A DNA stretch of 64,000 nucleotides. Origin: Streptomyces sp. 7-21 (GTDB lineage: Bacteria; Actinomycetota; Actinomycetes; Streptomycetales; Streptomycetaceae). This document shows, one piece after another, positions 1 to 64,000 of the stretch (position 1 is its first letter; each line of letters starts with the position of its first letter). The stretch spans positions 186,001 through 250,000 of the forward strand of contig NZ_JAERRL010000006.1 of assembly GCF_016741785.1 (NCBI RefSeq). The letters are read 5' to 3'. The notes beneath the pieces are model-generated. The model was not told the DNA's origin, ran no database searches, and worked only from the letters and a program-made list of their open reading frames with translations. Made by a program: the position numbers and the translations under genes.

Positions 1-349
1 TGTAGACGCGGCGGGGATGGCGCGCGAGGTGGGCGAGCAGCTCGAACTCCAGGTAGGTCAGATCGAGGCTGCGGCCCTCGATCTCGGCGGTGCGCTGGGT
101 CTCGTCGATGACCAGCCCGGCGTCGCCCTCCACGGCACGCAGCGGCCCGCGCGTGCCCGCGGCGGCCGCGGCGGCGCCGGGCGGGACGACCACGTAGCCG
201 AGCAGGGGCACGGTGCTGCCGCCGCCGTCCTGGCCCGTGCCGGCGCGGGGGGCCAGCGTCACGGTCAGGCTGGGGGTGCCGGAGGGCGCCGGGCGCCCGG
301 GGCGTCCGGGAAGCGCGGAGAGCGGGCGGAGAACGGCACGCTGCCGCAT
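1..349 (-). CDS. winged-helix DNA-binding transcriptional regulator (3' end outside window)
   Basis: Only the N-terminal 116 codons are present; the gene runs off the left edge. The start ATG at 349 is preceded by AGGAAGG with an 8-nt spacer. The first 90 or so residues are a low-complexity, Pro/Gly/Ala-rich stretch containing a short hydrophobic strand (LLGYVVVPPG). Then comes ELEGRS-like text leading into DLTYLEFELLAHLARHPRRV (about 96-115), which reads as the start of an OmpR/PhoB-type winged helix (the LT-x-x-E-F-x-L-L element). There is no receiver domain, so this is probably a stand-alone winged-helix regulator of the type common in Streptomyces, not a classical response regulator. Target unknown. 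Confidence 0.75.
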   Translation of the reverse strand, partial: MRQRAVLRPLSALPGRPGRPAPSGTPSLTVTLAPRAGTGQDGGGSTVPLLGYVVVPPGAAAAAAGTRGPLRAVEGDAGLVIDETQRTAEIEGRSLDLTYLEFELLAHLARHPRRVY

Positions 350-949
350 GGTGGTGTCCTTCCTCTGTCGTGGTCGGTGCGGCTTCGTCGGGCACGGGCG
401 GCGGAAGCCACGCGCGGAGCGCGGACCACGACGCCCGGCGGAACGGACCTGCGAGGGATGAGAAGCGCGGCAGCTCACGGCCAGCGGGGCCGGGGCCGGC
501 GTGCGTGACGACGTGGCGTACGAGAACGCGCAAGAGTCAGGAGCGGGGAACGCCGACGCCAGCGGGCCGCGCGTCAGTGTTCGCGCGCACAGAGAGCGCT
601 CGCCTGCCGCCGGAGGTCGACGTGGAGGCGCTGAACGAGGAAGTCAGCCTGGCTCACAGTACGGGACTGTGCCAGCGGGTCACGGTCCGCGTCAAGGTGT
701 AATACGGCACGTCTCACCTACCGGACATGTGGGGAACTCGCCGCTCTCCGCAGGGAGTTCTCCAGGGCAGTGCCGGGCGCGGCGCGCGCTGCCCGGCCGG
801 CGCTTCCCCCTGCCCCGCTCCACGGGCCGCCGGCCGGGCGTCACCCCCACTCCGGGCCGTCATCGTAAAGCGAGCGCCCGCATACCGCCAGTGACCTTCC
901 CACGGCACGCGTCCGCCCGGCCACCGGCCGTGTCCGGCGCCGCACCCGG
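350..949. other. 600-base region without a supported gene
   Basis: No reading frame here shows a convincing ribosome binding site, domain or conserved motif. It contains the promoter side of the winged-helix regulator on the right of its start. A small hairpin is visible at 655-671 (CACAGT, 5-nt loop, ACTGTG), followed by the relatively AT-rich TAATACGG at about 700. Whether the hairpin is a terminator, an sRNA element or chance cannot be decided from sequence alone. Confidence 0.5.
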
Positions 950-1870
950 TTACGGGCTCACCGCCTGCTGCCGGGTCTCGACCCGCGCCAGCGCGGGAAG
1001 GCCGTGCCGCTTGCGCGCCCACATCCAGGCGAGCGGCCCGAGCGCCAGCGCGGCGCCGACGATGACGCCCGTGACACCCAGCGGTACGTGCAGCATCTGG
1101 AGCCCGGAGGCGAGCAGCACGAGCGTGAGCGCGCGGCGCACCAGCCCGCCGGAGACCTGGGAGGAGAGGCGGGCGCCGAGGTAGACGCCGGGCAGGGAGC
1201 CCAGGAGCAGGGTGCCGGTCATGCCGAACTCGAAGTCTCCGAAGAGGATGTGCGCGATGGCGGCGGAACAGACCAGCGGCACGGCCTGCACCAGGTCCGT
1301 GCCGACGAGCGAGCCGGCCTTCAGCGTCGGGTACAGCAGCAGCAGCGCAATGATCATCAGGGAGCCCGAGCCGACGGACGTCAGGCCGACGACGATGCCG
1401 CCGGCCACCCCGACCAGCATCGTGGGCACCGGCCTGACCCTGATGGACAGCGCATCGTCGTCCTGCGCCCTGCCGCCCTGGGCACGCTCGCGCAGCTGGA
1501 GATAGGCCTTGACCACCATGGACGCGGCGGCCAGCAGCAGCGCCACGCCGAGGGCGGTCTTGATGATGTCCTGGACCTCCGCGCCGTCTCCGAGAGCGCG
1601 GGCGATGAGCACGCCGGCGAAGGCCGAGGGAACGGAGCCCAGCACCAGCCAGAAGACGAGCCGTCTGTTCACCGTGCCCCGGCGCAGGTGCACACCCGCG
1701 CCCACGGGCTTCATGACGGCGGAGGCGACGAGGTCGTTGGAGACCGCGGCCAGGGGCGGGACGTCAAAGAAGAGGACGAGGATGGGGGTCATCAGCGCCC
1801 CGCCGCCCATGCCGGTCATGCCGACGACCACGCCAACGAACAGGCCGGACAACGCCATCCACCAGTCCAC
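950..1870 (-). CDS. sulfite exporter TauE/SafE family membrane protein
   Basis: A 306-residue polytopic membrane protein of the TauE/SafE family, whose members export sulfite, sulfoacetate or other small anions; the substrate here is not deducible. The two-fold family repeat is visible: GMTGMGGGALMTPILVLFF near residue 15 and GLTSVGSGSLMIIALLLLYP near residue 160, each followed by a segment of the form D-L-V/A-x-A. A polar charged linker (about residues 125-140) separates the halves. The GTG at 1870 is chosen because GGAGGAG lies 7 nt upstream; extending further upstream adds an unlikely Pro/Arg-rich leader. It stands alone, with no sulfur gene adjacent. Confidence 0.85.
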   Translation of the reverse strand: MDWWMALSGLFVGVVVGMTGMGGGALMTPILVLFFDVPPLAAVSNDLVASAVMKPVGAGVHLRRGTVNRRLVFWLVLGSVPSAFAGVLIARALGDGAEVQDIIKTALGVALLLAAASMVVKAYLQLRERAQGGRAQDDDALSIRVRPVPTMLVGVAGGIVVGLTSVGSGSLMIIALLLLYPTLKAGSLVGTDLVQAVPLVCSAAIAHILFGDFEFGMTGTLLLGSLPGVYLGARLSSQVSGGLVRRALTLVLLASGLQMLHVPLGVTGVIVGAALALGPLAWMWARKRHGLPALARVETRQQAVSP

Positions 1871-2095
1871 GGCTCCGCTCCTCCAGCCCCGGGCGTTCGC
1901 ACACGTCAACCTGCCGTAACCTACCGGTGCTCCCACGGTGGCAGGAGCGGGGACACCCGGCAAGCCTCCCCCGGGCCACCTGCCCCAGTAACCACGCGGT
2001 AACGGCTCGGATTTACCGGGCGGATGGCCGACACCTTCCGGTGGCACGGGTTCCGTGCGCGATAAGGGTCTCACCCCGCGGGTGTGCCGCCGGGG

Positions 2096-3337
2096 TCAGG
2101 ACACCGCCCGCGACCGCTCCCACGTCCACTCGAACTCGTCGCGGTAGATATCGAACAGCCCCTGCTCGCCGTGGCGGTCGTCCTTCAGCAGATCACGGCC
2201 GCTGCGCCGCAGTACGAAGGCCGGCGTCTCCATGCCGCGGGTGCGCCGCAGGTAGGACTGCACGACCGCCACCCCGTCCGGTCCGTCGGCGTCGACGAAG
2301 TAGGCGCTGAAGCGCGGGGTGTCATCGTAGACGTGGATCTCGAACGCCTCCGGGTCGCGCACCCGGCTCCGCACTCGCCGCACGTGCAGGATGGCCGTCT
2401 CCACCGAACGCCCCAGCTCTCCGCGCTTGAGCCCCAGTTCCCGCTCGCGCCGCCGCATCGCGCCGCTCGCCGGGTTGAGGAACAGCAGCCGCACCCGGCA
2501 CCCGGCGTCCGCCAGCCGGACGAGGCGGCGGCCGGGGAAGTTCTGCACCAGCAGGCCCAGCCCTATCCCCATGGCGTCCAGCCGCCGGGCGTCACCGAAC
2601 AGCTCGTCGGCGGGCAGGTGGCGCTGGAGCCGCACCCGGTCGGGATGGACGCCCGCCACGTCGGTGAACCTGTCGCCCACCAGATGTTCCAGGACGTCGG
2701 CGGGCAGCCGCCCGGCCGACGGCGGGGCGGCGCCGGAGTCCAGCAGCCGCAGCAGCCGCGCACAGGCGCGCTCGGCCTGCTCCAGCACGGCCCGGCTCAG
2801 GCCCCGGTTGCGGCTGACGGCGGCGCGCGCCACCTCCAGCTCATCCAGGGTCAGCTCCACCTCGCGGCGGTTGTCCAAATACGGCGCGAAGCAGGGCCAG
2901 TGCTGCACCATGAGTTCACGCAGCTGCGGGAGCGTCAGGAAGGAGAGCACGGTGTCGTCGGCCGGATCGAGCACGTGCCCCTTGCGCCGGCTCACCTCGC
3001 GCAGCGCCGCGGCGCGCTGCACCCACTCCTGCCCGGTCGGGCCCGCCGCCGCGATCTCCCACTCCGCGCCGTGCAGCGGCTCGTACACCGGCCGCAGCAC
3101 CGCTCCCACGACGGCGCGCAGCCGCTGCTCGACCAGGTTGAGCCAGACGTACGCCCGGCCCGCGCGCTCGACGCGGGTACGGACCTCCGACCAGTCCTCG
3201 GCGCTCCATTCCAGGTCCACGCCGATCTCGACCGGTCTCGGCACCGAGACCGCCCCGGCCGGGAGCGCCCCCTCTTCGGGAGGCTCGGTGGCGTCGCCCC
3301 CGTTGCCCGAGGGCAGCTCCAGCTCCGAAGAGCTCAC
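2096..3337 (-). CDS. SAV2148-type HEPN domain protein
   Basis: A 413-residue soluble protein resembling the Streptomyces SAV2148 family, which is assigned a HEPN domain; its function is not established. Recognisable conserved blocks are WLNLVEQRLR, GQEWVQRAAALREVSRRKGH, LTLPQLRELMVQHWPCF and HPDRVRLQRHLPADELF. I do not see a clear RNase-type R-x4-6-H motif that would prove nuclease activity. The GTG at 3337 (protein beginning VSSSELELPSG) is chosen because family members start with a comparable GLELPPG-type leader; GGAAGG lies 11 nt upstream. An in-frame ATG at 3418 is the alternative. It is divergent from treY. Confidence 0.7.
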   Translation of the reverse strand: MSSSELELPSGNGGDATEPPEEGALPAGAVSVPRPVEIGVDLEWSAEDWSEVRTRVERAGRAYVWLNLVEQRLRAVVGAVLRPVYEPLHGAEWEIAAAGPTGQEWVQRAAALREVSRRKGHVLDPADDTVLSFLTLPQLRELMVQHWPCFAPYLDNRREVELTLDELEVARAAVSRNRGLSRAVLEQAERACARLLRLLDSGAAPPSAGRLPADVLEHLVGDRFTDVAGVHPDRVRLQRHLPADELFGDARRLDAMGIGLGLLVQNFPGRRLVRLADAGCRVRLLFLNPASGAMRRRERELGLKRGELGRSVETAILHVRRVRSRVRDPEAFEIHVYDDTPRFSAYFVDADGPDGVAVVQSYLRRTRGMETPAFVLRRSGRDLLKDDRHGEQGLFDIYRDEFEWTWERSRAVS

Positions 3338-3483
3338 CAACCGCACCGCCTTCCGCCCCGCTGATGGATCAAGGAAGACTACTGCGGCTCCCCCCGGGCG
3401 TGCAGCCCGGTCCGCCATGATGTACCGGCCGAGGCCCGGCCGTGCCGCGCTTGCCCGCGCGGCTGCCGGGGCAGAGGGTTCCC

Positions 3484-5931
3484 ATGACGCCTGCGCACCG
3501 CATGCCCACCGCCACCTACCGCGTGCAGCTGCAGCCCGCATTCCCCTTCGCGGCGGCTGAGGAGATCGTCCCCTACGCGGCTTCCCTGGGCGTCAGCCAC
3601 CTGCACCTGTCACCGGTGCTGGAAGCGGTGCCCGGCTCCGCGCACGGCTACGACGTCACCGACCACGGCCGGGTGCGCCAGGAGCTGGGCGGCGAGGAGG
3701 GGCTGCGGCGGCTGTCGCGGACGGCCCGGGCGCATGGCCTGGGCCTGATCGCCGACATTGTGCCCAACCACATGGCGGTGCCCGCGCGCACCGAGCTGAA
3801 CCGGCCGCTGTGGGAGGTGCTGCGGGACGGGCGGGCCTCGCGGTTCGCCCGCTGGTTCGACATCGACTGGGAGGCCGGCGGCGGCCGGGTGCTGCTGCCG
3901 GTGCTCGGCGGCCCGCTCGCGGACGAGCTGCCGGCGCTGACGGTCGAGGACGGGGCGCTGTGCTACGGCGAGCACCGCTTCCCGCTCGCGGCGGGCACGG
4001 CCGGCCTGCCGCTGCCCGCGCTGCTGGAGGCGCAGCACTACCGGCTGGCCTGGTGGCGCCTGGCGCGGACCGAGCTCAACTACCGCCGCTTCTTCACCGT
4101 CTCCGGCCTGATCGGGCTGCGGGTGGAGGATCCGGAGGTGTTCGAGGCCACGCACGCGACCATGCTGCGGCTGCTGGCGGAGGGGGTGATCGAGGGCCTG
4201 CGCGTGGACCACCCCGACGGCCTCGCCGACCCCGGCGGCTATCTGCGGCGGCTGCGGGAACGGGCGGACGGGGCCTGGATCGTGACGGAGAAGATCCTCG
4301 GCGCGGGTGAGCAGCTGCCCGCCGCGTGGCCGGTGGCGGGCACCACCGGATACGACGCGCTGCGCCACATCGACGGGGTCTTCCACGACCCGCAGGGCTG
4401 TGCGGAGCTGACCGAGCATTACCGGGCGTTCACCGGCGCCCCGCCCGACCACGGGGGCGAATGGGACGCCACCGTCCTGCGCGCCGCGTACAAGGTGGTC
4501 ACCCACGAGCTGGCCGCCGAGACCAGCCGCCTGGCCCGCGCGGCGGAACGCGTCTGCGCCGCCGATCCCGGGCTGCGGCTGCGGGACCACGCGCCCTGGG
4601 CACTGCGCACGGCGCTGACGGAGCTGCTGGTGCGGCTGCCGGTGTACCGGCCCTATGTCGAGGCCTCCTCGCCTCCCTCGCCGGTGGACGAGGCCATGCT
4701 GGAGACGGCCGCCGCCGCGGCGCGGGCCAGGTTCGAGTCCGGCGAGGAGGCGGCGGCCGTGGACACCGTGCGGGACCTGGTGCTGGGACGCTTCGGCGAG
4801 GGCGGCGACCTGACGGATGTGCGGGTGCGGTTCGCGCAGGTCGCCTCGGCGGTGCGCGCCAAGGCCGTGGAGGACACCGCGTGTTACCGGTACGTGCCGC
4901 TGCTGTCGGCCGCCGAGGTCGGCGGCGACCCGGGCCGGCCGGCGCTGCCGCCGGAGACGTTCCACGCGTTCTGCGCCCGCGTGCAGCGGGACTGGCCGCG
5001 CACCGGCACGGTGCTGACCACGCACGACACCAAGCGCAGCGGTGACGTGCGGGCGGCGCTCGCGGCGCTGAGCGAGCATCCTCACGACTGGGCGGACCTG
5101 GTGGCGCGGCTGACCGAGGAGACCGCGCGCGCGGGCGTGCGGGCCCCTGACCCGCACCTGGCGTGGGCGGCCTGGCAGACGGCGCTGGGGCTCGGCGAGC
5201 CGGACCACGAGCGGCTGCTGGCCGCGGTGCTCAAGGCGGCGCGGGAAGCGGGGCTGCACACCTCCTGGACGGAGCGCGATACGGCCTACGAGGCGGCGGT
5301 CGAGCGGTTCGTGCTGGCCGGGCCGGGGCGGCAGCCGTACGCGCTGCGCGAGTTCCGCCGGGCGCTGGCGCCGCGGGTGCGGGCCGCCACGCTCGGGACG
5401 GCGCTGCTGCACCTGACGATGCCCGGCGTGCCGGACGTGTACTGGGGCAGCGAGACCCGCTATCTCGCGCTGGTGGACCCCGACAACCGCCGGCTGCCGC
5501 AGCTGCCGGTCGCCGCGCTCGCCGCGCTGGACGCTCAGGCGCCGGGCGCGGTCACCGAGGGCGGCGGGGCACCGCCCGCGTACGACCTGCCGGCGGAGAA
5601 GCTGCGGGTGACGGCGGCGGCGCTGCGGCTGCGGCGGGAACACCCCGGGTGGTTCGGCCCGCGCGGCGGCTACCAGCCGCTTCCGGCGGAGGGACCCGCC
5701 GCGGCGCACTGCCTGGCGTTCGCCCGCGCCGGGCGGGTGATCACGGCCGTCACCCGGCTGCCGCGCCGCCTGGCGGAGTCGGGCGGCTGGGCCGGCACCC
5801 ACCTGCCGCTGCCGGACGCCGGGCGCTGGCGCGACGTGCTGACGGGCCGTGCGGTGGCGAAGAAGGCACGGCTGGCAGAGCTGTTCGCCGACGGCCCGGT
5901 GGCGCTGCTGGTCCGGGACGAGCGGCGCTGA
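3484..5931 (+). CDS. treY: malto-oligosyltrehalose synthase
   Basis: TreY converts the reducing-end linkage of a maltodextrin from alpha-1,4 to alpha,alpha-1,1, yielding maltooligosyl trehalose in the cytoplasm. The 815-residue product is an expected length and opens with the family signature TYRVQLQPAF. GH13 catalytic elements are present: the nucleophile Asp at about 242 in GLRVDHPDGLADP, the acid/base Glu at about 269 in WIVTEKIL, and the third carboxylate in LTTHDTKRSGD. The C-terminal VYWGSETRYLALVDPDNRR block is also characteristic. ATG 3484 follows GAGGG at a short spacer; GTG-free upstream sequence argues against a longer form. treZ lies 684 bases downstream on the same strand; treX (debranching) is not in this window. 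Confidence 0.95.
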   Translation: MTPAHRMPTATYRVQLQPAFPFAAAEEIVPYAASLGVSHLHLSPVLEAVPGSAHGYDVTDHGRVRQELGGEEGLRRLSRTARAHGLGLIADIVPNHMAVPARTELNRPLWEVLRDGRASRFARWFDIDWEAGGGRVLLPVLGGPLADELPALTVEDGALCYGEHRFPLAAGTAGLPLPALLEAQHYRLAWWRLARTELNYRRFFTVSGLIGLRVEDPEVFEATHATMLRLLAEGVIEGLRVDHPDGLADPGGYLRRLRERADGAWIVTEKILGAGEQLPAAWPVAGTTGYDALRHIDGVFHDPQGCAELTEHYRAFTGAPPDHGGEWDATVLRAAYKVVTHELAAETSRLARAAERVCAADPGLRLRDHAPWALRTALTELLVRLPVYRPYVEASSPPSPVDEAMLETAAAAARARFESGEEAAAVDTVRDLVLGRFGEGGDLTDVRVRFAQVASAVRAKAVEDTACYRYVPLLSAAEVGGDPGRPALPPETFHAFCARVQRDWPRTGTVLTTHDTKRSGDVRAALAALSEHPHDWADLVARLTEETARAGVRAPDPHLAWAAWQTALGLGEPDHERLLAAVLKAAREAGLHTSWTERDTAYEAAVERFVLAGPGRQPYALREFRRALAPRVRAATLGTALLHLTMPGVPDVYWGSETRYLALVDPDNRRLPQLPVAALAALDAQAPGAVTEGGGAPPAYDLPAEKLRVTAAALRLRREHPGWFGPRGGYQPLPAEGPAAAHCLAFARAGRVITAVTRLPRRLAESGGWAGTHLPLPDAGRWRDVLTGRAVAKKARLAELFADGPVALLVRDERR

Positions 5932-6615
5932 CCCCCCTCTGATCCCCTTGCGGGCCTGCCGTCCACCAGCTGCCGCGCCCTCGCCCGCGGCGACGGGCCG
6001 TCACCGGCGGGCCCACCGCGCGGTTCCGGCCACGTCACGGCGGGCGACGCGCGGGCGGCACGGCCGGACCGGCTCCGCCGCCTGTCGTCCTGCCAGCCGC
6101 GCGCGGACCCGCGCCGGGCGAGGGCACCGGCGACGGGATCGTGCTGCCGTTGCGTCAGGAGTCTTTACAGCAGTACGTCGGCAGGGTTACGGTCCCTCGT
6201 GGTGGGAGCGCTCCCACCGCCTCATGGGTCATCCCCCACCTCATCACGGCCGGAAGGGACACAGCGCGATGCGTGACCACCCACCGCGGCGGGCATGGCC
6301 GCGCAGTTCCGCCGCCGTCCGGGCGGTCCCGGCGCGCCCGTCCTTTCCCGTGACGGCCCGTGAGGTGCCCCCGGAGGCCGCGGAGCCAGCGCGCCGTGAC
6401 GCCCGTACGAGCCGTCGCACGCACGGCGGGGCCGCCGCCCCGCCCTGGGCCTCCGGCCCCGCACGGCAGGCCGCCCTGGCCGGCTGAGCGGTTCCGGATT
6501 TCCGGCCTGCTGCCCCACCTCCCAGCCCCCGCTTGGGTGGCAGGCCGGATTCCGTCCTTGCCCACCGTCCCGCGCGGCGCCCCCACGTCGCGCGGGGCGG
6601 TGGAACCATGACCAC
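5932..6615. other. 684-base treY-treZ intergenic region
   Basis: This gap holds a perfect CebR-type palindrome (listed separately). A short open frame begins at ATG 6269, 52 bases after the palindrome and 10 nt behind GGAAGGG, and runs to 6487. Its 72 codons give an Arg/Pro/Ala-rich sequence with no hydrophobic core, domain or signal peptide. I do not call it a gene, but the operator-RBS-ATG layout looks like the front of a CebR-controlled gene that has been lost or has decayed. The rest looks like ordinary GC-rich spacer. Confidence 0.5.
6201..6218. promoter_or_regulatory. perfect CebR-type operator
   Basis: The sequence is a perfect 18-bp palindrome whose core, TGGGAGCGCTCCCA at 6203-6216, is identical to the 14-bp CebR box known from Streptomyces cello-oligosaccharide uptake and cellulase genes. 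CebR is a LacI-family repressor released by cellobiose or cellotriose. The identity with the published box is established knowledge; occupancy here is inference. Confidence 0.8.
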
Positions 6616-8421
6616 ATGACAGCACCCAGCCCGTCCGTGACGCCGTTCTCGGTCTGGGCGCCGCGTGCGGAGCGCGTCACGCTCCACCTCGCGGGCCGAG
6701 CGGTGGCGATGCGCCCCGACCCGGCGCGCGCTGGCTGGTGGCGCGCTGAGGAGCCCGCCGCGCCCGGCGACCGGTACGGCTTCTCGCTCGATGGCGGCCC
6801 GGTCCGTCCCGACCCCCGGGCGCGCCGGCTGCCGGAGGGGCCGGGACGCCCCGGCGCGGTCACCGCGCTCGGCGCGTACCGCTGGCGCCACTCCTGGGCC
6901 GGGCGGGGGCTGGGGGCGGACACCGTGCTGTACGAGCTCCACGTCGGCACGTTCACGCGCGAGGGCACCTTCGACGCGGCGGCGGCGCGCCTGGGCCACC
7001 TGGCTGCCCTCGGCGTCAGCCACGTCCAGCTGATGCCGGTCTGCCCGTTCCCCGGCCGGCACGGCTGGGGCTACGACGGGGTCGCGCCCTGGGCGGTGCA
7101 CGAGCCGTACGGCGGCCCCGAGGGACTCCAGCGCTTCGTGGACGCGGCGCACGGCCACGGCCTGGGTGTGGTGCTGGACGTGGTCCACAACCACCTGGGC
7201 CCGTGGGAGAACCGGCTGGCAGAGTTCGGCCCCTACTTCACCGACCGCCACCACACTCCCTGGGGCTGGGCAGTCAACCTCGACGGGCCCGACGCCGCCG
7301 AGGTGCGCGCCTACTTCACCGGCAGCGCCCTGGCGTTCCTGCGCGACTACCGGCTCGACGGCCTGCGGCTCGACGCCGTGCACGCCCTGTGCGACGACAG
7401 CGAGCCGCACTTCCTGGCGGAGCTGTCACGGGCCGTGGACGACCTGGCCGCCGAGCTGGGCCGCCCGCTCTTCCTGATCGCCGAGTCCGACCAGAACGAC
7501 CCCGCCACGACCGCGCCCCGCGCCGAAGGCGGCATGGGGCTGGCCGCGCAGTGGAACGACGACTTCCACCACGCGCTCCACGCCGCGCTGACCGGCGAGT
7601 CACAGGGCTACTACGCCGACTTCGCCCAGCGCCCGCTCGCCGCCCTGGCCAAGACCCTCACCGGGGCGTTCTTCCACGACGGCGGCTACTCCTCCTTCCG
7701 GGGCCGCGCCCACGGCCGTGCGCCCGACCGCGACGCCACGGCGGCGGGACGGTTCGTCGGCTACGCCCAGACCCACGACCAGATCGGCAACCGCGCGCTC
7801 GGCGACCGGCTGGCCGCGCTGGCCGGCCAGCAGCGGGCGGCGCTGGCAGCGGCGCTGGTGCTGTGCGGGCCGTTCACGCCGATGCTCTTCATGGGCGAGG
7901 AGTGGGGCGCCACGACGCCCTGGCAGTACTTCACCGACCACCAGGACCCGGCGCTCGCGCGGGCGGTGAGCGAGGGGCGGCGGCGGGAGTTCGCCGGGCA
8001 CGGCTGGCGCGCCGGGGACATCCCCGACCCGCAGGACCCGGCGACACGCGAGCGCTCCTGCCTGCGCTGGCCCGCGGACCCCGCCGGGAACCGGATGCTC
8101 GGCTGGCACCGCCGCCTGATCGCAGCCCGGCGCGCCCATCTGCCGCCGGACCTGCGGCTGGCGGACGTGGAGGTGCGCCATGACGAGCGCGAGGGCTGGC
8201 TGGCCGTCCGCTCCGGCCCGCTGGTCGTCGCCGTCAACGTGGCGGCCGGCCACACCACGGCCGCCCGGCTGGCCCCGGGGCGGTACACGCCGCTGGCCGC
8301 TACCTGCCGCTGTGACCCGCCTGGCGGCGACGGGCGGCTGCGGCTGCCGCCGCTGTCAGCGGCCGTGCTGCTGCGGGAGCCGGTCAGGACTCGACCGCCA
8401 GGCCGACGCCCAGGGCGATGA
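6616..8421 (+). CDS. treZ: malto-oligosyltrehalose trehalohydrolase
   Basis: TreZ hydrolyses maltooligosyl trehalose next to its terminal trehalose unit, releasing trehalose. The 601-residue protein starts with a short beta-domain (FSVWAPRAERVTL, residues 11-23) and then a GH13 barrel. Catalytic residues are visible: Asp253 in GLRLDAVHAL, Glu290 in LIAESD, Asp388 in THDQIGNR. FMGEEWGATTPWQYFTDH is a typical TreZ block. It follows treY on the same strand but 684 bases away, so it probably has its own promoter. Its 3' end overlaps the convergent LysE-type gene by 38 bases, and the last 15 or so residues (RTRPPGRRPGR) look like read-on tail, not conserved enzyme. Confidence 0.95.
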   Translation: MTAPSPSVTPFSVWAPRAERVTLHLAGRAVAMRPDPARAGWWRAEEPAAPGDRYGFSLDGGPVRPDPRARRLPEGPGRPGAVTALGAYRWRHSWAGRGLGADTVLYELHVGTFTREGTFDAAAARLGHLAALGVSHVQLMPVCPFPGRHGWGYDGVAPWAVHEPYGGPEGLQRFVDAAHGHGLGVVLDVVHNHLGPWENRLAEFGPYFTDRHHTPWGWAVNLDGPDAAEVRAYFTGSALAFLRDYRLDGLRLDAVHALCDDSEPHFLAELSRAVDDLAAELGRPLFLIAESDQNDPATTAPRAEGGMGLAAQWNDDFHHALHAALTGESQGYYADFAQRPLAALAKTLTGAFFHDGGYSSFRGRAHGRAPDRDATAAGRFVGYAQTHDQIGNRALGDRLAALAGQQRAALAAALVLCGPFTPMLFMGEEWGATTPWQYFTDHQDPALARAVSEGRRREFAGHGWRAGDIPDPQDPATRERSCLRWPADPAGNRMLGWHRRLIAARRAHLPPDLRLADVEVRHDEREGWLAVRSGPLVVAVNVAAGHTTAARLAPGRYTPLAATCRCDPPGGDGRLRLPPLSAAVLLREPVRTRPPGRRPGR

Positions 8422-9019
8422 GGACGCAGCCGGATATCCGCTCCAGGCGGCGGCGCGCGCCGGGGCGCTCCAGCACCCGCCGCAGCCGGCCCACGCCCCA
8501 GACGTACGCGGCGTAGTAGCCGGTCTCGAACACCGCCCAGACGCCTGCCAGCGCGGTCATCGCGGCGAAGTGCGGCACTCCCGCGGGCACCGACGGCGGC
8601 ACGAACTGCGGCAGGAAGGCCATAGCGAAGACCCCGGCCTTCGGGTTAGCCAGGTTCAGCAGCAGCCCGGAGCGGTAGGCCCGCCAGGGCCGCGGCGCCG
8701 CGTCCGCCGCGGCGCCGGCCAGATCCGCCCCGTCCGCGCGCCGGGCCTGGCGCAGCGTGTGCACGCCGAAGCCGACGAGCACCGCCACGCCCGCGATCCG
8801 CATACCGTCATAGGCGAGCCGCGAGGCCTGGAGCAGGGTGGTCAGGCCGAGGGCCGCGCACAGCCCCCACACGAACACGCCGGTCTCGTTGCCGAGGACC
8901 GTCATCATCCCGGCGCGGCGGCCCCGCAGCGCGTTGCGGATGATCAGGATGGTGCTCGGCCCCGGCGACGCGGCGATCAGCAGGCAGGCGGCGAGGAACG
9001 CGGGCAGGGTGCTCAGCAT
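8384..9019 (-). CDS. LysE/RhtB family amino-acid exporter
   Basis: A 211-residue inner membrane protein of the LysE/RhtB family (efflux of amino acids and analogues). Family signatures are present: LIAASPGPSTILIIRNAL (about residues 14-31) and NLANPKAGVFAMAFLPQF (about 121-138), with roughly six hydrophobic segments. The start ATG at 9019 follows GGAGGGG at a somewhat long spacer. It is convergent with treZ and overlaps it by 38 bases. Substrate cannot be inferred. Confidence 0.85.
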   Translation of the reverse strand: MLSTLPAFLAACLLIAASPGPSTILIIRNALRGRRAGMMTVLGNETGVFVWGLCAALGLTTLLQASRLAYDGMRIAGVAVLVGFGVHTLRQARRADGADLAGAAADAAPRPWRAYRSGLLLNLANPKAGVFAMAFLPQFVPPSVPAGVPHFAAMTALAGVWAVFETGYYAAYVWGVGRLRRVLERPGARRRLERISGCVLIALGVGLAVES

Positions 9020-9111
9020 CCCCGTATCGTCCCCTCCACGCTTGTCCGGCCGGTCTGGCGGACCCCCCTCGTGCGGCGCTCACCCGCCGCCCGCCGCCGG
9101 ATCGCCGCCGG

Positions 9112-9516
9112 TCAGCGCTCCTCGAGCCGGACCGCGATCGAGTTGATGCAGTACCGCAGGTCCGTCGGCGTGTCGTAGCCCTCGCCCTCGAAAACGTGGC
9201 CGAGGTGCGAGCCGCAGGTGGCGCAGAGCACCTCGGTGCGCGGACGGCCCGGCAGCGAGTAGTCGGGGCGGGTCTCGACGGCGTCGCTGTCCGCCGGGTC
9301 GTAGAACGACGGCCAGCCGCAGTGCGACTCGAACTTCGTCTCGGACCGGAACAGCTCCGCCCCGCAGGCCCGGCAGTGGTACACGCCAGGCGTCTTGGTG
9401 TCTGTGTACTCACCGGTGAAGGCGGGCTCGGTGCCCGCCTGCCGCAGCACGCGGTACTCCTCCGGGCTGAGCTGCTCGCGCCACTCCTCTTCGGTCTTCT
9501 GCACCCGGTACGCCAT
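9112..9516 (-). CDS. msrB: peptide-methionine (R)-S-oxide reductase MsrB
   Basis: MsrB reduces the R epimer of methionine sulfoxide in proteins, using thioredoxin. The 134-residue protein is the usual single-domain length. Two structural zinc CxxC pairs are visible (Cys48/Cys51 in CRAC, Cys98/Cys101 in CATC). The catalytic Cys123 lies in LRYCINS, and Cys66 in HCGWPSF sits at the site of the resolving cysteine. ATG 9516 is preferred over the upstream ATG at 9531 because GAAGGAG sits 6 nt before it. murC ends 11 bases upstream, so the two are very likely co-transcribed, as in other Streptomyces. Confidence 0.95.
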   Translation of the reverse strand: MAYRVQKTEEEWREQLSPEEYRVLRQAGTEPAFTGEYTDTKTPGVYHCRACGAELFRSETKFESHCGWPSFYDPADSDAVETRPDYSLPGRPRTEVLCATCGSHLGHVFEGEGYDTPTDLRYCINSIAVRLEER

Positions 9517-9527
9517 CACTGTCTCCT

Positions 9528-10967
9528 TCACGCTGTCCGGTCGGTTCCCGGCTCCGCCGCCAGGCGGGCCAGGATCCGGGGCCCGAGCTCGGTCACGTCG
9601 CCCGCGCCCATGGTGACAACCAGGTCACCGCGGCGCGCCATTCCCGCCAGGATTCCAGGCGCCTCGGCGAGCGCGGAACCGGGGAGCACCCGGGCGCCGC
9701 TGCTGCGGGCGGCGTCCGCGACCAGCTCGCTGGTCACGCCGGGGAGCGGGTCCTCGCGGGCCGGGTAGATGTCCAGCACGAGGCAGGCGTCCGCCAGCGC
9801 CAGGGCCCGGCCCATCTCGGCACCCAGCTCCCGGGTGCGGCTGAAGAGGTGCGGCTGGAAGACGACCAGCACCCGGCCCTCGCCGGCGGCGTCCCGCATG
9901 GCCTCGATGTCGGCGGCCATCTCGGTGGGGTGGTGAGCGTAGGAGTCGACGACCCGCACCCCGCGCTCCTCCCCCACCGGTGTCAGCCGCCGCCGCACGC
10001 CGGTGTAGGTGCCCAGCGCCTTGGCCAGGCCGTCGGCGGGCACGCCCGCCGCCACGCCCGCCGCGAGCGCGGCCACCGCGTTGTGCGCGTAGTGCCGGCC
10101 GGGCACAGACACCGGGATGGTCAGCTCCTCGCCGCGCAGCAGCACGGTGACCTCGCTGGTGAGGCCGCGCGGCTCGACGCGGGTGATGCGCACGTCGGCG
10201 CCGGGTGACTCGCCGTAGGTCAGCAGGCGCGGCCCGGCCGCGCTGGCGCCGATGCGACGGGCCAGCTCCCTGGCTCCGGCCTGGTCGGCATTGGTCACCA
10301 GCGTGCCGCCGGGCACGATCCGGCCGGCGAAGGTCTCGAAGGACTCGTAGACCTCCTCCAGCGACGCGTAGTGCGCGTGGTGGTCCAGCTCGGCGTTGAG
10401 GATGACCGCGACCTCGGGCGCGTAGCGGTGGAAGCTGCGGTCGCTCTCGTCCGCCTCCGCCACGAACAGCTCGCCGTCACCGTGCTCCGCGTTGGAGCCG
10501 GGGACATCGAGGTCGCCGCCGATCGCGTAGGACGGGGCCAGGCCGAGCGTGCGCAGCGCGACGGCGAGCATGGAGGTCGTGGTGGTCTTGCCGTGCGTGC
10601 CGGCCACCGCGATGGCCCGCTTGTCCGCCATCAGCGCGGCCAGCGCCTCGGAGCGGTGGATCACGGGCAGGCCGCGGCGCCGGGCCTCGGCCAGCTCCGG
10701 GTTGGTGTCCCGGATGGCGCTGGAGACGATCACGCAGCTGGCATCGGCCGCCAGGTGCGCGGCGTCGTGGCCGATGTCGACGCGGGCGCCCAGGGCGCGC
10801 AGCGCGGCGGCCGTCCGCGAGTCGCGCGCGTCGCTGCCCGCGACGCGCGCGCCGCGCTGGGCGAGGATCTTCGCGATGCCCGACATGCCGGCCCCGCCGA
10901 TACCGATGAGGTGGGGCCGTGCCATGGCGCCGCCCATGGGCGGGGCGGCCGGGTGCGCCGGTGTCAT
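9528..10967 (-). CDS. murC: UDP-N-acetylmuramate--L-alanine ligase
   Basis: MurC adds L-alanine to UDP-MurNAc in cytoplasmic peptidoglycan precursor synthesis. The 479-residue protein has the three Mur-ligase domains: the N-terminal UDP-binding Rossmann fold with GIGGAGMSGIAKIL, the ATP-binding central domain with GTHGKTTTTSM, and the C-terminal domain with DSYAHHPTE and MGAGDV. GGGAG lies 8 nt before the start; a downstream ATG at about codon 15 (MARPHLIGIGG) is a plausible alternative because the first residues are Pro/Ala-rich. It lies outside the division-cell-wall cluster, as is typical for Streptomyces, and precedes msrB. Confidence 0.95.
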   Translation of the reverse strand: MTPAHPAAPPMGGAMARPHLIGIGGAGMSGIAKILAQRGARVAGSDARDSRTAAALRALGARVDIGHDAAHLAADASCVIVSSAIRDTNPELAEARRRGLPVIHRSEALAALMADKRAIAVAGTHGKTTTTSMLAVALRTLGLAPSYAIGGDLDVPGSNAEHGDGELFVAEADESDRSFHRYAPEVAVILNAELDHHAHYASLEEVYESFETFAGRIVPGGTLVTNADQAGARELARRIGASAAGPRLLTYGESPGADVRITRVEPRGLTSEVTVLLRGEELTIPVSVPGRHYAHNAVAALAAGVAAGVPADGLAKALGTYTGVRRRLTPVGEERGVRVVDSYAHHPTEMAADIEAMRDAAGEGRVLVVFQPHLFSRTRELGAEMGRALALADACLVLDIYPAREDPLPGVTSELVADAARSSGARVLPGSALAEAPGILAGMARRGDLVVTMGAGDVTELGPRILARLAAEPGTDRTA

Positions 10968-11031
10968 GCGTGTTTCTCCCTGGTCGAAGCGTGGCCCGAC
11001 GATTGTCGCACCCGGCGGGGCCGCTCCCGCG

Positions 11032-11499
11032 CTATTCGGCGTGGGCGAACAGCTTCAGCACCGGGACGCCCGTCCGGTGGCGCGCGCGGGAGGCCCAGTC
11101 GCGGTGGAACAGCTCCTCGACGTAGTGCGGCGCGGTCAGGACGATCACCTCGTCGGCGCCGGTCTCCTTCACGACGGCCGACAGCTCGCCGATCGGGTCG
11201 TCGCCGAGGAGGCGCCCGGCCGCGTCGGCACCGGCCGCGCGCAGGGCGCGCACCGAGTGGTCGAGGGCGCGCTGGTCCGCCTCCCGCCCGTCGTGCTCCT
11301 CCGGCTCGCGCGTCTCCCGGACCGCCTCGCCGAACTCCCCCAGTGCGACGTCGTCCAGCGCGCGCAGCAGCCGGTCCTGGTCGCCGCGCGGACGCAGAAG
11401 CACCACGAAGGACTGCCGATCCTCGCCGTGCAGGGTGGTGACCAGCTCCACGTCTGTGGGCGCCAGGGGTTTTTCGATCATGAGAACTGTCGTGATCAC
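11032..11499 (-). CDS. small universal-stress-protein-like protein, function unknown
   Basis: A 155-residue acidic protein. The second half (DPIGELSAVVKETGADEVIVLTAPHYVEEL, around residues 95-125) has the helix-strand pattern of a UspA/HUP alpha-beta fold. Homologues are sometimes labelled indole-3-glycerol phosphate synthase in databases, but no TrpC active-site motif is visible, so I do not carry that name over. GTG 11499 is chosen because GAAGGG lies 8 nt upstream; ATG 11481 is the alternative. It sits upstream of murC on the same strand with about 60 bases between them. Confidence 0.65.
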   Translation of the reverse strand: MITTVLMIEKPLAPTDVELVTTLHGEDRQSFVVLLRPRGDQDRLLRALDDVALGEFGEAVRETREPEEHDGREADQRALDHSVRALRAAGADAAGRLLGDDPIGELSAVVKETGADEVIVLTAPHYVEELFHRDWASRARHRTGVPVLKLFAHAE

Positions 11500-11632
11500 G
11501 GCGAGAGCCCTTCGTCGGGCCGGGTCCCGCGAACCCCGGCAGAAACCATACTTCCCGCGATGACGGGGAGCCGTGCGCCGCACGCGCGTCCGCCCGCATC
11601 AGGATAAGCGGAAGGTGATATTCCGGCCGCTG

Positions 11633-12418
11633 TCATGCCCGCTGGTACCGGGCGAACAGGAAGCCGGCGTCCTCCAGCAGACTGGTGAGCGCCAGCTCCT
11701 GCGGCACCGGCAGGCCGGGCCCGTGCATCACCCGCTCGGCCGTACCGGCCGCCAGCCGGGGGGACGTGGTCAGGCACAGCTCGTCCAGCGCGCCCGCGGC
11801 GGCGAACTGCGCGAGCAGCCGCGGGCCGCCCTCGGTCAGCATCCGGGTGTACCCGCGCGCGGCCAGCTCCCGCTTGGCACGCAGCGGATCGACGGCGGAG
11901 CCCTCCCCCGCCACCACCACCTCGGCGCCCGCCGCCCGGGCGGCGGCCACACCGGCCCCGGGCGCGTCACCGCCGGTCAGCACCAGGGTGGGGACAAGCG
12001 GCGAGGTGAACAGCGGCGCGCCGAAGTCGAGGCGCAGGCTGGCGGAGACGACGGCGATGGCGGCCACGGGCGCCTGGCCGTCCCGCGCGCGCCGGGCCGC
12101 GAAGTCCGCGCGCCGCTTGGCCGGCCGGTACTCCTCGCGCCGGACCGTTTCCGCTCCCACGACGATGACGTCGGCCAGCGCCCGCAGCACCCCGAAGACG
12201 CGCATGTCGGCGGCGCCGGACAGCGGCTGGGAGCGCCCGCCGTGATGCGCGGCGCCGTCGGCCGAGGCGACCATGTTGGCGCGCAGCCAGGCCGTCCGGT
12301 CCGCCGCGCCGCCGGGCCTCGGGTCCGGGTAGGCGTACGCCTCGGCCAGTTCGGCCAGGGTCCACTCGCGGTCCTCGGCGCTGTCCGCGGTGGCGGGCGG
12401 GGGATACAGGCGTCGCAT
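11633..12418 (-). CDS. RibD C-terminal family pyrimidine reductase-like protein
   Basis: A 261-residue protein of the RibD-C/dihydrofolate-reductase-like family. Conserved elements are WLRANMVASADGAAHHGGRSQPLSG (about 44-68), VIVVGAETVRREEY and MLTEGGPRLLAQF. RibD-C enzymes reduce the ribosyl side chain of a flavin precursor with NADPH, but stand-alone actinobacterial members away from rib genes may act on other compounds, so the substrate stays open. It is divergent from zapE with a 45-base gap containing both promoters. Confidence 0.8.
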   Translation of the reverse strand: MRRLYPPPATADSAEDREWTLAELAEAYAYPDPRPGGAADRTAWLRANMVASADGAAHHGGRSQPLSGAADMRVFGVLRALADVIVVGAETVRREEYRPAKRRADFAARRARDGQAPVAAIAVVSASLRLDFGAPLFTSPLVPTLVLTGGDAPGAGVAAARAAGAEVVVAGEGSAVDPLRAKRELAARGYTRMLTEGGPRLLAQFAAAGALDELCLTTSPRLAAGTAERVMHGPGLPVPQELALTSLLEDAGFLFARYQRA

Positions 12419-12463
12419 GGGGCGCAGTGTGGCACACGCCGGGCGGGCTTACAGTGGGACACC

Positions 12464-13531
12464 GTGTCAGCCGCCGCCCCCCTCGCCGCTCCCCTGTCGC
12501 TGTGCGACCGGGTGCCCGACGTGCCTGCCGAGCGCCTGGTCGCGGAGCTGGCGCCGCCGCCGCGCTTCGACGCGGTGCGCTTCGACACCTACGTGCCCGA
12601 CCCCGGGCAGCCCAGCCAGCGCGAGGCGGTGGAGGCGCTGCGCGGCTTCGCCGCCGGGCTCGGTGCCCCCGCGCGCGGCGGCGGCCGGGCCGGCCGGGGG
12701 CTGCCGTGGCGGCGGCGGCGCGCGGCCGCCGCACCCGCGCGGCGGGGGGTGTACCTCGACGGCGGCTACGGCGTCGGTAAGACGCACCTGCTGGCGTCGC
12801 TGTGGCACGCGGCGCCCGCGCCGCCCGCACGCAAGGCGTTCTGCACGTTCGTGGAGCTGACGAACCTGGCCGGCGCCCTGGGCTTCGCCCGGACCGTGCA
12901 GACGCTCTCGGAGCACCGGCTGCTGTGCATCGACGAGTTCGAGCTGGACGATCCCGGCGACACGGTGCTGGTGTCCTCGCTGCTGTCCCGGCTCGTCGAG
13001 GCGGGCGTCGCCCTGGCGGCCACGTCCAACACGCTGCCCGGCAGGCTCGGCGAGGGCCGCTTCGCCGCCGCCGACTTCCTGCGCGAGATCCAGGGGCTGG
13101 CCGCCCACTTCACGACGCTGCGGATCGACGGCGAGGACTACCGCCACCGCGGGCTGCCGGAGGCGCCCGAGCCGCCGCCCGAGGAGGACGTGACCGCCGC
13201 GGCGCACCGGCTTCCCGGCGCCTCGCTCGACTCCTTCCCCGCGCTGCTCACCCACCTGTCGCGGGTCCATCCCAGCCGGTACGGCGCGCTGTGCGAGGGC
13301 GTGGCCGCGGTGTGCCTGACCGGCGTGGAGCCGGTGCGGGACCAGGCGACGGCGCTGCGGCTGGTGGTGCTGGCCGACCGGCTGTACGACCGGGAGATCC
13401 CGGTGCTGGCCTCGGGGGTGCCGTTCGACCGCCTGTTCAGCGAGGACATGCTGCGGGGCGGCTACCGCAAGAAGTACTACCGGGCCATATCCCGGCTGAC
13501 CGCCCTGGCACGCGAAGCGGCCACGGGCTGA
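12464..13531 (+). CDS. zapE: AFG1/ZapE-like ATPase
   Basis: A 355-residue P-loop ATPase of the AFG1/ZapE family (in E. coli linked to Z-ring constriction; related to mitochondrial Afg1). Walker A is GGYGVGKT at residues 100-107, Walker B is LLCIDEFELDD, followed by the family block ATSNTLPGRLGEGRF and the C-terminal SRPF-type text. An insertion rich in Arg/Ala/Gly (about 68-94) just before Walker A looks lineage-specific. GTG 12464 is 8 nt behind TACAGT, and no ribosome binding site is visible, so the mRNA is probably leaderless. Function in division is inferred from the family only. Confidence 0.85.
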   Translation: MSAAAPLAAPLSLCDRVPDVPAERLVAELAPPPRFDAVRFDTYVPDPGQPSQREAVEALRGFAAGLGAPARGGGRAGRGLPWRRRRAAAAPARRGVYLDGGYGVGKTHLLASLWHAAPAPPARKAFCTFVELTNLAGALGFARTVQTLSEHRLLCIDEFELDDPGDTVLVSSLLSRLVEAGVALAATSNTLPGRLGEGRFAAADFLREIQGLAAHFTTLRIDGEDYRHRGLPEAPEPPPEEDVTAAAHRLPGASLDSFPALLTHLSRVHPSRYGALCEGVAAVCLTGVEPVRDQATALRLVVLADRLYDREIPVLASGVPFDRLFSEDMLRGGYRKKYYRAISRLTALAREAATG

Positions 13532-13544
13532 GAAACCCGTGGCC
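13519..13544 (+). terminator. hairpin terminator overlapping the zapE stop
   Basis: Perfect 9-bp arms (GGCCACGGG and CCCGTGGCC) enclose an 8-nt loop that contains the zapE stop codon. No T-run follows, which is normal for Streptomyces terminators. Confidence 0.6.
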
Positions 13545-13635
13545 ATGCGCCGGAGCAGGCGAGGTGCTGATGACCTGTTCAGCTGAGGAACCGTGCCCGT
13601 GAGCCGGGCTGACGGATGGTGCTCGTGGGATGGTG

Positions 13636-14295
13636 CTAGTGGATGATGCCGGTGCGCAGGGCGACGGCGACCATGCCGGCCCGGTCGCCCGTGCCGAGCT
13701 TGCGGGCGATGCGGGCCAGGTGGCTCTTGACGGTGAGCGCGGACAGCCCCATGGAGACGCCGATGGCCTTGTTCGACTGGCCCTCCGCCACCAGCCGGAG
13801 CACCTCGACCTCCCGGCCCGACAGCTCCCGGTACCCGCCCTGGTGCGCCGGGGCGCCCGGCTGGCGCCGGTGCATGCGGGCGGCGGCACCGATGTGGGCG
13901 GCGCCGTGACGGACGGGCGGGCCCAGGGAGTTGCGGGTGCCGGTGACGACGTACCCCTTGACGCCGCCGGCCAGGGCGTTCCGCACGGCGGAGATGTCGT
14001 CGGCGGCGGAGAGAGCGAGCCCGTTGGGCCAGCCCGCGGCCCGGGTCTCGGACAGCAGGGTCAGCCCGGAGCCGTCGGGCAGGTGGACCTCGGCGACGCA
14101 GATGTCCCGGGGGGTGGCGACTCGGGGGCGGGCCTCCGCGATGGACGACGCCTCGATCACGTCCCGCACGCCGAGCGCCCACAGGTGGCGCGTGACGGTG
14201 GAGCGGACGCGAGGGTCGGCCACGACGACCATGGCGGTCGGCTTGTTGGGGCGGTAGGCGACCAGGCTTGTGGGGTGCTCTAGAAGAACAGACAC
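13636..14295 (-). CDS. whiI: atypical response regulator WhiI (sporulation)
   Basis: A 219-residue orphan response regulator with an N-terminal receiver (about 20-120) and a C-terminal LuxR/NarL helix-turn-helix (about 157-219, YRELSGREVEVLRLVAEGQS). The receiver is degenerate: the acidic pair is reduced to Ala26-Asp27, and the usual phospho-acceptor Asp is Glu69 (ICVAEVHLPDG), while Lys113 remains. That atypical pocket, the length and the position beside the DUF3000 gene and hemE match WhiI, a late-sporulation regulator that in Streptomyces acts with BldM as a heterodimer. AGGAGG sits 4 nt before GTG 14295. Phosphorylation-independent action is inference from the missing Asp. Confidence 0.85.
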   Translation of the reverse strand: MSVLLEHPTSLVAYRPNKPTAMVVVADPRVRSTVTRHLWALGVRDVIEASSIAEARPRVATPRDICVAEVHLPDGSGLTLLSETRAAGWPNGLALSAADDISAVRNALAGGVKGYVVTGTRNSLGPPVRHGAAHIGAAARMHRRQPGAPAHQGGYRELSGREVEVLRLVAEGQSNKAIGVSMGLSALTVKSHLARIARKLGTGDRAGMVAVALRTGIIH

Positions 14296-14328
14296 CGGGC
14301 CTCCTGAGAGTGGGGAGCGGGGACATAG

Positions 14329-14350
14329 CCGACTTATGGTCATAAGTCGG
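14329..14350. promoter_or_regulatory. 22-bp palindrome upstream of whiI
   Basis: Arms CCGACTTATG and CATAAGTCGG are perfectly complementary around a 2-nt centre. The element lies 34-55 bases upstream of the whiI start codon, over the expected promoter. A TATG-type -10 candidate lies just downstream of it (minus strand). The binding protein is unknown. Confidence 0.6.
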
Positions 14351-14452
14351 GGTGATCCGGATGGAAGGGTCACTGAATCCTTCGGCAGGAGAACCCCGGG
14401 CCTTTAGAAAACGATCACGAACCGGTGATTCGTCATCTAGATCACGCCCGCG

Positions 14453-15100
14453 TCACGCAGGCCGCGGCCCCCGGCGGCGCGGCAGCGCCGTCACCGCGGC
14501 GGCACCGTCACCGTCCCCGGGGAACTCGGGCGGCAGCCCGGCGCAGTGGGCCAGCAGCCCGCACCACGCCAGCAGGTGCGCCCCGGCCTCATCGGGATCG
14601 ACCGGCGTCCACGACGCCCGCAGCTCCAGCTCCGCGCGCGGCGGCTGCCCCGCCAGGCCGCCGAAGAACGCCGAGCCCGCGCGCGTCACCGTGCCGCTGG
14701 GCTCGCGCCGCCGGACCCCCCGCACGTCAAGCGCCTCGGTCAGCCACGACCACGCCACCTCGGGCAGCAGCGGGTCGGTGCCCAGCTCCAGGTCGAGCTC
14801 GGCACGCGCCAGCGTCACGACGCGGAACTCGCCCCGCCAGTTCTCGTCGCCCGCGGGATCGTGCAGCAGGATGAAGCGCCCGTCCGCGACCTCTTCGCCG
14901 TCGGCGGTGACTCCCGCCTGGAGCGCGCAGGAGAACGGTGCCAGCCGCCGCGGGGCCGGCAGGGGGGCCAGGCGCACCTCAGGGCGGGGCCGCGCGGCCG
15001 CCAGCGAGGCGACGGCCCGCTGGAACGGGAGCGGCCCCCTCGTCGCGGCGTCGTGGACTTCTCCCGGTTCCCCCGCCGTGTGACTTCGAGACGCTGCCAT
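14453..15100 (-). CDS. DUF3000 family protein
   Basis: A 215-residue cytoplasmic protein of the actinobacterial DUF3000 family; the role is unknown. Conserved-looking blocks are [40 protein letters not shown] and [11 protein letters not shown], followed by [13 protein letters not shown]. The ATG at 15100 is preceded by TAGGGT and an 8-nt spacer with no Shine-Dalgarno sequence, suggesting a leaderless transcript. It is divergent from hemE, and the whiI gene lies downstream on the same strand. Confidence 0.8.
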
Positions 15101-15197
15101 GGCCGGTAACCCTAGGCGCCCGCCGCCCCGGCCGGTGGTTGCCACACCCACCCGGCCCCGGTCAATCCCCGGGCATGCGAGACTTCAGGATGTGACT

Positions 15198-16223
15198 GTG
15201 ACCGACTCCCCCTTCCTGCGGGCCTGTCGCCGTGAGCCCGTGCCCCACACCCCCGTCTGGTTCATGCGGCAGGCCGGGCGGTCGCTGCCGGAGTACCGCA
15301 AGGTACGCGAGGGCATACCGATGCTGGAGTCCTGCACGCGGCCCGACCTGGTCACGGAGATCACGCTCCAGCCGGTGCGCCGCCACGGCGTGGACGCGGC
15401 CGTCTTCTTCAGCGACATCATGGTGCCGCTGAAGGCGATCGGCGTCGGCCTGGACATCAAGCCCGGCATCGGCCCGGTGGTCGAGCGGCCGATCCGCGAC
15501 CGCTCCGGTCTGGAGCAGCTGCGGCCGCTGGAGCCCGGCGACGTCCCGTACATCACCGAGGCGGTCCGCATGCTGGTGCGGGAGCTGGGGGACACGCCGC
15601 TGATCGGCTTCGCCGGCGCGCCGTTCACGCTGGCCAGCTACCTGGTGGAAGGCGGCCCGTCCCGCAACCACGAGCGGACCAAGGCCCTGATGTACGGCGA
15701 TCCCCAGCTGTGGGCGGAGCTGCTCGACCGGCTGGCCGTCATCACCTCCGCGTTCCTGGCCGTGCAGATCGACGCGGGCGCGTCCGCCGTCCAGCTCTTC
15801 GACTCCTGGGCCGGTGCGCTGGCGCCCGAGGACTACCGGCGCACGGTGCTGCCCGCCTCCGCGAAGGTCTTCTCGTCGGTCGCGGACCGCGGCGTGCCCC
15901 GCGTGCACTTCGGGGTCGGCACCGGCGAGCTGCTGGGGCTGATGGCCGAGGCCGGCGCCGACGTCGTGGGCGTCGACTGGCGGGTGCCGCTGGACGAGGC
16001 GGCCCGGCGTACCGGGGGCCGCGTGGCGCTCCAGGGGAACCTGGACCCGGCCGTGCTGTTTGCGCCCCAGGAGGCGGTCGAGGCCCAGGCCGACCGCGTG
16101 CTCGCCGCCGCGAGCGGCCTGCCGGGGCATATCTTCAACCTCGGGCACGGCGTCCTTCCCGACACCGACCCGGACGCCCTCACCCGGCTGGTGGCCTACG
16201 TGCACGAGCGGACCGCCCGCTGA
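15198..16223 (+). CDS. hemE: uroporphyrinogen decarboxylase
   Basis: HemE removes the four acetate carboxyls of uroporphyrinogen III to give coproporphyrinogen III. The 341-residue product carries the signatures [16 protein letters not shown] (about 18-33) with the substrate-binding Arg residues, the Asp in [11 protein letters not shown], and [20 protein letters not shown] 15198 is favoured (AGGA 7 nt upstream); GTG 15192 is two codons earlier and equally in frame. It heads a hemE-hemG-hemQ run that completes coproporphyrin-dependent heme synthesis. Confidence 0.95.
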
Positions 16224-16260
16224 CAGCGGGCCGACTGTCCACGGGGAGAGAGCTTCAGCG

Positions 16261-17673
16261 ATGCATGTGATCGTCATCGGCGGCGGCATCTCGGGGCTGG
16301 CGGCGGCGCACCAGCTCAGCTCCGCGGGCGTCCGGGTCACCGTGGCGGAGGGCTCACAGCGGGTGGGCGGCAAACTCCGCACGGGGCACGTCGCGGGCGT
16401 CCAGACCGACCTCGGCGCGGAGTCGATGCTGGCACGCCGCCCGGAGGGAACGGACCTGGCGAAGGCCGTGGGGCTCGGCGACGCGCTGCGGCCGCCCGCG
16501 GTGGTGTCGTCGGCCATCTGGACGCGGGGCGCGCTGCGGCCGATGCCGCAGGACCACGTCATGGGGGTGCCGAGCACCGCTGCCTCCCTCGCGGGCGTGC
16601 TCTCGGACGCCGGGCTGGCGCGCATCGCCCGCGACACCGAACTGCCGCCGCCGCAGCTGGGTGAGGACATCGCGGTGGGCCGCCTGGTAGCCGACCGGAT
16701 GGGCCCGGAGATCGTGGACCGGCTGGTGGACCCGCTGCTGGGCGGCGTGTACGCCGGGGACGCCTACCGCACATCGATGCGGTCGGCGCTGCCGCGGCTG
16801 TTCGAGGCGGCGCGCCAGCACGACTCGCTGCTGGCGGCGGTGCGCGCGCTGCGCAGCGCCTCCCCGGCGCGGCCGGGCGAGCCGGTCTTCGCCGGCCTGG
16901 AAGGCGGGCTGGGCACGCTTCCGGAGGCGGTGGCGCGGGCCTGCCGGGCACAGGGCGCCGACCTGCTGACGGGCGCGCCCGCCACCGGGCTGCGCCGGAC
17001 CGCACGCGGCTGGGCCGTGTCCCTGCGCGACGGGCGGTCACTGGCGGCGGACGGCGTCGTGCTGGCCGTCCCGGCTGAGGAGGCCGCGCGGCTGCTGGCC
17101 GCAGAGGCGCCGGCGGCGGCCGGGGAGCTGTCGGCGATCGAGTACGCGTCGATGGCGATCGTCACGCTGGCCTTCCGGCGCGAGGACCTGCCGGCGCTGC
17201 CGCGCGGCAGCGGCTTCCTGGTGCCGGCGGTGGACGGGCGCGCCATCAAGGCCGCGACATTCACCAGCTCCAAGTGGGACTGGGCGGCGGCGGCCGATCC
17301 CGGGCTGTTCGTGCTGCGCGTCTCGCTGGGGCGCTATGGGGACGACGCGCCGCTGGGCTGGGACGACCAGGACCTGGTGCGCGCGGCCCTGCACGACCTG
17401 CACGAGGCATCGGGCCTGCCGGGGCGGCCGGTGGACAGCCTGGTGACCCGCTGGCACAACGGGCTGCCGCAGTATGCCGTCGGGCACGCGGCGCGCGTGG
17501 AGCGGATCCGGCGGTACCTGTCGGCTCTGCCGGGGCTGCGGCTGGCGGGCGCCGCATACGACGGCGTCGGCATCCCCGCGTGCGTGGCCTCGGGCCGGCG
17601 CGCCGCGCGGGAACTGCTGATGACGCTGCCGCCGGGACCGGCCCCCGGGACCGAGGCCCCGGCGGGGAGCTAG
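16261..17673 (+). CDS. hemG: coproporphyrinogen/protoporphyrinogen III oxidase (HemY/CgoX type)
   Basis: A 470-residue FAD enzyme that oxidises the porphyrinogen ring. The dinucleotide-binding motif [14 protein letters not shown] is at residues 6-19, followed by ERx-type RVGGKLRT, and the C-terminal FAD element [22 protein letters not shown]. Because hemQ is adjacent and Actinobacteria use the coproporphyrin-dependent route, the likely physiological reaction is coproporphyrinogen III to coproporphyrin III (CgoX), although the gene is usually labelled hemG or hemY. It lies 37 bases after hemE. The C-terminus ends in a Pro-rich tail of about 18 residues. Confidence 0.93.
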
Positions 17674-17699
17674 CCGGGCACGCCGGAGATAATGGACTC

Positions 17700-18407
17700 A
17701 TGACTGCCCCAGCAGCCCACGCGGGCAAGCGAGCCAAGGATCTCAACGAGGTGATCAGGTACACGCTCTGGTCCGTCTTCCGGCTCCGCGAGCCGCTCCC
17801 CGAGGAGCGCGGCGGGCTGGCGGAGGAGGTGAGCGAGCTGTTCGAGCAGCTGGCCGCCAAGGACGTGACCGTGCGCGGCACCTATGACGTCTCGGGGCTG
17901 CGGGCGGACGCCGACCTGATGATCTGGTGGCACGCCCCCACCCCGGACGCCCTCCAGGAGGCGTACAACCTCTTCCGGCGCACCCGGCTTGGCCGGGCCG
18001 TGGAGCCCGTCTGGTCGAACATGGCGCTCCACCGCCCCGCGGAGTTCAACAAGTCGCACATCCCGGCCTTCCTGGCGGACGAGGAGCCGCGCGCGTACGT
18101 GAGCGTCTACCCGTTCGTCCGGTCCTACGACTGGTACCTGCTGCCCGACGAGGAGCGGCGGCGGATGCTGGCCGAGCACGGACGGATGGCGCGCGGCTTC
18201 CCCGACGTACGGGCGAACACCGTGGCGTCCTTCTCGCTCGGCGACTACGAGTGGATCCTCGCCTTCGAGGCCGACGAGCTGCACCGCATCGTCGACCTGA
18301 TGCGCCACCTGCGCGGTTCGGAGGCCCGCCGGCACGTGCGCGAGGAGGTCCCCTTCTTCACCGGCCGCCGCAAGCCGCTGCCGGAGCTGGTCGCGCAGCT
18401 GGCGTGA
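17700..18407 (+). CDS. hemQ: coproheme decarboxylase HemQ (chlorite dismutase-like)
   Basis: HemQ (ChdC) oxidatively decarboxylates two propionates of coproheme III to form heme b, the last step of the Gram-positive route. The 235-residue protein has the actinobacterial family blocks: [23 protein letters not shown], and [16 protein letters not shown] with the radical-forming Tyr137. The proximal heme ligand is probably His160 in [11 protein letters not shown]. The ATG at 17700 lies 26 bases after the hemG stop behind GGAGA, so hemG and hemQ are probably one operon. Confidence 0.95.
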
Positions 18408-18450
18408 CGGCCCCTGCCGCGGGTGTGCGCGGGCGGCTGGCGTGCGTGCC

Positions 18451-19347
18451 ATGAGGCTGCGCGGTGTCAGCCGCCGGTACCGGCGGACGGGGCCCTGGGT
18501 GCTCCGGGACGTCGACCTGGAGCTCACGCCCGGTTCCCTGACGCGCGTCACGGGCGGCAACGGCTCGGGCAAGTCCACGCTGCTGCGCCTGCTCGCGGGG
18601 GTGGACGCGCCGGACGCTGGCCGGATCACGGGCCGCCCCCGCGCGGTGGCGTACGTGCCGGAGCGGTTCCCGCCCGGTCTGCCGCTCACGGCGCTCGGCT
18701 ACCTCACCCACCTGGGACGGGTGCACGGGCTGCCCGGCGCGGACGCCGCGCGGGAGGCCGGGAGGTGGCTGGCGCGGCTGGGCGCGGACGGCCTGGCGGC
18801 GCATCCGCTGCGCGAGCTGTCGAAGGGCAGCTGCCAGAAGGTCGCGGTGGCGCAGGCGCTGCTGGCACGGCCCGCGCTGCTGGTGCTCGACGAGGCCTGG
18901 ACCGGGCTGGACCTGCCCGCCCGCGAGACGCTGGACGCCGCCGTCAGGGAGCGGGTGGCCGACGGGGCCGCGGTGGTGTTCGTGGACCACGATCCGCGGC
19001 GGCTGGCGGGCGAGGCGTCCCGCGTGCTGCTGCTGGCCGGCGGGCGGCTCACCGCGGCACCGGCTGCGGCGGTGCCGCCGCAGGACCGGGTGGCCGTCAT
19101 CGAGGCGGTGGGGCCGCCGGGCGGTGCGCCCCCGGCCAGGCTGCCCGGGCGTCCCCGCTGGCGGCGGCTGCCGGACGGAGCGCTGCGGCTGACGGTGGCC
19201 GACGCGGACTCGGACGCGGTGCTGGCGGCGCTGCTCGCGGCGCGGCCGGCCTGGCACGTCAGAGCCGTCGCCACCGGGCAGCGGCCCGGTGCGCAGCCGG
19301 GCGGCATGCCGCGGCCGGGGGCCGCCGGAGAGGAAGAGGAGCGGTGA
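18451..19347 (+). CDS. ABC transporter ATP-binding protein
   Basis: A 298-residue ABC ATPase. Walker A is GGNGSGKST (about 35-43), the signature is ELSKGSCQKVAVAQAL, and Walker B is LLVLDEAW, followed by the switch His in VDHDPRR. After about residue 205 comes a non-conserved Pro/Gly-rich tail. Its stop overlaps the start of the permease gene by 4 bases (GTGA), so the two form an ABC-2-like exporter pair. No ribosome binding site is clear; GTG 18442 is an alternative start. Position directly after hemQ is suggestive, but nothing in the protein indicates a heme substrate. Confidence 0.88.
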   Translation: MRLRGVSRRYRRTGPWVLRDVDLELTPGSLTRVTGGNGSGKSTLLRLLAGVDAPDAGRITGRPRAVAYVPERFPPGLPLTALGYLTHLGRVHGLPGADAAREAGRWLARLGADGLAAHPLRELSKGSCQKVAVAQALLARPALLVLDEAWTGLDLPARETLDAAVRERVADGAAVVFVDHDPRRLAGEASRVLLLAGGRLTAAPAAAVPPQDRVAVIEAVGPPGGAPPARLPGRPRWRRLPDGALRLTVADADSDAVLAALLAARPAWHVRAVATGQRPGAQPGGMPRPGAAGEEEER

Positions 19348-20026
19348 GGGGCGGGCTGGTGCCGCTGGTGCGCTATCAGGCGGCGCTGCTGCTGCGCAGC
19401 AACCGCTGGCTGCCGCCGCTGCTGCTGTTTACGCGGGCGTACTGGCCGTGGGCGTCAGCCCCGGGGAGCCGGTGCTGGACTCGCTGGGCACCACCGCGGC
19501 GGCGCTGCTGCCGGCGGCGGCCTGGCTGGTACGGGTCTGCGTCACGGCCGAGCCCGCGGCCGCCCGGGCCTGCACGGCCGCGGCGGCCGGCCCGGCGCGG
19601 GCGCACCTGGCGAGCCTGCTGACCGCGCTGGCCGGCGCCGTCGCGGCGGGTGCGGCCGCCACCGGCGTGGTGGTGGCGGTGAGCGGACGGCGGCCGGGCG
19701 GCTCAGCGGGCGGCGTGCCGCTGGCGGCGGCTGCCGGATCCGGACTGCTGGCGGTGCTGACCTGCGCGCTGCTGGGCGTGGCGCTGGGCGCGCTGGGCAG
19801 CCGCCCGGTGCTGCCCGGCCGGGCGCGGTCCCTGCTGGTGACGGTGGTGGCCGCGGTGGCGCTGCTGGTGGGCCCGGTCTCCCCCGCGAACGCGGCGGTG
19901 CGCACGCTCGTCACCGGCTCCCGGCAGGGCGCGGTGACGTACCCGGTGCTGCCCTGCGCGGCCGCGGCGGCGCTGGTGGCGGGGGCCGCGGCGGTGGCCT
20001 GCCGCGCGGCGCGGCGCGGCGGCTGA
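19344..20026 (+). pseudogene. ABC transporter permease, frameshifted
   Basis: Reading from GTG 19344 gives VRYQAALLLRSNRWLPPLLL, the normal start of the actinobacterial permease that partners this ATPase. At 19428-19431 (CTG TTT ACG) the homologous text continues in the -1 frame as YAGVLAVGVSPGEPVLDSLG and then TAAALLPAAAWLVRVCVTAEP through several hydrophobic segments to a stop at 20026. One missing T in a short T run explains this. The site is not a canonical slippery heptamer. It is either a true inactivating deletion or a sequencing error. The downstream part is rich in Ala/Val membrane segments with no other obvious disruption. Confidence 0.7.
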
Positions 20027-20127
20027 GCCGGGCCGGAAACGGGCCTGCGGGCGTTTTCGCACGTCAGAACGTACCGGCGGGTATTACCGCTGGTCACGAG
20101 GACGGGCCGAACGGTTACCCTTGTCGG

Positions 20128-21387
20128 GTGACCGACGCTCAGCAGACCGCCGATGCTTCTACTGGCCTCTCCCCTCGCGAGCCGTCCGGTCCGGCGCCTG
20201 TACCCCTGCTGAGCCCTCGCGACGGCATCCCCCCGGTCACCGCGGATGCGCGGGCACTGGATGCCGTGGTCGCCGCCTTCGCGGGGGGCAGCGGGCCGGT
20301 CGCCGTGGACGCGGAGCGCGCCTCCGGATACCGGTACGGCCAGCGTGCCTACCTCGTACAGCTCCGCAGAGCCGGCGCGGGGACCGCGCTCATCGACCCG
20401 GTGGCGTTTCCCGACCTGTCCGCCCTGGGCGAGGCCCTGGCCGGGACGGAGTGGGTGCTGCACGCGGCGTCGCAGGACCTGCCGTGCCTGCGGGACATAG
20501 GCATGCGGCCGCGGCGGCTGTTCGACACGGAGCTCGCGGCCCGGCTCGCCGGCTATGCCCGGGTGGGCCTCGGCGTGATGGTGGAGACCCTGCTGGGCTA
20601 CAGCCTGGAGAAGGGGCATTCGGCGGTGGACTGGTCGAGTCGGCCGCTGCCGGAGCCCTGGCTGCGGTACGCGGCGCTCGACGTCGAGCTGCTGGTGGAC
20701 CTGCGCGACGCCCTGGAGGAGGAGCTGCGCCGGCAGGGGAAGCTGGAGTGGGCGCTGGAGGAGTTCGCCGCCATCGCCGCCGCTCCCCCGCCGCCGCCGC
20801 GCAAGGACCCGTGGCGCCGGACGTCCGGGCTGCACAAGGTGCGCCGCCGCCGGCAGCTGGGGGTGGTCCGGGAGCTGTGGCTGGCGCGGGACGAGGTCGC
20901 GCGGCGCCGCGATCTGTCGCCCGGCAAGGTGCTGTCGGACGCCGCGATCATCGCGGCGGCGCAGGCGATGCCGCGCGACCACCGGGCGCTCGCCGGGCTG
21001 CACGGCTTCGGGCACCGGATGGGCCGCAAGCAGTTGCAGCTGTGGCAGGCGGCGGTCGACCGGGCCCGGGAGATGCCGGAGGAGGAGCTGCCGCAGCCGG
21101 GTCAGCCCGCCTCGGGGCCGCCGCCGCCGCGGTCGTGGGCGGACAAGGACCCGCAGGCCGCCGCCCGGCTCGCGGCGGCGCGGGCCGCGGTGATGGAGCA
21201 CGCGGCGCGGCTGAAGCTGCCGCAGGAGAACCTGGTGGCGCCCGATGTGGTGCGGCGGCTGTGCTGGGACCCGCCCGCCGAGCGCACGCCCGGGGCGGTC
21301 GCGGCGGCGCTGCGCGCGCTGGGGGCGCGCGAGTGGCAGATCGCGCAGACGTCCGAGCTGCTCGCGCGGGCCCTTCAGCAGGACTGA
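20128..21387 (+). CDS. rnd: RNase D-like 3'-5' exonuclease with HRDC domain
   Basis: A 419-residue DEDD-superfamily exonuclease. The first catalytic motif is VAVDAERASGYRYGQRAYLVQL (Asp/Glu at about 60 and 62). A second Asp lies in LHAASQDLPCLR, and the third motif is WLRYAALDVELLVDLRDAL (Tyr and Asp). An HRDC-type domain follows at about 240-310 (ARDEVARRRDLSPGKVLSDAAI), and the remaining C-terminal third is actinobacterial-specific. Family members trim structured RNA 3' ends. GTG 20128 has no Shine-Dalgarno sequence. It is followed by fadA on the same strand after 111 bases. Confidence 0.9.
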   Translation: MTDAQQTADASTGLSPREPSGPAPVPLLSPRDGIPPVTADARALDAVVAAFAGGSGPVAVDAERASGYRYGQRAYLVQLRRAGAGTALIDPVAFPDLSALGEALAGTEWVLHAASQDLPCLRDIGMRPRRLFDTELAARLAGYARVGLGVMVETLLGYSLEKGHSAVDWSSRPLPEPWLRYAALDVELLVDLRDALEEELRRQGKLEWALEEFAAIAAAPPPPPRKDPWRRTSGLHKVRRRRQLGVVRELWLARDEVARRRDLSPGKVLSDAAIIAAAQAMPRDHRALAGLHGFGHRMGRKQLQLWQAAVDRAREMPEEELPQPGQPASGPPPPRSWADKDPQAAARLAAARAAVMEHAARLKLPQENLVAPDVVRRLCWDPPAERTPGAVAAALRALGAREWQIAQTSELLARALQQD

Positions 21388-21498
21388 CACCGGTTCTGTG
21401 ACGGGTATCCGTCTCCTCCCGGGCAGCCCTTGCCACCGAGTTACCCGCGAGTAGCATGGGCGGTGGACACCGGGACCCACGTGTGGAGGAGAACCATC

Positions 21499-22713
21499 GT
21501 GCCGCGTACCCTCAGGGACGTCGTCTTCGTGGACGGCGTCCGCACTCCCTTCGGCAAGGCGGGGCCGAAGGGCATCTACCACGAGACCCGCGCCGACGAC
21601 CTGGTCATCGCGTGCATCCGCGAACTGCTCCGCCGCAACGCGGGGCTGCCGCCCGGGAAGATCGACGAGGTGGCCATCGCCGCCACCACGCAGACCGGCG
21701 ACCAGGGGCTGAACCTGGGCCGCGCCGCCGCGCTGCTGGCCGGCCTGCCGCAGCACGTCCCGGGCTACACCATCGACCGCATGTGCGCGGGCGCGATGAC
21801 GGCCGTGACGACCGTGGCCGGCGGCCTCGCCTTCGGCGCCTACGACCTGGCCATCGCCGGCGGCGTCGAGCACATGGGCCGGCACCCGATGGGCGAGGGC
21901 GTGGACCCCAACCCCCGGTTCGTCTCCGAGCGCCTGGTCGACGAGTCCGCCATGATCATGGGCATGACGGCGGAGAACCTGCACGACCGGTACCCGGCGC
22001 TGACGCGGGAGCGTGCGGACGAGTACGCGGTACGCAGCCAGGAGAAGGCCGCGAAGGCGTACGCCGACGGCAAGATCCAGCCGGACCTGGTGCCGGTCGC
22101 CGTGCGCCGCACCACCGAGGAAGGCGGCGAGCTGGGCTGGGGCCTGGCGACGGCCGACGAGCCGATGCGGCCCGGCACCACGCGCGAGGCGCTGGCCGGC
22201 CTGAAGACGCCGTTCCGCCCGCACGGCCGGGTCACGGCCGGCACCGCGGCGGGGCTCAACGACGGCGCCACCGCGTCGGTCATCGCGGCCGAGGAGACCG
22301 CCGCCGAGCTGGGGCTGCCGGTGAAGATGCGGCTGGTCTCCTACGCCTTCGCCGGCGTGGAGCCGGAGGTGATGGGCATCGGCCCCGTGCCGGCCACGGA
22401 GAAGGCGCTGGCCCGGGCCGGGCTGACGATGGACGACATCGGCCTGATCGAGGTCAACGAGGCGTTCGCCGTGCAGGTGCTCGCGCTGCTGGACCACTAC
22501 GGCATCGCCGACGACGACCCGCGCGTCAACCAGTACGGCGGCGCGATCGCCTTCGGTCACCCGCTGGCCTCCTCGGGCGTGCGGCTGATGATCCAGCTCG
22601 CCCGGCAGTTCGAGGAGCAGCCGCACGTGCGCTACGGGCTGACGACGATGTGCGTCGGCTTCGGCATGGGCGGAACCGTCATCTGGGAGAACCCGCACTG
22701 GGAGGGCGCATGA
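21499..22713 (+). CDS. fadA: acetyl-CoA C-acyltransferase (thiolase)
   Basis: Cleaves 3-ketoacyl-CoA with CoA, the last step of beta-oxidation. The 404-residue protein has the nucleophile Cys96 in RMCAGAMT, the His354 motif GGAIAFGHPLASSG, and the second active-site Cys385 in TMCVGFGMGG. NEAFAVQ is also present. GGAGGA lies 8 nt before GTG 21499. The stop overlaps the fadB start (ATGA), so the two subunits of the trifunctional-type complex are translationally coupled. Confidence 0.95.
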   Translation: MPRTLRDVVFVDGVRTPFGKAGPKGIYHETRADDLVIACIRELLRRNAGLPPGKIDEVAIAATTQTGDQGLNLGRAAALLAGLPQHVPGYTIDRMCAGAMTAVTTVAGGLAFGAYDLAIAGGVEHMGRHPMGEGVDPNPRFVSERLVDESAMIMGMTAENLHDRYPALTRERADEYAVRSQEKAAKAYADGKIQPDLVPVAVRRTTEEGGELGWGLATADEPMRPGTTREALAGLKTPFRPHGRVTAGTAAGLNDGATASVIAAEETAAELGLPVKMRLVSYAFAGVEPEVMGIGPVPATEKALARAGLTMDDIGLIEVNEAFAVQVLALLDHYGIADDDPRVNQYGGAIAFGHPLASSGVRLMIQLARQFEEQPHVRYGLTTMCVGFGMGGTVIWENPHWEGA

Positions 22714-24854
22714 CAGCCAGCACGCCGACGGCCGCGAAGCTGCGGGAGGCCGCCGAGCGGTTCCCCGACGAGGTCGTGACGCAGGTACACGTCCGCCATC
22801 TCGACCTGCCGCACGGCGGCGGCCGCTTCGCCCTGCTGACCCTGGACAACGGCTACGACCACAAGAAGCCGACGACGTTCGGTCCGAGGTCGCTGGCCAA
22901 CCTCAGCGATGCCCTCGACCAGGTGGAGGCCGAGGCCGCCGCCGGTGAGATCGTGGGCGTGGGGCTGACGGGCAAGCCGTACATCTTCGCGGTGGGCGCC
23001 GACCTCAAGGGCATCGGCACGCTGCGGGAACGCGAGGAGGCCCTGGTCATCGCCCGCGGCGGGCACGACGTGTTCCGCCGCCTGGCCGGGCTGCCGGTGC
23101 CGAGCTTCGCCTACTACAACGGCGCGGCCATGGGCGGCGGCGTCGAGGTCGGCCTGCACTGCACCTACCGGACGGTCTCCTCCGGAGTGACCGCCTTCGG
23201 GCTGCCTGAGGTGTTCATCGGCCTGGTGCCGGGCTGGGGCGGCTGCACACTGCTGCCCAACCTCATCGGCGCCGACCGGGCCGTCGGCGTCATCGTCGAG
23301 AACGCCCTGAACCAGAACCGCATGCTGAAGGGCCCGCAGGTCTACGAGCTCGGCATCGCCGACGCGCTGTTCGAGCCGGCCGATTTCCTGGCGCAGTCGC
23401 TGGTGTGGACCTCGGCCGTGCTGCGCGGCGAGATCGAGGTCGTGCGCCAGGACCCGGACCGGGGCGAGGCGTGGGACCGCGCGGTGGCGCGCGGCCGGGC
23501 CATCGCCGACGAGAAGGTGCACGGAGCGGCGCCCGCGGCCTACCGGGCGCTGGACATCATCGGCCAGGCCCGCAACGGCGACCTGCGCGCCGGGTTCGCG
23601 GCCGAGGACGACGTGCTCGCCGACCTGATCGTCAGCGACGAGCAGCGCAGCGCGCTGTACGCGTTCAACCTGGTGCAGCGGCGTGCCAAGCGGCCGGCGG
23701 GGGCGCCCGACGCCTCGCTGGCGCGCCCGGTGAACAAGGTCGGCGTGGTCGGCGCCGGGCTGATGGCCTCGCAGCTCGCCCTGCTGTTCGCGCGGCGGCT
23801 GAAGGTGCCCGTGGTGATGACCGACGTCAGTGAGGAGCGGCTGGCCAAGGGCGTGGCGTGGGTGCACGAGCAGGCGGACATGCTGCTGCTCAAGGGGCGC
23901 CTGAGCCAGGACGCCGCCAGCAGGCTCAAGGCATCGGTGACCGGCACGCTGGACACCGCCGCGGCCTTCGGCGACGCCGACTTCGTCATCGAGGCCGTCT
24001 TCGAGGAGATGGACGTCAAGCAGAAGGTCTTCGCCGAGGTGGAGGCCGTGGCGCCGGAGCACGCGCTGCTGGCGACGAACACCTCCTCGCTGTCGGTGAC
24101 GCGGATGGCCTCGCAGCTGAAGCACCCCGAGCGCGTCGTCGGCTTCCACTTCTTCAACCCGGTGGCGGTGCTGCCGCTGGTCGAGGTGGCCCGCGCCGAG
24201 CAGACGGACGACGCGGCGGTGGCGACGGCGCTCGCCGTGGCCAAGAAGCTGCGGAAGACGGCGGTGCTGGTGAAGGACGCGCCGGCCTTCGTCGTCAACC
24301 GCGTGCTGACGCGGTTCATGGGCGAGGTGCTGCGCGCCATCGACGAGGGCACCGACCCGGCGGTCGCGGACCGCGCCCTGGCGCCGCTGGGACTGCCGAT
24401 GTCGCCGGTGGAGCTGCTGGAGCTGGTCGGGCCCGCCGTGGCGCACCACGTGGCGGGCACGCTGCACGCCGCCTTCCCCGAGCGGTTCGGCGTCTCGCCG
24501 GGCCTGACGCGGCTGGTGGAGTCCGGCAAGACCAGTCTGTTCCTGCGCGGTGAGGGCGAACCGCGGCTGGACCCGGCCGTCGAGGCGCTGTTCGCGCCGG
24601 AGGGCGAGCGCGGTGAAGGGCTCACCGAGGAGGAGGTGCGGCGCCGGGCGCTGGAGGCGATCGCCGAGGAGATCGGGCTGATGCTGCGCGAGGGCGTGGT
24701 GGCCGAAGCGCAGGACATCGACCTGTGTCTCATCACCGGGGCGGGCTGGCCGTTCCACCTCGGCGGGATCACCCCGTACCTGGACCGCGCCGGCATCTCC
24801 GAGCGGGTGACGGGCTCGCGGTTCCTTCCCCGGGGCGTGGCGAGCGTGCCGTAA
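22710..24854 (+). CDS. fadB: fatty acid oxidation multifunctional protein (enoyl-CoA hydratase / 3-hydroxyacyl-CoA dehydrogenase)
   Basis: A 714-residue FadB-type protein. The N-terminal crotonase domain retains both catalytic Glu residues (MGGGVEVGL and GLPEVFIGLVPGWGG). The NAD-binding domain begins at about residue 345 (GVVGAGLMASQLALLFARR), with GLMAS where many relatives have GIMGG. The dehydrogenase His and Glu are in VVGFHFFNPVAVLPLVEV. GGAGGG lies 3 nt before ATG 22710. The operon ends at a strong convergent terminator. FadA and FadB together perform steps two to four of beta-oxidation. Confidence 0.94.
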   Translation: MTASTPTAAKLREAAERFPDEVVTQVHVRHLDLPHGGGRFALLTLDNGYDHKKPTTFGPRSLANLSDALDQVEAEAAAGEIVGVGLTGKPYIFAVGADLKGIGTLREREEALVIARGGHDVFRRLAGLPVPSFAYYNGAAMGGGVEVGLHCTYRTVSSGVTAFGLPEVFIGLVPGWGGCTLLPNLIGADRAVGVIVENALNQNRMLKGPQVYELGIADALFEPADFLAQSLVWTSAVLRGEIEVVRQDPDRGEAWDRAVARGRAIADEKVHGAAPAAYRALDIIGQARNGDLRAGFAAEDDVLADLIVSDEQRSALYAFNLVQRRAKRPAGAPDASLARPVNKVGVVGAGLMASQLALLFARRLKVPVVMTDVSEERLAKGVAWVHEQADMLLLKGRLSQDAASRLKASVTGTLDTAAAFGDADFVIEAVFEEMDVKQKVFAEVEAVAPEHALLATNTSSLSVTRMASQLKHPERVVGFHFFNPVAVLPLVEVARAEQTDDAAVATALAVAKKLRKTAVLVKDAPAFVVNRVLTRFMGEVLRAIDEGTDPAVADRALAPLGLPMSPVELLELVGPAVAHHVAGTLHAAFPERFGVSPGLTRLVESGKTSLFLRGEGEPRLDPAVEALFAPEGERGEGLTEEEVRRRALEAIAEEIGLMLREGVVAEAQDIDLCLITGAGWPFHLGGITPYLDRAGISERVTGSRFLPRGVASVP

Positions 24855-24881
24855 GACGCGCGCCGCTGGCACCTGACAGCA

Positions 24882-24926
24882 GCACGGCGCCCGGCCGGCC
24901 CTGCGGGGCCCGGCCGGGCGCCGTGC
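24882..24926. terminator. strong bidirectional terminator between fadB and dxs
   Basis: A perfect 17-bp inverted repeat (arms GCACGGCGCCCGGCCGG at 24882-24898 and its complement at 24910-24926) around an 11-nt loop. It sits between the convergent fadB and dxs genes. Confidence 0.85.
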
Positions 24927-24968
24927 CGTGTCATGGGGCCCGGCACCCGGCGCCGGGCCGCCGCGGGG

Positions 24969-26882
24969 TCAGTCGCTGGCCAGGCGGGCCTCGTCGGCGT
25001 CGAAGCTGCCCGCCAGCCGGGCCACCAGGCCGGTGACCTGCCGGGCGATGGCCGGTCCGGTCAGGCCCACGCTCTCGAGCACCTCCTGACGGCTGCCGTG
25101 CGGCAGGAAGCGGGAGGGAAGGCCGAAGTCCCGCAGCGGCACGTCCACGTCGGCGTCCCGCAGCGCCTGGGCGATGGCGGAACCGACGCCGCCCGCACGG
25201 CAGTTGTCCTCGACGGTCACCACGACGCGGTGGCGCGCGGCGAGGCCGGGCAGGGCCTCGTCGACCGGCCGCACCCAGCGCGGGTCGACCACCGTGGCGC
25301 TGATGCCCTGCCGCCCCAGCAGCTCGGCGGCCTCCAGGCAGACCGGCGCCAGGGCACCGATCGAGACGATCAGCACGTCGGGCTGGTCGGTGCCGGGCTC
25401 CCGCAGGACGTCCATGCCGCCGACGGTGCCGACCGCCGGGACCGGGTCGGCGACCTTGCCGCGCGAGAAGCGCACGACGGTGGGGGCGTCGCGGACCTCG
25501 ACGGCCTCGCGGAGCTGGGCGCGCAGCTGGTCGGCGTCGCGGGGCGCGGCCAGGCGCAGACCGGGCACGCACTGGAGGATCGACATGTCCCACATGCCGT
25601 GGTGGGAGGCGCCGTCCGGTCCCGTCACGCCCGCCCGGTCCAGGACGAACGTCACGCCGCAGCGGTGGAGCGCGACATCCATCAGCAGCTGGTCGAACGC
25701 ACGGTTGAGGAAGGTGGCGTAGACGGCGAAGACCGGGTGGAGCCCGCCGGTGGCCAGCCCGGCGGCCGAGACCGCGCCGTGCTGCTCGGCGATGCCCACG
25801 TCGTAGACGCGGTCGGGGAACTCCTCGGCGAACGCCTGGAGGCCGACCGGGCGCAGCATGGCCGCGGTGATGGCGACGATGTCCTCGCGCTCCCGGCCGA
25901 TCCGGACGATCTCCTCGCCGAAGACGGACGTCCAGTCGGCGCCCGAGGCCGCGACCGGCAGGCCGGTGTCAGGGTGGATGACGCCGACCGAGTGGAACTG
26001 GTCGGCCTCGTCCTCGCGGGCCGGCTGGTAGCCGCGGCCCTTCTCGGTGAGGCAGTGCACGATGACGGGGCCGCCGAAGCGCTTGGCGCGGCGCAGCGCC
26101 GACTCCAGGGCGCCGATGTCGTGGCCGTCGATCGGCCCGAGGTACTTCAGGCCCAGGTCCTCGAACATGCCCTGCGGGGCGATGACGTCCTTCAGGCCCT
26201 TCTTGGCGCCGTGGAGGGTGCCGTACAGCGGCTTGCCGACCACGGGGGTCTTCGCGAGGACCTGGCGCCCGCGCTCCAGGAAGCGCTCGTAGCCGTCGGT
26301 GGTGCGCAGCGTGGCGAGGTGGTTGGCGAGGCCGCCGATGGTGGGGGCGTAGGAGCGGGCGTTGTCATTCACGACGATGACGAGCGGGCGGTCCTTGGCG
26401 GCGGCGATGTTGTTCATCGCCTCCCAGGCCATGCCGCCGGTCAGCGCGCCGTCGCCGGTGACGGCGACGACGTGCCGGTCAAGACCGCGCAGCTGGTTCG
26501 CCTTGGCGAGCCCGTCGGCCCAGCCCAGCACGGTGGAGGCGTGGCTGTTCTCGATCACGTCGTGGTCGGATTCCGACCGGGACGGGTAGCCCGACAGGCC
26601 GCCGGAGGCACGCAGCCGGGAGAAGTCCTGTCGCCCTGTGAGCAGCTTGTGCACGTAGGACTGGTGCCCGGTGTCCCACAGGATGCGGTCGGCGGGCGAG
26701 TCGAACACACGGTGCAGGGCGATGGTCAGCTCCACAACGCCGAGGTTGGGCCCGAGGTGGCCGCCGGTGCGGGCGACCGAGGAGATGAGGAAGGAACGGA
26801 TCTCCGCGGCGAGCTCGTCGAGCTCCTCCAGGGTGAGACCGTCCAGATCGCGTGGTCCCGAGATACGGGTCAGCAGCGGCAC
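24969..26882 (-). CDS. dxs: 1-deoxy-D-xylulose-5-phosphate synthase
   Basis: DXS condenses pyruvate and glyceraldehyde 3-phosphate, the first step of the MEP isoprenoid route, using thiamine diphosphate. The 637-residue product is normal length. Conserved elements are [16 protein letters not shown], the ThDP motif [16 protein letters not shown] (about 145-160), the catalytic Glu in [10 protein letters not shown], and [18 protein letters not shown] 26882 follows AGGAGG by 4 nt. It is transcribed alone, convergent with fadB, and is downstream of xylFGH on the same strand. Confidence 0.97.
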
Positions 26883-27001
26883 CGTTCCTCCTCGCTGTCG
26901 GGCACTGTGGTCTGCGCTCGGCCGGTCCGTCGAGTCTAGTGTTCCGCCCGGGATGACTATCGTCTCAGGAGGTGAGCGGCGTCACCCGGGCGGGGCGGCC
27001 G

Positions 27002-27020
27002 GGAACGCGCGGCGCGTTCC
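27002..27020 (-). terminator. hairpin downstream of xylH
   Basis: Nine-base arms GGAACGCGC and GCGCGTTCC flank a single G, allowing an 8-bp stem with a 3-nt loop, 31 bases after the xylH stop. It is a plausible terminator for the xylFGH transcript. Confidence 0.5.
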
Positions 27021-27050
27021 AGACCGCTTCACCGGCCGATTGTCGAACGG

Positions 27051-28400
27051 TTATGTCCGTCCCGCAGTTCTTCTGGTCCGTCTGGAGACCGAGTCGACGA
27101 CAACCGCGATCAGAAGCACGACACCTGTGATCATGAACTGGATCTCGCTCGCCATGCCCATCAGGTTCAGGCCCGTGGTGATCGACTGGATGACCAGGGT
27201 GCCCAGCAGCGCGGACCACACCCAGCCCCGGCCGCCGAAGAGGCTGGTCCCGCCGATGACGGCGGCGGCGATCACGTTCATCAGCAGGTTGCCGGAGCCC
27301 AGCTGCTTGGAGGCGCCGCCCGCGTTGGCCGCGTAGAACAGCCCGCCGAGCGCGGCCAGGGCGCTGGCGATCGCGAACACGCTCATCCGCACCAGCTCCA
27401 CGTTGATCCCCGCGCGGCGCGCCGCCTCGGCGTTGCCGCCGACCGCGAAGATCTGCCGGCCGTAGGTCGTCCGGCGCACCATCAGGTCGGCCAGCAGCAG
27501 CACCCCCAGGAACACCACCAGGGCCAGCGGCAGGCCGCGGTGCTGGTTGAAGGTGTAGGCCGGGAGGAAGGCGGCGACGGCGACCAGCCCGGTGCGCAGC
27601 AGGATCTCGCCCCGGGTACGGAACGGCAGCCCGGCCCGCTCCCGGCGGCGCTCGCCGCGCCACAGCGCCGCCGCGTACGCCGCCGTCAGCACGGTGGCCA
27701 GTCCGTAGGCGGCGGAGATGTCGCTGAAGTAGTAGCCGCCGAAGTCGTTGACGAGGCTGTTGTTGGGGATGTTGATGGTCCCCTCCTCGCCCATGACCCA
27801 GATCTGGAGCCCGGACCAGCCCAGGAAGCCCGCGAGGGTGACGACGAAGGCCGGGACCCCGACGTACGCGAAGAAGGTGCCGTGGATGGCGCCGACCACC
27901 GCACCGGCCGCGACGGCCAGCAGGATCGCCAGCAGGTCGGGCACGCCGTGGTTGACGGAGGTGACCGCCCAGATGGCGGCGGCCAGCCCGGCCATAGAGC
28001 CAACGGACAGGTCGATCTCGCCGAGCAGCAGGACCAGTACGATGCCGACGGCCATGATGCCGGGACCGGCGATATAGACGGCGATGTTGCTGAGGTTGCG
28101 GGGGGTGAGGAAGGTGCCCGTCTGCGCCTGGAAGACGATGGCGATGACCAGCAGGCCCACGACGACCGGGAGCGAGCCGAGCTCGCCCGCGCGCAGGCGG
28201 CGCACGAAAGCCTCCCAGTAGCCCGCCAGCCCTCGCTCGCGGACCAGCAGCCGGGGGTCGGCGGCCAGGGCGTCGGGCTCGCCGCCTGCCCGGTCGCCGC
28301 TGCGGGACGCGCTGGCCGCGGCACCGGTGCCGTCCTGCGCCGCGTCTTTGGCCAGCCGCCCGCCGGTCCCGGTAGGTGTGGTGCCGGTGGTGTCGCTCAC
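27051..28400 (-). CDS. xylH: xylose-type ABC transporter permease XylH
   Basis: A 449-residue permease of the ribose/xylose (BPD_transp_2) class. An unusually long polar N-terminus (about 60 residues, Gly/Ala/Asp-rich) precedes some ten hydrophobic segments. Family motifs are GEIDLSVGSMAGLAA, GVPAFVVTLAGFLGWSGLQ and the loop TTYGRQIFAVGGNAEAARRAGI that contacts the ATPase. GTG 28400 overlaps the xylG stop (GTGA). It forms the membrane channel for the XylF/XylG system. In S. coelicolor the equivalent xylFGH genes are controlled by the neighbouring ROK regulator Rok7B7. Confidence 0.92.
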   Translation of the reverse strand: MSDTTGTTPTGTGGRLAKDAAQDGTGAAASASRSGDRAGGEPDALAADPRLLVRERGLAGYWEAFVRRLRAGELGSLPVVVGLLVIAIVFQAQTGTFLTPRNLSNIAVYIAGPGIMAVGIVLVLLLGEIDLSVGSMAGLAAAIWAVTSVNHGVPDLLAILLAVAAGAVVGAIHGTFFAYVGVPAFVVTLAGFLGWSGLQIWVMGEEGTINIPNNSLVNDFGGYYFSDISAAYGLATVLTAAYAAALWRGERRRERAGLPFRTRGEILLRTGLVAVAAFLPAYTFNQHRGLPLALVVFLGVLLLADLMVRRTTYGRQIFAVGGNAEAARRAGINVELVRMSVFAIASALAALGGLFYAANAGGASKQLGSGNLLMNVIAAAVIGGTSLFGGRGWVWSALLGTLVIQSITTGLNLMGMASEIQFMITGVVLLIAVVVDSVSRRTRRTAGRT

Positions 28401-29221
28401 CGCTGTCCCTCCTTCGCACTGGCGCTCTCGCCGGACGGTGCGTCCGGCTGCCCGGTCCCGGCGCGGCTGAGCCGGCGGGAGGCGGCGTTGTCGGTGGCCC
28501 CGGTGATGGCGGCGATGATCTCCTCCCCGGTGGTGTCAGCCACGCGGAAGACGCCGTTGTTGCGGCCGAGGCGCAGCACCGCGACCCGGTCGGCGACGGC
28601 CCGCACGTCCGCCATGTTGTGGCTGATGAGGAGGATGGCCAGCCCCTGGTCGCGCAGCCGCTCGACGAGGTCGAGCACCTGCGCCGTCTGCTCCACGCCG
28701 AGCGCGGCCGTGGGCTCGTCAAGGATGACGACCTCGGGCGAGCCGATCAGGGCGCGGGCGATGGCCACGACCTGCCGCTGGCCGCCGGAGAGCGAGGCGA
28801 CGGGGACGCGGACACTGGGGATGCGGATGGACAGGGTGTCGAGCAGCTCGCGGGCCTGCTGCTCCATCGCCACCTGGTCCAGGACGTGGCGGGTGCGGAT
28901 CTCGCGGCCGAGGAAGAGGTTGGCGACGACGTCGAGGTTGTCGCAGAGCGCCAGGTCCTGGTAGACGGTCGCGATGCCCAGCTCCTGGGCGTCGTGGGGG
29001 CGGGTGACGCGGACGGTCTCGCCCTTGAAGGCGATGGAGCCCGCGTCGATGGGGTGAACCCCGGAGATGGTCTTGACGAGGGTGGACTTTCCTGCGCCGT
29101 TGTCACCGACGAGCGCGGTGACCTCTCCCGCGCGTATCTCCAGATCGACGTCGGTCAGCGCCTGGATGGCGCCGAACCGCTTGGAGACGCCGCGCAGCTC
29201 CAGAACGGGTGCGGCGGTCAT
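28397..29221 (-). CDS. xylG: xylose-type ABC transporter ATP-binding protein XylG
   Basis: A 274-residue ABC ATPase with one nucleotide-binding domain: Walker A GDNGAGKSTLVKT (about 39-51), Q-loop TVYQDLALCDNLDV, signature LSGGQRQVVAIARAL and Walker B VVILDEPTAALG, with ISHNMADV as the switch His. Enteric XylG proteins are about 500 residues with two fused domains; this one has a single domain, which is usual for Streptomyces xylG, and would act as a homodimer. It is followed immediately by xylH (4-base overlap). Confidence 0.92.
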   Translation of the reverse strand: MTAAPVLELRGVSKRFGAIQALTDVDLEIRAGEVTALVGDNGAGKSTLVKTISGVHPIDAGSIAFKGETVRVTRPHDAQELGIATVYQDLALCDNLDVVANLFLGREIRTRHVLDQVAMEQQARELLDTLSIRIPSVRVPVASLSGGQRQVVAIARALIGSPEVVILDEPTAALGVEQTAQVLDLVERLRDQGLAILLISHNMADVRAVADRVAVLRLGRNNGVFRVADTTGEEIIAAITGATDNAASRRLSRAGTGQPDAPSGESASAKEGQR

Positions 29222-29305
29222 GCTTCGGGTCAGCTCCTTGGGTGGGCTGGGCCCCGGGTCCGGCCGCCGCAGCGTGCGGCCGGGCCCGGGCAGGCGGCGG
29301 CGCGG

Positions 29306-30403
29306 TCAGCCGAGTCCGGCTTCCTCGCAGGCCGCGGCGTACTCGCCTCGGCAGATATCTTCGGCCGCGTGGGCGTCGTCGGCGATGACGGTGTCGGCGA
29401 TGTTGTCCACGGTCACCGCCACCGGCTCCAGCAGCTGGCTGGGAATGCCCTCGGCGGTGCCGCTGTCGACGGTCTCGGGGGCCAGCTCGTCCCCGAACTC
29501 CTCGCCGCGCATGGCCCGCACCGCCATCTCGGCGGCGATTTCGGCCTCAGGCCGCGGCGCCTTGTAGATGGTGAACGTCTGCTGGCCCGCCACGATCCGC
29601 TGGATCGCGGCGAGTTCGGCGTCCTGGCCGCCCACCGGAACGCCCTCGATGCCCGCTTCCTCCAGGGCATTGACCACGCCGGCGGCCATGCCGTCGTTGC
29701 CGACGTAGACAGCGTCGAAGCCGTCCGGCCCGAGTGCGTCGATGGCGGCGCTCATCTCCTGGTTGGCGCCGGCCGCCTCCCAGCCGGGGACGTCCTGCTC
29801 GAAGACGATGTTGACCTGGTCGTCCAGCACGGCGTGGGCGCCGCGCTTGAACTGGGCGGCGTTGGGGTCGGTGGGAGATCCGTTGATCATGACGACGTCG
29901 GCGCCCTCGGCGTCGTCGCCCAGCGCGTCGAGCAGCGCCTGGCCCTGGAGCTGGCCCACCCGCTCGTTGTCATAGGAGACGTACCCGTCGACGGGGCCCT
30001 CGGCCAGCCGGTCGTAGGCGATGACGGGGACGCCCTCGGCCTGGGCTTCCTCCACCCACGAGGCGGTGGCCTCCGCGTCGACCGGGTCGAGGATGATGAC
30101 CTCCGCACCGGAGGTCAGCAGCGCGTCAAACTGCTGCCGCTGCTTGCTGGTGTCGTTGCCGGCGTTGCTGTACTGGACGTCGCAGTCCGGGCACAGCTCT
30201 TCGATCTTGGCCTCGATGTAAGGGCGGTCGAAGGTGTCGTACCGCTCGGTGACATCGTCGGGGAGCAGCAGGCCGATAGTCCCCGACTCCTGGGAATTCC
30301 CGTCGTCCTGGTTCCCGCCTCCGGCTTCGCCGCAGGCGGCAAGGGTGGCGGCGAGCGCCAGTACGGTGGCTGCAATGACCGGGTGCCGCAGTGGGTTACG
30401 CAT
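29306..30403 (-). CDS. xylF: xylose-type ABC transporter substrate-binding lipoprotein XylF
   Basis: A 365-residue periplasmic-binding-protein-like lipoprotein. The signal peptide ends in the lipobox LAAC with Cys24 as the lipidation site. The mature protein has the sugar-binding type-1 fold of XylF/RbsB: TIGLLLPDDVTERYDTFDRPYIEAKI, GAEVIILDPVDAEA, VPVIAYDRLAEGPVDGYVSYDNERVGQLQ and AVYVGNDGMAAGVVNAL. The YDR and NERVG elements are as in xylose-binding proteins. A candidate promoter (TTGACG, 18 nt, TTAGCT) lies upstream at 30489-30460. It is first in the xylFGH operon, downstream of the rok7B7 gene. Confidence 0.93.
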   Translation of the reverse strand: MRNPLRHPVIAATVLALAATLAACGEAGGGNQDDGNSQESGTIGLLLPDDVTERYDTFDRPYIEAKIEELCPDCDVQYSNAGNDTSKQRQQFDALLTSGAEVIILDPVDAEATASWVEEAQAEGVPVIAYDRLAEGPVDGYVSYDNERVGQLQGQALLDALGDDAEGADVVMINGSPTDPNAAQFKRGAHAVLDDQVNIVFEQDVPGWEAAGANQEMSAAIDALGPDGFDAVYVGNDGMAAGVVNALEEAGIEGVPVGGQDAELAAIQRIVAGQQTFTIYKAPRPEAEIAAEMAVRAMRGEEFGDELAPETVDSGTAEGIPSQLLEPVAVTVDNIADTVIADDAHAAEDICRGEYAAACEEAGLG

Positions 30404-30459
30404 AATTCGGCATCGCCTTCCCGCTCAGGCCGCGAGGGGGCGGCCACGGATCGGCAGAG

Positions 30460-30489
30460 AGCTAACTCCCTCACCTCCGATGCCGTCAA
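30460..30489 (-). promoter_or_regulatory. candidate xylF promoter
   Basis: On the minus strand TTGACG (-35, 30489-30484) is followed after 18 bases by TTAGCT (-10, 30465-30460), about 57 bases before the xylF start. The surrounding sequence between rok7B7 and xylF is less GC-rich than average. No ROK operator consensus is known to me well enough to place one. Confidence 0.4.
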
Positions 30490-30533
30490 TACCTGAAGCA
30501 CTCAAGAACCAAACCGGAAATCAACGAAACCGC

Positions 30534-31712
30534 TCACGGCCGGGGTGGTTCGAGAAAGGCCTTCTCTCCCATTTCCTGCAAAACCAGGGCGAGTGCTCCG
30601 AGCACTTCCGCACGGCCGCCGAGCGCCCCGGGCACGAGCGTCAGCTGCCGGGCCGCACTTGGAATGGCGTAACGCCCCACGGAATCGCGGATCGGTTGCA
30701 GAGCCAGCTCCCCCGCCTCGGCCAGGTCCCCGCCGAGCACCACCCGGCTGGGATTGAGCAGATTGCACAGCTGGGCGACGCCGCTGCCGATGTGGCGGCC
30801 GATGTCGGCGACCACGCGGCGGCAGCCCGGATCGCCGTCGCGGGCCATCCGCACCACCTGGCGCATGCTCAGCCCGGTGCCGTGGCTGCCGTGCAGCAGC
30901 GGCAGCACGTGGCGGGCGGCTGTGAACGTCTCCAGGCAGCCGCGGTTGCCGCAGCGGCACACGGGGCCCGACTCATCCAGCGTGATGTGCCCGATCTCGC
31001 CCGCCGTGCCGCCCGGCCCCCGGTAGATCTGGCCATTGATCACCAGTCCGGCGCCCAGGCCGCTGGCGACCTTGATGTACGCCAGGTCCGAGGCGCCGCG
31101 CCCGGCTCCCCACACCAGCTCCCCCAGCGCGCCGAGGTTGGCGTCGTTGTCGATATGGACCCGCACGCCGAGGCGGGCGGCCAGCTCCTCACGGGGGTTG
31201 GTGCCGCGCCAGCCCGGCAGGATGACCGAGGAGCCGAGCGCGCCGGTGGCCACGTCGATCGGGCCGGGCACACCCAGGCCGACGCCGATGATCTTCCGCC
31301 GGTCCACGCCCGCGGCGGCCAGCAGCCGGGTCACGAGTCTCTCGGCGCGGTCGAACCCGTGGCCCGCCGAGGCGTCCACGTCGAACGGTTCGGCCTCCTC
31401 GGCGAGCACCTGCTGCGCCAGATTCCCGACCGCCACCCGGAGATGGGAGTGGCCGAAATCGACCCCCACGACAATGCCCGCATCCGGGGAAAGGGAAACG
31501 CTCCGGGCCCGGCGCCCGCTCGCGGAGGTGGTTCTGACCTCGACGGTGCCCCGTTCCTTCAATTCCCGGACGATATTGGACACGGTGGCGGCGGACAGGC
31601 CCGTGGTCCGGGCTATTTCGGCCTGGGTGAGCGAACCCGCCCCGCGCACCGCGCGTACCACTCGTTCCAGATTGGCCCGGTGCAGCGAGGACTGCGACCC
31701 CGGAGTTTCCAC
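30534..31712 (-). CDS. rok7B7: ROK-family transcriptional regulator Rok7B7
   Basis: A 392-residue ROK repressor. An N-terminal winged helix (about 18-60, LTQAEIARTTGLSAATVSNIVREL) is followed by the ROK sugar-kinase-like fold: VVGVDFGHSHLRVAVG, VGLGVPGPID, HIDNDANLGALGE and the zinc motif CRCGNRGCLETF. The kinase-type Asp in NDAN is retained, but the HTH makes a regulatory role likely. GGAG sits 6 nt before GTG 31712. Position between xylFGH and the ngc transporter is the same as in S. coelicolor, where Rok7B7 controls xylose transport and affects carbon repression and antibiotic production. Confidence 0.9.
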   Translation of the reverse strand: METPGSQSSLHRANLERVVRAVRGAGSLTQAEIARTTGLSAATVSNIVRELKERGTVEVRTTSASGRRARSVSLSPDAGIVVGVDFGHSHLRVAVGNLAQQVLAEEAEPFDVDASAGHGFDRAERLVTRLLAAAGVDRRKIIGVGLGVPGPIDVATGALGSSVILPGWRGTNPREELAARLGVRVHIDNDANLGALGELVWGAGRGASDLAYIKVASGLGAGLVINGQIYRGPGGTAGEIGHITLDESGPVCRCGNRGCLETFTAARHVLPLLHGSHGTGLSMRQVVRMARDGDPGCRRVVADIGRHIGSGVAQLCNLLNPSRVVLGGDLAEAGELALQPIRDSVGRYAIPSAARQLTLVPGALGGRAEVLGALALVLQEMGEKAFLEPPRP

Positions 31713-31851
31713 GGCTCACTCCATTTCCCGGTCTCCCGGGCGGGCGCGGACGCGGCGCCCGCCGACCGGGCCCACTATAGGAAGTCGGAGCCCGGCGCGG
31801 GGAAACGGGAGTGAAACCGCTTGCATTCCGGCGGGCCGGACGCGTGCCGTC

Positions 31852-32727
31852 TCACCGGACCGCGCCCGCCGTCAGCCCGGTCTGGACCTGCCGCTGGAAC
31901 GCCAGATAGACCACGAGCACCGGCAGCATGGCCAGGCTGATACCCGCGTACAGCGCTCCCCAGTCCCCCTCGTAGCCCTGCTGCACCATCAGGGCCGCGA
32001 GCCCCTGCGGCAGCACCGCGTCCTCCTCGCTGCCGATGTTCAGCACCCGCGGCAGCACGAACTGGTTCCACTGCCCCAGGAAGTTGAAGATGCCGACGCT
32101 GATCAGGCCGGGCCGCGCCATCGGCAGCATGATCTGGAAGAACGTCCGCGCGTGCGAGGCGCCGTCCAGCGTGGCCGCCTCCTGGACGGCCGTGGGCAGC
32201 GTGCGGAAGAAGGAGACGAGGAAGAAGACCGTGAACGGCAGCGAGTAGGCGATGTAGACGAGGATCAGGCCCTGGCGGGTGTTGAGCATGCCGAGGTTGT
32301 CCAGGATGAAGAACAGCGGCACCAGCGCCAGGAAGACGGGGAACATCATCCCGCCGGTGAACAGCAGGTACACCACGCGGTTGCCCGGGAACCGGAAGCG
32401 GGCGAGCACGTACGCCGCCATCGCGCCGAACAGCATCGTGCCGGTGAGCGAACCGGACAGGATGATCAGTGAGTTGAGCGTATAGCGGCCGATGTTCGCC
32501 GAGGTCCAGGCGTTGCTGAAGTTCTCCCAGTGCAGTGAGGTCGGCAGCCCGAAGGGCTCGGTGACCAGATCGCCGTGCTCCCGCAGGCTGGACAGCACCA
32601 CCCACAGCAGCGGCCCGGCCGCCATCACCGCCCACACCACCAGGAAGGAGTGGGAGAACACGTTCAGCACCCGGCCGGTGGTCTGTTCCCGGTCCCCGCG
32701 CGGGCGGGCGGACTTGGTGAGGCTCAT
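31852..32727 (-). CDS. ngcG: sugar ABC transporter permease (NgcG-like)
   Basis: A 291-residue MalG-type permease with six hydrophobic segments. The ATPase-contact loop is EAATLDGASHARTFFQIMLPMARPG (about 189-213). It lies third in a minus-strand operon of binding protein, MalF-type permease and MalG-type permease, with no ATPase gene, as in the NgcEFG N-acetylglucosamine/diacetylchitobiose systems, which share the MsiK ATPase encoded elsewhere. The substrate is inferred from gene order next to rok7B7 and acnA; the sequence only proves the carbohydrate ABC class. Confidence 0.85.
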   Translation of the reverse strand: MSLTKSARPRGDREQTTGRVLNVFSHSFLVVWAVMAAGPLLWVVLSSLREHGDLVTEPFGLPTSLHWENFSNAWTSANIGRYTLNSLIILSGSLTGTMLFGAMAAYVLARFRFPGNRVVYLLFTGGMMFPVFLALVPLFFILDNLGMLNTRQGLILVYIAYSLPFTVFFLVSFFRTLPTAVQEAATLDGASHARTFFQIMLPMARPGLISVGIFNFLGQWNQFVLPRVLNIGSEEDAVLPQGLAALMVQQGYEGDWGALYAGISLAMLPVLVVYLAFQRQVQTGLTAGAVR

Positions 32728-32757
32728 CGTTGGGGGCTCCCTTGCGCGCGGACGGCT

Positions 32758-33792
32758 TCAGTACTCGATGCGCTCGCGCCGGGCGAGCCGCATCATCAGG
32801 ACCGCAAAGAGCAGGGTCACGACGAACAGGGCCACGCCGACGGCGGTGGCGTATCCGGCCTGCCCGTCGCGGAACGCCTTGTCGAACAGGTAGGTGGGCA
32901 CCACGTCCATGCCGTGCTCCGGCACCATCACGCTGACCAGGGCGAAGCCGTCGAGCGCCTGGATGCCCATGTAGATCCAGCCGGTCTGGACGGTGTCCCA
33001 GGTCAGCGGGAGCGTGATGCGGAAGAACGTCACCGGGCGGCTGGCGCCGTCCAGCAGCGCGGCCTCGTAGGTCTCGCGCGGGATGGAGCTCATCGCCGCC
33101 GAGAAGAGCACCACGTAGAAGCCGACGAACGACCAGCACAGCACGGCCAGCACGCACCAGATGGCGAGGTCGCCGCCGAGCCAGTCGTTCTGCCGCAGCC
33201 CGCCCAGGCCGGTCAGCTCCAGGGTCTCGTTGAGCGCGCCGCTGCGCGGGCTGTACACCCGCGCCCAGATGACGGCGATGATCGCCAGCGAGAGCACCTG
33301 CGGGAAGAAGAAGACGACCTTGTAGAACGCGGACCCGGCGACGCCGGAGACCGCCTCGCCGCGCCGCTTGCTGCCGCCGGCGCTGAGCATGAAGGCGAAG
33401 AAGAGGCCCAGCGCCAGCGTGATCACCGGCGCGGCGACGAGCAGCAGCAGGCTGTTGCGCAGCGCGTCCCAGAACTTGTCGTCGTTCCAGAGCCGTTCGT
33501 AGTTCTCGAAGCCGGTGAAGGTGTAGGCGCTGCTGTAGCCCGTCCAGTCCGTCATCGAGTAGAAGAACGCCTGGAGGAACGGCGAGACGACAAAGACGAC
33601 GTAGATGAGCACCGGCGCGGCGAGGAACCAGAGGATGAACCGGTACTCGTCCAGCCGGCGGTACCGCCGGTCCGCGCGTATCCGGCGCGGGGTCAGCCGG
33701 GGCGGCAGGAGAAGAGCCACGAGGGCCGCCGCCGCGAACGTGAGCCTGCTGCCCGGTGACGGGCTGTCAGGTATGCGGGTCGAGGGTGCCAT
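32758..33792 (-). CDS. ngcF: sugar ABC transporter permease (NgcF-like)
   Basis: A 344-residue MalF-type permease. After an N-terminal hydrophobic stretch and a basic linker (residues 33-48), a core of six segments follows. The ATPase-contact loop is YEAALLDGASRPVTFFRITLPLTWDT (about 244-269). It lies between the binding protein gene (28 bases upstream) and ngcG (30 bases downstream) in one operon. The extra N-terminal segment (TFAAAALVALLLPP) is longer than needed for the fold; a downstream start is possible but none has a better ribosome binding site. Confidence 0.85.
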   Translation of the reverse strand: MAPSTRIPDSPSPGSRLTFAAAALVALLLPPRLTPRRIRADRRYRRLDEYRFILWFLAAPVLIYVVFVVSPFLQAFFYSMTDWTGYSSAYTFTGFENYERLWNDDKFWDALRNSLLLLVAAPVITLALGLFFAFMLSAGGSKRRGEAVSGVAGSAFYKVVFFFPQVLSLAIIAVIWARVYSPRSGALNETLELTGLGGLRQNDWLGGDLAIWCVLAVLCWSFVGFYVVLFSAAMSSIPRETYEAALLDGASRPVTFFRITLPLTWDTVQTGWIYMGIQALDGFALVSVMVPEHGMDVVPTYLFDKAFRDGQAGYATAVGVALFVVTLLFAVLMMRLARRERIEY

Positions 33793-33819
33793 GCCGCCCC
33801 GGTCCTTCCCGTGTCGTGG

Positions 33820-35241
33820 TCAGGCGTGCTGGAACTTCTCGATGGAGTCGTCGCGTGCCGTGGCGTCGGCGGCGCGCTGACAGCGGTCGATGGCCTCGGT
33901 GGGGTTGATCTCCCCGGCCATCATGGCGGCGACGGCCCCGCCGATCTCCTCGTCGTTGAGCTGCTTGTACCAGTCGGGCAGCCGGGAGAGCACAAGGTTG
34001 TCGCCGGCGGCCTCGATCGCCTCGACCGCGCTGCTCAGGCCGGGGCCCAGCTCCATGCCGTCCGCGGCGCCGCGCACACAGGTCAGCGAGGAGACCAGGC
34101 GGGTGAAGTTCTGCGCGGATTGCCTGCCGAGCATGATGCGCAGGAACTCCATGCCGCCGGGGACGTTGCGCGCGTCGGCGGGCACCAGGAAGGGCTCGCC
34201 GGGCGAGGCCCAGAGGGTCTCGAACGGCATGGCGTCGGAGGAGTCCAGGCCCGTGGGCGGGCCGACGGCCATGTCGAAGTCCTCGGGCGTGGTGGACTTC
34301 GCCTCGTTCTCCACCCAGGAGCCGTTGGGGATGAACAGCGCCCGGCCGGCGGTCCACTCGCTCTGGGCGTCCTCGTGGTTGAGGCCGGGGGTTCCCTCCA
34401 GGATGAATCCGCGCGCGTAGAGCTCGTGGTAGGCCTCGAACGCCGCCCGGACCGCTTCGTGGCGCCAGGCGTTGGGCTCCAGGTTGTCCAGCGCCCGCAG
34501 CACCTCGATGCCGCCGATCTTGGCGATGAACGGGTAGAGCGTGAAGGCCAGGTAGTAGGGGTACACGCCGGGGTAGGTCCAGCCCGCGATGCCCTCCCGC
34601 TGGGCACGCCGGCAGACGTCGATCATCTCGTCCCAGGTCCGGGGGTACTCGACGTCCAGCCGCTGCAGGGCGGTGCGCGAGTACCACTGGCCGTAGACGT
34701 GGTAGGCGTAGTTGAGCTGGTAGAAGGCGTCGCTGCCGAACTGCCCCATCTCCAGGGTGCCGGGCATGAGCGTGTCGCGGACGGGGACCTCCGGGTCGTC
34801 CAGCGACGGGGCGTCCAGCAGCTCGGTCAGGTCGTGGACCTGGTCGTTGCGGATGAGGGCGGCGATGTCCATCGCCTGGGCACCGGAGTTGTCGACCACG
34901 TCCGGCGGTTCGCCCTGCACCATGCGGGGCTGGAGCCGGGACTGGATCTCCTGGGTGGCGGTGTGGTCGACCGGGCCGAACCGCTCCTGGTACAGCTCCT
35001 CGGTGTCGAGAGCGTACTGGTCGCCGAAGCCGCCGTCGAAGATGACGACTTCGAGCTGCTCGTCGCTGGGAACGCCGAACGGGTTGTCATCGGTCCTGTC
35101 GACCGTCTCAACGGTGCCGGACCCGCTGCTGCCGCCGCTGGCGCAGGCGCTGAGCGCTCCCAGGGCCGGTACGGACAGGGCGGTCGCGGCGGCGGTTCTC
35201 GTCAGGAAGATGCGGCGGTTGACATGCGGACTCGCGGTCAT
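33820..35241 (-). CDS. ngcE: amino-sugar ABC transporter substrate-binding lipoprotein (NgcE-like)
   Basis: A 473-residue extracellular binding protein. The N-terminus has a twin-arginine signal (NRRIFLTRTAA, Arg9-Arg10) followed by a lipobox ending at Cys33 (LSAC), so it is a Tat-exported lipoprotein. The mature part has the class-I sugar-binding pattern (VVIFDGGFGDQY, NYAYHVYGQWYSRTAL, GRALFIPNGSWVENE). GAGGA lies 7 nt before ATG 35241. It heads the operon and carries a DasR-like site 59 bases upstream. In S. coelicolor the syntenic protein binds N,N'-diacetylchitobiose; that substrate is carried over by synteny. Confidence 0.85.
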   Translation of the reverse strand: MTASPHVNRRIFLTRTAAATALSVPALGALSACASGGSSGSGTVETVDRTDDNPFGVPSDEQLEVVIFDGGFGDQYALDTEELYQERFGPVDHTATQEIQSRLQPRMVQGEPPDVVDNSGAQAMDIAALIRNDQVHDLTELLDAPSLDDPEVPVRDTLMPGTLEMGQFGSDAFYQLNYAYHVYGQWYSRTALQRLDVEYPRTWDEMIDVCRRAQREGIAGWTYPGVYPYYLAFTLYPFIAKIGGIEVLRALDNLEPNAWRHEAVRAAFEAYHELYARGFILEGTPGLNHEDAQSEWTAGRALFIPNGSWVENEAKSTTPEDFDMAVGPPTGLDSSDAMPFETLWASPGEPFLVPADARNVPGGMEFLRIMLGRQSAQNFTRLVSSLTCVRGAADGMELGPGLSSAVEAIEAAGDNLVLSRLPDWYKQLNDEEIGGAVAAMMAGEINPTEAIDRCQRAADATARDDSIEKFQHA

Positions 35242-35299
35242 GTTCGCGTCCTCGCCTTCTGTCGGGACCCGGGCGGGACGGGTGGTGGCCCGGATCCCG

Positions 35300-35315
35300 A
35301 CAGGTATAGTCCAAT
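35300..35315. promoter_or_regulatory. dre-like (DasR) operator upstream of ngcE
   Basis: ACAGGTATAGTCCAAT matches the DasR consensus ACTGGTCTAGACCAGT at 12 of 16 positions, including GGT, TAG and CCA. It lies 59 bases upstream of the ngcE start. DasR is the GntR-type repressor of amino-sugar and chitin genes. Confidence 0.6.
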
Positions 35316-35389
35316 CCCCCGAACGGCGGTAGGTCGCGCACAGCCTGTGCGCGCAGGCGTGTCCGAGTCGCAATCTGGCCGCATGCGCA

Positions 35390-35423
35390 CGGGCCGCCCC
35401 CGCCTCATGGCGGGAGCGGCCCG
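35390..35423 (-). terminator. acnA terminator
   Basis: A 15-bp stem with one mismatch (CGGGCCGCCCCCGCC paired with GGCGGGAGCGGCCCG) closes a TCAT loop, 47 bases after the acnA stop. It separates acnA from the ngcE promoter. Confidence 0.75.
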
Positions 35424-35469
35424 GTGCCCTGCGCGCGCCGCGGCGTCGCAGCAGTGACTGATGTGTGCC

Positions 35470-38266
<2,797 letters not shown>

Positions 38267-38467
38267 TGCCGCCCCGCCCGCGCCCGTACGGGTGTCCGGA
38301 GCCGCCCCAGCGGAAACCGGGCAGACGCCTGCCGCCAGGCAGTTGGGCACCGCAGGGCCAGGACACGCCGGGGACGCCCCGCGCGCGGACGCACCCCCTC
38401 CAGATGAGAGAGTGCGGGGGAGATGATGAGATGAGATGGCTGACTGGGTCCGAAGCCGGACGGCAAG

Positions 38468-38500
38468 CCGGACAGGACCCGGACAGGACCCGGAAAGCAC
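38468..38500. repeat. 11-bp tandem repeat
   Basis: CCGGACAGGAC occurs twice in direct succession (38468-38478, 38479-38489) followed by a degenerate third copy, CCGGAAAGCAC. It lies in the spacer between the acnA and HTH-MurA promoters. Confidence 0.8.
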
Positions 38501-38545
38501 CCCGGACGACAACAGCCCGACACACCACCCCCTCAAGGGGCGCTC

Positions 38546-38561
38546 ATCTCATATGTGAGAT
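38546..38561. promoter_or_regulatory. operator palindrome in front of the HTH-MurA gene
   Basis: ATCTCATATGTGAGAT has 6-bp arms around TATG. Its last base is the first base of the -10-like TAAAGT (38561-38566), which is only 7 nt from the ATG, so the site overlaps the promoter of a probably leaderless gene. With the next base it gives ATCTC-N6-GAGATA, as at acnA. Confidence 0.6.
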
Positions 38562-38573
38562 AAAGTCGAAGCT

Positions 38574-40103
38574 ATGACCGACGACTACCTCGCCCGGATC
38601 GGACAGCTCATCAGGGACGCGCGCCAGCATCGTGGCTGGACGCAGGTCCAGCTCGCGGAGGCGCTGGGGACAAGTCAGAGCGCCGTTAACCGCATCGAAC
38701 GAGGCAACCAGAACATCAGCCTTGAGATGATCGCCAGGATCGGCGAGGCCCTGGACAGCGAGATCGTCTCGCTCGGGTACGCAGGGCCGATGCATCTGCG
38801 GGTCGTCGGCGGCAGACAGCTCTCGGGCGCCATCGACGTCAAGACGAGCAAGAACGCCTGCGTGGCGCTGCTGTGCGCCTCGCTGCTGAACTCCGGCCGC
38901 ACCGTCCTGCGCCGGGTGGCGCGGATCGAGGAGGTCTTCCGGATCCTGGAGGTACTCAACTCCATCGGCGTCCGCACCCGCTGGATCAACGACGGCGCCG
39001 ACCTGGAGATCGTGCCGCCCGCCGAGCTGAACCTCGACGCCATCGACGAGGAGGCGGCCCGCCGGACCCGGAGCATCATCATGTTCCTCGGCCCGCTGCT
39101 GCACCGCATGGACCGGTTCAAGATCCCCTACGCCGGCGGCTGTGACCTGGGCACGCGCACGGTCGAGCCCCACATGATGGCGCTGCGCCGCTTCGGCCTG
39201 GAGGTCACGGCGACGGAGGGCATGTACCACGCGACGGTCAACCGGGACATCCGTCCCGACCGGCCGATCGTGCTCACCGAGCGCGGCGACACGGTCACGG
39301 AGAACGCGCTGCTGGCCGCTGCCCGCCACGGCGGCGTGACGGTGATCCGCAACGCCTCGTCGAACTACATGGTCCAGGACCTGTGCTTCTTCCTGGAACA
39401 GCTCGGCGTGCGGATCGAGGGCGTCGGCACCACCACGCTGGTGGTGCACGGCGTGCCGGACATCGACCGCGACGTGGACTACTCGCCCTCCGAGGACCCG
39501 GTCGAGGCCATGAGCCTGATCGCCGCGGCCGTGGTGACCGAGTCGGAGCTGACGATCCGCCGGGTGCCGCTGGAGTTCCTGGAGATCGAGCTGGCCGTGC
39601 TGGAGGGCATGGGCCTGGACCACGACCTGGGGCCGGAGTACGCGGCGGACAACGGCAGGACCCGGCTGGCCGACCTGACCGTGCGGCCCTCCAAGCTGGA
39701 GGCGCCGATCGACAAGATCCACCCGATGCCGTTCCCGGGGCTGAACATCGACAACGCGCCGTTCTTCGCGGCGATCGCCGCCTCGGCGCACGGCTCGACC
39801 CTGATCCACGACTGGGTCTACGACAACCGCGCGATCTACCTGACCGACCTCAACCGCCTCGGCGGCCGGCTCCAGCTGCTCGACCCGCACCGGGTCCTGG
39901 TTGAGGGGCCGACGCGCTGGCGCGCGGCGGAGATGATGTGCCCGCCGGCGCTGCGCCCGGCCGTCGTGGTGCTGCTGGCGATGATGGCGGCCGAGGGCAC
40001 GTCCGTGCTGCGGAACGTGTACGTCATCAACCGCGGCTACGAGGACCTGGCCGAGCGGCTCAACTCCGTAGGGGCCCAGATCGAGACGTTCCGCGACATC
40101 TGA
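38574..40103 (+). CDS. murA: HTH domain fused to MurA-type UDP-GlcNAc 1-carboxyvinyltransferase
   Basis: A 509-residue fusion. Residues 5-60 are an XRE/Cro-type helix-turn-helix (GWTQVQLAEALGTSQSAVNRIERG). Residues from about 75 on are an EPSP/MurA fold. Catalytic positions of MurA are kept: Lys93-Asn94 (TSKNAC), Cys190 and Arg195 in AGGCDLGTRTVEPH, Asp393 in LNIDNAPFF, Arg461, and Arg487 in VINRGYEDL. So it could transfer enolpyruvate from PEP to UDP-GlcNAc, and the Cys predicts fosfomycin sensitivity. The first residues follow TAAAGT by 7 nt with no Shine-Dalgarno sequence, so it is probably leaderless. Streptomyces carry a second, conventional MurA elsewhere, so this one may be a regulator, an enzyme or both. 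Confidence 0.9.
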   Translation: MTDDYLARIGQLIRDARQHRGWTQVQLAEALGTSQSAVNRIERGNQNISLEMIARIGEALDSEIVSLGYAGPMHLRVVGGRQLSGAIDVKTSKNACVALLCASLLNSGRTVLRRVARIEEVFRILEVLNSIGVRTRWINDGADLEIVPPAELNLDAIDEEAARRTRSIIMFLGPLLHRMDRFKIPYAGGCDLGTRTVEPHMMALRRFGLEVTATEGMYHATVNRDIRPDRPIVLTERGDTVTENALLAAARHGGVTVIRNASSNYMVQDLCFFLEQLGVRIEGVGTTTLVVHGVPDIDRDVDYSPSEDPVEAMSLIAAAVVTESELTIRRVPLEFLEIELAVLEGMGLDHDLGPEYAADNGRTRLADLTVRPSKLEAPIDKIHPMPFPGLNIDNAPFFAAIAASAHGSTLIHDWVYDNRAIYLTDLNRLGGRLQLLDPHRVLVEGPTRWRAAEMMCPPALRPAVVVLLAMMAAEGTSVLRNVYVINRGYEDLAERLNSVGAQIETFRDI

Positions 40104-40120
40104 CGGCACCGGCACCGCAC

Positions 40121-40160
40121 GGGGTGTCCCGCGGCAGGGCACGGGACACCCCTCGCTTTT
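40121..40160 (+). terminator. rho-independent terminator of the HTH-MurA gene
   Basis: A perfect 11-bp stem (GGGGTGTCCCG and CGGGACACCCC) is followed after four bases by TTTT, 17 bases past the stop codon. Confidence 0.9.
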
Positions 40161-40199
40161 GCGTTCTCCGGTCCCCCGGTTCTCCCCTGCCGATGCGCC

Positions 40200-41093
40200 C
40201 TAGCCGGCGAGCCGCAGCGGTTCGCGGATCAGCCGCCCGGTCACGACCTCCTCCGTCTCCTGGTCCACGACGCTGACGCGGATGACGTGGCCGCGCGCCG
40301 CCTCCAGCGTGGCGGTGGCGTCCATGGCGAAGACCACGGACACCGGCCGTTCCCGCTCACCCGTGGCGTCCACGCCGGTGTAGTGCAGGATCCGCCAGCC
40401 GTCCTCCTCCCAGTGCTCGACGAGCCCGGAGCGGATGAGCGGGGCGGCGGCCTCCCAGGCCAGGGAGCGCTCCAGCAGCTCCACGGAGGCGGCGACCGGC
40501 ACCGTCCCGCCGTGTCCCGCCGCCCGCAGCGGGTGACCGGACAGCCGCAGCCGCAGCCGCCGCAGCGGAACGGCCCAGCGGCGCCGCGGGCCCGCCGAGA
40601 GGAACGCCAGTCCCGCCGCTCCTCCGGCCAGCACCACGGCGGCGGCCGCCGGCCGCTCGGCCAGCGCCTGCCACCAGGGCTGCGCCGCCGCGGCCGCCAG
40701 CACCCCGCCGCCCGCCACGGCAGCGGCACGGACGAAGGAGTGCCAGGTCACCGGGTCCGTCTCGCGGGCGGAGCAGCCGCAGGACGCGCCGGGATCCACG
40801 GCCCTGGCGTACGCCAGGTAGGCCAGGAACCCGGCGCCCAGCAGCGCCGTGGCCGCCCCGGTGACGGGCGCGGCCGGCGCGGCCAGCAGCCCGGCCGCCA
40901 GCACCGCCTCCGCGCCGCCGGCGGCCCGGAGCACCACCGCGGCCCGGCCGGGGCCGCCGGTCAGGCGCGGCAGCGCGGTGCGCGCCGCCTGGACCCGTGC
41001 CGCCCGGCTCAGCAGCTTCCCCGCGCCGGTCCACGCGAGCAGTCCTCCCAGCAGCAGCGGCACCATGCTCGCCACCAGCGTCACGTTGGTCAC
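40200..41093 (-). CDS. MauE/DoxX-like membrane protein
   Basis: A 297-residue protein with an N-terminal MauE-type membrane domain (about four or five hydrophobic segments in residues 1-160) and a soluble C-terminal region of about 120 residues. The LLAWTGAGKLL segment and the ARAVDPGASCGCSARETDPVTWHSFVRAA block with a C-G-C pair are MauE-like. MauE proteins are needed for disulfide-rich methylamine dehydrogenase maturation, and related DoxX proteins have redox roles. GTG 41093 follows GGAAGGAGG. It is the last gene of an operon with a Tat-exported protein and a Cys-rich protein. No mauA/mauB homologue is present. Confidence 0.7.
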   Translation of the reverse strand: MTNVTLVASMVPLLLGGLLAWTGAGKLLSRAARVQAARTALPRLTGGPGRAAVVLRAAGGAEAVLAAGLLAAPAAPVTGAATALLGAGFLAYLAYARAVDPGASCGCSARETDPVTWHSFVRAAAVAGGGVLAAAAAQPWWQALAERPAAAAVVLAGGAAGLAFLSAGPRRRWAVPLRRLRLRLSGHPLRAAGHGGTVPVAASVELLERSLAWEAAAPLIRSGLVEHWEEDGWRILHYTGVDATGERERPVSVVFAMDATATLEAARGHVIRVSVVDQETEEVVTGRLIREPLRLAG

Positions 41094-41126
41094 GTGCGGA
41101 TTCCTCCTTCCGGGGTGCGGCCGGGG

Positions 41127-41741
41127 TCAGTGGCCGACGGTGACACGGACCAGGTCGATGGAGTCGTCGGCCGGGCGCCAGGCGCCGAGCACCTGGGCAG
41201 GCTGGCCGATCCGCAGCCGCGACAGGTCCGAGGTGAGCGCGCTCCCCGCGTAGGAGGCGGTGGTCTCCGGGAGGGTGCGGCCGAGCAGCTCCCGGTTGCC
41301 GTGCGCGAGGTAGAGGCGGTCCCGCTGGATGCCCTGGATCGTCGTGTAGAGGTTGACGATGTTGACCCACACCGCGTCGGCGGCAAGGGTGCCATCGGGC
41401 ATCTCGACGCCCCGGGCGTACAGGCCGTCGCCGGGCTCGACGGCGTCCGGGGTGGTGGGGCGCGCCTTCCAGACGCTGGTGGCGTGGGTGAGCTGGATGC
41501 GGTGCCGCTCGCCGTGGGAGCCGGTGACGTGGAGCAGCCGCCCGGAGACGGCGCTGATCCGGCCCTCGGCGAACGAGGTACGCGCGATCGCCGGGTCGAG
41601 GGAGGGCGTCGGCGCGGCGAAGGCGGCGTCGGCGTCCAGGGCGCCGAGCGCGGAAGCGCCGACGATGGTGGCGCCGCCGACGGCAGCGGAGGTCAGGAAG
41701 CTTCTCCGGCCGACGCGGCTGGCCGGGACGGATGACGACAT
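41127..41741 (-). CDS. Tat-exported protein, unknown function (DUF5666-like repeats)
   Basis: A 204-residue secreted protein. The N-terminus has a twin-arginine signal (GRRSFLTSAAVGGATIVGAS, Arg12-Arg13) with probable cleavage near AFAAP. The mature part is beta-rich and repeats a pattern of the form GRISAVSGRLLHVTG and PGDGLYARGVEMPDGTLAADAVWV, resembling small OB-like DUF5666 domains. It has no cysteine in the mature region that I can see. AGGAGG lies 5 nt before the ATG, 10 bases after the stop of the Cys-rich gene, so the pair is translated together. Confidence 0.75.
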   Translation of the reverse strand: MSSSVPASRVGRRSFLTSAAVGGATIVGASALGALDADAAFAAPTPSLDPAIARTSFAEGRISAVSGRLLHVTGSHGERHRIQLTHATSVWKARPTTPDAVEPGDGLYARGVEMPDGTLAADAVWVNIVNLYTTIQGIQRDRLYLAHGNRELLGRTLPETTASYAGSALTSDLSRLRIGQPAQVLGAWRPADDSIDLVRVTVGH

Positions 41742-41751
41742 GCGGGCCTCC

Positions 41752-42177
41752 TCACTCGGTGATGACGACGGGCAGCACGCCGGAGTCGAGGCTGCCGATG
41801 GCGGAGAACGCGGCGGGCGTCAGGTCGAGCACCCGGTTGACGCGGCAGTTCCCGCCGCAGCAGGACTGCTCGCCGCAGAAGCTTCTGGTGCGCGGACCGC
41901 AGTCGGTGATGGTGATGCAGACGGTCGCGTTGGTGCACTGGTGCCGGACGTTCATCACCGAGCCGCAGCCGCGTCGGGGCAGGCCGCCCTCGCCGCAGAG
42001 ATCGGGGCGGGTGATGTCCCAGCACGCCTGCGAGGCGTTGGGCCAGGCGCCGTGGTTGGCGGCCGAGCTGCAGTTGCCGCAGGCGCCGCCGCCCGCGCTG
42101 TCGCACGGACCCCAGGCGGCGCCGCAGCAGAACCAGGTGGTCTCCCCTGCCCAGAGGGGAGTGGTCGAGCAGGCCAC
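41752..42177 (-). CDS. cysteine-rich double-psi beta-barrel-like protein
   Basis: The 141-residue product carries 16 cysteines (positions 3, 17, 18, 25, 33, 36, 52, 61, 71, 81, 87, 93, 101, 106, 107, 111), enough for eight disulfides. The C-terminal part (VCITITDCGPR, then VLDLTPAAFSAIGSLDSGVLPV) has the signature of a barwin/RlpA-type double-psi beta-barrel. GTG 42177 is chosen because GAAGGGAG lies 6 nt upstream; the longer frame from ATG 42225 lacks a ribosome binding site. Neither start provides a signal peptide, yet disulfide content points to an oxidising compartment. Export as a partner of the downstream Tat protein would reconcile this; that is inference. Confidence 0.75.
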   Translation of the reverse strand: MACSTTPLWAGETTWFCCGAAWGPCDSAGGGACGNCSSAANHGAWPNASQACWDITRPDLCGEGGLPRRGCGSVMNVRHQCTNATVCITITDCGPRTRSFCGEQSCCGGNCRVNRVLDLTPAAFSAIGSLDSGVLPVVITE

Positions 42178-42635
42178 TGCGGACTCCCTTCGCTGTGAGA
42201 TGGTCACGCAGCCTGTTCTGTACATGACATTTCAAAGGGCGGGCGCGCACAGGCGTGCGAGGGTGGCGCGGGTGGGGGGACTTCCTCCTGTGCCGGCGGG
42301 TAGCGCCGAGGCCATCGGGACTGTCGTGGCAGAACAGGCGGAACACCGAACGGGCTCATCATCCACGGCCCCGGCGACGATGGCCAGAGGGGCGCGGCAA
42401 CACCATTGGTCCGCGCTGTGACGGCGGCACGCCCCCCTCCCCGCGGCGGCCACCGCGACCTGCAACGGAAACCAGCAAGAAGCTGGAAGAAAACTTCACA
42501 GCAACATGCACTTCGTGACCGAATCCGTCCGGTTTCATGACCGAACAGCCACCTCGTCGACGCGGATTAAACGGCGCCTTCACGGGGGACATATCACGGG
42601 ACGGTAACCACCCGGCTGTGCTGAGGAGTTCCGCG
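42178..42635. other. 458-base divergent spacer
   Basis: This holds the promoter side of the Cys-rich operon (left) and of the small membrane protein gene (right). The stretch at about 42455-42545 is less GC-rich than its surroundings and contains two TGACCGAA words 28 bases apart, but no clear -35/-10 pair or palindrome. No gene is supported here. Confidence 0.5.
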
Positions 42636-42908
42636 ATGGATCAGGCGCTGGACAACAGGCTGGACCGGCTGGACAGCAGGACTGCGCGGCGCACGCTCGC
42701 GCTCTTTGCCGCCACAAGCGTGCTGGCCATGCTCGTGTCGCCCGCGCTCGTCCTCTACGAGCTGGCCGCCGGGGTGAGCGGACTCGTCGTCAGCGGCCTG
42801 CTGGCCCGCGTCGTCCCCGGGCGGGCCACGATGACCGCCACCGTCGTCTTCGCCGGCGTGGTCACGGGCTGCCTGCCGTACCTGCTGGCCGCGGCGCTGC
42901 TCGTCTGA
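42636..42908 (+). CDS. small two-helix membrane protein
   Basis: A 90-residue protein with a charged N-terminus (MDQALDNRLDRLDSRTARRTL) and two or three hydrophobic segments (ALFAATSVLAMLVSPALVLY and the C-terminal ATVVFAGVVTGCLPYLLAAALLV). No family recognised. ATG 42636 is placed 7 nt after GAGGAG; an upstream ATG at 42537 lacks a ribosome binding site. It is convergent with the Nramp-like gene across a GC-rich inverted repeat. Confidence 0.65.
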   Translation: MDQALDNRLDRLDSRTARRTLALFAATSVLAMLVSPALVLYELAAGVSGLVVSGLLARVVPGRATMTATVVFAGVVTGCLPYLLAAALLV

Positions 42909-42931
42909 CCAGCGGCGGCCCGCGGGCGCGG

Positions 42932-42987
42932 CCGGCAGCGGGGGCGTGCGGCGCGCGTGACGCCGCGCGGCGGCCGCCCGCTGCCGG
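42932..42987. terminator. GC-rich inverted repeat between convergent genes
   Basis: CCGGCAGCGG (42932-42941) pairs with CCGCTGCCGG (42978-42987), and CGGCG/CGCCG words can pair inside the loop. It lies between the small membrane protein gene and the end of the Nramp-like gene and could stop both. Confidence 0.5.
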
Positions 42988-43018
42988 GGCCCGGCGCCGC
43001 CCGGCCGCCGGGGGCAGT

Positions 43019-44290
43019 TCACCAGGGCAGATCCTGGATCTCCCGCACGCTCAGGAAGACGAACAGCGCCGTGGCGCCTACCAGCATCACGTTGCTGACC
43101 AGGCCGCTGCGCCACGCCCGCGGCGTGCGGGGCCCGTTGAGCAGCCACAGCAGCGTGACGGCGAGGAAGGGCATGAACAGCGCGCCGATGACCCCGTAGG
43201 CGAGGGTCAGGGCAACCGGCTCGTCCTGGTACAGCAGCAGCATCGGAGGGAACGTCAGCCACAGCAGATACGCCCGGAACGGCCGTGACCGCTCCGGCTC
43301 CCTGGCCGCCGCGCCGCCGTCACCTGCGCCCCGGGCGGCCCGCAGCCGCGCCGTGAAGTCGGCGAACAGCAGGCTGACGCCATGCCAGACGCCCAGCAGG
43401 GAGCTGAAGGACGTCGCGAAGAAGCCGAGGAGGAAGACCTTGGCCGTCAGCGCGCCGAAGCGCTCCTCCAGCACCTCGCCGACGTCCAGCAGGCCGCGGT
43501 CCCCGCTCGCCAGCGCGACGTCGGCCGCGCGCAGCAGCTCCGCCCCCACGATGAGCATGGCGATGACGAAGACGCCGGTCATCGCGTAGGCGACGCGGTT
43601 GTCCCAGCGCATCACGGGGATCCAGCGCGGGCCCCGCCAGCCCTTGGCGGTGACCCAGTAACCGTAGGCCGCCAGCGTGATGGAGCCGCCGACGCCGCCC
43701 ATCAGGCCCAGCGTGTACACCAGGGAGCCGTCGGGGAACGTGGGCAGCAGCCCGGCGCCCAGCCCGCCCAGGTCGGGGGTGACGCGGATCGCGAGGCCGA
43801 CCGTGACGACGAACATCACGCCCACCAGCACCGTCATCACGCGCTCGATGACGGCGTAGCGGTTGCACCAGACGCAGGCCAGGCCCAGCAGCGCGCACAG
43901 TACGCCCCAGACCCGGTAGTCGGGCCCGTCCGGGAAGAGCGCGGCCAGCGGCAGGCCGCTCGCGGACATGGCGACCGAGCCGTAGACGAATCCCCAGACG
44001 GCCACGTAGCCCGCGAAGTAGACGGTCGTCCACGGGCCGAGTGTCCGCCAGCCCTCGAAGAGGGTGGTGCCGGTGGCGAGATGCCAGCGCCCCGCCGCCT
44101 CGGCCAGCGAGATCTTGATCAGGCAGCCGAGGACCGCCGCCCACAGCAGGGTGTAGCCGTAGCGCTCCCCCGCCACGGTCGTCGCGACCAGGTCACCGGC
44201 GCCGACGCCGGTGGCGGCCACCACGATGCCAGGCCCCACCAACCGCCAGCGGCTGCGGGGAAGTTGCTCCTCCTCACGCGTCTTCGCCAC
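43019..44290 (-). CDS. Nramp-family transporter, divergent
   Basis: A 423-residue polytopic membrane protein with the overall Nramp pattern (GPGIVVAATGVGAGDLVATT at the first helix, about eleven hydrophobic segments). The canonical metal-coordinating motif DPGN in helix 1 is replaced by GAGD, and the MPH motif of helix 6 is absent (the equivalent stretch reads GGSITLAAYGYWVTAKGW). So classical Mn/Fe transport should not be assumed. The start is uncertain: GTG 44290 (VAKTREEEQLP) is chosen as the longest plausible form without Arg/Pro-rich leader. It is divergent from hen1. Confidence 0.75.
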   Translation of the reverse strand: MAKTREEEQLPRSRWRLVGPGIVVAATGVGAGDLVATTVAGERYGYTLLWAAVLGCLIKISLAEAAGRWHLATGTTLFEGWRTLGPWTTVYFAGYVAVWGFVYGSVAMSASGLPLAALFPDGPDYRVWGVLCALLGLACVWCNRYAVIERVMTVLVGVMFVVTVGLAIRVTPDLGGLGAGLLPTFPDGSLVYTLGLMGGVGGSITLAAYGYWVTAKGWRGPRWIPVMRWDNRVAYAMTGVFVIAMLIVGAELLRAADVALASGDRGLLDVGEVLEERFGALTAKVFLLGFFATSFSSLLGVWHGVSLLFADFTARLRAARGAGDGGAAAREPERSRPFRAYLLWLTFPPMLLLYQDEPVALTLAYGVIGALFMPFLAVTLLWLLNGPRTPRAWRSGLVSNVMLVGATALFVFLSVREIQDLPW

Positions 44291-44444
44291 GGAGTTGTCA
44301 TGCCCGCGCGTCCCGTGTGTCACACGCTTTGCGGAAGAGACCGGCGCCCTCGTCGGCGGGCCCGCGCGCTGGCCGGAGGGCCGGCGGTCCGCCGCACGGG
44401 AAAACACCTGGCCCCGGCAGCGCCACGTGGCGATACTCGACCGG

Positions 44445-45920
44445 GTGTTCCTGACGATCTCGACCGCCGCCGCGGCCGGCCACCCGGCCTCGGACCTCGG
44501 CTACCTGCTGCACAAACACCCCGACCGCATCCAGGAGTTCGCCGTCTCCGCCGGCACCGCCCACGTCTTCTACCCGGAGGCCGGCGAGGACCGCTGCACG
44601 GCGGCGCTGCTGCTGGAGACCGACCCCGCCGCCCTCGCACGCGGCCGGGGGCGGCAGGAAGCGGCGGCGCACGTGACCGACCGGCCGTACGTCGCGTCCT
44701 CACTGCTCGCGGTCGCGCTGGGCCAGGTCTTCCGCTCGGCGATGCGCGGCGAGTGCGCCGCCCGGCCCGCCCTGGCGGCGACCGAGCTGCCGCTGCGCAT
44801 TGAGGTGCCCGCGCTCTCCGCGCGCGGCGGCGCGGCGGCGGCGCACCGGCTGTTCACGCCGCTGGGATGGCGGGTGACGGCCGAACCCGTGCCGCTGGAC
44901 CCGCAGTTCCCCGCCTGGGGCGACGCCTCCTGCGTGCGGCTGGTGCTGGCGGGGACCACGCTGCTCTCCCACGCGCTGCGGCAGCTGTACGTGCTGCTGC
45001 CGGTGCTCGACGACGGCAAGCACTACTGGATCACCGAGGAGGAGGTGGACAAGCTGCTGCGGGCCGGGGAGGGCTGGCTGGCCTCCCACCCCGAGCAGCG
45101 GTTCATCGCCGGCCGCTACCTGGCGCACCGCACCGCCTTCACCCGGCGGGCGCTGCAGCGGCTCGAACTGGCCCGGCTCGCCGAGTCGGACGACACCGCG
45201 CCGGAGGAGCTGGACAACGCGGTGGCCGACGACGGCAGCAGCGACGGCGGCGACGGCAGCGCCCCGCAGGCCCCGGGCGGGGAGGCCGTGCCGCTGGCGG
45301 AGCGCCGCCGAAAGGCCGTCCTGGCCGTGCTGCGCGAGTGCCGTGCCGCCCGCGTCGCCGATCTCGGCTGCGGCAGCGGGCAGCTGCTGGCCGAGCTGCT
45401 CAAGGACCCCGGCTTCACCGACGTGCTGGGCATGGATGTCTCGGTCCGCGCACTGCGCGCGGCCGAACGGCGGCTGGGCACCGGCCGCATGCCGGAACGG
45501 CAGCGCGCGCGGCTCACGCTGGTGCAGGGGTCGCTGATGTACACCGACGCCCGGCTCGCCGCGTACGACGCCGCCGTGCTCAGCGAGGTCATCGAGCACG
45601 TGGACCCGCCGCGGCTGCCCGCGCTCGAACACGCCGTCTTCGCCGCGGCCCGGCCCCGCGTCGTGGTGGTGACGACGCCGAACGCCGAGTACAACGCCCG
45701 CTACCCGGGGCTGCCCGCGGGCGCCATGCGCCACGAGGACCACCGCTTCGAGTGGCCGCGCAAGCGCTTCCGGGCGTGGGCCGGGGCGGTGGCCGCCGCG
45801 CACGGCTACACCGTCGCCTTCCGGCCCGTCGGGGACGAGGACCCCGAGCTGGGGCCGCCCACGCAGCTCGCGCTGTTCACACGGACCACCGACGGCACCA
45901 GGGAAGGGCGCGCCGCATGA
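44445..45920 (+). CDS. hen1: 3' terminal RNA ribose 2'-O-methyltransferase Hen1
   Basis: Hen1 methylates the 2'-OH at the 3' end of a cleaved RNA before Pnkp seals it, which protects the repaired site from re-cleavage. The 491-residue protein has the bacterial N-terminal module (VFLTISTAAAAGHPASDLGYLLHKHPDRIQEF, FYPEA). After a disordered acidic linker (about 255-285), the C-terminal methyltransferase has VADLGCGSGQLL for AdoMet and SEVIEHVDPPRL for the metal-binding Glu/His residues. GTG 44445 matches the family start; GTG 44427 is an alternative. It overlaps pnkp by 4 bases. Confidence 0.92.
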   Translation: MFLTISTAAAAGHPASDLGYLLHKHPDRIQEFAVSAGTAHVFYPEAGEDRCTAALLLETDPAALARGRGRQEAAAHVTDRPYVASSLLAVALGQVFRSAMRGECAARPALAATELPLRIEVPALSARGGAAAAHRLFTPLGWRVTAEPVPLDPQFPAWGDASCVRLVLAGTTLLSHALRQLYVLLPVLDDGKHYWITEEEVDKLLRAGEGWLASHPEQRFIAGRYLAHRTAFTRRALQRLELARLAESDDTAPEELDNAVADDGSSDGGDGSAPQAPGGEAVPLAERRRKAVLAVLRECRAARVADLGCGSGQLLAELLKDPGFTDVLGMDVSVRALRAAERRLGTGRMPERQRARLTLVQGSLMYTDARLAAYDAAVLSEVIEHVDPPRLPALEHAVFAAARPRVVVVTTPNAEYNARYPGLPAGAMRHEDHRFEWPRKRFRAWAGAVAAAHGYTVAFRPVGDEDPELGPPTQLALFTRTTDGTREGRAA

Positions 45921-48469
45921 CCGACCTCGACATCCCCGACCTCTCGCTCGTGGTCCTGATCGGCACCACCGGCTCGGGCAAGTCCACGTTCGCCCGCCGC
46001 CACTTCCAGCCGACGCAGGTCGTCTCCTCCGACGCCTGCCGCGCCATGGTGGCCGACGACGAGAACGACCAGAGCGCCACCGCCGAGGCGTTCGACCTGC
46101 TGCACGTCATCGCGGGCAAGCGGCTGGCAGCCGGGCGGCTGACGGTCGTCGACGCCACCAGCGTGCAGCGGGAGTCGCGCCGTTCACTCGTCCGGCTGGC
46201 CCGCGAGCACGACGTGCTGCCGGTGGCGATCGTCCTGGACATACCCGAGCGGGTCTGCGCCGAGCGGAACGCCGCCCGGCCCGAACGGGCCGCGCTGCCG
46301 GACCACGTCATCCGGCGCCAGCACCGCGAGCTGCGGCGCTCGCTGCGCGGCCTGGCGCGTGAGGGCTTCCGCACGGTGCACGTGCTGCGCGGCGAGGAGG
46401 AGGTGGCAGCCGCGCGGGTGCGGCTGCGGCGGCGGTACAACGACCTCACCCACCTGACCGGGCCGTTCGACCTCATCGGCGACGTCCACGGCTGCCGCGG
46501 TGAACTGGAGTCGCTGCTGTCGGGGCCGCTGGGGTACGTCCTCGAACGGGACGGCTCCGGGCGCGCGGTCAACGCCCGCCACCCGGAGGGCAGGACGGCC
46601 GTCTTCCTCGGTGACCTGGTCGACCGGGGGCCGGACAGCCCCGGCGTGCTGCGGCTGGTGCTCGGCATGACCGCCGCCGGGAACGCGCTGTGCGTGCCCG
46701 GCAATCACGAGAACAAGCTCGCCCGGTACCTCGCGGGCCGGAACACCTCGATGGCGCACGGCCTGGCCGAGACGGCGGCGCAGCTGGAGCGCGAGGAGGA
46801 GACGGACCCGGGCTTCCGTGCGCGGGTGCGGGAGTTCCTGGACGGCCTGGTCAGCCACTACGTGCTCGACGGCGGGCGGCTGGTCGTCAGCCACGCCGGG
46901 CTGCCCGAGCGCTACCACGGCCGCACCTCCGGCCGGGTGCGGGCGCACGCGCTGTACGGCGACACCACCGGCGAGACCGATGAGTTCAGTCTGCCGGTGC
47001 GCTACCCCTGGGCCGACGAGTACCGGGGCAAGGCGGCCGTCGTCTACGGCCACACCCCGGTGCCCGAGGCGAGGTGGCACAACAACACGCTCTGCCTGGA
47101 CACCGGGTGCGTCTTCGGCGGCAGGCTGTCCGCGCTGCGCTGGCCGGAGCGCGAGCTGGTGTCCGTTCCCGCTGAGCGGGAGTGGTACGCGCCGGTACGT
47201 CCGCTGGCGCCCGCTCCCCCGGCGCCGCGCCCGCTGGACCTGGGCGATGTGGCCGGGCGGCGCGTGGTGGAGACCCGCCACCACGGCCGGGTGACGGTCC
47301 GTGAGGAGAACGCGGCGGCGGCGCTGGAGGTGCTGAGCCGGTTCGCGATGGACCCGCGGCTGGTGCTGTACCTGCCGCCGACGATGGCGCCGGCCGCCAC
47401 GGCCTCGGCCGAGGGCTACCTGGAGCACCCGGCCGAGGCGTTCGCCGGGTACCGGGACGCCGGCGTGCGGGAGGTCATCTGCCAGGAGAAGCACATGGGC
47501 TCGCGGGCGGTGGTCCTGGTGTGCCGAGACGAGAAGACGGCGGCCCGCCGCTTCGACGCGCCGCCGGGCACGCGCGGCGCGGTCCACACCCGCACCGGCC
47601 GCGCGTTCTTCCGCGACGAGGAGCTGACCGGGCGGCTGCTGGCGCGCGTCGCCGCGTGCGTGTCGGCCGCCGGGCTGTGGCAGGAACTGGACACCGACTG
47701 GCTGCTGCTCGACGCCGAGCTGATGCCCTGGTCGCTGAAGGCCGGCGGGCTGGTGCGGGAGCGGTACGCGGCCGTGGGGGCGGCGGCCCGCGCGGTGTTC
47801 CCGAGGGCGCTGGCGGCGCTGGAGGCCGCGCGGGAGCGGGGCCTGCCGGTGGGCGGGCTGCTGGAGCGGCAGCGCGCCCGGGCCGCGGACGCCGAGGCGT
47901 TCACGGCGGCCTACCGCCGCTACTGCTGGGAGACCGACGGCCTGTCGGGGGCGCGGCTGGCGCCGTTCCAGCTCCTCGCCGCCGAGGGCCGCAGCCTGGC
48001 GGGGCTGCCGCACGACGAGCAGCTGGCCCTGCTGGACCGGCTGGCGGAGCACGACGAGCTGCTGGTGCCCACGGCCCGGCTGGCGGTCGACACCACCGAT
48101 CCGGAGTCGGTGGCGGCCGGCACCGCCTGGTGGGAGCGGCTGACGTCCGGCGGCGGCGAGGGCATGGTGGTCAAGCCGCGCCAGGCGCTGGCCACCGACG
48201 CCGCCGGGCGGCTGGTCCAGCCCGGGGTGAAGGTCCGGGGCCGGGAGTACCTGCGGCTGGTCTACGGCCCCGGGTACCTGCGGCCGGAGCGGCTCGCCCG
48301 GCTGCGCGAGAGGTCGCTGGGGCACAAGCGGTCGCTGGCGCTGCGCGAGTACGCCCTGGGCCTGGAGGCGCTCGACCGGCTGGCTGCCGGCGAGCCGCTG
48401 TGGCGCGTCCACGAGGCGGTCGCGGCGGTGCTGGCGCTGGAGTCGGAGCCCGTGGACCCGCGGCTGTGA
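45917..48469 (+). CDS. pnkp: polynucleotide kinase-phosphatase-ligase Pnkp
   Basis: An 850-residue bacterial RNA repair enzyme with three catalytic domains in order. The kinase has Walker A GTTGSGKST (16-24). The metallophosphatase has GDVHG (188-192), GDLVDRGPD (232-240) and GNHE (262-265). The C-terminal nucleotidyltransferase has the adenylate-accepting Lys525 in QEKHMGSR and later motif GEGMVVKPR. It heals and seals RNA broken by ribotoxins, with Hen1 as partner subunit. The start overlaps the hen1 stop (ATGA), with GGAAGGG just upstream. It is followed after 14 bases by arcA, suggesting a common transcript. Confidence 0.95.
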   Translation: MTDLDIPDLSLVVLIGTTGSGKSTFARRHFQPTQVVSSDACRAMVADDENDQSATAEAFDLLHVIAGKRLAAGRLTVVDATSVQRESRRSLVRLAREHDVLPVAIVLDIPERVCAERNAARPERAALPDHVIRRQHRELRRSLRGLAREGFRTVHVLRGEEEVAAARVRLRRRYNDLTHLTGPFDLIGDVHGCRGELESLLSGPLGYVLERDGSGRAVNARHPEGRTAVFLGDLVDRGPDSPGVLRLVLGMTAAGNALCVPGNHENKLARYLAGRNTSMAHGLAETAAQLEREEETDPGFRARVREFLDGLVSHYVLDGGRLVVSHAGLPERYHGRTSGRVRAHALYGDTTGETDEFSLPVRYPWADEYRGKAAVVYGHTPVPEARWHNNTLCLDTGCVFGGRLSALRWPERELVSVPAEREWYAPVRPLAPAPPAPRPLDLGDVAGRRVVETRHHGRVTVREENAAAALEVLSRFAMDPRLVLYLPPTMAPAATASAEGYLEHPAEAFAGYRDAGVREVICQEKHMGSRAVVLVCRDEKTAARRFDAPPGTRGAVHTRTGRAFFRDEELTGRLLARVAACVSAAGLWQELDTDWLLLDAELMPWSLKAGGLVRERYAAVGAAARAVFPRALAALEAARERGLPVGGLLERQRARAADAEAFTAAYRRYCWETDGLSGARLAPFQLLAAEGRSLAGLPHDEQLALLDRLAEHDELLVPTARLAVDTTDPESVAAGTAWWERLTSGGGEGMVVKPRQALATDAAGRLVQPGVKVRGREYLRLVYGPGYLRPERLARLRERSLGHKRSLALREYALGLEALDRLAAGEPLWRVHEAVAAVLALESEPVDPRL

Positions 48470-48483
48470 CGGAGGATGGGCCC

Positions 48484-49716
48484 ATGACGTACCACGTGGC
48501 CTCCGAGACCGGGCGGCTCCGCCGGGTGATCCTCCACCGTCCCGGCCTGGAGCTGAAGCGGCTTACCCCGAGCAACCGGTCGGAACTGCTCTTCGACGAC
48601 GTGCTGTGGGTGCGGCGGGCGCAGCAGGAACACGACGTGTTCGCCGCCCTGCTGCGCGAGCGGGGGGTGGCGGTGCACCTGTTCGGCGAGCTGCTGACCG
48701 AAGTGCTCAGCGTCCCCGCCGCGCGCGCCCTCGTGCTGGAGCGGGTGTTCGACGAGCGGGAGTACGGGCCGCTCGCCACCGGGCGGCTGCGCGAGAACTT
48801 CGGCAGCCTGTCCGACGCCGACCTCGCCGAGGCGCTGATCGGCGGCATGACCAAGCGGGAGTATCTGGAGGGCTTCCCGGAGCCCTCCTCCGTGCGGTTC
48901 CACGTGATGGAACCGGACGACTTCCTGCTGGCACCGCTGCCCAACCACCTCTTCACGCGCGACACCTCCGCCTGGGTGTACGACGGGGTGGCGATCAACG
49001 CGATGCGGTGGCCGGCGCGGCAGCGCGAGAGCGTGCACTTCGAGGCGGTCTACCGCTACCACCCGCTGTTCGCCCCCTCCCGCGCCGGGTCGTTCCACAC
49101 CTGGTCGGAGGGCGAGGGCTCGCATCCCTCGACGATCGAGGGCGGCGACGTGCTCGTCATCGGGAACGGCGCGGTGCTGGTCGGGATGAGCGAGCGGACC
49201 ACCCCGCAGGCGGTCGAGCTGCTGGCGCGGCGGCTGTTCACGGCGGGCTCGGCGGGGCGGATCGTGGCGCTGGACATGCCCAAGCGGCGGGCGTTCATGC
49301 ACCTGGACACGGTGCTGACGATGGTCGACGGCGAGACGTTCACGCAGTACGCGGGGCTGGGGATGCTGCCGTCGTACACCATCGAGCCGGACGGCGAGGG
49401 CGGGCTGCGGGTGACGGACCACCCGCCCGCGCACATGCACCGCGCGATCGCGGCGGCGCTGGGGCTGGACCGGATCCGTGTGCTGACACCGGTGCAGGAC
49501 GTCCACGCGGCCGAGCGGGAGCAGTGGGACGACGGGTGCAACGTGCTGGCGGTCGAGCCCGGTGTGGTGGTGACGTACGAGCGGAACGTCACGGCCAACA
49601 GCCACCTGCGGGAGAGCGGCTTTGAGGTGCTGGAGATCCCCGGCAGCGAGCTGGGGCGCGGCCGCGGCGGGCCGCGGTGCATGAGCTGCCCGGTGGAGCG
49701 CGACCCAGTCAGCTGA
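48484..49716 (+). CDS. arcA: arginine deiminase
   Basis: Hydrolyses arginine to citrulline and ammonia. The 410-residue protein keeps the catalytic residues: Asp in NHLFTRDTSAWV, Glu and His in EGGDV and RRAFMHLDTVLTM, and the nucleophile Cys399 in GPRCMSCP. GGAGG precedes the ATG by about 8 nt. It begins 14 bases after pnkp, so it probably shares the hen1-pnkp transcript, and arcB lies 173 bases downstream with its own promoter region. No arcD antiporter or carbamate kinase gene is in the window. Confidence 0.95.
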   Translation: MTYHVASETGRLRRVILHRPGLELKRLTPSNRSELLFDDVLWVRRAQQEHDVFAALLRERGVAVHLFGELLTEVLSVPAARALVLERVFDEREYGPLATGRLRENFGSLSDADLAEALIGGMTKREYLEGFPEPSSVRFHVMEPDDFLLAPLPNHLFTRDTSAWVYDGVAINAMRWPARQRESVHFEAVYRYHPLFAPSRAGSFHTWSEGEGSHPSTIEGGDVLVIGNGAVLVGMSERTTPQAVELLARRLFTAGSAGRIVALDMPKRRAFMHLDTVLTMVDGETFTQYAGLGMLPSYTIEPDGEGGLRVTDHPPAHMHRAIAAALGLDRIRVLTPVQDVHAAEREQWDDGCNVLAVEPGVVVTYERNVTANSHLRESGFEVLEIPGSELGRGRGGPRCMSCPVERDPVS

Positions 49717-49790
49717 CGCTGCCCGGACCTGGCGCGGCGCGACCAGACCGCAGCAGACACGGCAGCCGTGACAGGCATAGCATAGTCATG

Positions 49791-49807
49791 TCTTATTTCG
49801 TATAAGA
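49791..49807. promoter_or_regulatory. AT-rich palindrome in the arcB promoter
   Basis: TCTTAT and ATAAGA flank a 5-nt centre, 83 bases upstream of arcB, in the most AT-rich stretch of the window. TATAAG inside it (49801-49806) resembles a -10 box. An ArgR or CRP/FNR-type site is possible; neither consensus fits well. Confidence 0.5.
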
Positions 49808-49889
49808 TTCCACACAAACGACCACCGGGGCGCGCGTCCGCCAGGCCGGGCGCCCCGGCAAGCCCCCACGCGACGTACGGAGCCTGCCG

Positions 49890-50888
49890 ATGGCCACGGA
49901 CCTCAGAGGCCGCCACCTGCTCAAGGAAACCGACCTGACCGCCGAGGAGTTCTGCTCGCTGGTCAGCCTGGCCGCCGAGCTGAAGTCCGAGCGGCGCTCG
50001 GGCACCGAGACCCCGCGGCTGGCGGGGCGGCACGTCGCGCTGATCTTCGAGAAGAGCTCGACGCGCACCCGCTGCGCCTTCGAGGTCGCCGCCTCCCAGC
50101 AGGGCGCGGCGACCACCTATCTCGATCCGGCGGGCTCGCACCTGGGCCACAAGGAGTCCACCGCGGACACCGCCCGGGTGCTGGGCCGGATGTTCGACGC
50201 CATCCAGTACCGGGGCAGCGCGCAGCGCACCGTCGAAGAGCTGGCGGCGCACGCGGGAGTGCCCGTCTACAACGGGCTGACCGACGACTGGCACCCGACG
50301 CAGATGCTCGCTGACGTGCTGACGATGACGGAGCACTGCCGCAAGCCGCTGGGCGAGACGGCGTTCGCCTACCTCGGCGACGCCCGGAACAACATGGGCA
50401 ACTCCTACCTGGTCACGGGCGCACTCCTCGGGATGGACGTGCGGATCGCCGCCCCCCGGGCGCTGTGGCCAGCCGAGGAGGTGCGGCAGGAGGCAAGCCG
50501 CCTCGCCGAGCACAGCGGCGCCCGCGTCACCCTCACCGAGGACGTCACCGAGGGCGTGCGCGGCGCGGACTTCGTCGCCACCGACGTGTGGGTCTCGCTC
50601 GGCGAGCCCCCCGAGGTGTGGGACGAGCGGATCGCGCTGCTCAAGCCGTACGCCGTGACGATGGACGTGCTGCGCGCCACCGGCAACCCGGACGTGCGGT
50701 TCCTGCACTGCCTGCCCGCCTTCCACGACCTGGGCACCGCGGTCGGCCGCGAGATCCACGAGCGGCACGGCCTGGACTCGCTCGAGGTCACCGATGAGGT
50801 GTTCTCCTCACCGCACTCGGTCGTCTTCGACGAGGCGGAGAACCGGATGCACACCATCAAGGCACTGATGGTGGCGACACTCTCCTGA
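49890..50888 (+). CDS. arcB: ornithine carbamoyltransferase
   Basis: Interconverts citrulline plus phosphate and ornithine plus carbamoyl phosphate. The 332-residue protein has the carbamoyl phosphate site SSTRTR (about 55-60), the amino-acid site HCLPAFHD (Cys about 272), and [11 protein letters not shown]. Its place after arcA points to the catabolic arginine deiminase direction, although it could also serve biosynthesis; sequence alone does not separate argF from arcB. A palindrome overlaps its likely promoter. Confidence 0.92.
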
Positions 50889-51020
50889 ACACCTCCCTGA
50901 GCCGGCCCGCGTGCACCGGCCCGCCGGTTCCGTCTCCCGGCGTTCACCCGCCCGTGCGGGGCGAGGCGGTAGGGTCACCCGGCCAGCACCGTCCAGCCGC
51001 CCGCCTGGGGGGAGCCGCCT

Positions 51021-52205
51021 GTGCCGCGTGAGAGGACCGTGTCCCTGCCGGTGATCGCCCGCGAGTGGGGGCGCATCGGCCTGACCGGCTTCGGCGGACC
51101 GCCCGCACACCTGACGCTGCTGCGGCAGCTGTGCGTGGAGCGCGAGCGGTGGATCCCCGCCCGCGCCTTCGAGGACGACATCGCGGCGACGAATCTGCTG
51201 CCCGGCCCCGCCTCCACGCAGCTGGCGATCCTCAGCGCCTGGCGGCTGCGGGGGGTGCCGGGCGCGCTGGCGGGCGGGATCTGCTTCATCGCGCCGGGCC
51301 TGGTGCTGATCCTGGCGCTGGCGGCGATGTTCCTGGCGGGCGACCCGCCGTCGTGGGTCAGCGGTGCGGCGGCGGGCGCCGGCGCGGCGGTGGCCGCCGT
51401 GGCGCTCCACGCGGGGCTCGGGCTGGCCCCTGCCAGCCTGCGCCGGGCCGCGCCCGGGGCACCGCGGGCGCGGTGGCTGGCGTACGTCCTCACGGGCGGC
51501 GCGGCAGCGGTCTGCGCCGGGCCGTGGCTGGTGCTGGTGCTCATCGGTGCGGGCCTGACCGAGACGGCCGTGGGCCGCGGCGGCGCGCGGGAGCCTGGCC
51601 GCGCCGGCGGCGGGCGCGCGGGCGGACGGCTGTGGCTGCTGCTGGCCGCCGCGCCCGTGGCGACGGCGGCGGCCTCGCTCACGGCGCTGACGTGGGTGGC
51701 GTTCAAGGTGGGCGCGCTGTCCTACGGCGGCGGGTTCGTCATCATTCCGCTGATGCGGGCCGACGCCGTGGACCAGCACGGCTGGCTGACCGGCGGGGAG
51801 TTCCTCAACGCGGTGGCGCTCGGGCAGATCACCCCGGGCCCGGTGGTGCACACGGTCGCGGTCACCGGCTACGCGGCGGCCGGCCTCGCGGGCGGGCTGC
51901 TCGCGGCAGCCGTCGCCTTCGGGCCGTCCTTCCTGCTCATCATCCTGGGCGCGCGGGACCTGGAGCGGCTGCGGTCGCTGCCGTCCGTCCAGGCGTTCTT
52001 CCTCGGCGCCGGGCCCGCCGTCATCGGCGCGATCTGCGGGTCCGCCGTGCCGCTGGCGCTCGCGCTCGGCCACGCCTGGCAGGCGGCGGTGCTGGGGCTC
52101 GCCGGGCTGTGGCTGCTCGTGCTGCGCCGGGGCGTGGTCAGCGCGCTGCTGCTGGCGGGGGCGCTGGGCGCGCTCGCGCCGCTGGCGGGCCTGCCGGCCG
52201 GCTGA
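51021..52205 (+). CDS. chrA: chromate transporter family protein (ChrA-like)
   Basis: A 394-residue CHR-family membrane protein built from two related halves. Motifs are LTGFGGPPAHL and TNLLPGPASTQLAI in the first half and KVGALSYGGGFVIIPLM and LGQITPGPVVHTVAVTGY in the second. Family members export chromate by proton exchange. A Gly/Arg-rich linker (about 190-208) joins the halves. GTG 51021 follows GGGGGGAG by 6 nt. It stands alone and is convergent with the kinase gene. Confidence 0.88.
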   Translation: MPRERTVSLPVIAREWGRIGLTGFGGPPAHLTLLRQLCVERERWIPARAFEDDIAATNLLPGPASTQLAILSAWRLRGVPGALAGGICFIAPGLVLILALAAMFLAGDPPSWVSGAAAGAGAAVAAVALHAGLGLAPASLRRAAPGAPRARWLAYVLTGGAAAVCAGPWLVLVLIGAGLTETAVGRGGAREPGRAGGGRAGGRLWLLLAAAPVATAAASLTALTWVAFKVGALSYGGGFVIIPLMRADAVDQHGWLTGGEFLNAVALGQITPGPVVHTVAVTGYAAAGLAGGLLAAAVAFGPSFLLIILGARDLERLRSLPSVQAFFLGAGPAVIGAICGSAVPLALALGHAWQAAVLGLAGLWLLVLRRGVVSALLLAGALGALAPLAGLPAG

Positions 52206-52220
52206 GCGCGCCGGCACCGG

Positions 52221-53420
52221 TCAGCCGGACCCGGACCACGGCAGCCACGCCTCCAGGCGGAACTCCACGCGCCCCTCCTCCGCCCGGCGGACGCCGTAGT
52301 CGAGCCGGCCGCCGGTCAGCTCGGCCCGCTCGGCCAGGCCGATCAGGCCCGACCGGGAACCGGGCACCACCGGGGCGGAAGCGGCGGGCAGCAGGTTGCG
52401 CAGGCTGATGTGCAGCTCACCCTCCGGGGTGCGGGCGAGCCGCAGCCCGACGCGGGCACCCGGCGCGTGCTTCCCGGCATTGGTCAGCCCCTCCTGCACG
52501 ACGCGATAGGCCGTGCGGCTGACCGCGAAGGACGGTTCCTCGCCCTCGGGCAGCTGGTCGTCCACATCGACCGGCGTCCCGGCGGCGCGGCGCTCCGCGA
52601 CCAGTTCGGCGACCCGGTCCAGCCCGGGCAGGGGCCGCACTCCCTCCTCGGCGGCCTCGCCGTGCCGCAGCACGCCGAGGATCTCGCGCAGGTCCTCCAG
52701 CGCCAGGTGCGCGCTGGCACGGATGGTGCGGGCCGCCTCCGCCACCTCCTCGGGCGGCAGCGAGGGACGCAGCTCCAGGGCGCCGGCGTGCAGGCTCACC
52801 AGCGAGATGCGGTGCGCCAGCACGTCGTGCATCTCCCGGGCCAGGTGTGCACGCTCCCGCGCCCGGACCCGTTCCGCCACCGCACGCGCCTCGTCCTCAG
52901 CGCGCTCGGCCCGCTCCCGCAGCGCCGACAGCTCCGCGCGCCGGGCGCGCACCACGGCACCCCACCACGCGAAGGGAAGCATCAGGACCGCCGACGCCCC
53001 GATGGCCCACAGCGCCTGCCCGGCCGCGTCGACGCCCGCCGCCGCCAGGTCCGGCTCCGGCCGCCGGAGCGTGTAGGGCACGGCCGCCAGGCAGTGCGCC
53101 GCGACCACGGCGGCCGTCACCCGCCACGACCTGCGGACGGCCACCGTCAGGACCGCCAGGAGAATCGCACCGGCCGTGGACTCGGTGAGCACCGCCGTCG
53201 GCAGCAGCCCGGCCGCGACCCCCACCGGCCAGCGGCGGCGCCACCACAGCGAGAGGGAGCCGGCCAGCATCACGACGCCCGACAGCAGCAGGTAGCCTTC
53301 GCTCTCCCGCCCGGCGTCGGCGTCCTCCGCCAGGAACGCCAGCCCCGTCAGCGCGGCGAGCGCCACCCCCAGCAGGTCGGCGGTCGCCTCGCGCCGGGTC
53401 CGGCCCGCCTGCGCGCTCAC
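52221..53420 (-). CDS. NarL-type sensor histidine kinase, no adjacent regulator
   Basis: A 399-residue membrane sensor kinase. About five hydrophobic segments (residues 12-155) and a coiled-coil-like linker rich in Arg/Ala/Glu precede the dimerisation domain with phospho-acceptor His198 in AREMHDVLAHRISLV. The ATPase domain keeps the N-box (VVQEGLTNAGKHAPG) and GLIGLAERAELTGG. NarL-type kinases are usually followed by their LuxR-type regulator; here none is adjacent. GTG 53420 overlaps the stop of the upstream YqeB-like gene, so the two are translationally coupled. Confidence 0.9.
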   Translation of the reverse strand: MSAQAGRTRREATADLLGVALAALTGLAFLAEDADAGRESEGYLLLSGVVMLAGSLSLWWRRRWPVGVAAGLLPTAVLTESTAGAILLAVLTVAVRRSWRVTAAVVAAHCLAAVPYTLRRPEPDLAAAGVDAAGQALWAIGASAVLMLPFAWWGAVVRARRAELSALRERAERAEDEARAVAERVRARERAHLAREMHDVLAHRISLVSLHAGALELRPSLPPEEVAEAARTIRASAHLALEDLREILGVLRHGEAAEEGVRPLPGLDRVAELVAERRAAGTPVDVDDQLPEGEEPSFAVSRTAYRVVQEGLTNAGKHAPGARVGLRLARTPEGELHISLRNLLPAASAPVVPGSRSGLIGLAERAELTGGRLDYGVRRAEEGRVEFRLEAWLPWSGSG

Positions 53421-54112
53421 GGCCGCACCAGGGGCCGCCAGTACTGCTTGGCGGCGTCGTCCCGTACCACGAAGCCGAGCTTCTGCACCTCGTCGCGCAG
53501 CTCCGCCGCGTCGTCGGCCGCCTTCTTCTTCAGCGCGTTTTCCCGGGCCTTCAGCACGGCGTTGGCGGCGGCGGGCAGGTCGGGGGTGTCCGGCACCCAG
53601 CGGCGGTACAGCTCAGCGAACGGATCGGTCGCGGTCCACGGGTAGCCGTGCGCGGTGAACGCCCGTGCCACGTCCTCCGGCCGGGCCTCGATGGTCTCGC
53701 ACAGCAGCTGCCGTGATGCCTGGTCGAGGATCACCAGCCGCTTGCCGTCCAGGAAGACGGCGTCGATGTCCTCGCGGGCGATGACGCGGACGTTGTCGTC
53801 CTTCTCGGCGCGCACCGACGCCGCCGAGACCGTCACCTTCAGGCACGACAGCACGGCGAGCGTGGCGAGGCCCAGGCCGAGCAGCAGCCCGGCGAGGGCA
53901 CACCACAGGAGGGTCAGGCCGCCGTCCAGCGAGGACAGCAGCTCGAACGGCCCGCGCATCGGCACCCACCGCAGCTCCACCACCCAGTCGGCCAACGGCG
54001 GCAGCACCACGCCCAGCACCGCGCCGAGCAGCGGTCCGCCGACCAGGAGCAGCAGCAGGTCGCGGCGCGACAATCGCAGCACGGTCTGCTTGGCGGGTAT
54101 CTCGCTGGTCAT
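53417..54112 (-). CDS. YqeB family membrane protein
   Basis: A 231-residue protein with two transmembrane segments (about 20-45 and 65-95) followed by a cytoplasmic domain of PH-like character (VRAEKDDNVRVIAREDIDAVFLDGKRLVILD) and the conserved tail ELYRRWVPDTPDLPAAANAVLKAREN. It matches the actinobacterial YqeB family; the role is unknown. ATG 54112 has GAGAGGG upstream at 11 nt. An upstream extension would add a DET-repeat peptide that is not family-like. It overlaps the sensor kinase start by 4 bases. Confidence 0.75.
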   Translation of the reverse strand: MTSEIPAKQTVLRLSRRDLLLLLVGGPLLGAVLGVVLPPLADWVVELRWVPMRGPFELLSSLDGGLTLLWCALAGLLLGLGLATLAVLSCLKVTVSAASVRAEKDDNVRVIAREDIDAVFLDGKRLVILDQASRQLLCETIEARPEDVARAFTAHGYPWTATDPFAELYRRWVPDTPDLPAAANAVLKARENALKKKAADDAAELRDEVQKLGFVVRDDAAKQYWRPLVRP

Positions 54113-54679
54113 CGGCGGCGGCACCCTCTCGTCCGTCTCATCAGTCTCATCCGTCTCGTCCCCCGCGTCCCTCTCGCCGGGGCACGCAAGCCGCAGACGA
54201 CGGTAGGCGGGCCGCACTGCCGTCCGCACCGGCCAAAGGTCGGCTCCCCGCGCCAGGCGCCGCGACTTTGGTCGCCCCGGCGCGGCGCGGGCAGCGACCG
54301 GGGTCGCACCAGCGCGCCACCGGAGGGGGCGGGCACGGGCGGGCAGCGGGGCACCGGAGGAGTAAAACGGCGGAACCGCGCACCGGGTGGAATGCGGGGA
54401 AGCAGGCAGCCGGTGCGCGGTCCCTGGGCGGCGTCGTGACCTCTGCCCTGCACAGCGGAGGTATCCGGCCGCGCACCGCAGTCTGCCGGATCACCCGGCC
54501 GGATCCACCCGGACGGGAAGAGATTCGGTCGCGATGTGTGTCAGCACGGATACGAATCGTTGTCTGACAACCGCCGCGGCCACCGCTGTGACCTGCCGCT
54601 CTCGCACTCCGTGACGCCCCGGTCACATCGAACGCCGTCGAACGGCGCGCAGGCCCGGCGCCGCCGAACTCGGCCGGAT
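54113..54679. other. 567-base region without a supported gene
   Basis: Near the left end a 9-bp tandem repeat (three copies of a CGTCTCATC-like unit, about 54136-54162) lies just upstream of the YqeB-like start. Further right is a small palindrome, TTGTC-T-GACAA, at 54560-54570. A short frame starting at 54535 has no ribosome binding site and codes for a Thr/Ala-rich 26-mer; I reject it. The rest is GC-rich spacer. Confidence 0.5.
54560..54570. promoter_or_regulatory. TTGTCTGACAA palindrome
   Basis: A perfect 5-bp inverted repeat around one T, in a locally less GC-rich patch. It is 448 bases upstream of the YqeB-like gene and beyond the end of the homocysteine methyltransferase gene, so its client is unclear. 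Confidence 0.3.
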
Positions 54680-55573
54680 TTACGCCCCGAGCACCGCGGC
54701 CAGCGCGGCGATCTGCCGCGGGCCGACCTGGCAGCACCCGCCGATCAGGCGGGCCCCGGCGTCGCGCCAGGCCAGCGCCGCCTCGGGCCGGAACGCCGGA
54801 GCGCCGCGGAACCGCCGGGCCCTGGCGTCCCACCGCTGACCGGCGTTGGGATAGGCCACCACCGGCTTGCCGCTCACCTCGGCCGCGAGCGCCACCGCCT
54901 CGGTCACCTCGCCCGGGTCGCAGCAGTTGACGCCGACGTAGGCCACCTGGTCCTCGCCCGCTGCCAGCGCGAACGCCTCGGCCAGCGGCTGCCCGGCCCG
55001 GGTCCGCCCGCCGGCGACCGTGTACGACAGCCACACCGGCACCCCGCAGCCGCGCACCGCGCGGAGCATGGCCTCGGCCTCGGTGACGTCCGGCACGGTC
55101 TCCAGGGCCAGCAGGTCAGGGCCGGCCGCGGCCAGCGCCTGTACCCGCGGCCGGTGGAACCGCTCCAGCTCCGCCACGCTCAGCCCGTACCGGCCCCGGT
55201 ACTCCCCGCCGTCGGCCTGCACCGCCCCGTACGGCCCCAGCGAGGCGGCCACCCGCACGTCGCGCCGGCCGGCGGCGGCCTGCCGGGCGAGGGCGACGGA
55301 GCGGCCGAACAGCTCCGCCGCCTCGGTGCGGGGGATGCCGTGCCGGGCGAACCCCTCGAACGACGCCTGGTAGCTCGCCGTGATCAGCACGCGCGCCCCC
55401 GCGCGCAGGTAGGCCGCGTGCGCCGCCCTGATGCGCGCGGGGTCCTCGGCCAGCAGCCGGGCCGACCACAGGTCGCCGGACAGGTCGCAGCCCTGGGCGG
55501 CGAGCTCGTTCGACAGCCCGCCGTCCAGCACCTGCACCGGCTGCCCGCTCGCTGGCCCCCCGGGACGGCGCAC
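54680..55573 (-). CDS. mmuM: homocysteine S-methyltransferase
   Basis: Transfers a methyl group from S-methylmethionine or AdoMet to homocysteine. The 297-residue protein keeps the zinc-binding cysteines: one in VGVNCCDP and the pair in LIGGCCQVGP. The N-terminal VLDGGLSNELAAQGCDL is typical. GTG 55573 directly follows the stop of the F420-type oxidoreductase gene (TGAGTG), so they are co-transcribed. Confidence 0.9.
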   Translation of the reverse strand: MRRPGGPASGQPVQVLDGGLSNELAAQGCDLSGDLWSARLLAEDPARIRAAHAAYLRAGARVLITASYQASFEGFARHGIPRTEAAELFGRSVALARQAAAGRRDVRVAASLGPYGAVQADGGEYRGRYGLSVAELERFHRPRVQALAAAGPDLLALETVPDVTEAEAMLRAVRGCGVPVWLSYTVAGGRTRAGQPLAEAFALAAGEDQVAYVGVNCCDPGEVTEAVALAAEVSGKPVVAYPNAGQRWDARARRFRGAPAFRPEAALAWRDAGARLIGGCCQVGPRQIAALAAVLGA

Positions 55574-56500
55574 TCAGCTCACCTGCGGCTTGACCTGGTC
55601 GGCGATCAGCTCCAGGTGGTCGAGGTCGCTCAGGTCGAGCACCTGCAGGTAGACGCGGCTGGTGCCCGCCGTCTCGGCGTAGGTACCCAGCTTGTCCACG
55701 ACCTCCGCGGGCGAGCCCGCCAGGCCGTTCTCCTTCAGCTCGGGCACCTCGCGGCCGATGGCCTCGGCGCGGCGGGCGACCTCGGCGTCGTTCTTGCCGA
55801 CGCACACCACCAGCGCGTTGGAGTACACCAGGCTGTCCGGGTCGCGCCCGGCCTCCTGGGCGGCGGTGCGGACGCGCTGGAACTGCGCGGCGCTGTCCTG
55901 GGCCGAGGCGAACGGCACGTTGAACTCGTCGGCGTACTTCGCCGCCAGCTCGGGCGTGCGGCGCTTGCCGAGCCCGCCGATGAGGACGGGCACCTTCCGC
56001 TGTGCCGGCTTGGGCAGCGCGGGCGAGTCCTTCAGCTGGTAGTAGCGGCCCTCGTAGGAGAACGTCTCGCCGGGGGGCGTGCCCCACAGCCCGGTGATGA
56101 CGGCGAGCTGCTCCTCCAGCCGCGGGAACTTCTCGGCCGGGAAGGGGATGCCGTAGGCGGTGTGCTCCGCCTCGTACCAGCCGGCGCCCAGGCCGAACTC
56201 GACCCGGCCGCCGGACATCGCGTCGACCTGCGCGACCTGGATGGCCAGCACGCCGGGGAGCCGGAAGGTGGCGGCGGTCATGAGGGTGCCCAGGCGGATC
56301 CTCCGCGTCTCACGGGCGAGCCCGGCCAGCGTGATCCAGGCGTCGGTGGGCCCGGGAAGGCCGTCGGAGTCCCCCATGACCAGGTAGTGGTCGGAACGGA
56401 AAAAGGCGTCGAACCCCAGCTCCTCGGTGGCCCTGGCCACGGCCAGGAGAGTCTCGTAGCTGGCGCCCTGCTGCGGTTCGGTGAAGATGCGGAGATCCAT
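55574..56500 (-). CDS. LLM class F420-dependent oxidoreductase
   Basis: A 308-residue luciferase-like TIM-barrel enzyme. The family patterns are MDLRIFTEPQQGASYETLLAVARATEELGFDAFFRSDHY, GPTDAWITLAGLARETRRIRLGTLMTAATFRLP and GGRVEFGLGAGWYEAEHTAYGIPFP. Actinobacterial members of this group use cofactor F420; substrate unknown. ATG 56500 is 7 nt behind CAGAAT with no good Shine-Dalgarno sequence, so it may be leaderless. It is translationally linked to mmuM. Confidence 0.88.
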   Translation of the reverse strand: MDLRIFTEPQQGASYETLLAVARATEELGFDAFFRSDHYLVMGDSDGLPGPTDAWITLAGLARETRRIRLGTLMTAATFRLPGVLAIQVAQVDAMSGGRVEFGLGAGWYEAEHTAYGIPFPAEKFPRLEEQLAVITGLWGTPPGETFSYEGRYYQLKDSPALPKPAQRKVPVLIGGLGKRRTPELAAKYADEFNVPFASAQDSAAQFQRVRTAAQEAGRDPDSLVYSNALVVCVGKNDAEVARRAEAIGREVPELKENGLAGSPAEVVDKLGTYAETAGTSRVYLQVLDLSDLDHLELIADQVKPQVS

Positions 56501-56647
56501 GCGCCCTATTCTGCGCCCGCGCACGCGCCCCGACGCGCCGGGCCGCGTCTGCCGCATCTGCCCGTGGCGTTCTCCGTCACCGCCTGCCGTGGCACGGCCG
56601 CGCCGCACCAGCGGCGTGCCCGGGCCGGGGCCCGCCCGTCACCGCGG

Positions 56648-58000
56648 TCAGGCGCCCTGCCCGGCGGGCTGGAGGATCGCTACGCACTCCAGGTGGTGCG
56701 TCATGGGGAACAGATCGAAGGCCCGCAGGAACTTGGGCCGGTACCCGTGCGCCGCGAAGTGCGCCAGGTCGCGGGCGAGAGCCGCCGGATCACACGCCAC
56801 GTACGCGATCCGGCGCGCGCCCAGGCCCGCCAGGCGCCGCACCACCCGCTCTCCTGCGCCGGCGCGCGGCGGGTCGAGCACCACCAGGTCCGCCTGCGTG
56901 ATGCCGGTCCGGGGCAGTACCCGCTCAACCGTGCCCTGCTCGATCCGGGCGCGCGGGAAGTCCGCCAGGTTGTGCCGGGCGTCCCGCACGGCGCGCGCGG
57001 ACGCCTCGATACCGAGGACCGCGCCGCGCTCCCCCACCCGGTCGGCCAGCGCGCCGGCGAAGAGCCCGGCCCCGCAGTACAGGTCGAGCGCGCTCTCGCC
57101 CTTGCGGGGGATCAGGCCGCGCATCACCGCGTCCACCAGCAGCTCCGCGCCCCGCTCGTGGACCTGCCAGAAGCCGCCGCCGCTGACGCGCCAGGTGCGC
57201 CCGTCGGCCCGCTCCCGGACGAAGGGACGGCCGTGGACGCGGTGCACCGGCCCCTCGCCGCGCCCGGTGCCCGGCTCGGCCCGCATCACCGACACCGGCC
57301 GGTCCAGCTCCACCAGCGGCAGCCGGTAGCCCGGCCGCGGCGTCAGCACGACCATCCGGTCGTGCGACCCCGCGGCGGCCACGGCCTCCACGGCGGCAGT
57401 CCCCGGCCACGTGCGGCGCTCAATCCCCAGCTCGCGCACGCCTGGCGCGGCGATCAGGCAGCGGTCAACCGGCTCCACCTCGTGCGACCGGTGGCGGCGC
57501 AGCCCGGCCCGCCCGTCCTCCGTCACGGCGTACTGCACGCGCGTGCGCCAGGCCGGGACCTCCCCGGCGGGCACCTTGTCGCCCGGCACCGGCTCCACGG
57601 TGCCGTCCCAGCCCGCTGCCTGCGGCGTGAGCCCGGCGAGCGAGCGCAGCTGCTCGGCCAGCACGTCCGCCTTGAGCCGGCGCTGCGCCCCCGGCTTGAC
57701 GTGCTGCCAGTCGCAGCCACCGCACCGGCCGGGCCCGGAGAACGGGCACGGCGCCTCGATCCGGTCGCGGGAGGCCTCCAGCACGGCCACGGCGTCGGCG
57801 CGCAGGTAGCGCGAATCCTCGCGCCCCTCGGTAACGCGGGCGACGACCCGCTCGCCGGGCAGCGTGTGCCGGACGAAGACGACCTGGCCCGACGGGGTCC
57901 TGGCCACGCAGTGGCCGCCGTGGGCCACCGGGCCGACCTCCACCTCGTACTCCTGCCCCACCAGGGACGCTGCTGCCGGGGCGGACGCGGATCGTGCCAT
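56648..58000 (-). CDS. TRAM-domain class I SAM RNA methyltransferase (RlmD/TrmA type)
   Basis: A 450-residue uridine-5 RNA methyltransferase. A TRAM domain opens the protein (residues 15-70, VEVGPVAHGGHCVARTPSGQVVFVRHTLPGERV). The Fe-S cluster cysteines are in CPFSGPGRCGGCDWQHV, with a fourth in VDRCLIAAP. The C-terminal Rossmann domain has LDLYCGAGLFAGAL, VLDPPRAG and the catalytic Cys in VACDPAALARDL. Target (rRNA or tRNA) cannot be told. In other Actinobacteria an APC permease gene follows between this gene and the TrkA pair; here it is missing. Confidence 0.9.
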   Translation of the reverse strand: MARSASAPAAASLVGQEYEVEVGPVAHGGHCVARTPSGQVVFVRHTLPGERVVARVTEGREDSRYLRADAVAVLEASRDRIEAPCPFSGPGRCGGCDWQHVKPGAQRRLKADVLAEQLRSLAGLTPQAAGWDGTVEPVPGDKVPAGEVPAWRTRVQYAVTEDGRAGLRRHRSHEVEPVDRCLIAAPGVRELGIERRTWPGTAAVEAVAAAGSHDRMVVLTPRPGYRLPLVELDRPVSVMRAEPGTGRGEGPVHRVHGRPFVRERADGRTWRVSGGGFWQVHERGAELLVDAVMRGLIPRKGESALDLYCGAGLFAGALADRVGERGAVLGIEASARAVRDARHNLADFPRARIEQGTVERVLPRTGITQADLVVLDPPRAGAGERVVRRLAGLGARRIAYVACDPAALARDLAHFAAHGYRPKFLRAFDLFPMTHHLECVAILQPAGQGA

Positions 58001-58381
58001 GGCTGCTTCGGGCTCCCGGATTGGTGGCGGAACGGCGGCGCACCAGTCTACGGGCCCTTGCCGCGCGGCCCGGCGCCGCGCCCGCCCGGCCGCCCAGGCT
58101 CCCCGGCGCGCGGGGCGGGTCGCCGGGCCCGAGCGCCCTGGCGGCGCCCCGGGGCCGCCGTTGCCAGCACGGCGACGGCGGACAGGCAGGGCGGGAGGGC
58201 GGAGAGCGTGCGTGACGCTGCGCGGCGCGCGGCCGCCCGCACCCCTTGCAGAGGGGGTGGGCACTGGGAGCCGCCGGTCCGGGCCATCCGCCGCACGGCA
58301 GCGGGAAGAGCCGCGTACGGCCGGGTATGACCGGACGGCGGCCGGTTGGACCGGTAGCGTGGTCGCGCACGAAGGAGAACC
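58001..58381. other. 381-base divergent spacer
   Basis: This lies between the RNA methyltransferase and the first TrkA gene. It is very GC-rich and holds both divergent promoters; TAGCGT at about 58352 is a possible -10 for the TrkA operon. I see no remnant of a membrane protein frame in it. Confidence 0.5.
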
Positions 58382-59047
58382 ATGCACATCGTGATCATGG
58401 GTTGCGGGCGGGTCGGCGCGGCCCTGGCCCACGGCCTGGAGGACCGGGGCCACTCGGTGGCCGTCATCGACCGGGACCCGACAGCGTTCCGGCGCCTGGG
58501 CTCGCGCTTCAGCGGGCGCCGGGTGACGGGCCTCGGCTTTGACCGCGACACGCTGACCGAGGCCGGGCTGGCGGACGCCGGCGCATTCGCCGCCGTCAGC
58601 AGCGGCGACAACTCCAACATCATCGCGGCCCGGGTGGCGCGCGAGATCTTCGGCGTGCAGAACGTCACCGCGCGCATCTACGACCCGCGCCGCGCCGAGG
58701 TGTACGAGCGGTTGGGCATCCCGACCGTCGCCACCGTGCGGTGGACCGCCGACCAGATGCTGCGGCGGCTGCTGCCCGCGGGCGCCGAGCCGCTGTGGCG
58801 CGACCCCAGCGGCGGGGTGCAGCTGTCGGAGGTGCACATCTCACCGTCCTGGGTGGGTCATAAGCTCAGCCTCTTCCAGGAGCGCACCGGCGTGCGCGTG
58901 GCGTTCCTGACCCGGATGGGCGAGGCCATGCTGCCGACGGCCAAGACCGTCATCCAGGAAGGCGACCTGGTGCACGTGATGATGTACAGCGACCAGGTGG
59001 CCGAGGTCGAGGCGGCCTGCCTGCGGGGCCCGGAGGACGCGGCATGA
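58382..59047 (+). CDS. trkA: TrkA-type potassium uptake regulatory subunit (first copy)
   Basis: A 221-residue cytoplasmic gating subunit. RCK_N Rossmann domain: MHIVIMGCGRVGAALAHGLEDRGHSVAVIDRD (1-32), NAD(H)/ATP-binding; RCK_C domain about 135-215. GAAGGAG sits 4 nt before the ATG. It overlaps the second TrkA gene by 4 bases. Equivalent genes in Mycobacterium are ceoB and ceoC. A membrane partner is not adjacent. Confidence 0.9.
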   Translation: MHIVIMGCGRVGAALAHGLEDRGHSVAVIDRDPTAFRRLGSRFSGRRVTGLGFDRDTLTEAGLADAGAFAAVSSGDNSNIIAARVAREIFGVQNVTARIYDPRRAEVYERLGIPTVATVRWTADQMLRRLLPAGAEPLWRDPSGGVQLSEVHISPSWVGHKLSLFQERTGVRVAFLTRMGEAMLPTAKTVIQEGDLVHVMMYSDQVAEVEAACLRGPEDAA

Positions 59048-59706
59048 GAGTGGTGATCGCCGGGGCGGGCGCGGTGGGCCGGTCGGTGGCGCGGGAGCTG
59101 CTGGAGAACGGCCACCAGGTGCTGCTGATCGACAAGTCGCCGGAGGCGGTCTCCGTCGGCCGGGTCCCGGAGGCGGAGTGGCTGCTGGCGGACGCCTGCG
59201 AGATCGCGACGCTGGACGAGGCCGCCCTGGAGCGCTGCCAGGTGGTGATCGCGGCGAGCGGCGACGACAAGGTCAACCTGGTGGTCTCGCTGCTGGCGAA
59301 GACCGAGTACGGCGTGCCGCGCGTGGTGGCGCGGGTCAACCATCCCAAGAACGAGTGGCTGTTCACCGACGCCTGGGGGGTGGACGTGGCCGTCTCCACG
59401 CCCCGCCTGATGTCCGCGCTGGTCGAGGAGGCCGTCAGCGTCGGCGACCTGGTGCGGCTGCTGCGGTTCAGCCAGGGCGAGGCGACGCTCGTCGAGCTGA
59501 CGCTGCCGGAGGGCGCCCCGCTGGTGGGCACCCGGGTCGGCGAGGTGGCGTGGCCGCAGGACACGGCGCTGGTGACGATCATCCGGGGCACGCGCGTGCT
59601 CATCCCCGACCCGGACGACGCGCTGGCGGCCGGGGACGAGCTGCTGTTCGTCGCCGCGCCCGACCGGGAGCCGCAGCTGGCCGCGCTGCTGGCACCGGCC
59701 GACTAG
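59044..59706 (+). CDS. trkA: TrkA-type potassium uptake regulatory subunit (second copy)
   Basis: A 220-residue paralogue of the preceding protein: RCK_N motif MRVVIAGAGAVGRSVARELLENGHQVLLIDK and RCK_C about 135-215. Start overlaps the first copy (ATGA). Its stop TAG shares bases with the stop of the convergent Gfo/Idh/MocA gene. The two probably form a hetero-oligomeric gating ring. Confidence 0.9.
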   Translation: MRVVIAGAGAVGRSVARELLENGHQVLLIDKSPEAVSVGRVPEAEWLLADACEIATLDEAALERCQVVIAASGDDKVNLVVSLLAKTEYGVPRVVARVNHPKNEWLFTDAWGVDVAVSTPRLMSALVEEAVSVGDLVRLLRFSQGEATLVELTLPEGAPLVGTRVGEVAWPQDTALVTIIRGTRVLIPDPDDALAAGDELLFVAAPDREPQLAALLAPAD

Positions 59707-60908
59707 GACCCGCCGCCCCCTTCGCCGCCGTCCGGCGCGACCCAGGTGCCCGTCCGGGCGGACTCCGCCATGGCCTGGAGCACCTCGGCGGCGCGGGCGG
59801 CGTCGGTGAGCGTGGCGCCGCCGGAGCGGCCGTCGCGGACGCCGCGCAGGAAGACGGCGGCCTCGGCGACCTTCGTGTCGTCGAAGCTCATGGCGATCCC
59901 GGGGCCCGGCTGGAAGCGCGCGTAGTCGCCGTCGCCGGGACCGGCGAGCGCGGTGGTCAGCGGCTGGTTCAGGTAGTCGCCGCCGCTGGACACGACCAGT
60001 TCACCGGGGCGGCGGAAGTCCCAGGAGAGCATGCCCCGCTCGCCGTGGACGGTGACGCCGTAGGCGTTCTGCTGCCCGGCCGCGACGCGGCTGGCCTCGA
60101 GCACCACCCGGGCCCCGCCGGCGGTGCGGAGCAGCGCGGCGACATAGTCCTCGTTCTCCACGTCACCCAGCGCCCCGCCGTCTCCCGTTCCGGCTATGGC
60201 GTAGTGCCCGGCGCCCTCCGCCGCGCCCGGGCGGCGGGGCACGAGCACGGCGGTGTCGGCGACGACGGCCGCCACCTCGCCCAGCAGGAACCGCACCAGG
60301 TCCACGCCGTGGCTGGCCAGGTCGCCGAGGACGCCGTCCCCGCCGTGCTCCCGGGTGAACCGCCAGGACAGCGGGGTGCCCGGATGGGCGGCGTAGTCGG
60401 TGAACAGCCGGACCCGGGCGTGCGCGGGGGTGCCGATGGCGCCCTCACGCAGCAGCCGCGCGGCGCGCGCGACCGCGGGCACCTGGCGGTAGTTGAAGCC
60501 CGTGGTCGCCTGGATGCCGGCGCGACCGGCCGCCGCGGCGACGGCCCGCGCGTCCTCGGCCGTCAGGCCGACGGGCTTTTCGATCCACAGGTGCCTGCCC
60601 GCCGCCGCGACCGCCGTGCCGACCTCACGGTGGAGCGCGTTCGGTACGGTCACGCTGACCGCCGCGACGTCCGGGTCGGCCAGCAGCTCCCGCCAGTCGC
60701 TGTACGCCCGCGCCGGAGCGAACCGGGCGGCGAAGTCCTCCCGCTTGGCGGCCAGCGGCTCGGCGACGGCCGCGAGCCGGGGCCGCAGCCCCAGGTCGGG
60801 GTAGTGGTGCGGGAGCCGGGCGTAGGCGCGGGCGTGGGCGTGGCCCATCCAGCCGCCGCCGATGACGCCCACCCCGATGTCGCGGGCGGGTGGCACGGCG
60901 CCTGTCAC
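59703..60908 (-). CDS. Gfo/Idh/MocA family oxidoreductase
   Basis: A 401-residue NAD(P)-dependent oxidoreductase of sugar or inositol type. The N-terminal Rossmann motif is GVGVIGGGWMGHAHARAYA (11-29). EKPVG (about 111-115) holds the conserved Lys, and the C-terminal domain has GDLASHGVDLVRFLLG with the active-site His. Substrate unknown. Its start overlaps the DUF3159 stop (GTGA), and its stop overlaps the convergent trkA stop, so it fills the space exactly. No sugar gene is next to it. Confidence 0.85.
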   Translation of the reverse strand: MTGAVPPARDIGVGVIGGGWMGHAHARAYARLPHHYPDLGLRPRLAAVAEPLAAKREDFAARFAPARAYSDWRELLADPDVAAVSVTVPNALHREVGTAVAAAGRHLWIEKPVGLTAEDARAVAAAAGRAGIQATTGFNYRQVPAVARAARLLREGAIGTPAHARVRLFTDYAAHPGTPLSWRFTREHGGDGVLGDLASHGVDLVRFLLGEVAAVVADTAVLVPRRPGAAEGAGHYAIAGTGDGGALGDVENEDYVAALLRTAGGARVVLEASRVAAGQQNAYGVTVHGERGMLSWDFRRPGELVVSSGGDYLNQPLTTALAGPGDGDYARFQPGPGIAMSFDDTKVAEAAVFLRGVRDGRSGGATLTDAARAAEVLQAMAESARTGTWVAPDGGEGGGGS

Positions 60909-61711
60909 CCGCGGCGGCCCGCCTCAGCGCCCTCGGCGCCGTCCTGCACCTCCGGGGCGCCGGGGGCGGCCTCGCCGGCCCCGTCACCGCCGGCCTCGCG
61001 CCGCTTCTCCCGCTCCTCCGCCTCGTCCTTGGCCTTCAGCTCCGCCTCCATCTCGGCGATCACGTCGATCGGCGGCGGCGCCTTCACGAGGATGATCCAC
61101 GTGAAGTAGACGGCGAGGAGGAACGGCGGGATGCCCAGCGCCACGCGCAGCCACCCCAGCTGTGTGGCGTCACCCCAGAAATAGATCGGGAAGGTGATCG
61201 CCGACTTGGCCAGCAGGATGGCGCCCCAGACGTAGCTGGACTTTACGTACGCCCGCTTGCGGCCCGGGTTGCGGGTGCGCCAGGAGAGGTTCTCCCGGAA
61301 GACCGGCCCGAGCACCAGCCCCAGCAGCGGGAAACCGGCCGCGGCGGTGACGACGTAGGCCACGCCCAGGCCGAGGGTGTAGAGCATGCCGGGCAGGTAG
61401 AAGTTCCTCGCGTCGCCCGACATCATCGCGAAGACCGCGCCGAAGGCGACGCCGAAGACGCCGCTGAAGGCGTGCTTGATGGTGTCCCGCCGCGCCAGCC
61501 GGGCCACGGCCAGGACGGCGGAGAGCGCGAGCGCGGCGATGGCCGGGGTGTTGATCTCGCGGGTGATCGTGTAGCACAGCACGAAGACGAGGCCGGGCAG
61601 GGTGGTCTCCACCATGCCCCGCACCCCGCCGAACGCCTCGAAGAACGCCTCCCGCGTCGCGGCCTCATCGGGCGCGGGGCCGTCGTCGCGCTGGCGGTCG
61701 GGTGCGGTCAC
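60905..61711 (-). CDS. DUF3159 family membrane protein
   Basis: A 268-residue actinobacterial membrane protein with about five or six hydrophobic segments (residues 30-195), the family block SSYVWGAILLAKSAITFPIYFWGDATQLGWLRVALG, and a charged Glu/Lys/Arg-rich C-terminal tail. Function unknown. GTG 61711 follows AGGAG by 7 nt. It sits 4 bases after the OB-fold gene and overlaps the Gfo/Idh/MocA start, so the three are one operon. The same DUF3159/OB-fold/TrkA grouping is found widely in Actinobacteria. Confidence 0.8.
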   Translation of the reverse strand: MTAPDRQRDDGPAPDEAATREAFFEAFGGVRGMVETTLPGLVFVLCYTITREINTPAIAALALSAVLAVARLARRDTIKHAFSGVFGVAFGAVFAMMSGDARNFYLPGMLYTLGLGVAYVVTAAAGFPLLGLVLGPVFRENLSWRTRNPGRKRAYVKSSYVWGAILLAKSAITFPIYFWGDATQLGWLRVALGIPPFLLAVYFTWIILVKAPPPIDVIAEMEAELKAKDEAEEREKRREAGGDGAGEAAPGAPEVQDGAEGAEAGRRG

Positions 61712-61715
61712 CTGG

Positions 61716-62129
61716 CTACTCCTGTCCACGTGGTTGCAGCTGGTATCGGGGATTGAACAGCACGGGGCCACCGCGTGTCATCGTGATGCGCCCGGAGGCG
61801 ATCAGTTCGCGCCCCGGCTCAATCCCCGCTATGGCGCTCCGGCCCAGCCAGACCATGCCGAGCGACGCCGACCCGTCATCCAGCTCCGCGTGGAGCGCGG
61901 GCATCCCGGCCACCCGGCGCTCGCCTACGCTCCGCAGCGTCCCGGTGACACGCACCACCGGACGCCCGGCGCGCTCCTCGCGGCAGTCCCGGATCCGGGT
62001 GCACCCCTCCGCCCCCGGCTCCTTCGGCCCCGACGGCGCCAGATCCTCGCCCGGCGCCTCGGTTCCGCGGCGTCCCAGCAGGCGCCGCAGCCGGCCGCCG
62101 CGCCTGGGGGCATGCCCGCCCGCACTCAT
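61716..62129 (-). CDS. OB-fold nucleic acid binding domain protein
   Basis: A 137-residue protein with a basic, low-complexity N-terminus (about 1-50) and one OB-fold (VVRVTGTLRSVGERRVAGMPALHAELDDGSASLGMVWLGR). Family members occur next to DUF3159 and TrkA genes in Actinobacteria; role unknown. ATG 62129 has no Shine-Dalgarno sequence but TAGGCT lies 6 nt upstream, 9 bases after the kdpE stop, suggesting a leaderless internal transcript. Confidence 0.75.
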   Translation of the reverse strand: MSAGGHAPRRGGRLRRLLGRRGTEAPGEDLAPSGPKEPGAEGCTRIRDCREERAGRPVVRVTGTLRSVGERRVAGMPALHAELDDGSASLGMVWLGRSAIAGIEPGRELIASGRITMTRGGPVLFNPRYQLQPRGQE

Positions 62130-62138
62130 GGTCTCAGC

Positions 62139-62843
62139 CTAGCGTGACGGGCTCACGGTGCCGCGTTCGAAGCGGTATCCCATGCCCGGCTCGGTGATGA
62201 GGTGGCGCGGCGCCGAGGGGTCGGCCTCGAGCTTCCGGCGCAGCTGCGCCATGTAGACGCGCAGGTAGTTGGTCTCCTTGCGGTAGGAGGGGCCCCAGAC
62301 CTCCTGGAGGAGCTGCTTCTGGCTCACCAGCCGGCCGGCGTTGCGGATGAGCAGCTCCAGCAGGTGCCACTCGGTCGGCGTCAGCCGCACGTCCTTGCCG
62401 TCGCGGTGCACCTTCTTGGCGGCCAGGTCGACGGTGAAGCTCTCGGTCTCGACGACGGCCTCGCCGTTGGGGGCGGTCACCGGCTCGGCCCGGCGCACCG
62501 CGGCGCGCAGCCGGGCCAGCAGCTCGTCCATCCCGAACGGCTTGGTGACGTAGTCGTCGGCGCCCGCGTCGAGCGCCTCGACCTTCTCGTCGGAGGTGTG
62601 GCGGGCGGACAGGACGATGATGGGCACGCGTGAGCGGCCCCGGATGTCCCGGATGACCTCCACGCCCTCCATGTCGGGCAGGCCGAGGTCCAGGATGATC
62701 ACGTCGGGATGGCGGTCCGCGGCCAGGCGCAGTGCCGCGGCGCCGTCGGCGGCGGTGTCCACCTCGTACTTGCGCGCCTTGAGGTTGATGACCAGCGCCC
62801 GCAGGATCTGCGGTTCGTCATCGACTACGAGCACCCGGTGCAT
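62139..62843 (-). CDS. kdpE: KdpE-type response regulator
   Basis: A 234-residue OmpR-family regulator. The receiver has the acidic pair in VLVVDDEPQ, the phospho-acceptor Asp in VIILDLGLPDMEG, and KPF. The winged helix follows (LTPTEWHLLELLIRNAGRLVSQKQLLQEVWGPSY). Text and partner match KdpE, which activates the kdp potassium ATPase genes under low potassium. Its start overlaps the end of kdpD by 19 bases. Confidence 0.92.
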   Translation of the reverse strand: MHRVLVVDDEPQILRALVINLKARKYEVDTAADGAAALRLAADRHPDVIILDLGLPDMEGVEVIRDIRGRSRVPIIVLSARHTSDEKVEALDAGADDYVTKPFGMDELLARLRAAVRRAEPVTAPNGEAVVETESFTVDLAAKKVHRDGKDVRLTPTEWHLLELLIRNAGRLVSQKQLLQEVWGPSYRKETNYLRVYMAQLRRKLEADPSAPRHLITEPGMGYRFERGTVSPSR

Positions 62844-64000
62844 GGGGTTGTCTTCTCCGGTTCCGGTGTCTGTGCCGGACGGCGCTGGCTGCCGCGGTCC
62901 GGCTGGGCCTGGGGCCGCTGGGAGGCGGCCGGGAGCGAGAGCACCATTGTCAGCCCGCCGCCGGGGGTGTCCTCGGCGTCGAGCGTGCCGCCCATGGCCT
63001 CGGCGAAGCCGCGGGCGACGGCGAGCCCGAGGCCCACGCCGTTGCCGCGCGGGGTGTCGCCCTGGCGCTGGAAGGGCGCGAAGATGCGTTCCTTGTCCTC
63101 GTCGGCGACGCCGGGGCCGCGGTCCACGATCCGCAGCTCCACGCGCTGCCCGAGCGCGCTGCCGCGCACCAGCACAGGCGTGCCGGGCGGGCTGTATTTG
63201 ACGGCGTTCTCCACGACGTTGGCGACGCTGCGCTCCAGCAGCCCGGGGTCGGCGGCCACGAACGGCAGCGTCTCCGGCACGTCCAGCTCGACGCTGTCCG
63301 CGGGCACGCCGCTCAGGGCGCGGAGCACGACCTCGTCGAGGCCGGTGTCGCGGATCAGGGGCTCGACGGTGCCGGTCTGGAGGCGGGACATGTCCAGGAG
63401 GTTCCCGACGAGCTGGTCGAGCCGGTCGGCGCCCTCCTCGATGCTCTCCAGCAGTCCTTCCTCGTCCTCCTTCGACCAGGCGACGTCGGTGGAGCGCAGA
63501 CTCGTCACGCTGGCCTTGATAGCGGCCAGGGGCGTGCGCAGGTCGTGGGAGACGGCGGCGAGCAGCGAGGTGCGGATGCGGTTGCCCTCGGCGAGCTTGT
63601 GGGCGCGCACCGCCTCGTCCTTGAGTCGCTGCCGGTCCAGGAGGGCGGCGGCGTGCGCGGCGAAGGCGCCCAGCACGCGGCGGTCCTCGGCGGGCAGCAC
63701 GCGGCCGGTCATGGCCAGCATGGTGTGATCGCCCACGGGCACGTCGACATCGGCCTCGTCGGGCGACCGGACGGGACGCGCCGCGCCGGCCGACACGCTG
63801 CCGGCGCAGGTCCAGCCGGGCCGGGAGGGGTCGCGTTCCAGCAGGGCGGCCGTCTCCATGCCGAACGTCTCCCGGGCGCGTTCCAGCAGGGCGCCCAGCG
63901 TGTCGTCGCCGCGCAGCACGCTGCCTGCCAGCAGGGTGAGCGTCTCGGACTCCGCCCGCAGCCGTGCGGCCTGCTGGGTGCGGCGCGCGGATCTGTCCAC
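62825..64000 (-). CDS. kdpD: KdpD-type sensor kinase, C-terminal part (5' end outside window)
   Basis: Only the last 391 codons are present. They include a GAF-like segment (LTLLAGSVLRGDDTLGALLERARETFGMETAALLERD), the dimerisation domain with phospho-acceptor His in LAAVSHDLRTPLAAIKASV, and an HATPase domain with VVENAVKYSPPGTPV, DRGPGV and GVGLGLAVARGFAEAMGG. Full KdpD has an N-terminal KdpD/Usp region and membrane segments, expected to the right of the window. With the two TrkA genes nearby, this end of the window is devoted to potassium. Confidence 0.92.
   Translation of the reverse strand: MDRSARRTQQAARLRAESETLTLLAGSVLRGDDTLGALLERARETFGMETAALLERDPSRPGWTCAGSVSAGAARPVRSPDEADVDVPVGDHTMLAMTGRVLPAEDRRVLGAFAAHAAALLDRQRLKDEAVRAHKLAEGNRIRTSLLAAVSHDLRTPLAAIKASVTSLRSTDVAWSKEDEEGLLESIEEGADRLDQLVGNLLDMSRLQTGTVEPLIRDTGLDEVVLRALSGVPADSVELDVPETLPFVAADPGLLERSVANVVENAVKYSPPGTPVLVRGSALGQRVELRIVDRGPGVADEDKERIFAPFQRQGDTPRGNGVGLGLAVARGFAEAMGGTLDAEDTPGGGLTMVLSLPAASQRPQAQPDRGSQRRPAQTPEPEKTTPCTGCS

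Follow-up and report, generated by a model that had tools for sequence, protein, structure and literature searches.

The CebR site and its regulon have been published genus-wide (PMC4898821, as far as its available text goes), and among AA10 LPMO genes the closest described counterpart of the locus considered here is celS2 (scab21081) of Streptomyces scabies, for which the accessible part of the report gives a perfect CebR box at -177 (PMC5332605). Both celS2 and the window, by which we mean the whole 64,000-nt stretch of DNA that was analysed, carry a perfect TGGGAGCGCTCCCA box, and in celS2 this box lies upstream of the LPMO start codon. In the window, in contrast, the coding sequence is gone, while a control region and a 3' hairpin remain between treY and treZ. 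We propose that the feature is very probably the control region of a CebR-controlled AA10 LPMO gene whose coding sequence has been lost in this lineage. That a control region outlives its gene is a known kind of event, and the present case appears, from synteny, to be an instance of it. In the literature that our search reached, we found no paper on a treY-LPMO-treZ arrangement or on orphan CebR operators; searches for treZ together with LPMO found no paper, and those for operators left after gene loss found nothing fitting.

A perfect CebR box between treY and treZ

The window is part of contig 55 of a 4.81-Mb genome that is 99.96% complete, and the nearest named TreZ loci are almost all from Streptomyces. 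The parts of the locus are as follows.

3442..5931, + strand: treY, malto-oligosyltrehalose synthase (NCBIfam TIGR02401 above cut-off; synteny)
6164..6192, + strand: putative promoter block, TTTACA - 17 nt - TTACGG (alignment of 13 leaders; shared with the LPMO genes of relatives)
6203..6216, no strand assigned: CebR box, perfect, 14 bp (pattern search, base-composition expectation)
6227..6281, + strand: LPMO leader, including the ribosome site (6252-6259), the start codon (6269) and the opening codons (87-88% identity to genomes G053 and G287)
6269..6487, + strand: 72-codon frame opening at the former LPMO start codon and ending with TGA at 6485-6487 (no Pfam match, no codon pattern)
6282..6500, + strand: 219 nt in place of the LPMO coding sequence (no clear similarity to LPMO coding DNA)
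6501..6549, + strand: hairpin, found in relatives downstream of the LPMO stop codon (identity, fold, covariation)
6562..6603, + strand: second hairpin, 18 pairs, directly before treZ (fold -41.5 kcal/mol, z -6.2)
6616..8421, + strand: treZ, malto-oligosyltrehalose trehalohydrolase (NCBIfam TIGR02402 above cut-off)

A pattern search of the 64,000-nt window found the exact 14-bp palindrome at 6203-6216, which is also the only place with fewer than three mismatches to the CebR box; with up to three allowed there are 10 matches, against 9.4 expected, and the other nine all have three. Base composition predicts 0.0009 perfect boxes per window and 0.066 per genome, whereas the genome holds 12, with 23 places at one mismatch or fewer, and a reversed-pattern control over the whole genome gave 0 matches with one mismatch allowed. 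The box begins 271 nt past the treY stop codon and lies 52 nt before the ATG at 6269, which is preceded by a ribosome site (GGAAGGGA, 6252-6259), and 399 nt before the treZ ATG. The sequence-only reading had described a perfect 14-bp core, a 52-base spacing to an ATG with a good ribosome binding site and a treZ gene about 400 bases downstream, and all three hold. The TTTACA-17-TTACGG block upstream of the box (6164-6192) is presumably a promoter, judged from the alignment of leaders, and a strict sigma-70 scan did not call it.

The treY-treZ locus in relatives carries an AA10 LPMO gene

Comparison of the treY-treZ gap in related genomes, as the sequence-only reading had suggested, revealed an intact gene at this place in 14 loci, and it encodes an AA10 LPMO. 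We examined 80 named treZ loci, with treY found in the available upstream DNA of 60. In seven of the 80 (S. pini, S. barkulensis, S. sp. YIM 98790, S. rugosispiralis, S. violaceusniger, S. endocoffeicus and S. hygroscopicus) a perfect box stands a short way past treY and an LPMO gene comes immediately after it; the remaining 73 contain no box at zero or one mismatch in any part of the locus examined. Among 14 further relatives chosen by TreZ similarity, box and AA10 gene occur together in three and the other 11 again have no box with 0 or 1 mismatch. G172, G287, G346 and G702, which have both, and G604 were chosen by DNA match to the window and are therefore not a random sample, and the relatives as a whole are a sample rather than an exhaustive list. 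Wherever an AA10 gene stands next to treY, a perfect box precedes it (14/14 loci examined), and the window and G604 were the sole cases of a perfect box after treY without an AA10 gene. The loci closest to the window share about 75% TreZ identity, and we found no conspecific genome that carries an intact copy.

In the relatives treY lies upstream of the LPMO gene, and the loci of S. pini (L040), S. barkulensis (L041), G053 (L160) and G172 (L217) have the orthologous place, box, leader and start codon in common with the window, G053 and G172 also sharing the hairpin. These four loci encode complete AA10 proteins, while the window does not. The AA10 catalytic domain PF03067 is present in L041 and L217, and a domain scan gives the S. 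barkulensis protein as AA10 + CBM2. The G287 locus (L218) stops before treZ, so that the position of its LPMO gene is known only as following treY. Between LPMO and treZ the relatives often have an FHA-domain gene on the reverse strand and an acetyltransferase gene, both of which are missing from the treY-treZ gap of the window; a genome search with the acetyltransferase of G137, which had no positive control, gave no match.

Some details of individual loci may be recorded here. In G702 two tandem LPMO genes follow treY, each with its own perfect box (L265:5748-7610); parts of this stretch are N, and because of the N runs the domains of these genes are seen only in part and L265 is missing from the LPMO tree. 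Within the LPMO coding sequence of G172 (L217:6145-6158) the W-E-R-S-D codons read TGGGAGCGCTCCGA, one mismatch from the CebR box, and the same is seen in L160 and L218; this is probably a coding coincidence. G172 also has an additional one-mismatch box, TGGGAGCGCTCCCG, about 30 nt past the treY match and upstream of the perfect box (L217:5249-5262), and G053 has a similar additional box.

What remains of the gene in the window

With the gap (5901-6660) as query for DNA matches in relatives, two pieces were recovered. The first, 6227-6281, matches leaders that precede intact LPMO genes in G053 and G287, and the second, 6501-6576, has 80-90% identity over 49-76 nt to G287, G053 and G172, where it lies shortly past the LPMO stop codon; the two pieces flank an intact LPMO gene in G053, G287 and G172. 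When 394 genomes of the family were searched with 6203-6600, both pieces turned up in G702, where they enclose an AA10 gene and are separated by about 970 nt. Over the aligned leaders, the window has 66-72% identity to G172, G287, G053 and both G702 copies, and those neighbours have 66-76% identity among themselves, with the near-identical G172/G053 pair left out. The loci are orthologous, the flanking pieces are retained and the coding sequence is absent. A homologous leader and 3' hairpin, in the same order after treY, mark the region as an LPMO control region by descent.

The hairpin at 6501-6549 folds with -31.8 kcal/mol (z -4.1). Seven aligned loci have standard pairing in 98.9% of the cells of its 13 pairs, both partners have changed in three pairs, and 1 of 500 shuffles reached the covariation score. 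This supports, rather than proves, conservation of the helix, as the seven loci are related. In the window the helix has two G-U pairs where the six other loci have G-C. We consider the hairpin a probable terminator lacking a T-run; a strict terminator scan called neither this nor the second hairpin, which has no T-run either. The second hairpin ends 12 nt before the treZ ATG, and G137 likewise has a long hairpin just before treZ.

No AA10 domain (PF03067) follows the old start codon, and no gene for cellulose use stands behind the box in the window. The frame that starts there begins at the LPMO start codon, and its stop lies 14 nt short of the hairpin, a distance that is 17 nt in G053, 25 nt in G172 and 48 nt in G287; this layout gives it the look of a shrunken gene. 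An LPMO shortened in frame is nevertheless unsupported, the interior having neither reliable similarity to LPMO codons nor a codon pattern. The best local score of the 219-nt interior against LPMO coding DNA was reached by 8 (G172), 173 (G287) and 41 (G053) of 300 shuffles, for anchored extensions the count was 6 to 85 of 120 shuffles, and Rfam gave no match. G+C over the three codon positions is flat in the 72-codon frame (0.82/0.79/0.84) as against treZ (0.79/0.58/0.94), and this, together with the lack of a Pfam match, makes the frame look non-coding. It is probably meaningless, in agreement with the earlier statement that it codes for nothing recognisable. Since the interior has no clear LPMO similarity, the loss is deduced from the flanks and from synteny and not from a pseudogene.

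A second scar in G604

The locus of G604 (L266; box at 7733, reverse strand) reads treY, TTTACA, 22 nt, perfect box, about 22 nt, hairpin and FHA gene, with no LPMO at the locus and with the same hairpin as in the window. Both loci have a perfect box after treY and this hairpin without an LPMO gene, but G604 has lost the -10 block and the leader, has box and hairpin just about 22 nt apart, and still contains the FHA and acetyltransferase genes. The G604 scar is more eroded than that of the window, and its hairpin may have been kept also as the end of the opposing FHA gene. A TreY+TreZ tree of 37 rows places the window in an 11-row clade that consists of eight LPMO carriers, the two scars and G137, which has neither box nor LPMO; the tree gives no firm branching order for the window, G604 and their sister groups. 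Repeated loss is its simplest reading, but the window and G604 may share a single loss, though the retained pieces differ. The two loci offer two degrees of erosion of one control region, a small natural series on which control elements outlive their gene.

Proposed history and present state of the locus

In the history that we consider very probable, a coding sequence of about 900 bp, as judged from relatives, was replaced by 219 nt of unrecognisable DNA, with the promoter block, the CebR operator, the leader, the ribosome site, the start codon and the hairpin after the gene all kept. CebR would still be able to occupy the box, near the expected start of the transcript, and to repress it, and cellobiose would release CebR. 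The transcript would be about 340 nt long and end at the hairpin at 6501-6549, and translation from the ribosome site would yield at most a 72-residue peptide without meaning, whose frame bears no sign of selection. The sequence-only reading had offered a lost secreted glycoside hydrolase gene that left its control region. The loss and the retention of the control region agree with our proposal, and the hairpin 3' of the lost gene proves to be kept as well, but the identity of the gene does not agree, as the orthologous loci hold an AA10 LPMO, an oxidative enzyme, and not a glycoside hydrolase.

Other explanations of the box must be weighed against the loss of an LPMO gene. The high G+C of the window is all that favours a chance match, and we reject one as having practically no likelihood, given the 0.0009 expected in the window, the empty reversed-pattern control and the conserved promoter block, leader and hairpin that surround the box in orthologous order. 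A relocation of the LPMO gene to another site in the genome, with a copy of its control region staying behind, is also exceedingly improbable. The genome has five LPMO genes, and the one at C58 gives this idea some colour, as it has a near-perfect box and is 57% identical to the treY-treZ LPMO of S. barkulensis. The C58 type, however, sits elsewhere in relatives that also carry a treY-treZ LPMO, members of its group occupying such other sites in G172, G287, G053, G059, S. pini and S. barkulensis; on a 35-row tree C58 belongs to a 10-row clade (support 100) that contains no treY-treZ LPMO, and its leader differs. The other four LPMO genes are further off on that tree than C58, and with all five outside the treY-treZ LPMO groups we reject a move.

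Two further explanations concern what the locus does now. The sequence-only reading had proposed as its alternative that CebR controls treZ, and in its present form this would mean that after the LPMO loss the CebR promoter drives treZ by read-through, with cellobiose inducing the TreZ step of trehalose synthesis. The box lies upstream of treZ on the same strand at the distance given above, the intervening genes of the relatives are gone from the window, a strict scan recognised no separate treZ promoter, and neither hairpin has a T-run. We nevertheless find CebR control of treZ unsupported and consider it highly unlikely, because in the relatives the box belongs to the LPMO gene, with further genes before treZ, and because two strong terminator-like hairpins (-31.8 and -41.5 kcal/mol; 6501-6549 and 6562-6603) stand between box and treZ in the window, so that treZ could be reached by read-through only. 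The absent T-runs and the negative strict scan are the main weakness of this hairpin argument. In the literature as far as it was accessible we found no paper linking CebR and treZ, and the available text of PMC4890002 mentions trehalose only as a non-ligand of CebE. Somewhat less improbable, though still unlikely, is that the empty cassette has been put to a new use, as a cellobiose-switched short RNA or peptide or as an operator that titrates CebR. The promoter block, box, leader and hairpin have all been kept, the identity of the leader to those of intact neighbours is close to the identity among these neighbours, and G604 keeps a perfect box after the loss, which under a new use would reflect selection and not lag. 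Against this, the interior has neither a codon pattern nor a known RNA family, G604 lacks the -10 block and the leader, and retention may simply mirror the time since the loss. Were the cassette active, it would provide a CebR-controlled RNA without a coding gene.

If the LPMO gene was lost as we propose, the locus is a clean case of motif-based regulon prediction pointing at the wrong gene. A box scan would place treZ, or an invented 72-residue protein, in the cellulose regulon, whereas the relatives point to a lost LPMO.

The CebR regulon of the genome

At C6:10583 a box is flanked by the genes for a LacI-type regulator and a solute-binding protein; two permease genes and a GH1 gene come next. 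This is the cebR-cebEFG-bglC arrangement, and from this gene context we name the LacI-type regulator as the CebR candidate, although it reached the cut-off of no NCBIfam equivalog. The genome therefore does have a candidate CebR homologue, beside transporter and GH1 genes, and the proposals of the sequence-only reading, which it had let stand or fall with such a homologue, are not overturned on this count. Other perfect boxes adjoin genes for GH5, GH6, GH9 (two), GH48/GH6 and CE2 and, at C2 and C45, LPMO genes; the perfect box at C8 precedes a gene that was read by eye, and not by domain scan, as a CBM-bearing GH10 xylanase. Of the 12 perfect boxes, that of the window alone has no recognisable or conserved gene of its own.

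Two further loci of the genome deserve mention. At C4 (L180:2897-5204) two TGGAAGCGCTCCCA boxes, 133 nt apart, lie between a GH6 gene and the divergent gene of another LacI-type regulator, which suggests a second cellulose-linked regulator. At C3 an ORF of 71 residues (L174:4088-4303, corresponding to C3:111883-112098) begins 73 nt after a perfect box (C3:111796), beside a GH9 gene, and has no match in Pfam or NCBIfam. Its homologues occupy seven loci in 6 of the 17 genomes searched, its own genome counted; three weaker ones have no box, and the four in its own genome, G287, G702 and G604 have a perfect box 79-88 nt upstream and share the tail NRRSxFNRRSR. We regard this ORF as a candidate small member of the CebR regulon.
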